Virus record (IMG/VR): IMGVR_UViG_3300032053_000166
Location: 1-42,053 of that record
Direction: 5' to 3' (one strand)
DNA from: a virus
DNA: 42,053 nucleotides
The translations under genes and the position numbers were made by a program. The stretch's first letter is position 1, and every line of letters begins with the position of its first letter. The notes beneath the pieces are model-generated. The model was not told the DNA's origin, searched no databases, and was given only the letters and a program-made list of their open reading frames with translations. Below, one piece after another: positions 1 to 42,053 of this stretch.

Positions 1-127
1 AATGCAGTAAATCATGCTATCTTCATTCTTGCATATTCTATCAGGCTTGGCATACACCGCCGTGATGTATGATGTGTGAGATGTGGGCACTGCGTTGATT
101 GGTACCGTGCTTACATCCTCATTGCAA
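1..127. repeat. Terminal direct repeat, left copy (circular-assembly overlap)
   Basis: Bases 1-127 are identical to 41927-42053. A gene reads through the junction in frame (see 1-174 and 41666-42053), so the molecule closes into a circle of about 41,926 bp. A length of exactly 127 matches a common assembler k-mer, so I read this as an assembly overlap rather than a physical terminal repeat. Confidence 0.95.
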
Positions 128-174
128 GCTATTGTCAGCACTGCAATAAATAAGATTAGAAAAGTTAGTTTCAT
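1..174 (-). CDS. Predicted lipoprotein, N-terminal part (gene runs through the circle junction)
   Basis: The gene starts at ATG 174-172 behind GGAGG with a 6-nt spacer and runs off the left edge. On the circle it continues at 41926 and ends at 41666, giving 144 residues. The first residues are MKLTFLILFIAVLTIAC: a short charged n-region, a hydrophobic stretch and Cys17 in a lipobox-like context (TIAC), so a lipid-anchored exported protein is likely. The mature part is Cys-containing and I do not recognise it. The start overlaps the stop of the upstream gene (ATGA). Its place between a spanin-like gene, a beta-barrel protein and a holin candidate would suit an outer-membrane spanin or a superinfection-exclusion lipoprotein; neither is shown. 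Confidence 0.8.
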   Translation of the reverse strand, partial: MKLTFLILFIAVLTIACNEDVSTVPINAVPTSHTSYITAVYAKPDRICKNEDSMIYCI

Positions 175-314
175 TTTATACCTCCATTTTTTGAGTTGAA
201 ATAAATGCAGTTAGTTGCTTTTCGATTACTACAAGCTCTGAAATAATCAGGGTCACGCTGGCAATTTTTTATAGTCAAGCATTTATTTTGTTTTTTCTTT
301 TTGGCCTTTTTCAT
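171..314 (-). CDS. Small Lys-rich, four-Cys protein (47 aa)
   Basis: Begins MKKAKKKKQNKC with GGAGG 5 nt before the ATG and overlaps both neighbours (TAAATG upstream, ATGA downstream). It has a very basic N terminus and four cysteines (residues 12, 18, 28, 36) that could hold a metal or form disulfides. Function is not recognised. It is too tightly packed and too well provided with a ribosome site to be a chance frame. Confidence 0.65.
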   Translation of the reverse strand: MKKAKKKKQNKCLTIKNCQRDPDYFRACSNRKATNCIYFNSKNGGIK

Positions 315-491
315 TTATACCTCCAATAATTTTATTTGTTTTTCAACTTCTTTTATTTCTTCTTCAATGTTCCAATATTCTTGTTGTTTGATTCTATCAT
401 CGAGTGACATATTACATGTGTGTCGAATACTATAATAATCAACCAACCAATGCAAATGTTTTTTAATTCTCTCCAGTATCTCCTTACTCAT
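315..491 (-). CDS. Small helical protein (58 aa)
   Basis: Starts at ATG 491-489, overlapping the stop of the spanin-like gene as ATGA. The protein begins MSKEILERIKKHLHWL and is rich in Glu/Lys; the second half (EEEIKEVEKQIKLLEV) looks like an amphipathic helix or short coiled coil. There is no membrane segment and I know of no family for it. It is translationally coupled within the lysis/export cluster. Confidence 0.65.
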   Translation of the reverse strand: MSKEILERIKKHLHWLVDYYSIRHTCNMSLDDRIKQQEYWNIEEEIKEVEKQIKLLEV

Positions 492-895
492 TTCTGCACC
501 TCTGGTTTAGGAATAGGTGGTTGCTGCTGCATCTGCTGACGTTGCGCTTGTTGCTGTGCTTGAATTAGTTGCTGAGCTTTCGCTACTACTTTTTGTTCAT
601 CCAATATTTTCCTGACTTCGTTGATAACAGGTGCGTATGATTTTATTTTCTCATCATGCGTTGTGATTTTAATTTCTGTAGCAGTAATCTTTTTATCAAT
701 ATCCTGAAACCGATTACTCAGTATTCGAGTTGTTGTTTCGCTGCCTTCACTTAACTGCTTTTGCAACTCCACTATTTGCGCTTGCATTTTCTGTATCTGC
801 ACCTGTTGTTGTTTTTCGTAGTAGCAAGCTGTGCATAATAATGCAATCAGTAGCATTGCAATTACTGTGAGAATAATTATTTTTTCTGTTGACAT
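488..895 (-). CDS. Membrane-anchored coiled-coil protein, spanin-like (135 aa)
   Basis: The N terminus (MSTEKIIILTVIAMLLIALL) is a single hydrophobic anchor followed by CTACYYE. Then comes a long Gln/Glu-rich helix (about residues 27-105) and a Gln/Pro-rich tail. One N-terminal anchor plus a periplasmic coiled coil is the build of Rz-type inner-membrane spanins, which link inner and outer membrane during lysis. The lipoprotein encoded three genes later could be the outer partner. Sequence identity to Rz cannot be claimed. CTAC could alternatively be a lipobox. A GGAGG site precedes the start. Confidence 0.6.
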   Translation of the reverse strand: MSTEKIIILTVIAMLLIALLCTACYYEKQQQVQIQKMQAQIVELQKQLSEGSETTTRILSNRFQDIDKKITATEIKITTHDEKIKSYAPVINEVRKILDEQKVVAKAQQLIQAQQQAQRQQMQQQPPIPKPEVQK

Positions 896-914
896 TTAAA
901 ACCTCCTTTTGTTT

Positions 915-2819
915 TTAGTAATACCGATATTTCAAAGTCGAGCCTGCATAAATATAAACTCCACTCGATGCCACTTCTGAACCAAATCTCATATAAACAT
1001 TCCCAGCAGTTGAACCATTCAGCACAATCCCTGTGCATCTTGCCGCATAAGGTGTTGATACTGCAATCACGCCGGTTGAAGTTATCGCATCATCACTACT
1101 CGTACCGCTTCCGTTCCATGTACCACCAGCCCCATCGGCCGCAAAAGGAATGTCGCATTGATACGAAATGAGCGTCGCACCCGCAGGTGAAGTTACTGCT
1201 AACTTAATTCCGGTTGTGGTGATGCTTGAACCAAACAATATTATTGATTCAAATCCGCTTTTGATATTTATATCAGTCCAGTAGAACAGGTCTGTCACAT
1301 TCGCAAGTGAAGTCGTAGCGCTGTTCTCTCGTGCTGTTTTTGCAACTACAATATCAAGCTCACTACCGCCCCCGCCCGCGCAAGCAGTTGCAGATTTTGC
1401 CATCAATCCATTATTGTCAGCACAAATAAATACTGTGCCGGATCCACCATAATTAGTACCGGTGATAGTAGTTCCGCTCACCGTGCCGCCGGATATATTA
1501 CCGCTGAAAGTGGAAGTCAAAACATTGGTGCTTGGATTATAAGCTATTCCTGCATCAACTTTTGTAGGTAAATTGCCTGTGGTAGTAGAATAAAAAGGCA
1601 CATAGAATGATGCCGCTGTTGCATCTGTAGCTATTGCTACATTTGCGGCGTTCGTTGCGTTTGCAATAGTGCCGGAATAATTAACAGCCGTCAGGGTATT
1701 TGTGTTTGGATTATATGTGAGGTCAGCATCTAATTTAGTTGCCAGGTTCCCGGTCGTTGCGCTATAGAATGCCGGATAAAATGTGGCATTGGTTCCATCC
1801 GCTACAACAGTGACCGCACTTGCATAGGTGGAGCTTCCTGCATTACCTGTACAAGTTCCTGAAGAGCCGGACGTATTGCCGGTCACATCTCCTGTGATAT
1901 TCCCTGAAAATGTCGAAGATAAAATATTCGTATTCGGATTATAAGTCAATCCAGCGTCCACTTTTGCAGGAAGATTACCGCTTGTAGTTGAAACAAAAAC
2001 AGGATAAAAATTTGCGCTCGTGCTACTTGTTGCAGTAGCGATATTAGCAGCGTTAGTGCTGTCAGTTGCAGAGCCTGCCGTACCTGCACTAGTTGCCGTA
2101 TCTGCGCTTGTAGCATGAGTAGCCTCTGTTGCGTTTGTGCAATTAGTTGCATTGGTTGCATTGGTTGCGCTGCCCGCTGTTGTTGCAGATGTAGCACTAT
2201 CCGCTGTTGTCGCATGACCTGCATTTGTAGCGGTGGTTGCTGTTCCTGAATTAGTGGAATATCCTGATGTATCAGAATAATCAGCACTGCCTGAAGTTCC
2301 TGCTGTGGTTGCATAAATTGCGTTCGTTGCACTAATTGCAGAAGTACAAGCATCGCAAGCATCTGCATGGTCTGCATCGGTTGCGCTCGTAGCAGTTGCG
2401 CTATTACCCGTACAAGAGCCGCTGCTACCTGATACGTTGCCGGTTACATTGCCGGTCAATCCGCCGCTGAAAGTTGCTGTTACTAATCCACTGGCATTGA
2501 TTATATTCATGGTTGCAGTACCGCTGCTACTGAAATCAGAACAACTACATCCGCCACCGCCTTGCGAAAATAAACTCTTCCATTCGTAAACATCATAATT
2601 ATTTTTTATGCAGAGAAATGGTTCATCGGTTATTTCTGTTCCGCCCTGTTTTGCTTTAAATGAAAATCTTAAATCAGTAGTGCAAGCCGGAAATGTAGAT
2701 GTGCTATGCGGCATAATGAAGTAATCAACGTCAGTCAATCCGAGCGTTATTTTTTCTTCATCTGCACAAAGAAATAATGAGCATATCAAAATTAGAAAAA
2801 CAAAATAATATTTTTTCAT
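915..2819 (-). CDS. Repeat-rich fibre-like protein with Sec signal peptide (634 aa)
   Basis: I start it at ATG 2819-2817 because AGGAGCGAT lies directly before it and because this start gives a signal peptide, MKKYYFVFLILICSLFLCA, followed by DEEK. The body has a long Ala/Thr/Asn/Ser low-complexity stretch (coded by about 2030-2460). Three imperfect copies of a module of the type FYPxF-TTGNL-KVDAG-YNPxTN-FSGN follow (about 1490-2020), then a unique C-terminal domain. Modules like these occur in phage tail fibres and suggest a trimeric beta-rich shaft. A cleavable signal peptide is not expected on a virion fibre, so it may be displayed on the host surface or periplasm. It lies directly after another fibre-like gene. 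Confidence 0.75.
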   Translation of the reverse strand: MKKYYFVFLILICSLFLCADEEKITLGLTDVDYFIMPHSTSTFPACTTDLRFSFKAKQGGTEITDEPFLCIKNNYDVYEWKSLFSQGGGGCSCSDFSSSGTATMNIINASGLVTATFSGGLTGNVTGNVSGSSGSCTGNSATATSATDADHADACDACTSAISATNAIYATTAGTSGSADYSDTSGYSTNSGTATTATNAGHATTADSATSATTAGSATNATNATNCTNATEATHATSADTATSAGTAGSATDSTNAANIATATSSTSANFYPVFVSTTSGNLPAKVDAGLTYNPNTNILSSTFSGNITGDVTGNTSGSSGTCTGNAGSSTYASAVTVVADGTNATFYPAFYSATTGNLATKLDADLTYNPNTNTLTAVNYSGTIANATNAANVAIATDATAASFYVPFYSTTTGNLPTKVDAGIAYNPSTNVLTSTFSGNISGGTVSGTTITGTNYGGSGTVFICADNNGLMAKSATACAGGGGSELDIVVAKTARENSATTSLANVTDLFYWTDINIKSGFESIILFGSSITTTGIKLAVTSPAGATLISYQCDIPFAADGAGGTWNGSGTSSDDAITSTGVIAVSTPYAARCTGIVLNGSTAGNVYMRFGSEVASSGVYIYAGSTLKYRYY

Positions 2820-2826
2820 ATCGCTC

Positions 2827-5379
2827 CTATATGCATGCCGAATTTTTCCAATATAAATTTCCGCTTGCATCAAAGCACGCATATCCTACCGCCGCAATGC
2901 CGCTATATTGAATACCAAAATCAAGTCCTGTCATATCATAATACGTACCAACTTGATTTGCGTTTGCACTGTTAGAGTTTACACCAATCCACTGAGCGAT
3001 TAAATTATTTGATGCTCCACTGTGTGCATTATTGGTAAGATATATTCTCTGTCCATATTCGGTATCGCTGCCATCCATAACTGCCATTATCTGGTCAATC
3101 AGGAAAGCAGTACCGCCGATCGGTGTCGTCGCTCCTCCGACGCGTGCGCCGTCAGCGTCGGTGATGGTGACAGGTGTTACTGCCGCAGGATTAGAGAACG
3201 CACCGGTAGTTAGAAAACTTGTTATGCTTGTATTACCGAGTACAACCTGGTTGCTCACGGTTGCCTGCGCTTGATAACCAATTACAATAACGTTTGTTAA
3301 TGCGTTTACGCTGGTGTTCGCATCCCGGCCAATGAATACAGAATTAGAATTTGTGTTCAACACCACACCAGCGTTGTAACCAGCCTGATTCCCAAGCGCA
3401 GTGTTGGAGCCGCCTGTGCTGTTGCTGTTCAGCGCACTCGCCCCAAGCGCAGTGTTGTAGTTGCCTGTGCTGCTGTTCAGCGCACTCGTCCCAACCGCAG
3501 TGTTGTAGTAGCCTGTGCTGTTGGCGTACAGCGCATTCGCCCCAACCGCAGTGTTGTAGTAGCCTGTGCTGTTGCTGTTCAGCGCACTCGTCCCAACCGC
3601 AGTGTTGGAGTAGCCTGTGCTGTTGCTGTTCAGCGCACTCGTCCCAACCGCAGTGTTGGAGCCGCCTGTGCTGTTGCTGTTCAGCGCACTCGTCCCAACC
3701 GCAGTGTTGTAGTAGCCTGTATTTATACGCAACGCATTACTGCCCCAGGCGGTGCTGTTTAGTCCTGCAAATCCTACACGTACAGTTCCTTTGTATATTT
3801 GCGATCCTGTTGTGTTGATCGTTGGTGCTGCCACACCCAAAGAACCATCAGCAATATCATCACTATACGTAGTAGTCAAATTTCCTGGCAACGTGTCAAG
3901 AAATTTCAGTGCTAGATTCCCACTACCCGCAGAGCATCGATATATTTTTCTATAGGTAACGGTCGAATCAATAGAAACCGGAATATTGCTCAATTCCACT
4001 TTCTGTGCTGCCGGATTAATAACCGTCGACACTGCTCCGCTTTCAGTCTCGCCATTTGGTGAGCCAAATGTTATGCGGTAATAATACGCGCCAGTCAACA
4101 CTCCTGCAGCCCCCAATGCAACCGTTGGCGCGGTCGGGGCAGTGATTTCGCTCATAATGTAATTAGTGCGGTCAGCAACTATTGGTGCTTGCGAAGTTAT
4201 GCCATATGCCCAGTATCCGCCGAGTGAGCCGACATACGAAACAATTCCGCTGTTCGTATTCTGAAAATCTAAAATATGGTCAGCCGTGCCATTTCGCCTA
4301 ATCACAAACGGATTATTCGCACTCAATGCACTGCATAAATCACTGCCTACATAACCGTACTGTGCGCCTGTATTACTACCGGTATGAGAACCATTAGTGT
4401 TGGCATACACGGTATTTACTATCGGAACATAATATAAACTTGCATTGGTGTGCAGGTCATCATAGCCGCCTGTAGTTCCTGCAAATGGAATGTACATACT
4501 CGAAGCAGTTCCCGTTGTTGAGAGATATGTCATATTCGCACCTGCTGTCGTGCCGCTATACAATGTCGTTGAATCAATATAGGCAAGTGGAATTGTGCCG
4601 GTCGTGCCGAGCAACTCAAACAGATTTGGGCCCGCTCCATACCTACGTATCTTAAACGCCTGCCCGCTTGTGTGCTGTTTTGCCTCGGTCATTCCGAACG
4701 TTCCGTCTCCTGCAATATAGCCATGCGTTTGATTATAAAAATAATCCCAATAATCATCAACATCAAAAACACTATCAAGAGAATGAGCTGCATTTTTTGC
4801 TCCACGGATTTTAAAAACATTAACCGCACCACCGCCATGGTCGGGCTCCGTATCGTTATGAATATAGAACCAGTCGCTTGTTTCTATGCCGCTTAACGTG
4901 CCCTGTATCGCCTGAAATTCCCAGAGATAACCAGCACGATAAACATAATCCGGGAACGTATGCCATATAAAATTATTTCCGCCATTGCCTTCGTCCGGTG
5001 AAATTGTCAATGGCTTTTTGAATTTCAATACTACTGCCGGCTCTCCATCATATGTGATGTCTCCACCAATCGGATCCACGTAAATAGAACCGTTGGCTAA
5101 TCCACCTGCTGTGTACCAGGTACATCTGCCCGTGTCAGCATCAATACAAAATTGCTTGAATATCCCATTGTACCAGCATGATGTATTATCAGTCTCATCA
5201 ATCACAATCCACGCTGGTAAAGCACCGGTGAGCCCAGTTAAATCACAATTCCCATACTGGTCAACCATCTGAGCATAGCATTGTCCTGCTCGTGTGCTGT
5301 ACATATTGCCTCGACTAGCTGCTACTGCAATTGAGCATATCGAAAGAATCAAAATCAATATCAAATATCTTTTCATCAT
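2827..5379 (-). CDS. Large fibre/adhesin-like protein with signal peptide and NTAVG repeats (850 aa)
   Basis: The N terminus (MMKRYLILILILSICSIAVAA) is a classical Sec signal peptide with an AVA-A cleavage site. The middle is beta-rich. Coded by 3394-3722 are seven tandem copies of a 17-residue motif (type NTAVGTSALNSNSTG), resembling the repeated head segments of trimeric autotransporter adhesins and some phage tail fibres. No S74-type self-cleaving chaperone is visible at the C terminus, which ends in Cys-Ile. By position and repeats it is a receptor-binding or adhesin-type protein. The signal peptide raises the possibility that it is exported rather than packaged. The next gene starts 8 nt after its stop. 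Confidence 0.8.
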   Translation of the reverse strand: MMKRYLILILILSICSIAVAASRGNMYSTRAGQCYAQMVDQYGNCDLTGLTGALPAWIVIDETDNTSCWYNGIFKQFCIDADTGRCTWYTAGGLANGSIYVDPIGGDITYDGEPAVVLKFKKPLTISPDEGNGGNNFIWHTFPDYVYRAGYLWEFQAIQGTLSGIETSDWFYIHNDTEPDHGGGAVNVFKIRGAKNAAHSLDSVFDVDDYWDYFYNQTHGYIAGDGTFGMTEAKQHTSGQAFKIRRYGAGPNLFELLGTTGTIPLAYIDSTTLYSGTTAGANMTYLSTTGTASSMYIPFAGTTGGYDDLHTNASLYYVPIVNTVYANTNGSHTGSNTGAQYGYVGSDLCSALSANNPFVIRRNGTADHILDFQNTNSGIVSYVGSLGGYWAYGITSQAPIVADRTNYIMSEITAPTAPTVALGAAGVLTGAYYYRITFGSPNGETESGAVSTVINPAAQKVELSNIPVSIDSTVTYRKIYRCSAGSGNLALKFLDTLPGNLTTTYSDDIADGSLGVAAPTINTTGSQIYKGTVRVGFAGLNSTAWGSNALRINTGYYNTAVGTSALNSNSTGGSNTAVGTSALNSNSTGYSNTAVGTSALNSNSTGYYNTAVGANALYANSTGYYNTAVGTSALNSSTGNYNTALGASALNSNSTGGSNTALGNQAGYNAGVVLNTNSNSVFIGRDANTSVNALTNVIVIGYQAQATVSNQVVLGNTSITSFLTTGAFSNPAAVTPVTITDADGARVGGATTPIGGTAFLIDQIMAVMDGSDTEYGQRIYLTNNAHSGASNNLIAQWIGVNSNSANANQVGTYYDMTGLDFGIQYSGIAAVGYACFDASGNLYWKNSACI
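3394..3722 (-). repeat. 51-bp tandem repeat inside the fibre gene
   Basis: The hexamer GTGTTG on the plus strand recurs at 3401, 3452, 3500, 3551, 3602, 3653 and 3704. Six spacings are 51 nt apart from one of 48, so every unit keeps frame and encodes 17 (once 16) residues. Nearly identical DNA between units suggests recent expansion and a route to length variation by recombination. Confidence 0.95.
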
Positions 5380-5389
5380 TTACCTCTCG

Positions 5390-5833
5390 TTATTTTGGAT
5401 TATATGAATCGAGTTTCACTGTCGCTTTGTTTGGCGTCACCGCCATTGTATACGCTGATGCATTTGCCAGTCCAACCGCGATATACGCCATTGGTTCATA
5501 TACCGGAACTTCCACGCGCACAGGAGCCTGAGTAAATACTAAATCCATGATAGGAGCGAAATCCTGATCATAACCAGCTCTCATTATACGCGCATTGATT
5601 GCACTATTACCAGTTCCAATCTGCTCAATATCGAAATCAACAACTACATCAACCCCATTAACCAGATATTTTCCTGCCGCCGGACTGGTTGAGCCTGTTG
5701 ATTTGTACACATAATTTGCGCTCTGCACATTGTAGTCATTGAACAGATATATCGGTAATCCTGCAATCGCAAATATTGCCATTGCTCCAATAAGAACTAT
5801 AATCCATTCATAAGCCAAAAGTCTTTTTCGCAT
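5390..5833 (-). CDS. Membrane-anchored protein with beta-rich ectodomain (147 aa)
   Basis: Begins MRKRLLAYEWIIVLIGAMAI: a positively charged start and one hydrophobic segment of about 20 residues (roughly 10-31). The remainder is soluble and predicted beta-rich (YVYKSTGSTSPAAGKYLVNG and onwards) without cysteines. It starts behind a GGAGG site and lies immediately upstream of the fibre-like export genes, so it probably belongs to the same envelope-associated group. No known family is recognised. Confidence 0.7.
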   Translation of the reverse strand: MRKRLLAYEWIIVLIGAMAIFAIAGLPIYLFNDYNVQSANYVYKSTGSTSPAAGKYLVNGVDVVVDFDIEQIGTGNSAINARIMRAGYDQDFAPIMDLVFTQAPVRVEVPVYEPMAYIAVGLANASAYTMAVTPNKATVKLDSYNPK

Positions 5834-5844
5834 TTATCCTCCAG

Positions 5845-6051
5845 TTATTTTGTTTTTAATTCAATGTATTTATCCAGTATCGCTTGTGCCATATTTATTT
5901 TACTCATCTTTTCTTCAATGAATCGCTCTACGTCGCAACCATGATATTTTTCTACAGGTGCACTGAATACCATCTTCTCAACAATAATTGCTTTCAGCCA
6001 GTGTTCTAAATCCTCAATTTGCCATCCTGAAATATTTATTCTGTTTTCCAT
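5845..6051 (-). CDS. Hypothetical protein (68 aa)
   Basis: Preceded by GGAGG about 10 nt before the ATG. The sequence (MENRINISGWQIEDLEHWLK at the start, a single Cys near residue 39) is probably helical and soluble. Nothing recognisable. It sits between the head-morphogenesis genes and the exported group. Confidence 0.65.
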   Translation of the reverse strand: MENRINISGWQIEDLEHWLKAIIVEKMVFSAPVEKYHGCDVERFIEEKMSKINMAQAILDKYIELKTK

Positions 6052-6119
6052 AAATTATAAACCTCCGTTTATATTCAATTCATGTTTGATTTGATAACAT
6101 TGAAAATACCAAACACGTT

Positions 6120-6284
6120 TTATTCTCCAGTATTTATTGCTTCTTTTAGTTTTGCAATTTCTTGAGCAAAGTATATCAATGTCGAGCTGCTATCTATTAA
6201 TCCATTTTCGTCAAGAATCAAATCAAAGTTTTTAAGTTCATCAACACGTATTTTTTTTAAAATCTCTCTTTTTGTTTCATTCAT
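6120..6284 (-). CDS. Small hypothetical protein (54 aa)
   Basis: The ATG at 6284-6282 overlaps the TGA of the MuF-like gene by one base (TGATG) and has AGGAGG 7 nt upstream, so it is translationally coupled. The protein starts MNETKREILKKIRVDEL, is acidic/helical and has no motif I know. The 68 nt after its stop hold only the ribosome site of the next gene. Confidence 0.6.
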   Translation of the reverse strand: MNETKREILKKIRVDELKNFDLILDENGLIDSSSTLIYFAQEIAKLKEAINTGE

Positions 6285-7273
6285 CAAAAACCTCCTAAAG
6301 AATTTAATTGCTCCAATATTTTTTTAAGCTTCCGATAATCAATTGTGATACCCATTGCTTTAGCCTGTTCCATGATTTCATTTGGTATAACATTTTCAAG
6401 TGAGCGCGTTCCAAATCCTGCCATTGGTTTTATGCTTGGTCGTGCTGATTCTTTCCGTCCACCAATTTCATCAAAGTAGGTTATCTCAAAATCACCTCGG
6501 CATTGATAATGCATCAATCCGCCATACTCATTCCATATATCGCTATAGGGTGGAGCGCATAATCCATCAACTGCCATGCAATACTCTTCACAACAGGTCG
6601 GTAATTCCATGCGCGTGATGAAAGCAATGCTATCAATGTCGGCGTATATCGCGCGCCATCTCCCAGCCATGTAGGCATTGAAAGTATTGGTACGATAAAC
6701 ATTTTGCAAATAGTAACCATTTAATTTTGTAATACCTACATCATCAAATACGTTGTCAATCCCATCCTTCCATTCAGTAAACGATTGTCCCTTCTCCATT
6801 GCATCAGCAAGCGTTTGATTTATATCCGCTAATAATTTCACATCTCTCACTTTCGCCATGCTAAACGCCAACAGCTTTTCGTATTCGTTTAGCAGTTTAT
6901 ATTCTTCCATGCTCATCACTTTTTTTGCCAGCATGGAATCAATTTCAATTTGATAGAGCACATTAGATAAATGCAATTTGTTTTGTTTTTTTGTGTGAGC
7001 CCTGCCTAAAAGCTCACTGTAAATCATTGCTTGCGCCATTACATCACTATGTTTTTTGGTGAGTGATTCTGGTATCAATCCAAGATGCGGTTTTAGCGTA
7101 GCCCAGCTCTCTTTTACGTTCTCTTTGATGTGATTCAGCAATGGTTTGTATGCCTCTGCCAGCGCGTCGGGAACTTTAGCGGTTTTTAAATCAAGATCGG
7201 CATGGCGAAAGGCTCTCATTTGTTGCGATTTGCTCATATTGATTTTTATAGCATTAGCCGGATTGTATTTCAT
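6284..7273 (-). CDS. MuF-like minor head (head morphogenesis) protein (329 aa)
   Basis: The C-terminal half carries the MuF/SPP1-gp7 pattern: YRTNTFNAYMAGRW (about residue 188), a Cys-rich segment (CCEEYC), a following ...LMHYQCRGDFEI motif near residue 260, and a basic tail. In Mu-type heads this protein binds the portal inside the procapsid and may be injected with the DNA. It directly follows the portal gene (overlap 7270-7273), the usual order portal then MuF. The N-terminal half is helical, as in relatives. Confidence 0.85.
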   Translation of the reverse strand: MKYNPANAIKINMSKSQQMRAFRHADLDLKTAKVPDALAEAYKPLLNHIKENVKESWATLKPHLGLIPESLTKKHSDVMAQAMIYSELLGRAHTKKQNKLHLSNVLYQIEIDSMLAKKVMSMEEYKLLNEYEKLLAFSMAKVRDVKLLADINQTLADAMEKGQSFTEWKDGIDNVFDDVGITKLNGYYLQNVYRTNTFNAYMAGRWRAIYADIDSIAFITRMELPTCCEEYCMAVDGLCAPPYSDIWNEYGGLMHYQCRGDFEITYFDEIGGRKESARPSIKPMAGFGTRSLENVIPNEIMEQAKAMGITIDYRKLKKILEQLNSLGGF

Positions 7274-8676
7274 TCCTCCGCTCCCGCCTCACCAAACGGA
7301 TTCCCGCCTATCTCTGAAATAGCAATCTCATCATCAGGCATTCCCTCCGGTAATCCACCTGCCGCTTTACATGTTTCAGCCAACCATCTCATACGGAATT
7401 TAACACCCATGCTCTGCAAGCGTCTCAGGTCAATTGTATTCAATGCTTTTTCGCGATTGAACAGGAACTCAGGATATACTTCTAGTCCCGGATAACCATT
7501 GTAGTCACATATCCAAGGAACTAATGTTTTGTTTATAACCGATTCTAGCGATAGTTTGCCCAGCTCGGCTATATCTGCCCTCACCTGATAATGAACGTCA
7601 GCCATTGCGTAGCTACCCACTCCTGATGTGCTTGTGGTTAGCGTCTGGCCAACGATACAGATAGTAATAATATCCTTGAGCTCCTTCATAAACTCAACAA
7701 ATAGTGCATGGCTGCCGATCACGTTGCCAGGCTCTACAGGAGTCAATTTCAAATTCGATGCATTCGGTATTACTACATTTTCTTTTTGTCTCACTTCGGC
7801 TAAAAATTCTGATAAAAATTCTGCAATCGTTCTTCCTTTTACATCACCTGGAACCGGAGCAAACATATTATCGCATTGCGCAATCCATGCAGGATCCGCA
7901 TAGCGAGAGATGAACACGCCCCATTGAATAGTGAGATGTTTTTTAAAATACCATGTGTTATATAATTTCAGTAGCGTTGGCTTGCCACGCCTGTCGCCCG
8001 CCTCCATATCCCAGGTATGAACCAAAAACTTTCTGCTCATCTCCTGTGGAACTAAATCATACATTGGATAATTCGCAATCGTGGTATATTTTAGCGCGCC
8101 ATCAATTGCAAAATCAAACCATAAATTGTGTTTGTCATTTATTTGTGCTGCAATAATATTTTTATTTCTTTTCTCCCAATTTATTTCTGCAAACCTACAT
8201 CCGGTCATGGACGCCTTGTCAAGCAACTTCAATGCATCATCGAAATTATCGCACATCTCCAGCACATCATGAACCATTGTTCTAATTTTAATCGGAACAT
8301 TATCGCCTACAATACTATACCCATCTTTTAGCACTGCACTTTGTCGTTGCACGTACGCACTATCAATATGCGGGTCAAGCATCATCTCTTCATACACTTT
8401 GTGCTCACTTTTGCCGGAATGATAACGCACATAATTTAATGCATCAGAGGTAGCCATGCTGTTCAATGCACTAGAATATGTCATCTGATATGGAGAGAGT
8501 ATTGGAATTATGCTCGTGGTACTATCAGTCCAGCCTTTTTTTTGTGCGGTTTGGCTATCGCTGCCCATCGTGTTTACATTCTCTGCCCATGTCTGTTTTT
8601 GTGATTGGTCAGGTGTATCATCAGTAGGATTTATTTTCTTGAAAATATTTCTTACAAAATCTTTTATCGTTGCCAT
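7270..8676 (-). CDS. Portal protein, Mu gp29-like (DUF935 family, 468 aa)
   Basis: DUF935-type features are visible: a disordered N terminus, a helical stretch with DPHIDSAYVQRQSAVLKDGY (about residue 101), CRFAEINW (about 160), and the stem region YFKKHLTIQWGVFISRYADPAW (about 244-265), which matches the family pattern K-x-W-x-F-x-E-x-G-x-P. Twelve copies should form the DNA channel and dock the terminase. The gene has no ribosome binding site. Its promoter's -10 box ends 6 nt before the ATG, so the mRNA probably starts at or near the start codon. It is transcribed away from the terminase operon. Confidence 0.88.
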   Translation of the reverse strand: MATIKDFVRNIFKKINPTDDTPDQSQKQTWAENVNTMGSDSQTAQKKGWTDSTTSIIPILSPYQMTYSSALNSMATSDALNYVRYHSGKSEHKVYEEMMLDPHIDSAYVQRQSAVLKDGYSIVGDNVPIKIRTMVHDVLEMCDNFDDALKLLDKASMTGCRFAEINWEKRNKNIIAAQINDKHNLWFDFAIDGALKYTTIANYPMYDLVPQEMSRKFLVHTWDMEAGDRRGKPTLLKLYNTWYFKKHLTIQWGVFISRYADPAWIAQCDNMFAPVPGDVKGRTIAEFLSEFLAEVRQKENVVIPNASNLKLTPVEPGNVIGSHALFVEFMKELKDIITICIVGQTLTTSTSGVGSYAMADVHYQVRADIAELGKLSLESVINKTLVPWICDYNGYPGLEVYPEFLFNREKALNTIDLRRLQSMGVKFRMRWLAETCKAAGGLPEGMPDDEIAISEIGGNPFGEAGAEE

Positions 8677-8682
8677 ACATAA

Positions 8683-8711
8683 ATGATAATATTGATAAAT
8701 GTTTAAGTCAA
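8683..8711 (-). promoter_or_regulatory. Promoter of the portal operon (leaderless type)
   Basis: On the minus strand the -35 is TTGACT (8711-8706), the spacer is 17 nt and the -10 is TATCAT (8688-8683). Only 6 nt separate the -10 from the portal ATG and there is no Shine-Dalgarno sequence. The 15-bp element 8686-8700 also occurs at the same distance before the protease gene. Confidence 0.75.
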
Positions 8712-8719
8712 ATTGACTT
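8705..8719. promoter_or_regulatory. Palindrome joining two back-to-back -35 boxes
   Basis: AAGTCAAATTGACTT has 7-bp arms around a central A. The left arm holds the -35 of the leftward portal promoter and the right arm the -35 of the rightward terminase promoter. A dimeric regulator bound here would cover both, so it is a good operator candidate. Confidence 0.7.
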
Positions 8720-8741
8720 TAATGTTTTTTAAAATTATAAT
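8713..8741 (+). promoter_or_regulatory. Promoter of the terminase operon
   Basis: TTGACT (8713-8718), 17-nt spacer, TATAAT (8736-8741): a near-perfect sigma70 promoter. Unlike the divergent portal promoter it leaves a short leader with AAAGGAG (8758-8764) before the TTG start at 8772. Confidence 0.85.
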
Positions 8742-8771
8742 CAATTATGATATTCATAAAGGAGTTTTGAT

Positions 8772-9071
8772 TTGAGAAAAGAAACGCCATTCAGCAAAGA
8801 AGAATATAATGGTGATGAACAAAAAATAAATACGAAAGATGTTCAAAAAGAAATTGAGAAATACAAACAGATGCAGAAAACAATCAACAGCAAGGATGTG
8901 TGGGGTAATGTGGTCATATGCTGTTTTGCAATCCTGTGTTTAACAGGTATGGAAACAATGGCATTGTACAAAAACATTGATGGTAAGTATGCAGCCCTAA
9001 TTGCTGTTTTAGTTGGAGGACTGGGCGGTTATAAAATAAAAGATATTTGGCAATTGTTTCAAAAGAAATAA
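8772..9071 (+). CDS. Small membrane protein (99 aa)
   Basis: Starts with TTG, 7 nt after AAAGGAG. The N-terminal half is charged and helical (EEYNGDEQ...EIEKYKQMQ). The second half has two hydrophobic segments (VVICCFAILCLTGMETMAL and ALIAVLVGGLGGY) and a basic tail, so it is probably a two-span inner-membrane protein with both ends on the same side. Two-span phage proteins are often holins or antiholins, but this one is the first gene of the terminase operon, so I leave its role open. Confidence 0.7.
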   Translation: MRKETPFSKEEYNGDEQKINTKDVQKEIEKYKQMQKTINSKDVWGNVVICCFAILCLTGMETMALYKNIDGKYAALIAVLVGGLGGYKIKDIWQLFQKK

Positions 9072-9087
9072 TGACAATTAGCTGACC

Positions 9088-9522
9088 ATGAAAAAAGAAA
9101 AGCAATTATTCAATAAAGCAAAGCAATTATATGTAAATGATGAATTTACACCTGAGAAAATTGAATCAATAATAGATGTCAGTGCAAGGCAAATTTTTAG
9201 ATGGATTAAAAAATACAAATGGGGAGAAGAGAGGATTGCAAAAAAAGAGGAAGCCAAGGAGCAATTTCATAAAGAACTAATAAGAATTGGTGCTGAAGTT
9301 TTTATCGAAAAAGCAATTTTATTACTTGATATTTGCATGGAGAAAGCCAAGTCGGCAGAACCAAGAGGCATAAATGATTGCATGCAGCCTGCGGAAAGTC
9401 TCATGAGGTTTATTGAGGCATTAAAGTATTCAATAGAATTAAAAACAAGAGCAAAAGAAAAAGAAGAGAAAAAGGAAGAAGAGAAAAAATTAAGGATTGT
9501 AGATAATGCAATATGCCGTTAA
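9088..9522 (+). CDS. Terminase small subunit candidate (144 aa)
   Basis: The N-terminal region contains a helix-turn-helix of the type used by small terminases and transposase-like proteins (FTPEKIESIIDVSARQIFRW, about residues 18-38). A mixed helical middle and a highly charged Glu/Lys tail follow. It ends 10 nt inside the large terminase gene. Small terminases bind the packaging site and regulate the motor. The call rests on the HTH, size and position. The ribosome site is weak. Confidence 0.75.
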   Translation: MKKEKQLFNKAKQLYVNDEFTPEKIESIIDVSARQIFRWIKKYKWGEERIAKKEEAKEQFHKELIRIGAEVFIEKAILLLDICMEKAKSAEPRGINDCMQPAESLMRFIEALKYSIELKTRAKEKEEKKEEEKKLRIVDNAICR

Positions 9523-11141
9523 AAGACTTAGAAAAACGAAATCAGGAAGCAGAATCAGAACTGCAAAGCGATGAAGAAAGTATAAATTCCAATCCTAATC
9601 TGCTCGATAAAATCCGTGAAAATCCTATCAAGTTATTTTCATTTCTGGACCCGCCTATAGTATTTTGTGCACAGCTCAAAGAATTATTCTACAATATTTT
9701 CAACAACGAGGGGGACCGATTTTCATTGTTAAAATTTCGTGGTGGTGGTGGAACACTATTGGGCGCGTGCGTTGGAGTTAGTTGTTTCGCGCTGAATGAA
9801 TGGGATATTTATGATGCTGCCGGTTCGCTTGACCAAGCACTCACTGGATTTGAATATGCCTCACGCTTTTTAAATTTACCGCCATTCAATCAAACGGTTG
9901 CAGGTGGTATCACGCTGAAGACCAAAGCAGAAGGAATATTCGGTAATAAATATCTATGCTTTCCTGCATCACCTAAAGCAATTCGTGGCAAGCATCCAAC
10001 ACAAAAATATACAATTGATATTGAGAGGCTTATTGAGGAATGGGAGACATTTGATATAAGCAAGGTAGTGCCAACAAAAGGAAGAGGGGCGCTGCTACTG
10101 ATTGATGAAGAGGCGGAGATTGAAGACAAGGAAATACTGCCAGCATTATGGGGCATTATCAGTAATGCTGAGCCAGGAATAATATTGAGATTGTCCACAG
10201 CTCACAAAGCAGTCGGCTCATTCAAAGAATTAATAGATGATCCGGCAGCGCAAGGATACAAGCATTTTAAGATTGATGCATTTGACACCATCAAAGATAA
10301 GCCAGTCGATTGGAGCGATTATCTGGATTCCTGGGCGCGTGATAATCACAAACAAATGAGCGATACTAAAAAGAAAATGATGATGAATTCGATTAACTCA
10401 TATTGGGGCAAGCGAGACCGGTCTGATTTTCATGGACATATTCAAACGAAAAACATTATCAATGCGCTGTACGAAATGGACAGTATCACATTTGATGTTG
10501 AATTTATGGCAGGCACACAAGCAAGCGAAAATGTGGTGATACCGGGAAACCTGATTGACGAAGCACTGATTGACGAAATACCGGAAGTGCAGGGTGGAAT
10601 AAACGTTATGGAAATTGACTGGGGATTTTCCGGTATGACTGCAATACTGGTTGCTAATTGTTATGGCAACGATGATAAACAATATTTAGATGCAAAAGAA
10701 TTTCATAGGATTAGTCAAGATGTGATTTTTGAATATATTAAATTTGCTATTGGACAATATCAACTCCGGTTGGCATTATGTGATAGTTCGCATAAATTTG
10801 AGAATGATATGCTGAGAAAGTTACTGCCAGTTCAGGAAGTAGTTTTTAGTCAAGAGAAGGAATCAAATTATTCTAAAATGCTGTGGCGTTTTCAAAACCA
10901 CAAGGTTAAAATACCAAAAGCGTTTACCACGTTTATTTTGCAATTGAAGAAACTACATAGAATTAATGGGAAAATTGTTAAACGCGAGGATCATTGCCCG
11001 GACGCTGCAAGTTGCGGTGAATCATTCAATTACGGGAGTATGCAAATGCCGCGCGTGATACCACGAAAAGAACCTGCTCGATATAATCGCTATAGCAGTG
11101 ATTATGAAAATGTCACGCGCAAATTGCGTGAGATGATGTAG
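9513..11141 (+). CDS. terL: Terminase large subunit, packaging ATPase-nuclease (542 aa)
   Basis: Motifs appear in the expected order: P-loop region KFRGGGGT (residues 74-81), Walker B ALLLIDEE (193-200), coupling motif STA (228-230), and an RNase-H-like nuclease with acidic residues D369 (MEIDWG), D424 (LCDSSH) and D493/D497. It packages DNA into the procapsid and cuts it. The P-loop lacks the usual Lys before Thr; Lys74 at the front of the loop may substitute, as in the deviant loop of lambda gpA. The gene ends with TAG just before a hairpin. Length is normal for Mu/T4-type TerL. Confidence 0.9.
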   Translation: MPLKDLEKRNQEAESELQSDEESINSNPNLLDKIRENPIKLFSFLDPPIVFCAQLKELFYNIFNNEGDRFSLLKFRGGGGTLLGACVGVSCFALNEWDIYDAAGSLDQALTGFEYASRFLNLPPFNQTVAGGITLKTKAEGIFGNKYLCFPASPKAIRGKHPTQKYTIDIERLIEEWETFDISKVVPTKGRGALLLIDEEAEIEDKEILPALWGIISNAEPGIILRLSTAHKAVGSFKELIDDPAAQGYKHFKIDAFDTIKDKPVDWSDYLDSWARDNHKQMSDTKKKMMMNSINSYWGKRDRSDFHGHIQTKNIINALYEMDSITFDVEFMAGTQASENVVIPGNLIDEALIDEIPEVQGGINVMEIDWGFSGMTAILVANCYGNDDKQYLDAKEFHRISQDVIFEYIKFAIGQYQLRLALCDSSHKFENDMLRKLLPVQEVVFSQEKESNYSKMLWRFQNHKVKIPKAFTTFILQLKKLHRINGKIVKREDHCPDAASCGESFNYGSMQMPRVIPRKEPARYNRYSSDYENVTRKLREMM

Positions 11142-11144
11142 ATG

Positions 11145-11168
11145 TGGGGCAGCATTGCTACTGCCCCA
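11145..11168. terminator. Hairpin between convergent genes
   Basis: TGGGGCAG (11145-11152) pairs with CTGCCCCA (11161-11168) around an 8-nt loop, in the 55-bp gap between the terminase stop and the end of the leftward tail gene. No T-run follows on either strand, so it may slow or block polymerases in both directions without being a textbook intrinsic terminator. Confidence 0.55.
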
Positions 11169-11196
11169 TTGCGGAGGGTAGGGAAGAAAGGGGGTA

Positions 11197-11970
11197 TTAT
11201 TCCATCCTAACTAAAAGATTATCATTGTTTTTATTTGCGTTTGGTAAAGCCATAAATGATTCAGTGGGGTTAGTATTGCGTTTTATGCCATAAGCAAAAT
11301 CCGTTATTGCAGGGTCGGGGATCATAGCGGAGTAAAATAAAGTTCCTATCCATTTAATCGCGTTTTCCAAGAATGCAGCAATCCCTCTTTTCCTGCGTGG
11401 TAGAGTTGCATCATTTTCACCGCTTGCACTTGCCCCCCTTAGCCAACCAAAACAGCCGCCGACTTCGCTTGACGCGCCGGAATAAAACAGCCAACGAGCT
11501 GCGGTATTAAATGCGACTGCAACATTAGCTCCACCAGCAGCATCGGCAGGATTTGCATTGAAGTCTGCTCTCGGTTCTCCGACTATGCTTGCATCTTCTT
11601 TTAATTCAAATAACCCAAATGCGGTTGGATAGGCACAAGGCACATCATTTACGCTTGCCCAGATATAGCACCAATATTCATTGCAATAAATATTAACTGA
11701 TAGAGCATGAGTGCTTTTGATGTACATATATCCATTTTGGGGCACTGTGAATACTGCATCATTTGCAGTCTGGACATAGATATAATCAGTACCGGCATCA
11801 TTGACTATCGTAAATCGCACATAGCAACGTCTTCCTGCTGTGTCTGCAGCAGTATGACACTTTTGGCCGGTGTCATCGACCCATCCAGCTATTACCAATT
11901 TTGCAATAATTGAATCAATCAAGTCTGATAGAGTTGCCGCCAAAATAATTTGGTCATAAAGAAAAGCCAT
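11197..11970 (-). CDS. Probable tail-tip/minor tail protein, last gene of the tail operon (257 aa)
   Basis: Starts MAFLYDQIILAATLSDLIDS behind AGGAGG. The N-terminal part is helical, the middle beta-rich with aromatic and Cys residues (NIYCNEYWCYIWASV), and the C terminus ends NNDNLLVRME. It directly follows the 640-residue tail-tip protein, and last genes of siphovirus tail operons are usually tip components. No family is recognised, so the call rests on position. Confidence 0.55.
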   Translation of the reverse strand: MAFLYDQIILAATLSDLIDSIIAKLVIAGWVDDTGQKCHTAADTAGRRCYVRFTIVNDAGTDYIYVQTANDAVFTVPQNGYMYIKSTHALSVNIYCNEYWCYIWASVNDVPCAYPTAFGLFELKEDASIVGEPRADFNANPADAAGGANVAVAFNTAARWLFYSGASSEVGGCFGWLRGASASGENDATLPRRKRGIAAFLENAIKWIGTLFYSAMIPDPAITDFAYGIKRNTNPTESFMALPNANKNNDNLLVRME

Positions 11971-11983
11971 AATTTGTTTCCTC

Positions 11984-13906
11984 CTAAGTTGTGAATCCTA
12001 AAAATTGCATTTCCCCAGTGAAGGGATTTATTCCAAGTGACTCGATAGAATAAAATGTTTGCAGGTCAATTTGTGAATAATCTTCGAGCCATAAAATATT
12101 GTTTAGATCCATTATGTAGTTTGTGATGGTGTACAGCAAGCGTGAACCACTGTTGATAATTTTTTGCTCCCAGGCATGTCGAACCAAAAGCATATCACCT
12201 ACTTTATCAGCACTAACTTTATCCCAACAGAATTCCAAACTTTCTTCTCGTGTTCCTGTTGTTTTTTTGCCGATACTAATTAGGTCAGGTCTGTTGGTCG
12301 TGGCATAATAACCATCACCAGAATTACAATAGCTCAGTGTCAGGTCGTTGTAGATTTCCTGTCGCCCCGTTGTCGGCTGATAACTATTCGCCAGCTCATC
12401 GCGTTCTTTCTCAAATGATAAATTGTAGGGTGCAATTGGTGTTGTATAGAGCCTGATACAAATCAATGAGCTGTTGTCAATGTAGGTATCGCACTGAGAT
12501 GAAAAACCTAAAATGCTATCCCATTGTATGCCAGTCTTTATGCTGTTTATCACGCCAGCTAATTTCAATCCGGCTGTAGTTGCGGCCGTTTTTGCTGCCG
12601 CCCAAGATGCTGCGTTGAATTGGATTGATGGTATGGCTGCAAACGTTTTCAGAAAGTGTTCTCGTACATCCACTGCGTTTGTGAGCGCTGCCTCTACTCC
12701 GTAAGTACCGTTATTAATTCCGTGCACGTCAACCCTAATATTCTCTAGTCCTGGCATAGCTCCACTCTCCCCTGAGAGATGAACCGTCTGTCCGCTCGCA
12801 ACTGCTGTGACAATATTCGGAATCACATTACAAACATCACCACCGGGGAATGATTGCACAGTATAAATTGTAGCCATATCACCCAATGTAATTTTGTCTC
12901 CGATTGCATAGCATCCAATATCGGTTAGGTGGCAATGATCTGCACCAAGTACTGCTATTGCACTTAATGTAGTTTCGCTGACGCCCTCGACGGTCGCAAA
13001 TTGTGCGGCTCCAACAACAATATTTGGGGTGATAGTTAGCATATCTATGCTGTCATTATCTGTTATTTTGTATGGATTTACAGTATCGCCATTAATAATT
13101 ATTTTGCTATATTTTCTAAATCTGCCAACCCTCCATACATGGCAATGATTTTCCCCATTCACTGTAGCTGTTTTCAGGGTATCGCTTGCGGTGAATTGCT
13201 GTGGAACTACTCGCACAATAACCATCGGGACATAACCTGCAAGATAACTCCATTGCGCTGATAATAATTTTATCCACTTGCCGCCCTCTTCCCGGTAGAC
13301 AGCATCAATGGATTTTATCGGGAGCGCGCTAATCATATAATCATTGTAGTTCACGCCGAGATATAACCCATAACCATTGATACAGGGGCAATCATAAGCA
13401 CCGTGAGGATTAGGATAGCTACTACTATCCATTATTCCATACGGATATATATAGGATTTTCCTACATTTTCATCCGGCATATTTGGGAATGTGGTTTTGT
13501 TCAATTTCAAAACAGGGTAATTCCATTGCAGTTTCCAGCTCATATGATCCGTGATGTCTAAAAAGAAATTTAGGTTTGCCATTACTCCCCAATTTTGAAT
13601 AACTCCATTGAACGTTAGCACCGGAGTATACCCTTGACGTATTGGGAATATTGTTGTTATCGTTGCTGTACAGTTTTTCAATTCAGTTTTTGCGGCTACG
13701 ATTCCGCGCAACCATAAATCACCATCATGAATTATTATCCGGCAGAAAGAGGCAACATAATTTCCCTCCGTATTTATCTGCCTCTGAATCGGGTCAATAG
13801 AATAAATGTAAGGCAAAAATCCAGATGAACCGGAGCCGGTATCGTGCTCTAGCGGCAAATAATAACACGTGACCGCTCCAACTGTGATTGCAACCAATAG
13901 ACTCAT
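11984..13906 (-). CDS. Tail-tip/hub protein with two HxH beta-domains (640 aa)
   Basis: The start at ATG 13906 (MSLLVAITVGAVTCYYLP) is chosen over the longer frame because it sits at the 3' end of the upstream gene. Position after tape measure and Dit-like protein, plus size, suggests the tail hub or tail-associated protein that contacts the host. Two tandem domains of about 66 residues (coded by 12983-13180 and 12773-12973) share the pattern G-x-[ND]H-C-H with a GD...PNIV core. A third copy is in the tail tube protein. The remainder is unassigned. Confidence 0.65.
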   Translation of the reverse strand: MSLLVAITVGAVTCYYLPLEHDTGSGSSGFLPYIYSIDPIQRQINTEGNYVASFCRIIIHDGDLWLRGIVAAKTELKNCTATITTIFPIRQGYTPVLTFNGVIQNWGVMANLNFFLDITDHMSWKLQWNYPVLKLNKTTFPNMPDENVGKSYIYPYGIMDSSSYPNPHGAYDCPCINGYGLYLGVNYNDYMISALPIKSIDAVYREEGGKWIKLLSAQWSYLAGYVPMVIVRVVPQQFTASDTLKTATVNGENHCHVWRVGRFRKYSKIIINGDTVNPYKITDNDSIDMLTITPNIVVGAAQFATVEGVSETTLSAIAVLGADHCHLTDIGCYAIGDKITLGDMATIYTVQSFPGGDVCNVIPNIVTAVASGQTVHLSGESGAMPGLENIRVDVHGINNGTYGVEAALTNAVDVREHFLKTFAAIPSIQFNAASWAAAKTAATTAGLKLAGVINSIKTGIQWDSILGFSSQCDTYIDNSSLICIRLYTTPIAPYNLSFEKERDELANSYQPTTGRQEIYNDLTLSYCNSGDGYYATTNRPDLISIGKKTTGTREESLEFCWDKVSADKVGDMLLVRHAWEQKIINSGSRLLYTITNYIMDLNNILWLEDYSQIDLQTFYSIESLGINPFTGEMQFLGFTT

Positions 13907-14817
13907 AATCCAATACCCTCTTGTTTTAACGATAAACTCAAATTGTAGCACTCCCCAATATCATGCGGTATTTCTATTTGCATTCCGACGCTCATCAGGT
14001 ATGCAACGCTGTTGATTACCACACACATTGGATAAGCGACATAGTGATTACTGGTGCCTATTTGTTTGTGTTTTTTGCAACTATAAAACATTGCTTCCCA
14101 TACATCCACATCGGTATCGTGCTCCAACTGAAATTGCAAAGTAAAATTCCTGCGCTTCCCGCTAATAACTTCTGCATTGCAATAATCGCTCGATTGATCA
14201 GTACCAATAACTTCCGGCGTCAGTGTGAATTTCTCAAGGTAACCAATTGCCGGTTGCTGAGATAAGCCAATATATATTTCTCCCAGTGTTTCTATTGCTC
14301 CACGGGGTTTTGATATCTTGATATAGCCAAGAGTATATGTGCGAGGTAGAATCACATAAGAACTGTAGGGAGTATCTGGAAATGTGCCGGTCAGAACAGG
14401 GAGATTCGCAGCATCATAAATAGTGTAATCAAAATTACTTGCACATTGGAAATTATAAATGCTGATAAAATTAACATCATAACCCTGAATAGTTGCTTTC
14501 ACCCAGTCACCTAACCGGAATGGAACACGTACCCGACTTGTTCCATCTCTTAAATTTTGAGGATTTAAAATATTCAAATCAATCGAGGTGAAAACAGATG
14601 CTGCTTGCAAAACGTTTTGAGGCACAAAATAAATATTACATCCGGCTACGGCACTACCAACACCAGAAAAATATGAGTTCTGTTGTGGAGCTGGTTGGAA
14701 ATCCATGTAATCAAACAGAAATGATGTTTCAAATTCTGACGTTTCAGTCATATCAAAAACATCGGACATGATAAATTCATCAGTTTCAATCAGGTCAAAT
14801 TCAAATACTGGTAACAT
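13903..14817 (-). CDS. Distal tail (Dit)-like protein (304 aa)
   Basis: Encoded immediately downstream of the tape measure (1-nt gap; AGGAG of its ribosome site lies in the tape-measure 3' end), where siphoviruses carry the distal tail protein that joins tube and tip. The N terminus is acidic and aromatic with imperfect FxFDxxETxEF units. A beta-rich domain follows, then a segment LEKFTLTPEVIG...GKRRNFTLQFQLEHD (about 209-247) typical in style of tube-like beta-sandwiches. The assignment is mainly positional. Confidence 0.6.
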   Translation of the reverse strand: MLPVFEFDLIETDEFIMSDVFDMTETSEFETSFLFDYMDFQPAPQQNSYFSGVGSAVAGCNIYFVPQNVLQAASVFTSIDLNILNPQNLRDGTSRVRVPFRLGDWVKATIQGYDVNFISIYNFQCASNFDYTIYDAANLPVLTGTFPDTPYSSYVILPRTYTLGYIKISKPRGAIETLGEIYIGLSQQPAIGYLEKFTLTPEVIGTDQSSDYCNAEVISGKRRNFTLQFQLEHDTDVDVWEAMFYSCKKHKQIGTSNHYVAYPMCVVINSVAYLMSVGMQIEIPHDIGECYNLSLSLKQEGIGL

Positions 14818-14818
14818 A

Positions 14819-17800
14819 CTAATCTCCTGTATTCAATGCTCGTAGTATTTTTTTAGATACGCCCCTGTCTCTTTTTATGCTGCTAATCAATTCATCAAGA
14901 GTATTCGCCTGCACGTTGATTGTTACTCCGCCAAGATTATTGCTGTATCGGCGATTATCGCTGCGTGAATCAATATCAACGCGCTCCCGTCTTCCGCCCT
15001 CTCCTACAAGAAAACGAGTAGGGCTGTTTACAAATCCATGAAATCCTTGCGCTGCAGGTATTTCCGGCTCGTATTCATTGCCTTTGTATTTGGGTATGCC
15101 GCCTCCGATTAGCCCCACGCTGCTCGCTACATTATCTGTAGCTGCCGCTGCTTCATTTGCTGCATCAATATATTTTTGCCATGCTGCCGGTATATCGGAA
15201 CCCAGTGCTTTTAGCATGTAGGCAAATCCTTTCTCGATTGATTCTTGCATCGTGAGTTGGTCTTTTCCAAGAACTCCATTTTCCACTGCTTGGTCTATTA
15301 ATTTTTGTGTGTTGGCGTCTATCGTAAATCCATATTGCTTTGATGCCTCAACAACGGTTCGCAGGGTTGGAGCCATTGCTTGCAATGCTTGATTTTGTGT
15401 CATTCCTCCGGCAATAAGTTTGTCGTAATTTTTGACTGCATCATTTTGAAACTTTGTAAAATATTTCATTGCATCATTGGCACCGAGTTGACCGGATTTA
15501 AATAGTCCTTTCATTGCCGTATTTTCAGATTCAATAACAGTCAACAGTTCCTTGTTCGCTTCTATCACTTTATGCATCGGCACACCACCCAGTGCGTTCC
15601 ATGCCTCCAGCATTGTGGAACCATTCAAAATCATGGCATCAAAAGTGATTTGCGCAACTTCACGAAGACCGGTCATTTCTGCAGTATATTGCTCCAGCGA
15701 TATTTTGCCAGCGTCCAACGATTGCTTTAGCGCGTCCCCCCATTGTGATATACCAGAGGCTGCTTCACCAAGTGCGGCTTTCACATAGTCAGAAATTTCC
15801 TTTACTTCCAACCCTGCCGCTTTAGTTTCTTGAATCATCTTAATTATGGTTGCATCAATATGGTCACCAACTACATCGGTCATCTGCGCAAAAATAGTTC
15901 CAACACTTTTTGCAAGGTCAGCGGTTGAAATTAACCCGGCTCGTAGTCTGCCCAACTGGTCTATCACCGCTTTGAACGCTTTATCCATCTGTCCCTGATT
16001 GGTTATCTCTCCTACAATCTCTGCAAAATTCTGAGCAATCGCTTTGTCTTTGCCAATCTTTTTGCTGGTCTCCAGTATTTTTTTAGCCAACTCCTCACTC
16101 ACTGAATATCCCAAATCTTTGCCAATTTGTTCTCCTAATTTCTTCCATTCTGGTTTCCCCTTGAACAAACTAATAATTTTCCCAAGTACTGAACCAACGA
16201 CAGAACCGATTGCTTCACCAAATATAGGCATAATAGTTTTACCAAAACTACCCATGTTTTTTGCTAAATCCTTGAACCATGCTGCACCTAAACCACCACC
16301 CATCTTTCCCATCATTCCGGCTAATTTACTTTCGCCGCCGACAAGCGCACTGAAATAACCACCTACTGCGCTAATTGCATCTGCCATAACTGTAGCGATT
16401 GTCTCTCCCCAATCAATAGTATCCTGCGCCAAATCTTCTGTTGTGTTCGATACATCAACCATGCCCTCAACTGCTTTTGTGCTGTTCTCTGTCGCCCCAC
16501 TGCCCCAGATGTCGTAACCTTCAGTTGCGCTTTGTAATCCAGTACCCAACTGCGCCTGTAAATCACTTACTACTTGCAAATTATTTCTATACTCCGGCAT
16601 ATTAGTACCGGTTAATCCGCCGTATTCCGCAACTAATTTTACAAGTGCTGCATCATTGGCCTCAAGTGCTTTAGTATGCTTCAGGATTGCTTCGGCTGCC
16701 GCCTCGTTTGCTTTCTTTACCTCTTCCCCGTATTTTCTTATGGCTTCTGTTCTCTTTTTTGTTTCTTCTTCGGATGTAACCGATACCCCACTTGGCTTGC
16801 TCCCTGTTGCTTGCTTATATTTTTCATAAGGCATTCCCAAATCAGTACCCCATGATTTTGGTTGCGGTTCCTTTCCGCCAAAACTCGCCATCCAATCTCT
16901 CACTGTTTGATATTTTTCATACAGACCTACTAGCTTAAGAACATACCGCTCCAGTACTACAATTCCTGTACCAATAGTCCGCCCAATAAATTCACCAATC
17001 TCTTTCCCAAATGAGACCAGATTGAACTTCCCAATTATTCCTATTAACCAACCAACAGTCTCGCCAAAAGAACGAGACGAACCTTTGGCTTTTTCCATGC
17101 TCTTAGTTGCATCACCAAAGGCTTTTGTGGACGCCATTATTGCATCAGTCATGCCCACTTTGAAATTGTAAACCAATCCGCCAACCGCCATTTGCAATTC
17201 TTTCATTTGTGCTGCGCTTTGTTGCTCTGCTGCTAATTCCTCACGTGCTGTAAATGCTGCAAGGTCATGCCCTTTCGCCAATTCGTTTAATCTATCAGAA
17301 TAGTTTTTTGTCCACTCTGACAGCTCCATTATCACTTTTACACCGCCACCCATCATCACACTGGCAACTATAAATTTGCCCCACCTGGAAATAATCCTGC
17401 TGGCGTATCTGTCCATGTCAACCAATTTACCTATGCCCTGAGAGGCTCCCCTGCTTACTCCCTCACCCATGCCGATACCTGCGACACCCACCTTGTCAAC
17501 CGCAACAACAACTTTCGATAATTCGTTTTCATAGGCAAACAATCCACTTTTTGCGGCATCATAATTTTTTCTCCAATTAGCAACTAATGCGTTTTGCTTG
17601 TTTAATTTATCCTGCAATGCATATTGCGTATTTAATTTTGCTTGCAATGCGTTTGCTGCCGTGACCGCCTGCTGATATGCTGCCGCCATTTCTTTGCCCA
17701 TCTTTGAGGCAGTCAATGTAGCCTTGTCCATGCTGGAATCAATTTTTTTCAGATTGGCATTGACAATTTCAATTTTATTTCCGCTTGCATCAATTACATC

Positions 17801-17830
17801 GAATTTTATCCCGTACGGAATCGTGCTCAT
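14819..17830 (-). CDS. Tape measure protein (1003 aa)
   Basis: The longest gene, encoded right after the tail assembly chaperone frames, as in almost all siphoviruses. The N terminus is a long Ala/Lys helix (about 30-110). Hydrophobic Gly-rich segments follow (WGKFIVASVMMGGGVKVIM, about 148-166; a further Gly/Met-rich stretch about 480-560) that may insert in the host membrane. The rest is helical. The C terminus ends with a basic GGRRERVDIDSRSDNRR patch and a short coiled tail. It sets tail length and leaves the tail during DNA entry. The ribosome site GGAGATATAG precedes the ATG. Confidence 0.92.
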   Translation of the reverse strand: MSTIPYGIKFDVIDASGNKIEIVNANLKKIDSSMDKATLTASKMGKEMAAAYQQAVTAANALQAKLNTQYALQDKLNKQNALVANWRKNYDAAKSGLFAYENELSKVVVAVDKVGVAGIGMGEGVSRGASQGIGKLVDMDRYASRIISRWGKFIVASVMMGGGVKVIMELSEWTKNYSDRLNELAKGHDLAAFTAREELAAEQQSAAQMKELQMAVGGLVYNFKVGMTDAIMASTKAFGDATKSMEKAKGSSRSFGETVGWLIGIIGKFNLVSFGKEIGEFIGRTIGTGIVVLERYVLKLVGLYEKYQTVRDWMASFGGKEPQPKSWGTDLGMPYEKYKQATGSKPSGVSVTSEEETKKRTEAIRKYGEEVKKANEAAAEAILKHTKALEANDAALVKLVAEYGGLTGTNMPEYRNNLQVVSDLQAQLGTGLQSATEGYDIWGSGATENSTKAVEGMVDVSNTTEDLAQDTIDWGETIATVMADAISAVGGYFSALVGGESKLAGMMGKMGGGLGAAWFKDLAKNMGSFGKTIMPIFGEAIGSVVGSVLGKIISLFKGKPEWKKLGEQIGKDLGYSVSEELAKKILETSKKIGKDKAIAQNFAEIVGEITNQGQMDKAFKAVIDQLGRLRAGLISTADLAKSVGTIFAQMTDVVGDHIDATIIKMIQETKAAGLEVKEISDYVKAALGEAASGISQWGDALKQSLDAGKISLEQYTAEMTGLREVAQITFDAMILNGSTMLEAWNALGGVPMHKVIEANKELLTVIESENTAMKGLFKSGQLGANDAMKYFTKFQNDAVKNYDKLIAGGMTQNQALQAMAPTLRTVVEASKQYGFTIDANTQKLIDQAVENGVLGKDQLTMQESIEKGFAYMLKALGSDIPAAWQKYIDAANEAAAATDNVASSVGLIGGGIPKYKGNEYEPEIPAAQGFHGFVNSPTRFLVGEGGRRERVDIDSRSDNRRYSNNLGGVTINVQANTLDELISSIKRDRGVSKKILRALNTGD

Positions 17831-18145
17831 CTATATCTCCAATGCTGCCGATTGTGTTTTTGAATGATGAGTATTCAAAAGATTCATTGCCTCAACAATT
17901 AGATTTTGCCGATGATTAGTCAATTCGATTTCCTCATATTTTCTCATATATGTAACCGCCATCCAGTCAATCGCATAACCACTTCGTATATCAAATCGCA
18001 TAATGGCATTGAATAAATTCAATGTCTCCAAATTGCTTTGCCATAGCTCCACTTTCTCTGTAATCTTATGTGCGATTGCTTTTGCTCCACTGACTTCATA
18101 AACCGTCCTGCCTGCCAGTTTTTTGCGTTGCTTATCATTGGCCAC
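17831..18145 (-). CDS. Tail assembly chaperone, gpT-like part made by -1 frameshift (104 aa from GTG)
   Basis: This frame has a GTG at 18145 with AAGGA only 4 nt upstream. It also lies in the -1 frame of the preceding gene and stays open back to the A9 slip site at 18189-18197, through a 15-codon bridge. The fused product would be 281 residues. That is the lambda G/GT arrangement: the short form and the fused form together load the tape measure for tube assembly. The protein is helical and basic (NDKQRKKLAGR near the start). Independent initiation at GTG is a possible extra route. Confidence 0.8.
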   Translation of the reverse strand: MANDKQRKKLAGRTVYEVSGAKAIAHKITEKVELWQSNLETLNLFNAIMRFDIRSGYAIDWMAVTYMRKYEEIELTNHRQNLIVEAMNLLNTHHSKTQSAALEI

Positions 18146-18180
18146 AACTTCCTTTTCAATATAGTTCTGTTTAACGTAGA

Positions 18181-18675
18181 TTATGAAATTTTTTTTTGCT
18201 CCTCTTCAATCTTCTGCTCTTCATCACGGAATGCATTGCAAGCATAAATAATAAACGTTGCAAAATGTGGCAATGTGCATATCAATCCCAGTGCTGTTTG
18301 TTTACCAAATTTAATTTCGCCATCGGGCAGATTCAAATCTTTTAATCGCTCATTCAGGTAACTACATTTCAATCCAAGCCAACCAACTATATAATCATTT
18401 TCTACCAATGATTTTGCATACTTGAATATATCAATGTCCTGTTCCTTGAGAACTTTGCCGCCCTGAATAATAGTAGCCCTACTTTTACCTGCGTATTTGA
18501 TATATTTTTCTGCCGTCAACGGCTTTGCAATTATCACAAATTCAGAATTGATATATTTTTCATCTATCAATTTACCGTCGTCATCTTTTTGCTTGGCATA
18601 ATCAGAATACTTCACCTCATATTGCCGCTTTTCTGAGTATTCTGCCAGTCTTAAAAGCATTTCTTTCTCTTCCAT
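18181..18675 (-). CDS. Tail assembly chaperone, gpG-like (164 aa)
   Basis: Between the tail tube and tape-measure genes. Starts MEEKEMLLRLAEYSEK after GGAGG and ends EEQKKIS, the last codons lying on a run of nine A. Most product should stop at TAA 18183-18181; a fraction should slip -1 and continue into the next frame. The helical acidic/basic composition and size fit gpG-type chaperones, which share little sequence between phages. Confidence 0.78.
   Translation of the reverse strand: MEEKEMLLRLAEYSEKRQYEVKYSDYAKQKDDDGKLIDEKYINSEFVIIAKPLTAEKYIKYAGKSRATIIQGGKVLKEQDIDIFKYAKSLVENDYIVGWLGLKCSYLNERLKDLNLPDGEIKFGKQTALGLICTLPHFATFIIYACNAFRDEEQKIEEEQKKIS
18189..18197 (-). other. Programmed -1 ribosomal frameshift site (A9)
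   Basis: In the zero frame the codons are CAA AAA AAA ATT TCA TAA, so the heptamer A AAA AAA is in slip phase and the stop follows two codons later. After slipping, the -1 frame reads N-F-I-I-Y-V-K-Q and onward without a stop into the gpT-like frame. Position between tube and tape measure is the classical place for this event. Confidence 0.82.
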
Positions 18676-18698
18676 TTTTCTAACCTCCGTTTAATTTT

Positions 18699-20123
18699 TT
18701 AGCTTAATTGAATTAAGCAAGTTTCTTCATCGTTACTACCAGACCCAAAAGCCTGTATAGTTTTTGGTAATTTGTTTCCGCTAAATTCTGCATCATCAAG
18801 AGACACTTTTGTGATTTGGCAATGCGGGTATGTCAAAACGATATGAGGGATTCCTGTCACGTCGCCAAATTCTATGATCACTTCAAATTCTTTTTCAGTC
18901 CATGGGAATAACAGTTCTGCCGCATTTTGCCAGGTCATCCATGATGTCAAATCCATAATCACATCGCGCCGATTTTCTCTTAATGAATACGTTGGCCAGT
19001 TAGAATTTTTCTTTTCTCGTGGTTCTGTCTTCAGGCTTTCAGTCCATTTCAGTGAGCCTTCCATTGCGCCGACAATCAAATAAACTTTTTTGTCTTTTGC
19101 GATTGCCACAGGAACGATATTTGGTGTGACCGGTACAATATCGCCACTACCAGGTAATGTCACGGTTCCTACGGTATAAACGGTTGTGTCGCCCTCAAAT
19201 TTAATCTGATTTCCTGCCTCAAATAATCCTGCTTTGTCGAGCGTGCCATCGTATACGTGTACATGATTATCTCCCTGAGCTGCTGCTGATTTCAGCGTTG
19301 CGATAGAAAACAGCACATATCCGGTTGCAGAATATATTGTGTTATTCACGGGTGCTGCTGCCGTTGCAATGTAACCGTAAACGAGAGAATCTTTTGTGAT
19401 TCCGCCAGCTGCGATTGCGGTAGTAAATGTGATTGCACCGGTTGTATAATTCACATTGGTTATTGTATGCGGCGGCAATCCTGCCTCACCTGTTATTTTG
19501 AATACCCCACCTATGCTGAATTTATACGGGTCAACTACTGCGATTGCAAATAATCCGGCAATCACATCGGCGACCGTGTAACTCTGTCCAGCTACTGCAA
19601 ATGAAAGGCAGTCCCAAGTTGTATTCAATGTCGTAAAATCATCAATCGTGGCATCGGCTTTGAACGGCAAATCGGCTGCCGATACTTTGCAGTTGATTAA
19701 CCAAACAATATAACCATCATTATCTATCGCTATCGTATACCAAGATTCTGTGGTGGTAGTTGCCCTGTGCGTCAAGTCATATTTTTTATTTCCCGCATCC
19801 GGCGCATCAATTCCGTAGAGCGCATCCATCAAACACGAGCCGTGAATATCAGCAGTCACAACGCCAGTATAAAGAGTAGCGACCTCGATAGGACATTTGA
19901 TGGTTGCCTTAGAACCATTGAATCCCGCAGTCCTGCCAGGATATTTTGAAAAGCTACCAGCATGTCGAACCATGTTTTCAACCTTGCGCGCCTCTGCAAA
20001 TGTATCAGTACATCCGACATCAAGCAAAGCATCGGCTCCGGCAGGATATGCGGGGACGTCTTTTGCTGGTTGCACTTTAATATAAACAACTTTTGCCTGT
20101 TCTAATAATGTTCGTAAGCTCAT
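18699..20123 (-). CDS. Major tail tube protein with inserted beta-domains (474 aa)
   Basis: Directly upstream of the chaperone pair, the normal place for the tail tube gene. N- and C-terminal parts (about 1-170 and 355-474; e.g. GSLKWTESLKTEPREKK and FEVIIEFGDVTGIPHIVL) look like the tube beta-sandwich. The middle appears to hold extra domains: one at about 180-255 and one at about 276-350 with DNHVHV, a GD core and TPNIV, homologous in pattern to two domains of the tail-tip protein. Inserted domains would decorate the tail exterior. Length is greater than for lambda gpV. Confidence 0.75.
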   Translation of the reverse strand: MSLRTLLEQAKVVYIKVQPAKDVPAYPAGADALLDVGCTDTFAEARKVENMVRHAGSFSKYPGRTAGFNGSKATIKCPIEVATLYTGVVTADIHGSCLMDALYGIDAPDAGNKKYDLTHRATTTTESWYTIAIDNDGYIVWLINCKVSAADLPFKADATIDDFTTLNTTWDCLSFAVAGQSYTVADVIAGLFAIAVVDPYKFSIGGVFKITGEAGLPPHTITNVNYTTGAITFTTAIAAGGITKDSLVYGYIATAAAPVNNTIYSATGYVLFSIATLKSAAAQGDNHVHVYDGTLDKAGLFEAGNQIKFEGDTTVYTVGTVTLPGSGDIVPVTPNIVPVAIAKDKKVYLIVGAMEGSLKWTESLKTEPREKKNSNWPTYSLRENRRDVIMDLTSWMTWQNAAELLFPWTEKEFEVIIEFGDVTGIPHIVLTYPHCQITKVSLDDAEFSGNKLPKTIQAFGSGSNDEETCLIQLS

Positions 20124-20306
20124 TTATTTATCCTCCACTGCTTTATTTTTCTTTATCAGTACTGCTTTTGGTGGTTCAACTATAACTGCTTTTGCAATCC
20201 CTTCTGCAATGTGCTCAGTACCGGCTCGCTCGCTAACTTCCGTCACCTCATCTTTTTCTCTGATTAACCCTTCAACTCGCCGTCTGCTGTTATAAATAAC
20301 TTTCAT
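20124..20306 (-). CDS. Small charged protein between amidase and tail tube (60 aa)
   Basis: Starts MKVIYNSRRRVEGLIREK with AGGAGG 5 nt upstream and overlaps the amidase end. It is strongly charged (Glu/Lys/Arg) with an AVIVEPPKAVLIKK segment. No motif recognised. Tight coupling to both neighbours supports a real gene. Confidence 0.6.
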   Translation of the reverse strand: MKVIYNSRRRVEGLIREKDEVTEVSERAGTEHIAEGIAKAVIVEPPKAVLIKKNKAVEDK

Positions 20307-20826
20307 TCAATCCTCCTAAATATTTTCGTATGATTTTTAAATTCAATAAATTACCCGGGCATGTTTTCCCGTGTGTGTCAAAATCACGATGAAAAAATAC
20401 ATTGAATATTCCAAATCCTAACTTCTTTCGTAGCTCGTCAAATAATGCTTTCAATGATTTCATTTGTTCCATGGTCGGCTTTTCAATGTCGCCATTGCCT
20501 ACAAAACTAATTCCGATATGAGTATGATTCTTCCCGTCTTCTGGGCAATGCGCGCCGTCCAGTTGCTCAAGCCAGCGATCTCCTGTTTCAATAATTCCAT
20601 CCATCCGGTTAATCAGAAATTGATAACCCATGCCATTATTAAATCCACGTCCGCCATCTGCTTCTGGTTTTCTATGGTCTGCATCAATAGTGCTGCCCAT
20701 CAAATGCGTTTGGCTGTATTCACTACCAGGATTATTAGCAGTGCAATGAAAAATAATCCCTTGCCATTGTCGTAGTGGAGCTTTAAGCACTTCAAATATT
20801 TGCCATGATTCAATACGCATTATCAT
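20290..20826 (-). CDS. N-acetylmuramoyl-L-alanine amidase (endolysin, amidase_2 fold, about 178 aa)
   Basis: A T7-lysozyme/PGRP-type zinc amidase that cuts the bond between MurNAc and L-Ala in peptidoglycan. Counting from the ATG at 20826, the zinc ligands are H27 (IIFHCTA), H146 (FFHRDFD) and C156. K154 in K-T-C-P-G matches the catalytic Lys position of T7 lysozyme. There is no signal peptide, so it should need a holin. An alternative TTG start lies 12 nt upstream. It is encoded inside the tail operon, far from the holin and spanin candidates, so it could also be a virion-associated hydrolase. Confidence 0.9.
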   Translation of the reverse strand: MIMRIESWQIFEVLKAPLRQWQGIIFHCTANNPGSEYSQTHLMGSTIDADHRKPEADGGRGFNNGMGYQFLINRMDGIIETGDRWLEQLDGAHCPEDGKNHTHIGISFVGNGDIEKPTMEQMKSLKALFDELRKKLGFGIFNVFFHRDFDTHGKTCPGNLLNLKIIRKYLGGLNESYL

Positions 20827-20827
20827 T

Positions 20828-21307
20828 TTATTTTCCAAACATACTAATGTTCATCAATCGATAATTATAATCCTTATCCTTTTTTGCATCATGGTAGGCC
20901 AGAACGGGACCGATAGTGTTGATATGAACAGGATTTACATTCTGAAAACTATAGGGTGGTGCACTATATGGCGTGCGCTGAAATACGCCAGGATCATTCA
21001 GTATTGCTGCTCTGATAATATCTATCGCCCCGCAAATGAATTTTTCCACATTCATTTTTTCCGCAATATCCTGCCAGATATAATAAACATCAAACCGGTA
21101 ATCAAATATACTGGTCGTGCTCCTCTTGGCATCAATTATAATTTGCTCACCTATGCAAATTGTTAGGAGCGGATAACCGTGTTGTAGCGCATTCACAATA
21201 TCACCGCCGGCACTGGTACGAAATTCCTTAATAGCGTATGCAGTACTATCAAGCTGGTCAACTATCCAGTTGCCTAGAGCCAAAGCTAAATCATAATTCT
21301 TATTCAT
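20828..21307 (-). CDS. Tail terminator/completion-like protein (159 aa)
   Basis: Lies between the virion-morphogenesis protein and the tail genes, where Mu- and lambda-like phages encode the tail terminator (gpU/gp37 type). The order of a helix (MNKNYDLALALGNWIVDQLD), a strand-rich middle (LLTICIGEQIIIDAKR...YRFDVYYIWQD) and a C-terminal strand pair is compatible with that fold. The start overlaps the upstream stop (ATGA). Identification by position and size, not by motif. Confidence 0.6.
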   Translation of the reverse strand: MNKNYDLALALGNWIVDQLDSTAYAIKEFRTSAGGDIVNALQHGYPLLTICIGEQIIIDAKRSTTSIFDYRFDVYYIWQDIAEKMNVEKFICGAIDIIRAAILNDPGVFQRTPYSAPPYSFQNVNPVHINTIGPVLAYHDAKKDKDYNYRLMNISMFGK

Positions 21308-21936
21308 TGAATTTTTGCCTTTAGAAATTGTTCAACACGCCGATTTAACATCTTCACGTATTCAGGATATGATTCGAGAGAACCTTCCGGCAGTACTTTA
21401 CGCGGTGGAATTGTCACTTGTTTTGCATATATGAATTTTATGCTTTGTGTTTCGGTGCTGGTAAATCTATGCCCTGCTACATGCCTAACCATCTTCACGC
21501 GACTTGTTTTTCCTAGTCCACCAGCTCCCTGCCTCCGTCGAGCAGTGAAAGCATTCCCAGGAATCATTAGGTATGGATGATTTTTTGCCCTGATAACTCT
21601 ACCCTCTTGATGAATTTGCAGTAGTGGTGTTGCGCATTTTGCCGGATGTATCTCGCTTCCGCTTATCACACTGTTTGTTTCTATTGAATGAGTGATAGAA
21701 TTTTTAAGGAATTTGTTTTGCATCAATGGAGTTGTGAGCCCGCCCTTTAATTCTACTGTCAGAGGTGCGTTGGGCATCAAGCGATTACCTCGCGCGTCTG
21801 TACCATGCTCAATATTCCGACGTATCAGTTCATCTGCACCCAGTCCGACCAGTTCTAAAAATGGCGTGAAATCGGACATCGCTTTTTTTAAATCAGTGAG
21901 CACATGAATATCTTTTGTAATCGTGACCTGTAGCAT
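21304..21936 (-). CDS. Virion morphogenesis (tail completion, Mu gpG-like) protein (210 aa)
   Basis: Features of the phage virion morphogenesis family: a helical start with ...ADELIRRNIEHGTDARGNRLMPNAP (about 33-57), in which the Phe/Trp-x-x-x-x-x-PdG-x-x-W/L pattern is recognisable. A LMQNKFLKNSITHSIE strand follows (about 70-85), then a C-terminal segment where HxxGxxxPxRxFL-like sequence appears as IPPRKVLPEG. These proteins help join head and tail. The order after the DUF1320 protein matches Mu-type gene clusters. Confidence 0.7.
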   Translation of the reverse strand: MLQVTITKDIHVLTDLKKAMSDFTPFLELVGLGADELIRRNIEHGTDARGNRLMPNAPLTVELKGGLTTPLMQNKFLKNSITHSIETNSVISGSEIHPAKCATPLLQIHQEGRVIRAKNHPYLMIPGNAFTARRRQGAGGLGKTSRVKMVRHVAGHRFTSTETQSIKFIYAKQVTIPPRKVLPEGSLESYPEYVKMLNRRVEQFLKAKIQ

Positions 21937-22377
21937 TTATTCTTTTTCCTCAAAATCCGGGTCGTTGTCATCCATCGTCAGGGATGGTTTCGGAATATCC
22001 AGTTGAGTATATTGTCGATAGCTTTTCATCGTGCGTGTTGTCGCACCATAAATTGAAAGTGTGCCGGCTTGAATCTTGCCAAGCATCTCCAATATCTTAT
22101 CATAGCGAGCGACGTCCTCTTCATTCCAGCGTGCTTCTAAATTAATTATAGTAATGTCGGCTGTTATTTTTGTAATCAAATTTGGGACAGTAGTAAAGGG
22201 GAGCGTATAAAGCCCCCCTATATAACTATAAACCAAGTCACTGGCATCACGTAGAGCAATGCCTTCCCTGGTTTCATCTTCGGTTGTGCTTGCCGCATCA
22301 TCAGTTAGTGATTTCCGTATCTGTTCCGGGAATCGTGATTTCAGTTGTGCTACTGTGCATAACAACGGATAGGTCAT
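21937..22377 (-). CDS. Head-tail connector, DUF1320 (Mu gp36-like, 146 aa)
   Basis: The N-terminal pattern matches gp36-type adaptors: short start MTYPLLCTVAQLKSRFPE, an acidic loop, then ALRDASDLVYSYIGGLYTLPF (about 42-62), and a conserved helix DITIINLEARWNEED (about 73-87) followed by a YDKILEML helix. In Mu this family closes the connector below the portal. Coupled by overlap to its upstream neighbour (22374-22377). Confidence 0.82.
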   Translation of the reverse strand: MTYPLLCTVAQLKSRFPEQIRKSLTDDAASTTEDETREGIALRDASDLVYSYIGGLYTLPFTTVPNLITKITADITIINLEARWNEEDVARYDKILEMLGKIQAGTLSIYGATTRTMKSYRQYTQLDIPKPSLTMDDNDPDFEEKE

Positions 22378-22784
22378 TTTGCTATTCCTGTATGAGTTTC
22401 GATGTTTGTTTTTATCCAGTGCGATTTTCTGTCAGCGAGCTCTTTCACGTAGGGAGGGACGTTGTCTTGATTAAAAGTTGTTCCTCTCACAATTTGAACA
22501 TAATTCCTGGCCATCAAATTCACTTTACCTTTGTAGTCATTATCTGTTGAGAGTTTTTTGTATGGTCTCAATCGCTCTATGGTTTGTTTGCTAGCTTCCA
22601 TTTCGGAATTAGCTTTTTTCTCATTCAATTCTCTACTCTGTTCTACTGTTCTCGCAAGCGGTAATTCACGTGCAAGATTTTGTAAATCAACTATCAGATA
22701 TTCATCAGGTTTGATTTGGAAACTCAACGTAACAGTACACGTGTAGGTTGTGTTCTGTATCGTTATATTTTTTTCGTCTTTCAT
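22374..22784 (-). CDS. Hypothetical head-region protein (136 aa)
   Basis: Lies between the major capsid gene and the DUF1320 connector and starts behind AGGAGG. It opens with a short beta segment (ITIQNTTYTCTVTLSFQIK). A long charged helical region follows (about 30-85), then a second helical part ending ETHTGIAK. Position suggests a structural or assembly role in the head, but I recognise no family. Confidence 0.6.
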   Translation of the reverse strand: MKDEKNITIQNTTYTCTVTLSFQIKPDEYLIVDLQNLARELPLARTVEQSRELNEKKANSEMEASKQTIERLRPYKKLSTDNDYKGKVNLMARNYVQIVRGTTFNQDNVPPYVKELADRKSHWIKTNIETHTGIAK

Positions 22785-22800
22785 AAACCTCCTTTATTTT

Positions 22801-23862
22801 TTATGCCGCATTGGTATCGCAGCAAACGATAGTGTTCATGTCGGCAGGATATGGGAACATACAGCTCAATACCTGAATGCCTTCAATGTTCGGATGTGAT
22901 TTTTTGGTACTAAAAGTGTACGGATTGTAATCGCCGGTGTACCAGACATCTCTGCCATCAATTCGGTCGTATACGGGACACCAGAATTCAATGAACGGTC
23001 TGCGTGGGTTTTGATTTGCAAGCATCACATAAAACATGGGATCCAGATATGGAGAAAAAGTTGCGCCATTCCACCATGTTCCGGTCATGCGATATACGTC
23101 CATTCCTTGCCAACCTTTCGCAACTAATTGACAACCCATTGCAGGATTGATACCTTGAATATTCCATTGACTTCCGGTATCGTATACTGCTTTTGGCCAT
23201 GTTTGCACTGTCTGAAATTTCGTAGTGTTCATCAGGTTGTCACAGCAGGTACTGCCAAGTAAAAGCAGATTTGGTGCTTCACCACAATCATCAGAAATAA
23301 GCTGCGCATCGGCTTGAATGTCTGCATATATATCAGCCGCAATATTTGTCCAGTCATGCGCTGTAGCGTGTGTGCCTGGGAGGTTGTAATTAACACTCCA
23401 ATTTCCCTTGGGGTTGGTGTAGGTCAATTGCCCTGTGAATGCTTGCCAGCGTAGCCATTCATGTCGTGTTGCACATTGGTTCTTGAGCTCTGTCCACTGG
23501 TCGAGGATATATGCCTCAACTGCATTCGGTGTACGACCGCCAGTATCAATTGGATTTGTGCCGGGCGTGATTTTTTTTCTCAATTGTTTTGGGTCTAGAA
23601 TTGTCTGCGGTTTAGAAAGGAATATCTCATGGATTCGGCGTATCTCTGGAGTGGGCAGGCTCACGGTTTCACCCTCTGCTTCGTAGGGAACCAGCTCTGC
23701 TATGTTTTTATGCCCGGTCAGGTAGGGCAGAATGATATCATCCACGCCAGGATTTACTTTCTTGTTGTAAACCATTTTTGCCGCAAATAACTGGGGTTCA
23801 GGAATGAGATTAAATTTCTCACTCATATATTTCAGGTCAAGTAATTCATCTTCGAAAGCCAT
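22801..23862 (-). CDS. Major capsid protein, lambda gpE-like family (353 aa)
   Basis: Size and layout fit the gpE capsid family: an early NPGVDDIILPYLTGHKNIAELVP segment, the loop GETVSLPTPEIRRIHEIFLSKP (about 64-85), a long helix AYILDQWTELKNQCATRHEWLRWQAFTGQL (about 115-145), then the HK97-fold remainder ending in cysteines. It forms the icosahedral shell. The gene follows the protease/scaffold and an intermediate protein, as in lambda-type head clusters, and has a good AAGGAG site. Confidence 0.88.
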   Translation of the reverse strand: MAFEDELLDLKYMSEKFNLIPEPQLFAAKMVYNKKVNPGVDDIILPYLTGHKNIAELVPYEAEGETVSLPTPEIRRIHEIFLSKPQTILDPKQLRKKITPGTNPIDTGGRTPNAVEAYILDQWTELKNQCATRHEWLRWQAFTGQLTYTNPKGNWSVNYNLPGTHATAHDWTNIAADIYADIQADAQLISDDCGEAPNLLLLGSTCCDNLMNTTKFQTVQTWPKAVYDTGSQWNIQGINPAMGCQLVAKGWQGMDVYRMTGTWWNGATFSPYLDPMFYVMLANQNPRRPFIEFWCPVYDRIDGRDVWYTGDYNPYTFSTKKSHPNIEGIQVLSCMFPYPADMNTIVCCDTNAA

Positions 23863-23875
23863 AATTTTTTACTCC

Positions 23876-24826
23876 TTATGCATCAGCTTTTGTGATGATT
23901 ATTTGTGTTTGTGTCATCAGTTCGTCGATTGCAAAATTATCAGTAGTTATATCTGGACATATTTTGTTTGCTCTAAAATTGCCGGTCACGTAGTACGGTA
24001 CAGGAACTTCTGCCGTTGTTAAATTTCCCCAGTCATTGAATGGAGCAACACCATCGGCTCTGCTCAGTATTCCGCATGGATGATTAATGCCGTAGAAGCC
24101 GCTATAGAATCCGTTTTCAAGCAGTCCGTTCTTATTGAGTTTTTGAACACTTGTTTGATAACATCCTTTTGCGATTGCTAACTGTGCGAATGGAGCAGGT
24201 ATCGCTACAATCCAAGAGTAATAATCCATTACGATTGTTGCGCCTGTTAAATCATCATCGGGAATTCTGAACCAGAGAAATCCTTCATCGTAGCTAACTG
24301 CACCATAAGCATCGTCGCCCATCGCAAAAAGCACGCCATCGCCATCTTCAATGAGGACATAATCTGCAACAAGTAATTCATCTGTCGCTATAATTCCTCT
24401 ACGCTTCAATGCGATTTTTCTTTGAGCAATTTGCTCGGCTGTTTTTTCTGCTTTCGCTTTTGCTTTCCCTTTTGTTGCCCCTGAAAATAGTGTGATACTG
24501 ATTACAACAGAGCGTTTTCGGATAGGATAGCATTCTGTCATGTACTCAATATCGTATATCGGGTCCAAAAGTTTGTTGATTATTTTCGCGCGTTTGTAGG
24601 GTACTTTCGCAATCATTCCACCCATGATGTATTCATCTTCAATCGGTTCGGGCAGAAAATAATTATATCCTTCTTCGTCAAATTCGCTAAAGAATTTGTA
24701 TATGATTTGCCCATAGTCGCCGGTCGGTTGCCTGTCATCCATTGTCACCGGCAGTGTCACCGGCTCAGAAACTGTAGTTGCAAATATTTCTTTTTTTGTA
24801 TCATATGTTACTTCAATATCACCCAT
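23876..24826 (-). CDS. Unknown structural protein between scaffold and capsid genes (316 aa)
   Basis: Lambda- and Mu-like clusters often carry a decoration protein here, but those are usually about 110-150 residues; this one is 316. It begins with a beta-rich region (MGDIEVTYDTKKEIFATTVS). A Lys/Ala helix follows (GKAKAKAEKTAEQIAQRKIA, about 117-136), then acidic turns (IEDGDGVLFAMGDDAYG) and a Cys/Gly-rich C-terminal part. It could be an enlarged capsid decoration protein. The stop of the protease gene and this start share a base. Confidence 0.55.
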   Translation of the reverse strand: MGDIEVTYDTKKEIFATTVSEPVTLPVTMDDRQPTGDYGQIIYKFFSEFDEEGYNYFLPEPIEDEYIMGGMIAKVPYKRAKIINKLLDPIYDIEYMTECYPIRKRSVVISITLFSGATKGKAKAKAEKTAEQIAQRKIALKRRGIIATDELLVADYVLIEDGDGVLFAMGDDAYGAVSYDEGFLWFRIPDDDLTGATIVMDYYSWIVAIPAPFAQLAIAKGCYQTSVQKLNKNGLLENGFYSGFYGINHPCGILSRADGVAPFNDWGNLTTAEVPVPYYVTGNFRANKICPDITTDNFAIDELMTQTQIIITKADA

Positions 24827-25263
24827 TATTTCACCTCCGTGCCGGAATAGTTTTTGATTAGGTTATCGAGTCCTTTGCTTTTCTCTTCTTTGATTTTCGC
24901 TTCATCGTTCACTGGATTGATAGCAGGTATAATATTTTTATCAAGATTTAGTTTCGGTAATCCTTTTAGTAATTCAAGAAACTTTTCTGAATCATTAGCC
25001 AGTCCATATTGTATCGCTTCCTCCATTTTTGCCGGAGGAATGCAGCCTAATGATTCAATCTGTTTTGACAGATTCAAACGTTTATCTTTTTGCTCAAGCT
25101 CTTTTATGCGAGCATCTCCTGCGGCAATGAGTTCATCTTTCGCTTTCAATTCAAGATTGAGTTTTTCAGATAACCCATTCATGCCGAGATTGAGCTTCTC
25201 TATTTCTTTTTTGTAGGAGTCTGTCAATTCAGTCACTTTGTTCGATAATTCCAATTCAGTCAT
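24826..25263 (-). CDS. Nested scaffold protein from internal in-frame start (145 aa)
   Basis: Inside the protease gene, AGGAG followed 6 nt later by ATG (25263-25261) opens the same frame at residue 239 (MTELELSNKV). The product would be only the coiled-coil scaffold. This is the lambda C/Nu3 and Mu I/Z arrangement, which supplies much more scaffold than protease. That the nested start has an excellent ribosome site while the full-length gene has none strengthens the call. Confidence 0.78.
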   Translation of the reverse strand: MTELELSNKVTELTDSYKKEIEKLNLGMNGLSEKLNLELKAKDELIAAGDARIKELEQKDKRLNLSKQIESLGCIPPAKMEEAIQYGLANDSEKFLELLKGLPKLNLDKNIIPAINPVNDEAKIKEEKSKGLDNLIKNYSGTEVK

Positions 25264-25977
25264 ATTTTTCTCCTGTGTATTATTTTTTGTGGTATCTAAA
25301 TTCGCTGATAATTCACCCTCGTTATATTTCTTCCAAGCTGTCGCATATGCTACATCTTCATCAGTTCCTTTTTCAATCATTTTCTCGGCAAGTTCTGATA
25401 CTGCCGGTGGGCATGCTGCCCCTAATGTAATTTCCATATCGAGGTTGAATAATTCTTTCATGTAAAATTTCACCTTATCTAAATTAGGCATTTTTTTAGC
25501 CTCCAATTTTTCTATAATTTTTTTTCTATCAAGTGATAGAGAAATAAATACTTGTTCACGAAGCCCAGCCATTGCCGGTAAATCCTTTCCGGCTTCGATG
25601 GAAATATGTGCTAGCCTCATTCCCTTGGCTGGGTTAAATATATCTACAGGTTCAAATCCACCAGAATATCTTCCCGGTCGAGTCCATCCCTCTTTTTGCA
25701 TTTCAACAATTTTGCTGTCATCTTCTATCAGCGCCCATAGGGTATTGTCAGAGCGGGTTTGTAAATCTATTGCCCAACCTAATGGAGTGAATACGTTTGT
25801 CTGATGGTTTATACATAATGCTATTGAAAACGGAGAGGCTGCATCTGGACGGGCGTTGTGCTCTGATTTGTCATCTAAATAATTTTGGTAAACCAAATCA
25901 ATAAATTGCTTATTGATATTTCTACCTTTGCTGTCCATTAAATTTTTAGGATATAAAATTTCAATCCACTTGTTCAT
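24826..25977 (-). CDS. Prohead protease with C-terminal scaffold, Mu gpI-like (383 aa)
   Basis: The N-terminal domain (about 1-170) has the Mu-I-type start MNKWIEILYPKNLMDSKGR, a GWAIDLQTRSDNTLWALIE strand pair and RLAHISIE...GLREQVFISLS, matching the beta-barrel protease region of this family. From about 239 on it is a Glu/Lys coiled coil (the scaffold). The protease trims scaffold and capsid during head maturation. No Shine-Dalgarno precedes the ATG; the promoter lies 6 nt upstream, so the mRNA should be leaderless. First gene of the head-tail operon. Confidence 0.82.
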   Translation of the reverse strand: MNKWIEILYPKNLMDSKGRNINKQFIDLVYQNYLDDKSEHNARPDAASPFSIALCINHQTNVFTPLGWAIDLQTRSDNTLWALIEDDSKIVEMQKEGWTRPGRYSGGFEPVDIFNPAKGMRLAHISIEAGKDLPAMAGLREQVFISLSLDRKKIIEKLEAKKMPNLDKVKFYMKELFNLDMEITLGAACPPAVSELAEKMIEKGTDEDVAYATAWKKYNEGELSANLDTTKNNTQEKNMTELELSNKVTELTDSYKKEIEKLNLGMNGLSEKLNLELKAKDELIAAGDARIKELEQKDKRLNLSKQIESLGCIPPAKMEEAIQYGLANDSEKFLELLKGLPKLNLDKNIIPAINPVNDEAKIKEEKSKGLDNLIKNYSGTEVK

Positions 25978-25983
25978 ACTAAA

Positions 25984-26012
25984 AGAATAATATTGATAAA
26001 TATAAATGTCAA
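25984..26012 (-). promoter_or_regulatory. Promoter of the head-tail operon (leaderless type)
   Basis: Minus-strand TTGACA (26012-26007), 17-nt spacer, TATTCT (25989-25984), then 6 nt to the protease ATG. The 15-bp element 25987-26001 is identical to 8686-8700 in the portal promoter and lies at the same distance (10 nt) from the start codon. The 80 bp upstream of the -35 contain no gene. Confidence 0.78.
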
Positions 26013-26092
26013 CATTTAGCTGAATTGATTTATTTGGTGGGATTGTTTCGGCGGGAAGAGGTGCTATAGTTAATTAATCATTTTTACTCCAA

Positions 26093-26542
26093 CTATTGTT
26101 TCTTTTTCAGCCATTCAAGACAAGCATCCTTCAGATTGATAACCAATTTCGCTTGTATCCATGCGGGGGAATATGACTCTGATAATTGCACGGTTCTGAC
26201 TGCCAGCACATAAGCTCTCTCAATCATACTGGTGATAGCTTGCTTGATTTCTCGATTTGTAAATACTACCTCTACTCTTTTTGCGGGTAATTTTATTTTC
26301 GGCACATCTTCTTTTATTCTCTTTGGTTTTGCTTTCGGCTTTTTGTATTCCTCATACCATTCTCGCGCTTCGGCAATATCAACGCACCTGCCCTCTTTCA
26401 ATCCACGCTTGGCATTGTTTGGCATGATTTCGGATGGCATACCTTTCTCTCTGATATAATAATCAAGCCTGCCTCTGCCCATGCCTAACACAATAGCTGC
26501 TTCATCTAGTGGCACATAGTGTTTAGAATTGCTTTTCTTCAT
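26093..26542 (-). CDS. DNA-binding protein with MerR/excisionase-type HTH (149 aa)
   Basis: The ATG at 26542 is chosen because GGAG lies 6 nt upstream; a longer frame from GTG has no site. Residues about 8-45 (HYVPLDEAAIVLGMGRGRLDYYIREKGMP) form a helix-turn-helix with a following wing-like segment, as in MerR/Xis-type domains. A basic linker (KPKAKPKRIKE) and a helical C-terminal domain follow. Small-terminase N-terminal domains (lambda Nu1) also look like this. Last gene of the recombination operon, next to the late promoter, so a late-gene regulator is a further possibility. Confidence 0.65.
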   Translation of the reverse strand: MKKSNSKHYVPLDEAAIVLGMGRGRLDYYIREKGMPSEIMPNNAKRGLKEGRCVDIAEAREWYEEYKKPKAKPKRIKEDVPKIKLPAKRVEVVFTNREIKQAITSMIERAYVLAVRTVQLSESYSPAWIQAKLVINLKDACLEWLKKKQ

Positions 26543-26759
26543 CTGTTGCTCCAAATCCTGCACTAATTTTGTCACCAACCATTTTTATTATTCCTGGAAA
26601 ATTCTTTTTCGCTTTGCATTTCAAATAATGCTGATGGCGTTGTTCTCTCTTGATTGCTTTGGCTCGCCTATCATAGTACCAGCGTGTTAATTTCTCCATG
26701 CAGACGCCTGCCATAAAACAAAATATACAGCTAATTAAAATAAATATTCTGTCGCCCAT
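26523..26759 (-). CDS. Small membrane protein (78 aa)
   Basis: One N-terminal hydrophobic segment (RIFILISCIFCFMAGVCM) followed by a very basic stretch (RWYYDRRAKAIKREQRHQHY), so a single-span protein with a cytoplasmic, possibly nucleic-acid-contacting tail. The 3' end overlaps the next start. No family recognised. Confidence 0.6.
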   Translation of the reverse strand: MGDRIFILISCIFCFMAGVCMEKLTRWYYDRRAKAIKREQRHQHYLKCKAKKNFPGIIKMVGDKISAGFGATDEEKQF

Positions 26760-26767
26760 AATACCTA

Positions 26768-27127
26768 CTAAATCCAGTTTACACTGGTATGAAAAATTTG
26801 TTTATCATTAAATCCAATTGCAAATTGTAGAAAATCCTCAAAGGCTTTCAAATAATTCGACAAGTCACCATTCTTTTTTGGATACGGTAATTGACGAGTG
26901 CTGTTGAGCAGTTCTATACGTACTTGATTGCCGCTGATAAAATCCATGTTCAGGATCAGTGGTTGGTTTAACTTCACATCAGCTGTTTGTTTGCGCGCCT
27001 CTGACCAGATTAATAATTGCATATCCTCTTTGTATTTATTCCAGCCATCAGGATACTTAGCGTATTTGCCGCATCCTGTATGCCGGGGCTGCGGTTTTAA
27101 GGGCACATCTTTTAATGTTATTAACAC
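26768..27127 (-). CDS. RusA-like Holliday junction resolvase, altered active site (119 aa)
   Basis: The RusA signature region is present as GDLSNYLKAFEDFLQFAIGF (about residues 86-105) followed by NDKQIFH. E. coli RusA cuts four-way junctions using three aspartates in KPDLDN- and DD-type motifs. Here the second is Ser (DLS instead of DLD) and the first of the DD pair is Asn, so activity is uncertain. Starts with GTG behind GGAGG, overlapping the previous stop. It belongs to the recombination operon. Confidence 0.8.
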   Translation of the reverse strand: MLITLKDVPLKPQPRHTGCGKYAKYPDGWNKYKEDMQLLIWSEARKQTADVKLNQPLILNMDFISGNQVRIELLNSTRQLPYPKKNGDLSNYLKAFEDFLQFAIGFNDKQIFHTSVNWI

Positions 27128-27639
27128 ACTTCCTCCATGTTCTCGATTTCTTTTATGAGATCTTTGAGTATTTTATCCTTGCCCATTAATACCAATTTTG
27201 GTTCTTTATACCATGCTGGCAAAACAGATATTTTATTTTGTACATGTATTATTTTTTCCTTCAGCATTTCAATCACCCGCTGCTTGCATTTTTTAAATCC
27301 TTCTTTGTAGTAATTTGCCTTTGATTTCATTTCCTCAGAGGTACTCAAACCCAGCCATAATGGTTGCTTCAGCAAGGATTGTAATTCTTTTATTTGCATA
27401 TTGAGCTTGTCTGTTTTTGGCTTAAGTAGCTCCTCGCCATCATCGTTTAAAGGTATATGCTCTATTCTGTTTTTTTCTAATCTGATAGTTTCAATTATTT
27501 CTTCAATCATTTTATTGTCACGCATTGGTTCATCTCCTAACAATGACTCCAAATAATCAATTTCACTATCATTAATCCATTGTGCCTGACTGTGATTTAA
27601 TTTATTTACTATACCCAATATTATTTTCTTATTAATCAT
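27121..27639 (-). CDS. Hypothetical helical protein (172 aa)
   Basis: Starts MINKKIILGIVNKLNHSQAQ, overlaps both neighbours by a few bases and is helical and charged throughout (e.g. MIEEIIETIRLEKNRIEHI). The SEIDYLESLL segment may be a small DNA-binding or protein-contact helix. No recognised domain. Its position between a coiled-coil zinc protein and RusA suggests DNA metabolism. Confidence 0.65.
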   Translation of the reverse strand: MINKKIILGIVNKLNHSQAQWINDSEIDYLESLLGDEPMRDNKMIEEIIETIRLEKNRIEHIPLNDDGEELLKPKTDKLNMQIKELQSLLKQPLWLGLSTSEEMKSKANYYKEGFKKCKQRVIEMLKEKIIHVQNKISVLPAWYKEPKLVLMGKDKILKDLIKEIENMEEVC

Positions 27640-28409
27640 TTGCCCTCCAGTAGGATTTTCAATCTCGTTTCAAACTCCATACTCTTATGCTCATTTTCTG
27701 GGTCGTAGAATAACTCCGCAAACATGTCAACAATTTCATTCATTAATTTCGCATTATCCCGCTTCTCTAATTCTGCTATGTGTGCATCCTTGCAGTCCAG
27801 CTCCAGCAACAGCTGCTTATGTTCCGCGATAACTGCTTCGTCAAGAGTTGCCTCATCAGAATCAATACAAATACTCAATGTTTCGTTTTCAGTTTTTAAT
27901 AGTTTTATGGAAAAATCCCTATCATCGATTATTTTATTCAGGCGTTCGTTTTCTTCGGTCAGATGTTCAATTTCGGTAAGAGGACAACCATCATGCGCAC
28001 ATACACGTTTTATTTCTGCACCGCAAGCAATGCAGATGCAGCTTTTGCAAACATATTCCATTTGTTGCTCATTTAATTTTTTAACCTGATGGTATGTTTC
28101 CTTAATTATGCATTTTTTGCACGGCTCAACTTTGACTAGATTTACCGGCAAATAAGGTAATCGCTCTCCGCAAAAAGAGCATTCAAACTCTTTCTGTCCT
28201 GCAATTGTTTTATTCAAACGTTCGTTTTCTTTTGTTAAGTATTTAATTTCGCCGTGCTTCTTGTTGACATCTTTGGTCAACTCATTTACTAAGTAGCGTT
28301 TCAGTCTGATGTTTGATATCTCGTTTTCCAAGCCTGAAATTATTTTATTCATGCGCGCGATTTCTTTATCCGCCTCGACTAATTCTTTACCCCGGTTTTT
28401 ATCTTTCAT
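27636..28409 (-). CDS. Coiled-coil protein with several Cys pairs (257 aa)
   Basis: Two long coiled-coil stretches (about 10-75 and 150-225; repeats of the type LTxENERLNK) flank a Cys-rich centre: CSFCGE (about 78), CKKC (about 97), CKSCICIACGAE (about 121-132) and CAHDGCP (about 137). The clusters could form one or two zinc ribbons, giving a rod with a zinc hub. It starts behind CGGAGG just after an intrinsic terminator. Reminiscent of structural maintenance or RING-like scaffolds, but no family is assigned. Confidence 0.65.
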   Translation of the reverse strand: MKDKNRGKELVEADKEIARMNKIISGLENEISNIRLKRYLVNELTKDVNKKHGEIKYLTKENERLNKTIAGQKEFECSFCGERLPYLPVNLVKVEPCKKCIIKETYHQVKKLNEQQMEYVCKSCICIACGAEIKRVCAHDGCPLTEIEHLTEENERLNKIIDDRDFSIKLLKTENETLSICIDSDEATLDEAVIAEHKQLLLELDCKDAHIAELEKRDNAKLMNEIVDMFAELFYDPENEHKSMEFETRLKILLEGK

Positions 28410-28420
28410 TCTTGCCTCCG

Positions 28421-28460
28421 ATAAAAGGGCGAGCGCAAACTACTAAATATGCACCCGCCC
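28421..28460 (-). terminator. Intrinsic terminator after the SMC-like gene
   Basis: On the minus strand GGGCGGGTGC (28460-28451) pairs with GCGCTCGCCC (28436-28427) over 10 bp with two G-U pairs and a 14-nt loop, followed by TTTTAT. It lies between the SMC-like stop and the ribosome site of the next gene, so it probably attenuates the distal recombination genes. Confidence 0.75.
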
Positions 28461-28470
28461 CCGATTTTTG

Positions 28471-29775
28471 CTATTTGATTTCGCCGTCCTCAATCCAGAT
28501 GCCTGCATTTTTTGCGTCTGCTACTTTTTCAATCCAGAGCTGAGCATCGTTGTTTTTGGCAATGCTATTTAGCAATTCAATATTAGATTTATCCAGCAAT
28601 GAACCATCACGTATCAGCATCACTTTTAATTTAGGATTTAGTGCAAGTCCAATACTGATACTCACTTTTAATTTCTCACTATCACTAAGCTGAGCAAAAG
28701 GAATTTCGTTATACAGTACTGCATTTTCTGAAAAAGATAATCCGGTTATTGGAAATTTAGCGTTTTGTAATTGCTCTTTTTTGTTGTGTTCGATTTGTTC
28801 TATCGAAGAAGTAAGGTTGTCTGCCGCTATTGATTTTCTGCCGAGAGCGTTTTGTGCTTCTGCTTTTCTTACAAACAGTTTAATTAGTTCATTCTGTTCC
28901 TGCGCTTTTAGGATTTCTTTAGTAATAGTATTTATTTTAGACTGCCAATCCTCTTGCTTAATTGATGCCTGTAGTGTTTCTATGTCTTTTTGCATTTCCG
29001 GTATTCTCTTTTTCAGTTTATCTTTGTCTGCATGATATTCTTTTGATGCGTTCTCTGTTGCTTTTTCGTATTGCTCTTTTAGTTCTTTAAGTCTATTGTC
29101 GTATTTTTCATCCAGTCGTAAACCAAATATAAAGATGGCGGACAATTTTTCTTTCATGGCTTTTAAGCAGATTATATCTTTCTCGTTCTGTTGCCTGGCA
29201 TCAACTACTGCATCTCTTTGGTTTCGCAATGATTGTATTTCTACATGCTCCCCTTCTTTTCCTGCCGGCATTGCATCATGCTGAGCCTGCAATGATTTCA
29301 GTTCGCGATTAACCAATGTGCGCTCTTCATATAATTCTTTTTTTTCTGTATCAAGTTCATCGAAATTCAGCCCTGTTATTTCTTTGAGGATTCCAACCTG
29401 TTGCTGGTTTTTCATGCGGGCAAATTCAAGCGGGTCAAAGCTGAGATTGCCTATGAGTTTGTCCAGCATCGCCTGTGGAGATGGGTATTTGGCACCATCG
29501 TTGTTTTTGATTTCAAGATAACTGCCCTTCTCTGTCCAGGTTCTAGTTATCACCAGCTCGTCAATCACCACTTTTACGCTCGCTTTTTTCTGCCCCTTTC
29601 TGATAGGCATTTCCGGTATCAGGTCGGCTCCGCCTAAACAATACGCAATAGAATCCAAGACACTTGATTTTCCGGCTCCGTTTTTGCCCTCAATGAACAG
29701 TACATCATCTTTGGGAATAATTTGGATTGCTTTTATTTTCTTGATATTTTCTGATTGTAATTCTATGATTTTCAT
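28471..29775 (-). CDS. SMC/RecF-like ATPase (434 aa)
   Basis: Walker A GKNGAGKS at residues 30-37 after the typical start MKIIELQSENIKKIKAI, a coiled-coil middle (about 150-320), an ABC signature-like LSDSE at 363-367 and a Walker B-like KVMLIRDGSLLD at about 384-395. The overall plan is that of a shortened SbcC/RecF-type ATPase, a family often encoded beside phage recombinases, nucleases and SSBs. The Walker B end is unusual in having Arg-Asp-Gly where Asp-Glu is usual. Likely role: handling DNA ends during recombination-dependent replication. Confidence 0.82.
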   Translation of the reverse strand: MKIIELQSENIKKIKAIQIIPKDDVLFIEGKNGAGKSSVLDSIAYCLGGADLIPEMPIRKGQKKASVKVVIDELVITRTWTEKGSYLEIKNNDGAKYPSPQAMLDKLIGNLSFDPLEFARMKNQQQVGILKEITGLNFDELDTEKKELYEERTLVNRELKSLQAQHDAMPAGKEGEHVEIQSLRNQRDAVVDARQQNEKDIICLKAMKEKLSAIFIFGLRLDEKYDNRLKELKEQYEKATENASKEYHADKDKLKKRIPEMQKDIETLQASIKQEDWQSKINTITKEILKAQEQNELIKLFVRKAEAQNALGRKSIAADNLTSSIEQIEHNKKEQLQNAKFPITGLSFSENAVLYNEIPFAQLSDSEKLKVSISIGLALNPKLKVMLIRDGSLLDKSNIELLNSIAKNNDAQLWIEKVADAKNAGIWIEDGEIK

Positions 29776-29799
29776 TTCATTACCTCCGATTGTTTTTTC

Positions 29800-30267
29800 T
29801 TAAAATGGTATTTCATCGTCTTCTAATTCTGGCCTGGTTACTACCGGTTCTTTTTTCTCAACCTGCGCCGATGCTTCTACTTTTTCGTAGCCTGCATAGG
29901 GCACAGTATTGCGCTTCTTCTGCACCCCTTCTTCACTGGTGTAATCTTCGATAATTAAATTCAAATAGCATTGCTGATGCAGGATATCTTTGGGATCCAG
30001 GTCAACTATTCCTTTTGTTTCTATCCCAAGACGCGAGCAAATTAATTTCACTCGCGACATTGCTTTTTCGGAAAATACCATCCGATCGAATATTACGCGC
30101 CCTTCGTGTAGTAATGGGTACACTACTGCAAACTTTAGATTCCACATCTCATCACCGGTCTTTGTTTGTTTTTCTTCTACTTCTGATAATTCACAAAGAT
30201 ATTTGCCCTCTGGTATTGGCTCGTAATTGTTTGCGTCATTAATTTTTGAAAAATCTATTTTTGGCAT
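29800..30267 (-). CDS. Single-strand DNA-binding-like protein, DUF669-type (155 aa)
   Basis: Opens MPKIDFSKINDANNYEPIPE, then GKYLCELSEVEEKQTKTGDEMWNLKF, the usual DUF669 beta-strand pattern. A helix with RVKLICSRLG (about 73-82) and a CYLNLIIEDY strand follow. It ends in DDEIPF, close to the acidic tip DDDIPF by which bacterial SSBs recruit partners, so an SSB role is well supported. Encoded directly after the Sak4-like ATPase (12-nt overlap), a common pairing. Confidence 0.82.
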   Translation of the reverse strand: MPKIDFSKINDANNYEPIPEGKYLCELSEVEEKQTKTGDEMWNLKFAVVYPLLHEGRVIFDRMVFSEKAMSRVKLICSRLGIETKGIVDLDPKDILHQQCYLNLIIEDYTSEEGVQKKRNTVPYAGYEKVEASAQVEKKEPVVTRPELEDDEIPF

Positions 30268-31169
30268 TCCTTTTCTCCTCTTTGAATTTTTTTGATTATT
30301 TTCTTGGCATTTTCAAAAGTAAGATCAGTTATCACTTCGGCATCGTAGGCAAGCAATTTTTGCTTCACCTGCTCATCACTCAAATTAAAGCTTGTTAGAT
30401 ATTCACTGATGATTTTTACCTGCTCTTCTGCTATCATTTTTTGCGGTTCTACTTCTCGAGTTAATTCCTTTTCTCCAAAGCATTTCTCAATCACAGCATA
30501 CGAAATTTCAAAATCATTTAGTGGTAAGCGATTAGAGCGATCCTTCTTTACGTGCGCCATTCTTTTCCCTTCTGCGTTGATATACATTTGGAGTACAATA
30601 TCAAATTCGTAGGGGAGACTCTTTTCTCCATCAAATGTTTCACCCTGCGCAACCATGAACCCACCGTCTTTGTATTTGGTTTTCTCGCGAGCAGTAACAA
30701 CAACATTCATATCCAGTGCAATTAATTTCCGCACAAATTCTTTATGCTCTGATTTTATGGTTTGCCAGTCTTTAACCTGGAGATCGTAAAATTCATGTTT
30801 AAATCCTTTTGATCCTTTATTTCTCGACAGAAAAATATCGCTCCACTTCTTTTGGAGTGCGTCCCAGTACACAGTGACTGGGTCAAGAATTAGCGATAAA
30901 TACGGATGCTTGCTTGTCGTTAGCCAGTCTATGGATTTCATTACTTCATCAGGAGTAGGAATCCTGCGGTTCTCGTCTTCCGGTCGTAGCACATCAAATT
31001 TAAAATCCTTGCCGTATAAATCGGATCCCCCTTCCAGGTCTATCATGACTGGCTTTGGGAATTGGAGAGAAAGGACGGTCTTTCCCACGCCAGTATTACC
31101 ATAAATAAACAATTTTAATCTTTTTTTAAGTGTCTCGGCTTTTTGAAATGGACTGTTTATTTCATTCAT
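30255..31169 (-). CDS. Sak4-like (AAA_24) recombination ATPase (304 aa)
   Basis: The start at ATG 31169 is preceded by GGAGG; an upstream extension overlaps the nuclease gene and is rejected. Walker A GNTGVGKT lies at residues 24-31 and a Walker B-like LSLILDP near 93. This matches the RecA-core ATPases (Sak4/AAA_24) found in phage recombination modules, which with an SSB promote strand annealing. Neighbours (PD-(D/E)XK nuclease upstream, SSB-like protein downstream) fit exactly. The C-terminal part is helical (about 245-304). Confidence 0.85.
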   Translation of the reverse strand: MNEINSPFQKAETLKKRLKLFIYGNTGVGKTVLSLQFPKPVMIDLEGGSDLYGKDFKFDVLRPEDENRRIPTPDEVMKSIDWLTTSKHPYLSLILDPVTVYWDALQKKWSDIFLSRNKGSKGFKHEFYDLQVKDWQTIKSEHKEFVRKLIALDMNVVVTAREKTKYKDGGFMVAQGETFDGEKSLPYEFDIVLQMYINAEGKRMAHVKKDRSNRLPLNDFEISYAVIEKCFGEKELTREVEPQKMIAEEQVKIISEYLTSFNLSDEQVKQKLLAYDAEVITDLTFENAKKIIKKIQRGEKECQK

Positions 31170-31188
31170 AAATACCTCCGTTTGTTTT

Positions 31189-31974
31189 TTAAAGAACACA
31201 TATTGTTTTTGTTTTCTTGCACAAATTCCAATAACCGCACCAGTTGGGTGAGCAATGCCAACCGTTCGGGTTAGGAAAGAATACATTGTTTTTAATCGCG
31301 ACGTTCACCTTGTAAATCAGGTTCTCTGTCCAGTCGCAATCCTCATCACTTCGTTTCGTTGATATCTGTACTGCTTTTGGTGTTTTGGTTTTTATCACTG
31401 CATCAATACGCAATCCGTTTTCAGTATCGTTGAATGATTTTCGGTAGAGCAATGAGTAGATTCCTAATTGCAGGTCTTTGTCCACATCATTCTGGTTGGG
31501 TGTTTTGCCATACGCTTTGTTGTCAATGATAATCGCATTATCATCAACGCAATCAATAATTCCCATTAAATCAAAATCAATTTCTGGCATCTCTACCAGC
31601 AGGCTTTTTTCAACCATAACCGGCTGCACGTAGGGAGCGATAACTTTGTGATGCTCTTTCGTGATTTTAATTCCTTGGTCTTTCAGTGTATGTCTGGTTT
31701 CATCTTCCTCAATTATAATTTCTTCATCGTCAAAGGTTTCGTCAAAAACATCAGAGAATATTTCTTGCATGTTATTGATTTCTAAGTCTTCATGGGTTTT
31801 AATTTTCTGCGTATAATTTTGCGCAAGCGTTTCATGCCAGCAACTCGATTGTTTCATCGCTCCGGTTGGAGGGATTTTTAAACCTTCCAGGTACCTATAC
31901 TCATAAGATTTTGGGCAGCGTAAATACATATTTATTTGTGTTGGACTCAAATATTTTTTTGCTTCGTCATTCAT
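31189..31974 (-). CDS. PD-(D/E)XK exonuclease with four-Cys (Fe-S-like) clasp (261 aa)
   Basis: RecB/Cas4-type motifs: LSPTQINMYLRCPKSYEYRY (9-28), H47, D141 in GIID, DNK at 151-153, and Q169 with Y173. Cysteines 20, 241, 246 and 252 are placed as in Cas4/AddB enzymes, where they hold an iron-sulfur cluster. Likely resects DNA ends for the Sak4-like annealing system encoded next. The ATG overlaps the upstream stop (ATGA). Confidence 0.85.
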   Translation of the reverse strand: MNDEAKKYLSPTQINMYLRCPKSYEYRYLEGLKIPPTGAMKQSSCWHETLAQNYTQKIKTHEDLEINNMQEIFSDVFDETFDDEEIIIEEDETRHTLKDQGIKITKEHHKVIAPYVQPVMVEKSLLVEMPEIDFDLMGIIDCVDDNAIIIDNKAYGKTPNQNDVDKDLQLGIYSLLYRKSFNDTENGLRIDAVIKTKTPKAVQISTKRSDEDCDWTENLIYKVNVAIKNNVFFPNPNGWHCSPNWCGYWNLCKKTKTICVL

Positions 31975-32165
31975 TCCTGCCTCCCCATTGGATATGTTTC
32001 ATTTGCGAGCCTGCGCTCATGGTTGCGCTCATAGTGTCCAATAGCGCATTTGCTACAGTATTCACCATGCCCGCAAGAAAAGATCAGCTCTTTTTTCTTT
32101 TGGCACAGGCTACATCTCTTGCGCTCGGTCCCGTTTGCGATTCTTGTTTGTTGTTCTGTGGTCAC
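31971..32165 (-). CDS. Small zinc-ribbon protein (64 aa, GTG start)
   Basis: Starts with GTG 32165-32163, which overlaps the TGA of the upstream gene and has AGGAG 6 nt before it; a longer ATG frame ignores this. Motifs CSLC, CGHGEYC and CSKC form a RING- or zinc-ribbon-like set, followed by a basic His/Arg tail. Probably a nucleic-acid or protein adaptor in the recombination operon. Function unknown. Confidence 0.7.
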   Translation of the reverse strand: MTTEQQTRIANGTERKRCSLCQKKKELIFSCGHGEYCSKCAIGHYERNHERRLANETYPMGRQE

Positions 32166-32332
32166 AATTGCTCCTGTTGATACATTTTTGTTTCTCTTTC
32201 GTAGTCGTGTTGACTTTGTTCTCTGAAACACTTATCACATATTTTTTCTTTGGTTCTTTTGCTTGAAAATCCGAATTCAAATTCTTTACCACAAGTATCA
32301 CAAATATATTTTTTGTATTTTTTCTTATTCAT
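32162..32332 (-). CDS. Small zinc-ribbon protein (56 aa)
   Basis: Begins MNKKKYKKYICDTCGKEFEF and has a second pair CDKC about 22 residues later: a complete CxxC...CxxC ribbon. It overlaps the stop of the upstream gene at its start and the GTG of the next at its end, so it is embedded in the operon. Confidence 0.72.
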   Translation of the reverse strand: MNKKKYKKYICDTCGKEFEFGFSSKRTKEKICDKCFREQSQHDYERETKMYQQEQL

Positions 32333-32585
32333 CTGTCGCCTCCATTTTGATGATGTTTCGGATAGTGCGCAATCTGCCCATTATTACCGCAATGTAATTT
32401 AGTAATTTCATCTTATCATCTTTATTAAATTCTTGGTCAGTCAGGCAGTCATTATAGAGCTTGTCCAGATAGTTAAATTTATTACTCATCAATGCAATCT
32501 CTGTAGCTATTGTCTGTTCAAACACATCTGAAAAGCGAGGCTCGCAATCCAACAGGTCAGGTTCTTTTTGGTCTCTTAGGTTCAT
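32325..32585 (-). CDS. First gene of the recombination operon, hypothetical (86 aa)
   Basis: The start at ATG 32585 (MNLRDQKEPDLLDCEPRFSD) has GGAGG 5 nt upstream; a longer frame would run into the leader hairpin. Helical and acidic, with a C-terminal helix pair (LNYIAVIMGRLRTIRNIIKM). No motif recognised. It follows the structured leader and terminator at 32596-32654, so its translation is the readout of that leader. Confidence 0.65.
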   Translation of the reverse strand: MNLRDQKEPDLLDCEPRFSDVFEQTIATEIALMSNKFNYLDKLYNDCLTDQEFNKDDKMKLLNYIAVIMGRLRTIRNIIKMEATDE

Positions 32586-32595
32586 ACTGTCCTCC

Positions 32596-32654
32596 AAAAT
32601 AAAATAGGGGCATAGGCAAACCATCATGTGTTTTGCTTTTATTTCTATGCCCCT
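32596..32654 (-). terminator. Leader terminator/attenuator of the recombination operon
   Basis: On the minus strand AGGGGCATAG (32654-32645) pairs perfectly with CTATGCCCCT (32615-32606). The 29-nt loop can itself form an inner GCAAAAC/GGTTTGC stem with one mismatch. The stem is followed by ATTTTATTTT and then at once by GGAGG of the first gene. It therefore can stop transcription or hide translation signals. Confidence 0.75.
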
Positions 32655-32660
32655 GACTTT

Positions 32661-32696
32661 CTACTTCCGTTTTTTGAACGGAGATGGGTTGCACAT
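32661..32696 (-). CDS. Leader ORF of 11 codons (MCNPSPFKKRK)
   Basis: ATG 32696-32694 stands 5 nt behind a perfect GGAGG and the frame ends at TAG, just upstream of the attenuator hairpin. Its codons overlap a 6-bp hairpin (TCCGTT/AACGGA). Position and ribosome site suggest a leader peptide whose translation sets the fold of the leader. Too short to be proven by sequence alone. Confidence 0.5.
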   Translation of the reverse strand: MCNPSPFKKRK

Positions 32697-32731
32697 AGGC
32701 ACCTCCAAAAGAAAGTATTGCACAGGCACGC

Positions 32732-32840
32732 CCTCTACTACATGCCTGCATTGAGACCTGAGAATAAGGGGAATCTGTAGAGGAAGATTTATTTGGATTG
32801 TTTTGATTTTGTCTTTTTAAATTTTGTTTTTCAGGTCTCA
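32732..32840 (-). ncRNA. Structured leader RNA, copy 2 (recombination operon)
   Basis: Minus-strand stems are interleaved. TGAGACCTGA (32840-32831) matches TCAGGTCTCA (32761-32752), and CCTCTAC (32783-32777) matches GTAGAGG (32738-32732), giving an a-b-a'-b' pseudoknot or switch order. An A-rich linker contains AAAATCAAAACAAT (32810-32797), 13 of 14 identical to a motif in the replication leader. It begins about 14 nt after the predicted transcription start. Confidence 0.6.
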
Positions 32841-32860
32841 TAATTTCTATTCTCAAGTTA

Positions 32861-32889
32861 AGTATAAGCTATTTGGTTTTATTTGTCAA
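32861..32889 (-). promoter_or_regulatory. Promoter of the recombination operon
   Basis: Minus-strand TTGACA (32889-32884), 17-nt spacer, TATACT (32866-32861): near-consensus sigma70. The -35 overlaps the last codons of the preceding frame. About 270 nt of leader separate it from the first full gene. Confidence 0.85.
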
Positions 32890-33025
32890 GAGCAAAAGTC
32901 TCGTTTTTGCCCTTTTTAGAAGAAATATTTTTGAACGGATAAGTCTTGATAATTTTGCCTTTGTGCTGCACGGTTATGTCATTTTCGCCTATATGTAAAT
33001 GCTCACAAAATCTTGATTTCTTTAG
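32879..33025 (-). pseudogene. Continuation of the small zinc-finger frame beyond an amber codon
   Basis: After the TAG at 33028-33026 the same frame stays open for 48 codons to TAA 32881-32879. It contains a C-x-H-x-H cluster (FCEHLHIG) that would complete the CPIC pair upstream into a CCCH-type site. It may be a decayed C-terminal half, or be made by amber readthrough (the stop is followed by CTA). Confidence 0.4.
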
Positions 33026-33124
33026 CTAATTAATTGGCAATGGTTCGCGATAATAAAATGCGGTGGGAATAATATTGTTCTCTCTGCAGATGGGGCATTC
33101 AAGGATTTTGTATTTTGGTTTCAT
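33026..33124 (-). CDS. Small CPIC protein, possibly truncated (32 aa)
   Basis: Begins MKPKYKILECPICRENN; its ATG overlaps the stop of the DUF5131 gene (ATGA), and the frame ends at TAG. A lone CxxC pair cannot complete a zinc site by itself. The frame continues in phase beyond the amber with further Cys/His residues (see 32879-33025), which suggests the gene was once 80 residues long or is read through. Confidence 0.5.
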   Translation of the reverse strand: MKPKYKILECPICRENNIIPTAFYYREPLPIN

Positions 33125-33786
33125 TTCAATTCCTCCGGGTAATTCCAGTTATTTTTATCCCATTTCAAAAATACAGGAATATTGTTTTCTCTGGCAACTT
33201 CAATAATCGCACGATAATAATCAGGTGATGCAGGTGGTTTTTTATTTAGCCCGCCGATGATAATCCAAGAAAATATAGGCAATAGTTTCAACTCTGATTT
33301 TTCAATAGGATTTAAAAGTGGTTCAAAAGAAACAAATAATGCCCCTTTGGTTTTCAGAAACCTCATTGGTTCCATCATTGTTTGTGCTGATACCACTTTA
33401 AATCTTTTATCTATGCTCACACCAAGCCAACGATTGTTGAAACCAAATACAGACGGCATCCAGCAAGAATAAATAGCAGGATTTTTTGTGAGAAATAAAA
33501 ACCAGTTCTGACTTTGTTTTGTTATTTCAATAATTTCATGCAATCCGCCTGCTTGGCTTATTACTTCAGGGCAAAACAAATCTATGGTGCTACCTACAAA
33601 TATTTTCTGTCCTTTCTTTTTGAATTTCAGCATTTGATTTATTTCGTCAGTGTCTAATCTGATTTCTGGATTCCACTTGAAACGCTGATACATAGCACGA
33701 GCATAGCAATAGGGGCAGCGCATGGGGCATAGTCCTTTAACTGGATTAAAAGAATAATCACACCATTCAATATTCGTTTTTTGCAT
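33121..33786 (-). CDS. DUF5131 (phage Gp37/Gp68-like) protein, radical-SAM-like (221 aa)
   Basis: Starts MQKTNIEWCDYSFNPVKGL, the typical opening of the DUF5131 family, followed by CPMRCPYCYARAMYQR (about 20-35). The CxxxCxYC spacing resembles radical-SAM Fe-S ligands. Later family segments are present: FVGSTIDLFCPE (about 62-73), LFLTKNP (about 96-102), RWLGVSID (about 118), SFEPLL (about 148) and IIIGGLN (about 170). Common in phages; the reaction is unknown. Ribosome site GAGGTG. Confidence 0.85.
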   Translation of the reverse strand: MQKTNIEWCDYSFNPVKGLCPMRCPYCYARAMYQRFKWNPEIRLDTDEINQMLKFKKKGQKIFVGSTIDLFCPEVISQAGGLHEIIEITKQSQNWFLFLTKNPAIYSCWMPSVFGFNNRWLGVSIDKRFKVVSAQTMMEPMRFLKTKGALFVSFEPLLNPIEKSELKLLPIFSWIIIGGLNKKPPASPDYYRAIIEVARENNIPVFLKWDKNNWNYPEELK

Positions 33787-33789
33787 TAT

Positions 33790-33894
33790 TCACCTCAAAC
33801 AATTTTGTTTGTTGCTCATTTTGTTTAATGCTTCAAAATCAAAAGAACTGTGAATGTAAAGCTTGTATTCTTTATCACATTTTTTGCATTTTAT
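33790..33894 (-). CDS. Possible small zinc-ribbon frame without a standard start codon
   Basis: Between two genes an open frame reads KCKKCDKEYKLYIH and continues to TGA 33792-33790. It looks like a real CxxC protein of 33 residues. No ATG, GTG or TTG is in frame; the codon at the expected place, 4 nt after GGAGG, is ATA (33894-33892). Either ATA is used, or a point change destroyed the start. A short out-of-frame ATG gives only four codons. Confidence 0.35.
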   Translation of the reverse strand: MKCKKCDKEYKLYIHSSFDFEALNKMSNKQNCLR

Positions 33895-34130
33895 AAATCC
33901 TCCAAATTAAGATATGGTTTCCATTTTTCAATAAGCGTTTCCAATCCTTTCAGTTCATAATCCAAATTGTCAATGAGGTCTGCTATCGCTGATTCTTTTG
34001 TGTCATGAGAAGCTCCAATATTTAATGCTTTCGCTAAAACAAAATTTACTTTTCCTTCATGATTTTCAATACTGATAATCAGCGCTTTCTTGAGTTTGTA
34101 TTTGCCTATTTGTCTTATCATTTTTTTCAT
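33891..34130 (-). CDS. HicB-like/small regulatory protein candidate (79 aa)
   Basis: ATG 34130 is preferred because AGAGGATAAG lies directly upstream; longer starts overlap the previous gene. The protein (MKKMIRQIGKYKLKKALIIS...) has a strand-strand-helix beginning and a DTKESAIADLIDNLDYELKG helix (about 44-63) that resembles the HicB antitoxin-like RNase-H fold in outline only. No HicA partner is visible. Function open. Confidence 0.5.
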   Translation of the reverse strand: MKKMIRQIGKYKLKKALIISIENHEGKVNFVLAKALNIGASHDTKESAIADLIDNLDYELKGLETLIEKWKPYLNLEDL

Positions 34131-34158
34131 CTTATCCTCTAAGTATAATAATTGTTGG

Positions 34159-34383
34159 TCATGGTTTTGCCTCATATGGTTTCACGATTTTCTTGATTTT
34201 GAGTTTGCCTAAAGCACCATCACTGCGGGAACCAATTACCTTGAAATAATTATTTCCTATACTATTGATGATAGAATTAATAGGAAAATAACCAAATAGC
34301 AAAAGAGATATTTCAAACGATGGTCGAAAAAAATACCATATCCGCAAGGGCAAGGTCTTAAGATACCATAGAAAATGTTTCAT
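34159..34383 (-). CDS. Small membrane-associated protein (74 aa)
   Basis: Starts MKHFLWYLKTLPLRIWYFFR with GGAGG 7 nt upstream, overlapping the previous stop. A hydrophobic segment (FEISLLLFGYFPI) follows the aromatic/basic N terminus, then a basic tail. Probably inner-membrane-associated; no family recognised. Confidence 0.6.
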   Translation of the reverse strand: MKHFLWYLKTLPLRIWYFFRPSFEISLLLFGYFPINSIINSIGNNYFKVIGSRSDGALGKLKIKKIVKPYEAKP

Positions 34384-34562
34384 GGCTTTACCTCCGGCTT
34401 TTGTTTTTCTTCCTCCGTAAAACAATAACAGTATAAAAATTCATGTACTCTTGATTCATCCTCTGCAACCCATTTTAAATGCTTAATTAATTCGCTCAAT
34501 GTCCAGCGGTCTATTTTTTTTAGTTTCATGTTTCTGATATAATTTTCTAAATTAAGTCTCAT
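34380..34562 (-). CDS. Small hypothetical protein (60 aa)
   Basis: The ATG at 34562 overlaps the previous TGA (ATGA); a longer frame upstream is just a shadow of the neighbouring gene. Begins MRLNLENYIRNMKLKKIDRW, with a helical WTLSELIKHLKWVAED segment and a CYCF pair. Unknown function. Confidence 0.6.
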   Translation of the reverse strand: MRLNLENYIRNMKLKKIDRWTLSELIKHLKWVAEDESRVHEFLYCYCFTEEEKQKPEVKP

Positions 34563-34921
34563 TTCTGCACCGCCTTCTCCACTTTCAGTATCGGTTTTTC
34601 TTCGCCTGCCAGAAACACCATCTGCACTTCGTAGATTCCGTCCCTTCCTGCAATTTCGTTCATATTTATTGCAGTCACGGTTTTTAGTGGTAGGCATTTT
34701 CCTTGAACAGCAATAGGGCAACTCTCTGGTACAGGTATGATTACCGTCTCGCATTTCTGCGCTTTCACTTGTTCATTGTGCTGCTGAATATAACCTGCAA
34801 CACGAACCACCATGATGATTATTATGATGATTCCTATCGTGTTCATTACCGCATATATTTTTTCAAATATAGTTGCCGCAAGGTCCTTAAATCTAACAAT
34901 GAACTGATAATTCTTTTTCAT
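34559..34921 (-). CDS. Single-span membrane protein (120 aa)
   Basis: The start at ATG 34921 (MKKNYQFIVRFKDLAATIFE) follows AGGAG. One very hydrophobic span with seven consecutive Ile (about residues 28-42) separates a basic N terminus from an outer domain with two Cys (KCETVIIPVPESCPIAVQGK) that may be disulfide-bonded in the periplasm. Unknown role; it lies in the replication operon. Confidence 0.65.
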   Translation of the reverse strand: MKKNYQFIVRFKDLAATIFEKIYAVMNTIGIIIIIIMVVRVAGYIQQHNEQVKAQKCETVIIPVPESCPIAVQGKCLPLKTVTAINMNEIAGRDGIYEVQMVFLAGEEKPILKVEKAVQK

Positions 34922-34934
34922 CTTGATTCTCCTT

Positions 34935-35126
34935 TTAATTTTTTGAAGCATTCGTTAATTGTTTAAGTGCCTGCTTTACCTTTGGAACGCATTTAGTACA
35001 ATACTGCTTTTCGTTTATCTCTTCCCATCCGTACATTCTCATCACCGTTTTATAATCCTCCTCAATAAAACAACTCAAACAAACAGTGCAGCAATCACAC
35101 TGGATCAGGATTATCTTTTTTATCAT
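34935..35126 (-). CDS. Small Cys-rich protein (63 aa)
   Basis: Begins MIKKIILIQCDCCTVCLSCF, then has CTKC near residue 43: seven cysteines, enough for a zinc ribbon or knuckle. GGAGATCAAGG precedes the ATG, which lies inside the end of the upstream gene. Unknown function. Confidence 0.65.
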   Translation of the reverse strand: MIKKIILIQCDCCTVCLSCFIEEDYKTVMRMYGWEEINEKQYCTKCVPKVKQALKQLTNASKN

Positions 35127-35706
35127 CCTTGATCTCCATATCTTTCCAGGTTAATTTTCTAAACACACCAGGGCATCCAGTTGAAAACCGCACCTTGAAT
35201 TTCTGTCCACAAACTTTTCCTTCATCAGTTCTTCCATCACCGTAAGCGCCGAACATCTGGCCACAGACAGGGCAGACAACCAAGCCGGATGTGCATTCCG
35301 GGAAGAGCAAATCAATAGCGTAACGATAATAAGAACGATAAACATCCTCCGATTCGTATTCTCTATTAATCGGATCGAGCGCCTGATCCGCCATGTATAG
35401 TGCGTTGAATCCTGATCCGCCTTTTTCAAAATAAAGATTTGGTTTTTCTTCTCTGCCAAATATTTTATTCATCTCTTTTAATTTTTTTACTTCTCCGGAG
35501 CAGCTGTTCAATGACCAGTACATTTTGATTGCGCTCATAAGTAAAGTAGCATGATCCATCTTATGAAACGGAGTCTCTCCCCATTTCAATTGCTTTTTTT
35601 TGTTTCGCATAATATTAACTCTCTCATCGGTTTTTAGATGTTCTTTCCAAACAAGATTAATTTCACATCTGCAGTTTGGCATCCAGGCATATTTATTGTT
35701 AGACAT
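35095..35706 (-). CDS. Hypothetical protein with CPVC zinc knuckle (203 aa)
   Basis: The N-terminal region is helical with ETPFHKMDHATLLMSAIKMYW (about 44-64). The C-terminal part has CTSGLVVCPVCGQMFG (about 144-159) plus further Cys (VCGQKF, GCPG) that could form a zinc site. It follows the helicase loader with an 8-nt overlap, so it probably acts in replication. No known family. Confidence 0.6.
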   Translation of the reverse strand: MSNNKYAWMPNCRCEINLVWKEHLKTDERVNIMRNKKKQLKWGETPFHKMDHATLLMSAIKMYWSLNSCSGEVKKLKEMNKIFGREEKPNLYFEKGGSGFNALYMADQALDPINREYESEDVYRSYYRYAIDLLFPECTSGLVVCPVCGQMFGAYGDGRTDEGKVCGQKFKVRFSTGCPGVFRKLTWKDMEIKDDKKDNPDPV

Positions 35707-36502
35707 TATTTATCCTGCGATCGTCTTCTGATATTTCAATTATTTTACACATCTCATTAATCCTGGAAATAATTCTTGAATCAATACCGGTTGCCTCTAA
35801 CTGTGAAATTGATTTATTACTTGTGAATACTGTGTGCATATCTTTATTGTAGCGATAATCCACGATATGAAACAATGATTGATTTGCAAAGTCTGTCATT
35901 TTTTGTGTAGCTATATCATCCAGGAAAAGAGTTTGTATCTCGCATATTGGTTCAAGTATCTCTGATATTGATTCATTGATTGCGATTTTATGCTTCAATG
36001 CATTAAGTAATTTATCGCTGGAAGTCAAGCAAACTTTTTGTGTTGGGATGTAAATACTTCCATCATCCGCGGTAAATGCTTTATCCTTTTCAATAATTAT
36101 TTTCATCGCAGTTGCGCAAAAATAAGTTTTACCACTGCCCACGTTGCCATAGATATAAGCAGATTTTCCTTTTATGATTTCTCTAAAAGAAGAAAATAAA
36201 CGCTCTGGAATATTTAACGATTTGCAATCAAAATAATGTTCTTCAACGCCATACTGATATAATCTTTCCTTTAATCCGTCTCCGCTTAAATTATTTTTAT
36301 TCCAATCATCGGTATAGATTTTTTTCTTCTGTCTCTCGATAGATTCCAGAAAGGAAATCACAAATGGGGTCTTCCGGTCTGCATCTGAGAATTCTCCAAA
36401 AGCATATTTTTTTATAGCCGCCAGGTAAAGAATACTCTCTCTTGATTTTTTTGCTTTGTATTCCAGGATTTTAAACATCCCATCTTTTGTTATTGCTTGC
36501 AT
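35699..36502 (-). CDS. DnaC/IstB-like helicase loader ATPase (267 aa)
   Basis: Walker A GNVGSGKT at 119-126, Walker B LFLDDI at 192-197, a sensor-like FTSNKSI at about 229 and a terminal SRIISRINEMCKIIEI arginine-finger region: the DnaC/DnaI AAA+ plan. The N-terminal 100 residues would bind the host replicative helicase. It lies 2 nt after the O-like initiator gene, the lambda O-P arrangement, so it should load the host helicase at the phage origin. Confidence 0.88.
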   Translation of the reverse strand: MQAITKDGMFKILEYKAKKSRESILYLAAIKKYAFGEFSDADRKTPFVISFLESIERQKKKIYTDDWNKNNLSGDGLKERLYQYGVEEHYFDCKSLNIPERLFSSFREIIKGKSAYIYGNVGSGKTYFCATAMKIIIEKDKAFTADDGSIYIPTQKVCLTSSDKLLNALKHKIAINESISEILEPICEIQTLFLDDIATQKMTDFANQSLFHIVDYRYNKDMHTVFTSNKSISQLEATGIDSRIISRINEMCKIIEISEDDRRINNV

Positions 36503-36504
36503 TA

Positions 36505-37356
36505 TTAATCCTTCTTTGGTTTTTCGGGTATCGGATATTTGGTTGTTGCTGGGTCATAATTGGATGGTCTGATGTACGCATATTTTCCGGGTTCGTATTC
36601 TATATGAGGTGATGATTGATTTGTTTTGTTGTCATTATAAGCTGTCAAGTCATCAGTCCAACGTTCCTGATTAATGAACGTCACCGGATTAAGAATATAA
36701 CCCTTCTTCCATCTGTCTGTTAATTTTGCTTTTTCTATGAAAGCCAGAATTTCATCAATATGATTCTGGCATTGATGAGTTTTGAATGTCTTAATAGCTT
36801 TTTGTTTGGATTCCTTTTTGGGGTATGCCATCCAGAATTGCGAGAAGCAATTTGGATGATCTATTTCTATTGGTTCCCTTTCTATTGGTTTATTATATAT
36901 TGTATGTGCAGCTTTCTGCACCCCTAATTTACACGAAGTTGCACCCCTCTTTGACATCTTTCTGCACCCTGCAACTTTCTGCACCCCTGCAACTTTCCGC
37001 ACCCCTTCACTCTGAAACATAGTCCAGGTGTCATAGTGCTTATTAAACAGGAAGGTATTGGGTGCAGCTTCCTGCACCCTCTCGTAATAAATTATATGCA
37101 TCTGCTTTAATTCCTTTATGGTCATCCAGCAGGTTCTCTCTGATTTATTAGAAAACTCCATGAATTGATTTATTGAAATAGTATCCTCTGGTTTTGAATA
37201 TCCCCAGCCATAATGAATAATACAATCTATCATGCTTCTTTGTGCCCCATTTAATCCAGCCATTGCAAGCGCAATAAATACATCTGTCGCGATTCTTCTA
37301 TGCCCCTCTTCTTTTTGTGGATTAATTTTAGAATCTTTCTTCCATGGATTTTCCAT
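36505..37356 (-). CDS. Replication initiator, lambda O-like (283 aa)
   Basis: The N-terminal winged-helix domain of phage O proteins is recognisable: RRIATDVFIALAMAGLNGAQ (20-39), IIHYGWGYSKPEDTISINQF (46-65) and RTCWMTIKELKQMHIIYYE (74-92). The middle (about 120-150) has the repeats GVRKVAG/GVQKVAG encoded by the iterons. The C-terminal FWMAYPKKESKQKAIKTFK (about 173-191) is the segment seen in many O-type initiators. It should bind the iterons and recruit the loader encoded next. Confidence 0.85.
   Translation of the reverse strand: MENPWKKDSKINPQKEEGHRRIATDVFIALAMAGLNGAQRSMIDCIIHYGWGYSKPEDTISINQFMEFSNKSERTCWMTIKELKQMHIIYYERVQEAAPNTFLFNKHYDTWTMFQSEGVRKVAGVQKVAGCRKMSKRGATSCKLGVQKAAHTIYNKPIEREPIEIDHPNCFSQFWMAYPKKESKQKAIKTFKTHQCQNHIDEILAFIEKAKLTDRWKKGYILNPVTFINQERWTDDLTAYNDNKTNQSSPHIEYEPGKYAYIRPSNYDPATTKYPIPEKPKKD
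36865..37080. repeat. Replication origin: 18-bp iterons inside the initiator gene
   Basis: Six copies of an 18-bp unit ending in the core TGCACCCC (or CCGCACCCC): 36908-36925, 36931-36948, tandem 36953-36970, 36971-36988, 36989-37006, and 37063-37080. The last lies in an inverted pair GGGTGCA/TGCACCC (37060-37079). Next to them is an AT-rich stretch (about 36888-36905) and a 15-bp-period repeat of TTCTATTGGTT (36865, 36880). Iterons plus AT-rich DNA within the O gene is the lambda origin design. Confidence 0.82.
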
Positions 37357-37370
37357 CGAACCTTCTTTTG

Positions 37371-37415
37371 AAAAAATAAAAAAAGGGACACCCTGCCTGA
37401 GAAGCTGAATGTCCC
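37371..37415 (-). terminator. Leader terminator of the replication operon
   Basis: On the minus strand GGGACA (37415-37410) pairs with TGTCCC (37390-37385), followed by seven T, A and six T. It is placed between the promoter and the O-like gene, 15 nt before its start, so it must be passed for replication genes to be made. Confidence 0.8.
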
Positions 37416-37488
37416 CAGCAATGGGGCAGACACTGGATATGAATATCCCATTGCTTTGATTTTAATGCGTTTGATTTTTCCAGTGTCT
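37413..37488 (-). ncRNA. Structured leader RNA, copy 1 (replication operon)
   Basis: Minus-strand AGACACTGGA (37488-37479) matches TCCAGTGTCT (37437-37428). AGCAATGGG (37455-37447) matches CCCATTGCT (37425-37417). The order is a-b-a'-b', hence a pseudoknot or two exclusive folds. CCCCA/TGGGG (37426-37413) forms a third hairpin that uses the same G-run as the terminator stem, so it can act as antiterminator. The A-rich linker includes AAAATCAAAGCAAT (37463-37450). Confidence 0.65.
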
Positions 37489-37501
37489 GTATCATATAAT
37501 A

Positions 37502-37529
37502 AGTATAATCATTTTAAATTAAAAGTCAA
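37502..37529 (-). promoter_or_regulatory. Promoter of the replication operon
   Basis: Minus-strand TTGACT (37529-37524), 16-nt spacer, TATACT (37507-37502). The -35 overlaps the stop codon of the methyltransferase gene. The predicted start (about 37495) is 7 nt before the first leader stem. Confidence 0.8.
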
Positions 37530-38080
37530 GGGGTGAATAGGTTAGTTTCTATTTGGTCGCCCCATACATCCCAATCTATCCGCCTTTTTCTTGCAAATAT
37601 ATCTATTCTGGGAGCAGGAGACATTTCTTCAACTAACTTATAAAACACATCTGGCTTAGTGCTATGCTTTCCTGCGGAGTTGAAACACTTTATCCAATTC
37701 AATTTGCCAATATTCAAAAACTTTTGCATAGGCTTACCATAAAAACCTAACAGGCAAAATTCGGATGCAAAAGTATAACCCATGGCTGGACATATCCCTG
37801 ACGGTTTTATCATTGGCAGAACGAGATGAAACCTAACGTCCCAAGAATCTAAAACATCAAAGCAGTGCCTTAACATTTTGTTTGTAGTCCAGCAGTAAAC
37901 ATGACAACCCTTATTTGTGATGGTGCCTATTGGTATGTTTTTTATTTCATCTATTGTCATTGTTTTATATGGCAATTTTGACGCCATATTTCTTCTACTC
38001 AAACAGTATTTCTTCAATCCAATATTCCAGGGCGGGTCTACTACAATAGTATTATATTTTTTATCAGGAAACGGAACCAT
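37526..38080 (-). CDS. MT-A70-type N6-adenine DNA methyltransferase (184 aa)
   Basis: The catalytic DPPW motif is at residues 15-18 after the usual YNTIVVDPPWN opening, followed by PYKTMTIDEIKNIP (about 37-50), a VYCWTTNKMLRHCFDVLDSW segment (about 61-80) and CLLGFYGKP (about 109). The family (MT-A70, Dam-like phage enzymes) methylates adenine N6 using SAM. Likely roles are protection from host restriction or marking phage DNA. Start behind GAGGTGAAGG. Last gene of the early small-gene cluster. Confidence 0.88.
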   Translation of the reverse strand: MVPFPDKKYNTIVVDPPWNIGLKKYCLSRRNMASKLPYKTMTIDEIKNIPIGTITNKGCHVYCWTTNKMLRHCFDVLDSWDVRFHLVLPMIKPSGICPAMGYTFASEFCLLGFYGKPMQKFLNIGKLNWIKCFNSAGKHSTKPDVFYKLVEEMSPAPRIDIFARKRRIDWDVWGDQIETNLFTP

Positions 38081-38088
38081 CCTTCACC

Positions 38089-38301
38089 TCACAGTTTCGA
38101 TAGGTAGAATTTTAATGTTTTACGGCAAATACTGTATTCTTTTGTGTTCGATACGTTCTGCTGATACTCCATCAGCGCACGCAGGTAGCCATAGAAGCGA
38201 CGCTGTGCGAAGGAGTAGGCATCTTCATCGGATTTGCTGCCTCTGTACTGATGGTATGCATCCTTGCAGTCCAATAATATTTGTTTCAGTTTATCGGTCA
38301 T
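38089..38301 (-). CDS. Small hypothetical early protein (70 aa)
   Basis: Begins MTDKLKQILLDCKDAYHQYR behind GGAGG and overlaps the previous stop (ATGA type). Helical, with a Tyr/Arg-rich middle (YSFAQRRFYGYLRALMEY). No known domain. Confidence 0.6.
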   Translation of the reverse strand: MTDKLKQILLDCKDAYHQYRGSKSDEDAYSFAQRRFYGYLRALMEYQQNVSNTKEYSICRKTLKFYLSKL

Positions 38302-38480
38302 GCTTCCTCCAGCTCTTTCACTAATTCATGCCCTAATTTACAGTTAGAATAATTATCGCATTCTCGCCGGTCGTCCTCTTCTCCGCTACAAAATTCGTTT
38401 CTAAAATCACTTCCACAATGTTCAACTTTCAGTGTTCTATAAATCAGGATTTCAATTATATGTTTCAGTTTATAATTCAT
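38298..38480 (-). CDS. Small acidic Cys-containing early protein (60 aa)
   Basis: ATG 38480 follows GAGGTGAGT; the longer frame lacks a ribosome site. MNYKLKHIIEILIYRTLKVE at the start, then four Cys (HCGSDF, EFCSGE, ECDNYSNCK) in an acidic context and a helical tail. Possible metal-binding protein. Confidence 0.6.
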   Translation of the reverse strand: MNYKLKHIIEILIYRTLKVEHCGSDFRNEFCSGEEDDRRECDNYSNCKLGHELVKELEEA

Positions 38481-38487
38481 ACTCACC

Positions 38488-38655
38488 TCAATTTTGCAGA
38501 TGCGCAATCAACGCATCTCTTATCGATTTATGCTCGCAACAGAGCAGATCATCTTGGCATTTCTCACAGGCTTTTATTTCTGCGGATAGTAGCAACAGGA
38601 ATATCAGGTTATTGCGCTCTCTGATGATAATTTCAGTTGCTTGTCTGTTGGTCAT
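38488..38655 (-). CDS. Small early protein with CxxC and CC pairs (55 aa)
   Basis: ATG 38655 follows GGAGGAGCA. Begins MTNRQATEIIIRERNNLIFL; a hydrophobic Leu-rich stretch is followed by CEKCQDDLLCCEH, a possible zinc site. The start overlaps the previous stop. Confidence 0.6.
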   Translation of the reverse strand: MTNRQATEIIIRERNNLIFLLLLSAEIKACEKCQDDLLCCEHKSIRDALIAHLQN

Positions 38656-38930
38656 TGCTCCTCCCTCAGGCATTCATCGCACATAATATATCCATCAGCG
38701 TTTGCCTTGTTGCAATGATCCTCATCAACTTCTTTGCCGCAATTCGGGCAATCAAACTTATCATTCTGCTCTATTGCCCTACAGCAATGCGATTCAACCC
38801 ATGCCTCAGACCCATCGTTATAGCTCACGTATACCGCCTCGCCTCGTGTAGTGTGCGGCATTGCCTCATTCATGCCTGCCAGGATTTTTTTCTTGTCAGT
38901 GATACATTTGTATATTTCTGTCATTTTCAT
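38652..38930 (-). CDS. Zinc-ribbon early protein (92 aa)
   Basis: ATG 38930 is 5 nt after GGAGG. The N-terminal part has KKKILAGMNEAMPHT; the C-terminal part has HCCRAIE, FDCPNCGKEV and MCDECLREE, a complete two-pair ribbon. Likely an adaptor or small nucleic-acid-binding protein. Confidence 0.65.
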   Translation of the reverse strand: MKMTEIYKCITDKKKILAGMNEAMPHTTRGEAVYVSYNDGSEAWVESHCCRAIEQNDKFDCPNCGKEVDEDHCNKANADGYIMCDECLREEQ

Positions 38931-38951
38931 AATATCCTCCAAATAATTTTA

Positions 38952-39233
38952 TTATTGCGCTAAAATGTTTTGCATAAACGATAATCCAGGAATTGGTTTG
39001 ATTTTGCCATCAATCAAATCCCAGATTTTTTGAATTATTTCTTTGTTTTCAATACTCTCAAAAATTGCTAACACTTTTTCTCTTTTCACGGTCTGCCAAT
39101 ATTTTTTATCCGGGTTCCATTTCCAGCCCGCCTGTTTGATTATATTGCGTTTTTCAATCTCTGCGAAATCCAATCTCGCAGAATAGGTCTGTTCCTCGTA
39201 GTTAAAATTTATATTTATTTTTTTCTCTGTCAT
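38952..39233 (-). CDS. DUF5710-like early protein (93 aa)
   Basis: ATG 39233 follows AGGAG; an ATG 30 nt upstream sits only 3 nt after a TATAAT. The segment RLDFAEIEKRNIIKQAGWKWNPDKKYWQT (about 20-48) resembles the F-x-E-K-x-x-x-K-x-G-x-x-W-x-x-x-x-K-x-W pattern of DUF5710-type domains. The C-terminal half is helical. First gene of the leftward early cluster. Confidence 0.6.
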   Translation of the reverse strand: MTEKKININFNYEEQTYSARLDFAEIEKRNIIKQAGWKWNPDKKYWQTVKREKVLAIFESIENKEIIQKIWDLIDGKIKPIPGLSFMQNILAQ

Positions 39234-39560
39234 TTTGTTCTCCTGTTCGTTTTTGTTTTTCATACTATTATATATTCAAGTACCGTGCCAGATTTAAAAA
39301 TGAGGCTGTAGCTATGTTTGGTGTTTTTGGCTACAATTCAGTATTCAAATATCTGGATTGTTTTATGCTGCATATTTTAAGTATTTGATGCATAATTGAG
39401 GCAGTATCTATGTTTTAGCCACTTCAAATATTTGGACGAAAAATACAAATATGTGGATAGATATTGCTGGAACTATGCATCATTTAAGGGAAGAAACAAG
39501 TACCTGTCTCACTTCTGCTTTTTATTGCAAGTTGGCACAAGTATTGATATGTAGAAATAT
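39234..39560. promoter_or_regulatory. Gene-free control region with operator-like repeats
   Basis: The only gap over 300 bp, lying between diverging genes. It holds three copies of CAAATATNTGGA (39345, 39425, 39445; spacings 80 and 20 bp). It also holds a 17-of-20 direct repeat TGAGGC..GTA..CTATGTTT (39301 and 39397) and a 9-bp inverted pair TGATGCATA/TATGCATCA (39386 and 39474). A TATAAT lies just left (on the minus strand near 39267) and a weak rightward TTGCAA-N17-TATGTA (39525-39553) before the zinc-ribbon gene. Confidence 0.6.
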
Positions 39561-39728
39561 ATGGAAAAAGAATTGTGTACAAAATGTAAAAAAATAATCT
39601 ATGAAGTCAAAATCCATATAGAAAGAAAAGCATACTGTATGGATTGCGGAATTCCAACCATAATCAAAAAGGAGAAGCGCGAAAATGATTTGCTATTGCG
39701 TGATAGAGAAAGAAAAGCAACAAATTGA
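39561..39728 (+). CDS. Small zinc-ribbon protein upstream of HNH (55 aa)
   Basis: Begins MEKELCTKCKKIIYEVK and has CMDC about 20 residues on. No ribosome site is present, and the weak promoter ends 7 nt before the ATG, so the mRNA may be leaderless. The 3' end overlaps the HNH gene. Likely DNA- or protein-binding. Confidence 0.6.
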   Translation: MEKELCTKCKKIIYEVKIHIERKAYCMDCGIPTIIKKEKRENDLLLRDRERKATN

Positions 39729-40089
39729 ATTGAGATATTATAATTTTGACACGGGAGACCAGATAGAATTACCATGCTATTTACAATTATCCGGTAAGAA
39801 AGACGAGCGCAACACAGTTGAATACAATACCTGGAGAATAACAATACTTGATAGAGATAATTATACATGCCAGATATGCAAGAGGAAATCCGGTGTTCTC
39901 CATGTTCACCACATCAAGCCATTTGCGGTATACAAGGAATTGCGACTTGACCTTGATAATGGAATAACATTATGCAAGGATTGTCATTTAAGCAAAATGC
40001 ATAATCGATTAACTTCTAACGTGGATAAATTATACGATATGCTTGAAATATCAGTTGAACATTGGAACAGCAGACAGCCTCGATTATGA
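39685..40089 (+). CDS. HNH endonuclease (134 aa)
   Basis: Zinc-binding HNH: CQIC at 62-65, HVHH at 73-76 with catalytic H75/H76, N92 in DLDNGITLC, and CKDCH at 97-101. AAAGGAG precedes the ATG. HNH nucleases serve as packaging partners of terminase or as homing enzymes. This one is transcribed away from the control region, opposite to nearly all other genes and far from the terminase, which suits a homing-type passenger or an early nuclease. Confidence 0.88.
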   Translation: MICYCVIEKEKQQIELRYYNFDTGDQIELPCYLQLSGKKDERNTVEYNTWRITILDRDNYTCQICKRKSGVLHVHHIKPFAVYKELRLDLDNGITLCKDCHLSKMHNRLTSNVDKLYDMLEISVEHWNSRQPRL

Positions 40090-40178
40090 TTCATTGTAAA
40101 ATCCCTCTTGGCTTTCACAGATTGCAAGATTTGAAGTTTTCGAGGTTTAAGCCAGTTCTGATACTCTGGAGTTCCAAC

Positions 40179-40301
40179 TTATCGCTCTACGCGATTATTT
40201 TGCTCGCACTCCCCCACTTTCTCAATAGCGCATTTTTTATCCCTGCAATAATCTACCTGCTTGCGGGGCACATATTCTATTTTTAGTTTGTCGTGTTTCA
40301 A
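40179..40301 (-). CDS. Small Cys-containing protein, TTG start (40 aa)
   Basis: TTG 40301-40299 lies 5 nt after GGAG, directly behind the previous stop. Translation begins (M)KHDKLKIEYVPRKQVDYC and includes CRDKKC and EC. It is short but has a good ribosome site and ends the operon. The 89 nt between it and the HNH stop hold nothing I recognise. Confidence 0.5.
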   Translation of the reverse strand: MKHDKLKIEYVPRKQVDYCRDKKCAIEKVGECEQNNRVER

Positions 40302-40302
40302 T

Positions 40303-40689
40303 TCAACTCCAATTCAAAATCACATCATAAATCAGGTGATACAAAGAATTATATTGCGGAGAATAGTGGTCAATATGGTATGCCGCTTTCACGTTACCAT
40401 CATGGCTAACATGCAAACTATACCTCCACTCACATTCTCTGATAGAAAAATCGTATTCGTTTTTAAAAATCTTGCCATAATACTTTGGCTCGAAACAAAC
40501 AAAATAATTGCATTGCATCAAATGGGCAAGCCATTCCTGCAAACGAAAGTCGCTTGCATATTCTATGAGGATATGCTTCCCGGAATAGGTGAGATTTATT
40601 ATTCTTTTTTTCTCTTGCCAGGTATCATCAAAAAGCCGATAGGTTTTGAGTTTGTAAAATATTAATTGAGTTAGTTTTTCGTCTGTCAT
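40303..40689 (-). CDS. Hypothetical protein (128 aa)
   Basis: The ATG at 40689 (MTDEKLTQLIFYKLKTYRLF) is placed after a large hairpin; an in-frame ATG 30 nt upstream lies in the loop of that hairpin. Neither start has a clear ribosome site, so the start is uncertain. The protein is rich in Tyr/Trp/His (e.g. CNYFVCFEPKYYGKIF, about 60-75) and looks soluble. Distal gene of the late envelope/lysis operon. Confidence 0.6.
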   Translation of the reverse strand: MTDEKLTQLIFYKLKTYRLFDDTWQEKKRIINLTYSGKHILIEYASDFRLQEWLAHLMQCNYFVCFEPKYYGKIFKNEYDFSIRECEWRYSLHVSHDGNVKAAYHIDHYSPQYNSLYHLIYDVILNWS

Positions 40690-40699
40690 AATGTTTTGT

Positions 40700-40742
40700 G
40701 CGGGAGCCCAAAAAAGCATTACTGCTAAAAAACAGCTCCCGC
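40700..40742. other. Two-tier inverted repeat between holin candidate and next gene
   Basis: GCGGGAGC (40700-40707) pairs with GCTCCCGC (40735-40742), and inside it AGCA/TGCT form a second short stem, separated by A-rich (plus) or T-rich (minus) internal loops. It covers the upstream alternative start of the 40303-40689 gene. No T-run follows, so it may be an RNA processing or translation-control element. Confidence 0.55.
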
Positions 40743-40765
40743 GATTTATCTGTTTTCGGAGGTTT

Positions 40766-41089
40766 CTATTTGTTGTTGCCCAGGTTCTTTAATCTATCCA
40801 AATTCAATTTATACAATCCTGCGCTTGCCAGGTAGGCAATAAACAGTTCAACGAACAATTCTTTTACGCCTAAACTCCCTGCAAATCCTGCATAGAAAGC
40901 AATAAAACCTAACCCAATAATAACAAATATTGTGATCAACTGTTTAAATGCTCCAGTCACACCACCAATTTCCATATTCTGCTTTACACCGGAAGGAATC
41001 AACCACCAGATAATAGCGGTAATTCCAGTATTAGAAACACCTATACCAGCAATAGCAAAAAGAATTTCAATTAGTTTTGTCAAGTCCAT
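40766..41089 (-). CDS. Holin candidate (107 aa, three hydrophobic segments)
   Basis: Hydrophobic segments at about 7-31 (EILFAIAGIGVSNTGITAII), 48-67 and 77-92, separated by short loops, with a basic C terminus ending NNK. Small multi-span protein next to envelope and lysis candidates: the usual picture of a phage holin that releases the amidase. Starts behind AAGGAG. Topology, not homology, supports the call. Confidence 0.65.
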   Translation of the reverse strand: MDLTKLIEILFAIAGIGVSNTGITAIIWWLIPSGVKQNMEIGGVTGAFKQLITIFVIIGLGFIAFYAGFAGSLGVKELFVELFIAYLASAGLYKLNLDRLKNLGNNK

Positions 41090-41105
41090 ATTTTATCTCC
41101 TTATT

Positions 41106-41669
41106 TTAGAATAATTTTATTCCGATTGTTGAACCAAAACTGTATCCAGATTTACCCTGTGGAATATATCTGCTCTGGTAGAAACCGCCCCAGCATTCAA
41201 TCGTGTACTGCCCCTGAATTAGATATGTAGCTGATAGATTCACCCCGCTGATGTCATTATCATTAGCTCGCACATACTGGAATAACAATCGTATTTCTGA
41301 TGCGGGATAGTACAATGCCCCTACCACAGTTGCAAAATCTTTTTTGGTCCAGCTCGCAGTATCGCTGACAAGATATTCCTGACCAGCTCCGATGTAGATA
41401 TTATCTCTCAATTTCCTGAATAGAATTTCAGTCACGTTAAATGATCGCCCGCTGTTCTGTCCAACTTTATCGGCACTGCTAATACTGGTACTGGTGAAGC
41501 TGAGATAATCATCCTTCAATGGTTCAAACACTTGCGCTTTAAAAATTAGCCCTGCATAGAAGCCCATATTGTGCGATGCGTCCAAACCTAAAGCACAATA
41601 CGTGTCAATCGAAAACCCGCATATCGAAAATGCCATAATGAATAATGTCAATAGTATTATCTTTTTCAT
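41106..41669 (-). CDS. Outer-membrane beta-barrel-like protein with signal peptide (187 aa)
   Basis: The start at ATG 41669 overlaps the lipoprotein stop (ATGA) and has GGAG upstream. The first 22 residues (MKKIILLTLFIMAFSICGFS) form a Sec signal peptide. The rest alternates polar and hydrophobic residues in strand-like stretches with aromatic girdles (e.g. IRLLFQYV, TIECWGGFYQSRYIP) and ends in Phe (GSTIGIKLF), the usual C-terminal signature of outer-membrane barrels. Lambda Lom is a phage precedent. Possible role: surface alteration or exclusion. Confidence 0.72.
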   Translation of the reverse strand: MKKIILLTLFIMAFSICGFSIDTYCALGLDASHNMGFYAGLIFKAQVFEPLKDDYLSFTSTSISSADKVGQNSGRSFNVTEILFRKLRDNIYIGAGQEYLVSDTASWTKKDFATVVGALYYPASEIRLLFQYVRANDNDISGVNLSATYLIQGQYTIECWGGFYQSRYIPQGKSGYSFGSTIGIKLF

Positions 41670-42053
41670 TCTACACTCCACTTACCAAATATATTTTTAT
41701 GCAATTTTCTTGGATATTCAGCGATACAATTATCAATAGTGATTCCCGTAGAAGATGGCTTTGTCACATTGCCCGCTTTATCGTGTACTGTGCAAGTGAT
41801 TAAATCCACATAGTTTTTGCCCATATCAACGGGCGTATACCCAACAATTTCTCCGCCCATGGTTTTAAGAGAACCACTGTAGGCGTGCCATTCGTACAGA
41901 GAAATATCATTCGCATCATCCTGCGCAATGCAGTAAATCATGCTATCTTCATTCTTGCATATTCTATCAGGCTTGGCATACACCGCCGTGATGTATGATG
42001 TGTGAGATGTGGGCACTGCGTTGATTGGTACCGTGCTTACATCCTCATTGCAA
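41666..42053 (-). CDS. Predicted lipoprotein, C-terminal part (continues from position 174 on the circle)
   Basis: 3' portion of the lipoprotein whose start is at 174. In the window it is open at its 5' side because of linearisation; apparent starts within it (e.g. ATG near 42016) are not the true one. The mature domain has several Cys (ICKNED, YCIAQ, ITCTVHD, DNCIAEY) and aromatic strands, with a C-terminal KWSVE. The Ig-like spacing of strands and cysteines suggests a small extracytoplasmic domain; no family is recognised. Confidence 0.75.
   Translation of the reverse strand, partial: CNEDVSTVPINAVPTSHTSYITAVYAKPDRICKNEDSMIYCIAQDDANDISLYEWHAYSGSLKTMGGEIVGYTPVDMGKNYVDLITCTVHDKAGNVTKPSSTGITIDNCIAEYPRKLHKNIFGKWSVE
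41927..42053. repeat. Terminal direct repeat, right copy
   Basis: Identical to 1-127. Together the two copies show that the assembly closes on itself; count this sequence once when treating the genome as a circle. Confidence 0.95.

Follow-up and report, generated by a model that had tools for sequence, protein, structure and literature searches.

Organization of the locus

We analysed the virus record IMGVR_UViG_3300032053_000166 over its full length of 42,053 bases, which we refer to as the window and in which the majority of genes lie on the minus strand. A direct repeat common to the two record ends (window positions 47 and 41973, an offset of 41,926, and 127 bases long if it reaches the end) suggests that the genome is circular or complete, though it is classed as linear. 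Two operons on the same strand, with replication and recombination genes, respectively, are each preceded by a leader region with the potential to form an elaborate RNA fold. The surrounding features are as follows.

37526-38080: MT-A70 methyltransferase-like gene preceding promoter 1, with a TGA stop codon
36505..37356 (-): first gene of operon 1, encoding a replication initiator O-like protein; a DnaC-like helicase loader gene is next
32325..32585 (-): first gene of operon 2, 86 amino acids, no function assigned, starting with GGAGGA-ATG at 32585; genes for a PD-(D/E)XK nuclease and a Sak4-like recombinase come after it
28427..28460 (-): strong intergenic hairpin of operon 2 with a TTTT tail only, immediately ahead of a ribosome-binding site

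A gene for a DUF5131 or radical-SAM-like phage protein (33121-33786, minus strand) is positioned between the two leaders. Next to it, the minus-strand frame 32879-33124, which begins MKPKYKILECPICRENN, stays open through one in-frame TAG (33028-33026) until a TAA at 32879. This frame is a broken or read-through gene, given that TAG acts as a normal stop in the rest of the phage; a recoded TAG was ruled out, as TAG terminates 10 of 50 genes.

Anatomy of the two leaders

Leader 1 lies between the methyltransferase-like gene and operon 1 and consists of the following elements.

37502..37529 (-): promoter 1, TTGACT-16-TATACT, with the -35 overlapping the TGA of gene 37526-38080
37479..37489 (-): stem A, 5' strand, CAGACACTGGA
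37438..37478 (-): A-rich loop of 41 nt, 51% A, with a 14-nt motif (37450-37463) inside
37447..37455 (-): crossing segment B, AGCAATGGG
37427..37437 (-): stem A, 3' strand, TCCAGTGTCTG
37413..37426 (-): hairpin C, CCCC-ATTGCT-GGGG, containing the partner of segment B
37384..37416 (-): terminator 1, a stem of -17.6 kcal/mol and then a long T tract

The position of the -10 element would place the start of leader 1 at about 37495, and stem A begins at about +7 (37489). Segment B, within the A-rich loop, is complementary over nine bases to CCCATTGCT (37417-37425), directly 3' of stem A. The resulting 9-bp crossing stem, which has an energy of -13.7 kcal/mol as a duplex, is incompatible with hairpin C and leaves available to terminator 1 the GGGG that the 5' arm of the terminator has in common with hairpin C. 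The entire loop of hairpin C could also kiss AGCAAT. At equilibrium, as calculated by folding programs that handle structures without pseudoknots, terminator 1 reaches -17.6 kcal/mol versus -6.7 kcal/mol for hairpin C and -8.9 kcal/mol for an extended hairpin C. The terminator is followed by a ribosome-binding site and then by the ATG at 37356.

Leader 2 contains the same series of parts and an additional short open reading frame.

32861..32889 (-): promoter 2, TTGACA-17-TATACT
32831..32840 (-): stem A, 5' strand, TGAGACCTGA
32762..32830 (-): A-rich loop of 69 nt, 49% A, with a related 14-nt motif (32797-32810) inside
32777..32783 (-): crossing segment B, CCTCTAC, 7 bp
32752..32761 (-): stem A, 3' strand, TCAGGTCTCA
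32723..32748 (-): hairpin C, CAGGCATG-TAGTAGAGGG-CGTGCCTG
32661..32696 (-): 11-codon frame encoding MCNPSPFKKRK, preceded by GGAGG and situated between leader 2 and terminator 2
32606..32654 (-): terminator-like hairpin 2, a 10-bp stem with an A-rich loop and then ATTTTATTTT

Stem A begins here at about +15 (32840). The partner of segment B is the loop of hairpin C, GTAGAGG (32732-32738), and the crossing pairing would thus be a loop-loop kissing contact. About 70 nt separate hairpin C from terminator 2, with no overlap between them. The 11-codon frame may be translated. In the terminator-like hairpin (32596-32654 with its tail), the A-rich loop AAATAAAA is complementary to its own tail TTTTATTT. 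Pairing of the 5' segment with the stretch preceding the 3' strand of stem A is perhaps real in leader 2; in leader 1 the corresponding pairing was at the level of chance in shuffles.

These elements agree in part with a first-pass annotation of the window, which had described a -10 TATACT at both promoters (here TTGACT/TATACT at 37529-37502 and TTGACA/TATACT at 32889-32861, minus strand), a stem strand close to each start and an A-rich linker in both leaders. Some of its claims needed adjustment. The -35 was said to overlap the end of the preceding frame, which is true of the stop codon at promoter 1, whereas at promoter 2 the -35 falls within the last codons of the TAG-interrupted frame 32879-33124. 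A terminator was said to stand before each first gene; a terminator-like hairpin is indeed present in both leaders, but the U tract of terminator 2 is poor and interrupted (AUUUUAUUUU). The downstream hairpin that it had named as a terminator (28421-28460, here 28427-28460) is likewise followed by just UUUU.

The shared layout compared with background

Both leaders follow one layout, in which a promoter is followed by stem A of 10-11 bp, an A-rich loop, a crossing pairing, hairpin C, a terminator-like hairpin and the first gene. The element spans 77 nt in leader 1 and 118 nt in leader 2, and the sequences of the A, B and C stems are unlike between the leaders while the layout of the pairings is kept. 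Promoters 1 and 2 rank among the best sigma70-like matches in the window, and a promoter consensus scan gave a number of sites no higher than in shuffles; the two promoters are exceptional by rank and not by count.

With stem A held fixed, a crossing complement as long as the 9 bp of leader 1 was reached in 4/3000 shuffles and one as long as the 7 bp of leader 2 in 43/3000, in agreement with the first-pass description of interleaved stems. When each leader was shuffled with its dinucleotides preserved, some element of the layout arose in 11/1500 cases; the observed layout score was reached in 2/1500 for leader 1 and 0/1500 for leader 2. Among arbitrary pieces of the window, 31/2264 contained some element of the layout and a few equalled the score of leader 1; taken singly, either leader is thus about a one-in-a-hundred event. 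By multiplication, the joint occurrence at both TATACT promoters would have a probability of about 1e-4 to 1e-5.

We also scanned the window and 36 related loci, 1.14 Mb with both strands counted, with a layout descriptor that demands a promoter, a stem A no shorter than 8 bp, a hairpin C not more than 8 nt away and a crossing complement of 6 or longer. Six of the 196 promoter-like sites matched, with leaders 1 and 2 ranked first and second; the descriptor was devised after these leaders had been seen, and its statistics flatter them. Taken together, the layout is credible as a pair, and the support for each leader singly is moderate.

Relationship between the leaders and searches for relatives

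The first-pass annotation regarded the leaders as copies of one RNA family. The shared topology stands up against chance, but the case for descent is weak. Their best local alignment scored 40 against 23.5 +/- 4.4 for shuffled sequences, a score reached by 5/2000 shuffles (p ~0.0025); the same score was equalled by 1.7-2.1% of window pieces, some of which overlap the leaders themselves. The 14-nt motif exists as described, but its value as a family signature is not supported. Two further one-mismatch copies lie within genes (29726-29739 and 38992-39005), and a 13/14 match was common to 7/400 composition-matched pairs of pieces. The motif is also differently placed relative to segment B, as it contains the start of B in leader 1 and lies 13 nt upstream of B in leader 2.

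A single-sequence covariance model of leader 2 found itself as the top match in the window, the hairpin of terminator 2 second (E 0.024) and leader 1 third (E 0.045, 16.3 bits), and the reciprocal model of leader 1 found leader 2 at E 1.4. The leader 2 model gave up to 14.2 bits in unrelated sequence, including 6 kb of phage HK022, so a homologue scoring about 16 bits would be indistinguishable from noise. MAFFT left the stems of the two leaders unaligned. Derivation of both from one sequence is thus weakly supported; common descent is possible, and convergence on one layout equally so.

Further matches beside phage promoters, the lack of which the first-pass annotation had counted against its proposal, did not appear in the following searches. 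Neither leader matched any Rfam family above the gathering threshold, and an exact pattern built from the sequence common to both had no match in IMG/VR. A blastn search of the leaders and the whole region against 50,697 phages returned short chance-level matches, none of them convincing. IMG/VR scans with the O protein, DnaC, a 100-aa ORF, Sak4, the portal protein and a 542-aa protein of the window returned relatives of Sak4 and O alone, all of them distant. Among full-length Sak4 proteins, the nearest (57-62% identity) come from viruses and MAGs labelled Omnitrophota, Elusimicrobia, Planctomycetota, Nitrospirae and others, and the layout was absent from their loci. No such leader was seen in the 36 loci with relatives of two window proteins or in GTDB genomes beside genes related to Sak4. 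Searches by pattern, by protein neighbour and by model yielded neither a third example nor, in the collections covered, a homologue from which covariation across genomes could be read. IMG/VR, GTDB and the 50,697 phages contained no close relative of the phage, although near-identical records may lie outside the scope of these searches.

Candidate functions of the leaders

A regulatory role is supported by the same order of parts directly behind the two TATACT promoters, by crossing pairings that exceed those of shuffles, by a pairing layout that is kept although the stem sequences differ, and by the presence in both operons of a terminator-like hairpin just ahead of the first ribosome-binding site. 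We favour, with confidence somewhat short of even, the reading that the leaders are cis-acting 5' RNAs, most likely setting how often polymerase reads through the adjacent terminator. On this model the RNA would fold co-transcriptionally, with stem A knotted to the sequence immediately 3' of it, and the fold would be complete before polymerase arrives at the terminator-like hairpin ahead of the operon. It would then set read-through of that terminator and perhaps of later ones such as 28427-28460, whether through contact with polymerase as for put RNAs, through a bound protein or through local refolding. The promoter-like sites, the layout, the terminator-like hairpins and the gene order are observed, whereas we infer fold formation, termination at the hairpins and the effect of the leader on read-through. 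The part common to both leaders would be made and foldable before the terminator, which fits an RNA that acts on polymerase or on a bound factor. The polymerase-acting version taken alone is nevertheless unlikely. Its most specific form, a new class of phage RNA antiterminators in which a pseudoknotted or kissing RNA presents an A-rich strand to the elongating polymerase, requires no phage protein, is independent of HK022 put in sequence and fold, and lets the terminators of two operons be passed, is decidedly improbable.

Each of the alternatives accounts for part of these data. The leaders may be small-RNA genes that chiefly yield free RNAs, about 110 nt long from leader 1 and about 250 nt long from leader 2, with the operons receiving leak-through. 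Good promoter matches, the strength and long T tract of terminator 1 and equilibrium energies that favour terminator formation all suit this idea. We nonetheless regard it as unlikely, given that each unit lies directly ahead of an operon and supplies that operon's best promoter match, that leader 2 holds a ribosome-binding site and a short ORF, and that complementarity for a leader 1:leader 2 duplex is not above shuffles. Attenuation by known logic, in which a ligand, a protein or a ribosome on the 11-codon ORF toggles between the terminator and an alternative fold, we judge rather unlikely. Potential switches can be drawn for both leaders: hairpin C and the 5' arm of terminator 1 have GGGG in common, folding intermediates of leader 2 (220-235 nt) allow the beginning of the short ORF to pair with the 5' arm of the terminator, and the stem A region of leader 2 could instead pair over 8 bp with the 5' end (10/3000 shuffles). 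These switches would differ between the leaders and would leave the common A, B and C parts unexplained, leader 1 has no alternative fold near its terminator in energy, and Rfam provides no match. Because the energies of leader 1 favour the terminator and hairpin C of leader 2 does not overlap one, a single either/or attenuator fails for both, and a switch with the terminator common to both leaders is unlikely.

Stems at the extreme 5' end commonly stabilise mRNA, and both operons begin with stems. A role limited to stabilising the mRNA or tuning translation, with termination unaffected, would still leave the crossing pairings and the terminator-like hairpins unexplained, and the first operon start codon is more than 100 nt distant; we consider such a role improbable. 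The remaining explanation, that unrelated look-alike hairpins happen to follow two strong promoters of an A-rich genome, draws on the near-background similarity of the leaders, on the occurrence of similar layouts in about 1% of background pieces and on the 14.2 bits obtained with the leader 2 model on 6 kb of HK022 versus 16.3 bits on leader 1. Set against it is the layout at both TATACT promoters, ranked first and second of the 196 promoter-like sites, and we find coincidence very improbable. Small RNAs, attenuators and mRNA stabilisers together outweigh the put-like version.

Comparison with known antiterminators

To our knowledge, RNA-only antitermination is understood in detail in few phages, mainly HK022 and related ones. 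HK022 has two put RNAs, putL and putR, each about 70 nt long with two stem-loops; they have sequence in common and act without protein by binding the zinc-binding domain of the polymerase beta' subunit, and putL follows its promoter closely while putR is found about 270 nt downstream (PMC9378689). As in HK022, there are two copies per phage, the leaders are placed like putL and the RNA would be expected to form before downstream terminators. Unlike put, for which PMC9378689 mentions no pseudoknot, the leaders have crossing pairings of 9 and 7 bp. They also differ from put in their large A-rich loop, in having little sequence in common and in lying on one strand before replication and recombination operons, whereas put sites lie behind the divergent PL and PR. 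The likeness to put, for which the first-pass annotation had itself noted other sequences and topology, extends to position and logic, but not to fold and apparently not to sequence, and as an analogy of that kind it should not lead to the leaders being classed as put. The putL promoter was not among the promoter-like sites located in the HK022 region, which therefore provides no control of the layout descriptor.

Lambda nut sites are RNA elements within phage operon leaders, upstream of terminators. The leaders resemble nut in being leader RNAs of phage operons with terminators downstream; family scans of about 30 window genes revealed no N- or Q-like antitermination protein, and no boxA was seen by eye in the leaders. 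With attenuators and riboswitches they share the succession of structured leader, intrinsic-terminator-like hairpin and gene, but they belong to no Rfam family, leader 1 lacks a strong antiterminator fold and the shared part is clear of terminator 2. A second, differently folded RNA antiterminator in an unrelated phage, if true, would suggest that control of polymerase by nascent RNA arose more than once. Should the leaders be attenuators instead, two operons of a single phage that carry one and the same pseudoknot layout would still make a clean test object.

Other features of the window

The clearest plus-strand operon (8713-11141) has a TTGACT/TATAAT promoter and encodes a DNA-binding-like protein and the 542-aa protein, which had no match in Pfam, PHROGs, NCBIfam or PDB and is possibly a terminase. 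On the minus strand, the TAG that ends a 104-aa gene (17831-18145) abuts, in frame, the ATG of a 1003-aa gene (14819-17830). Stop read-through is possible at this junction (14819-18145), and the two genes are perhaps a tape-measure chaperone pair.
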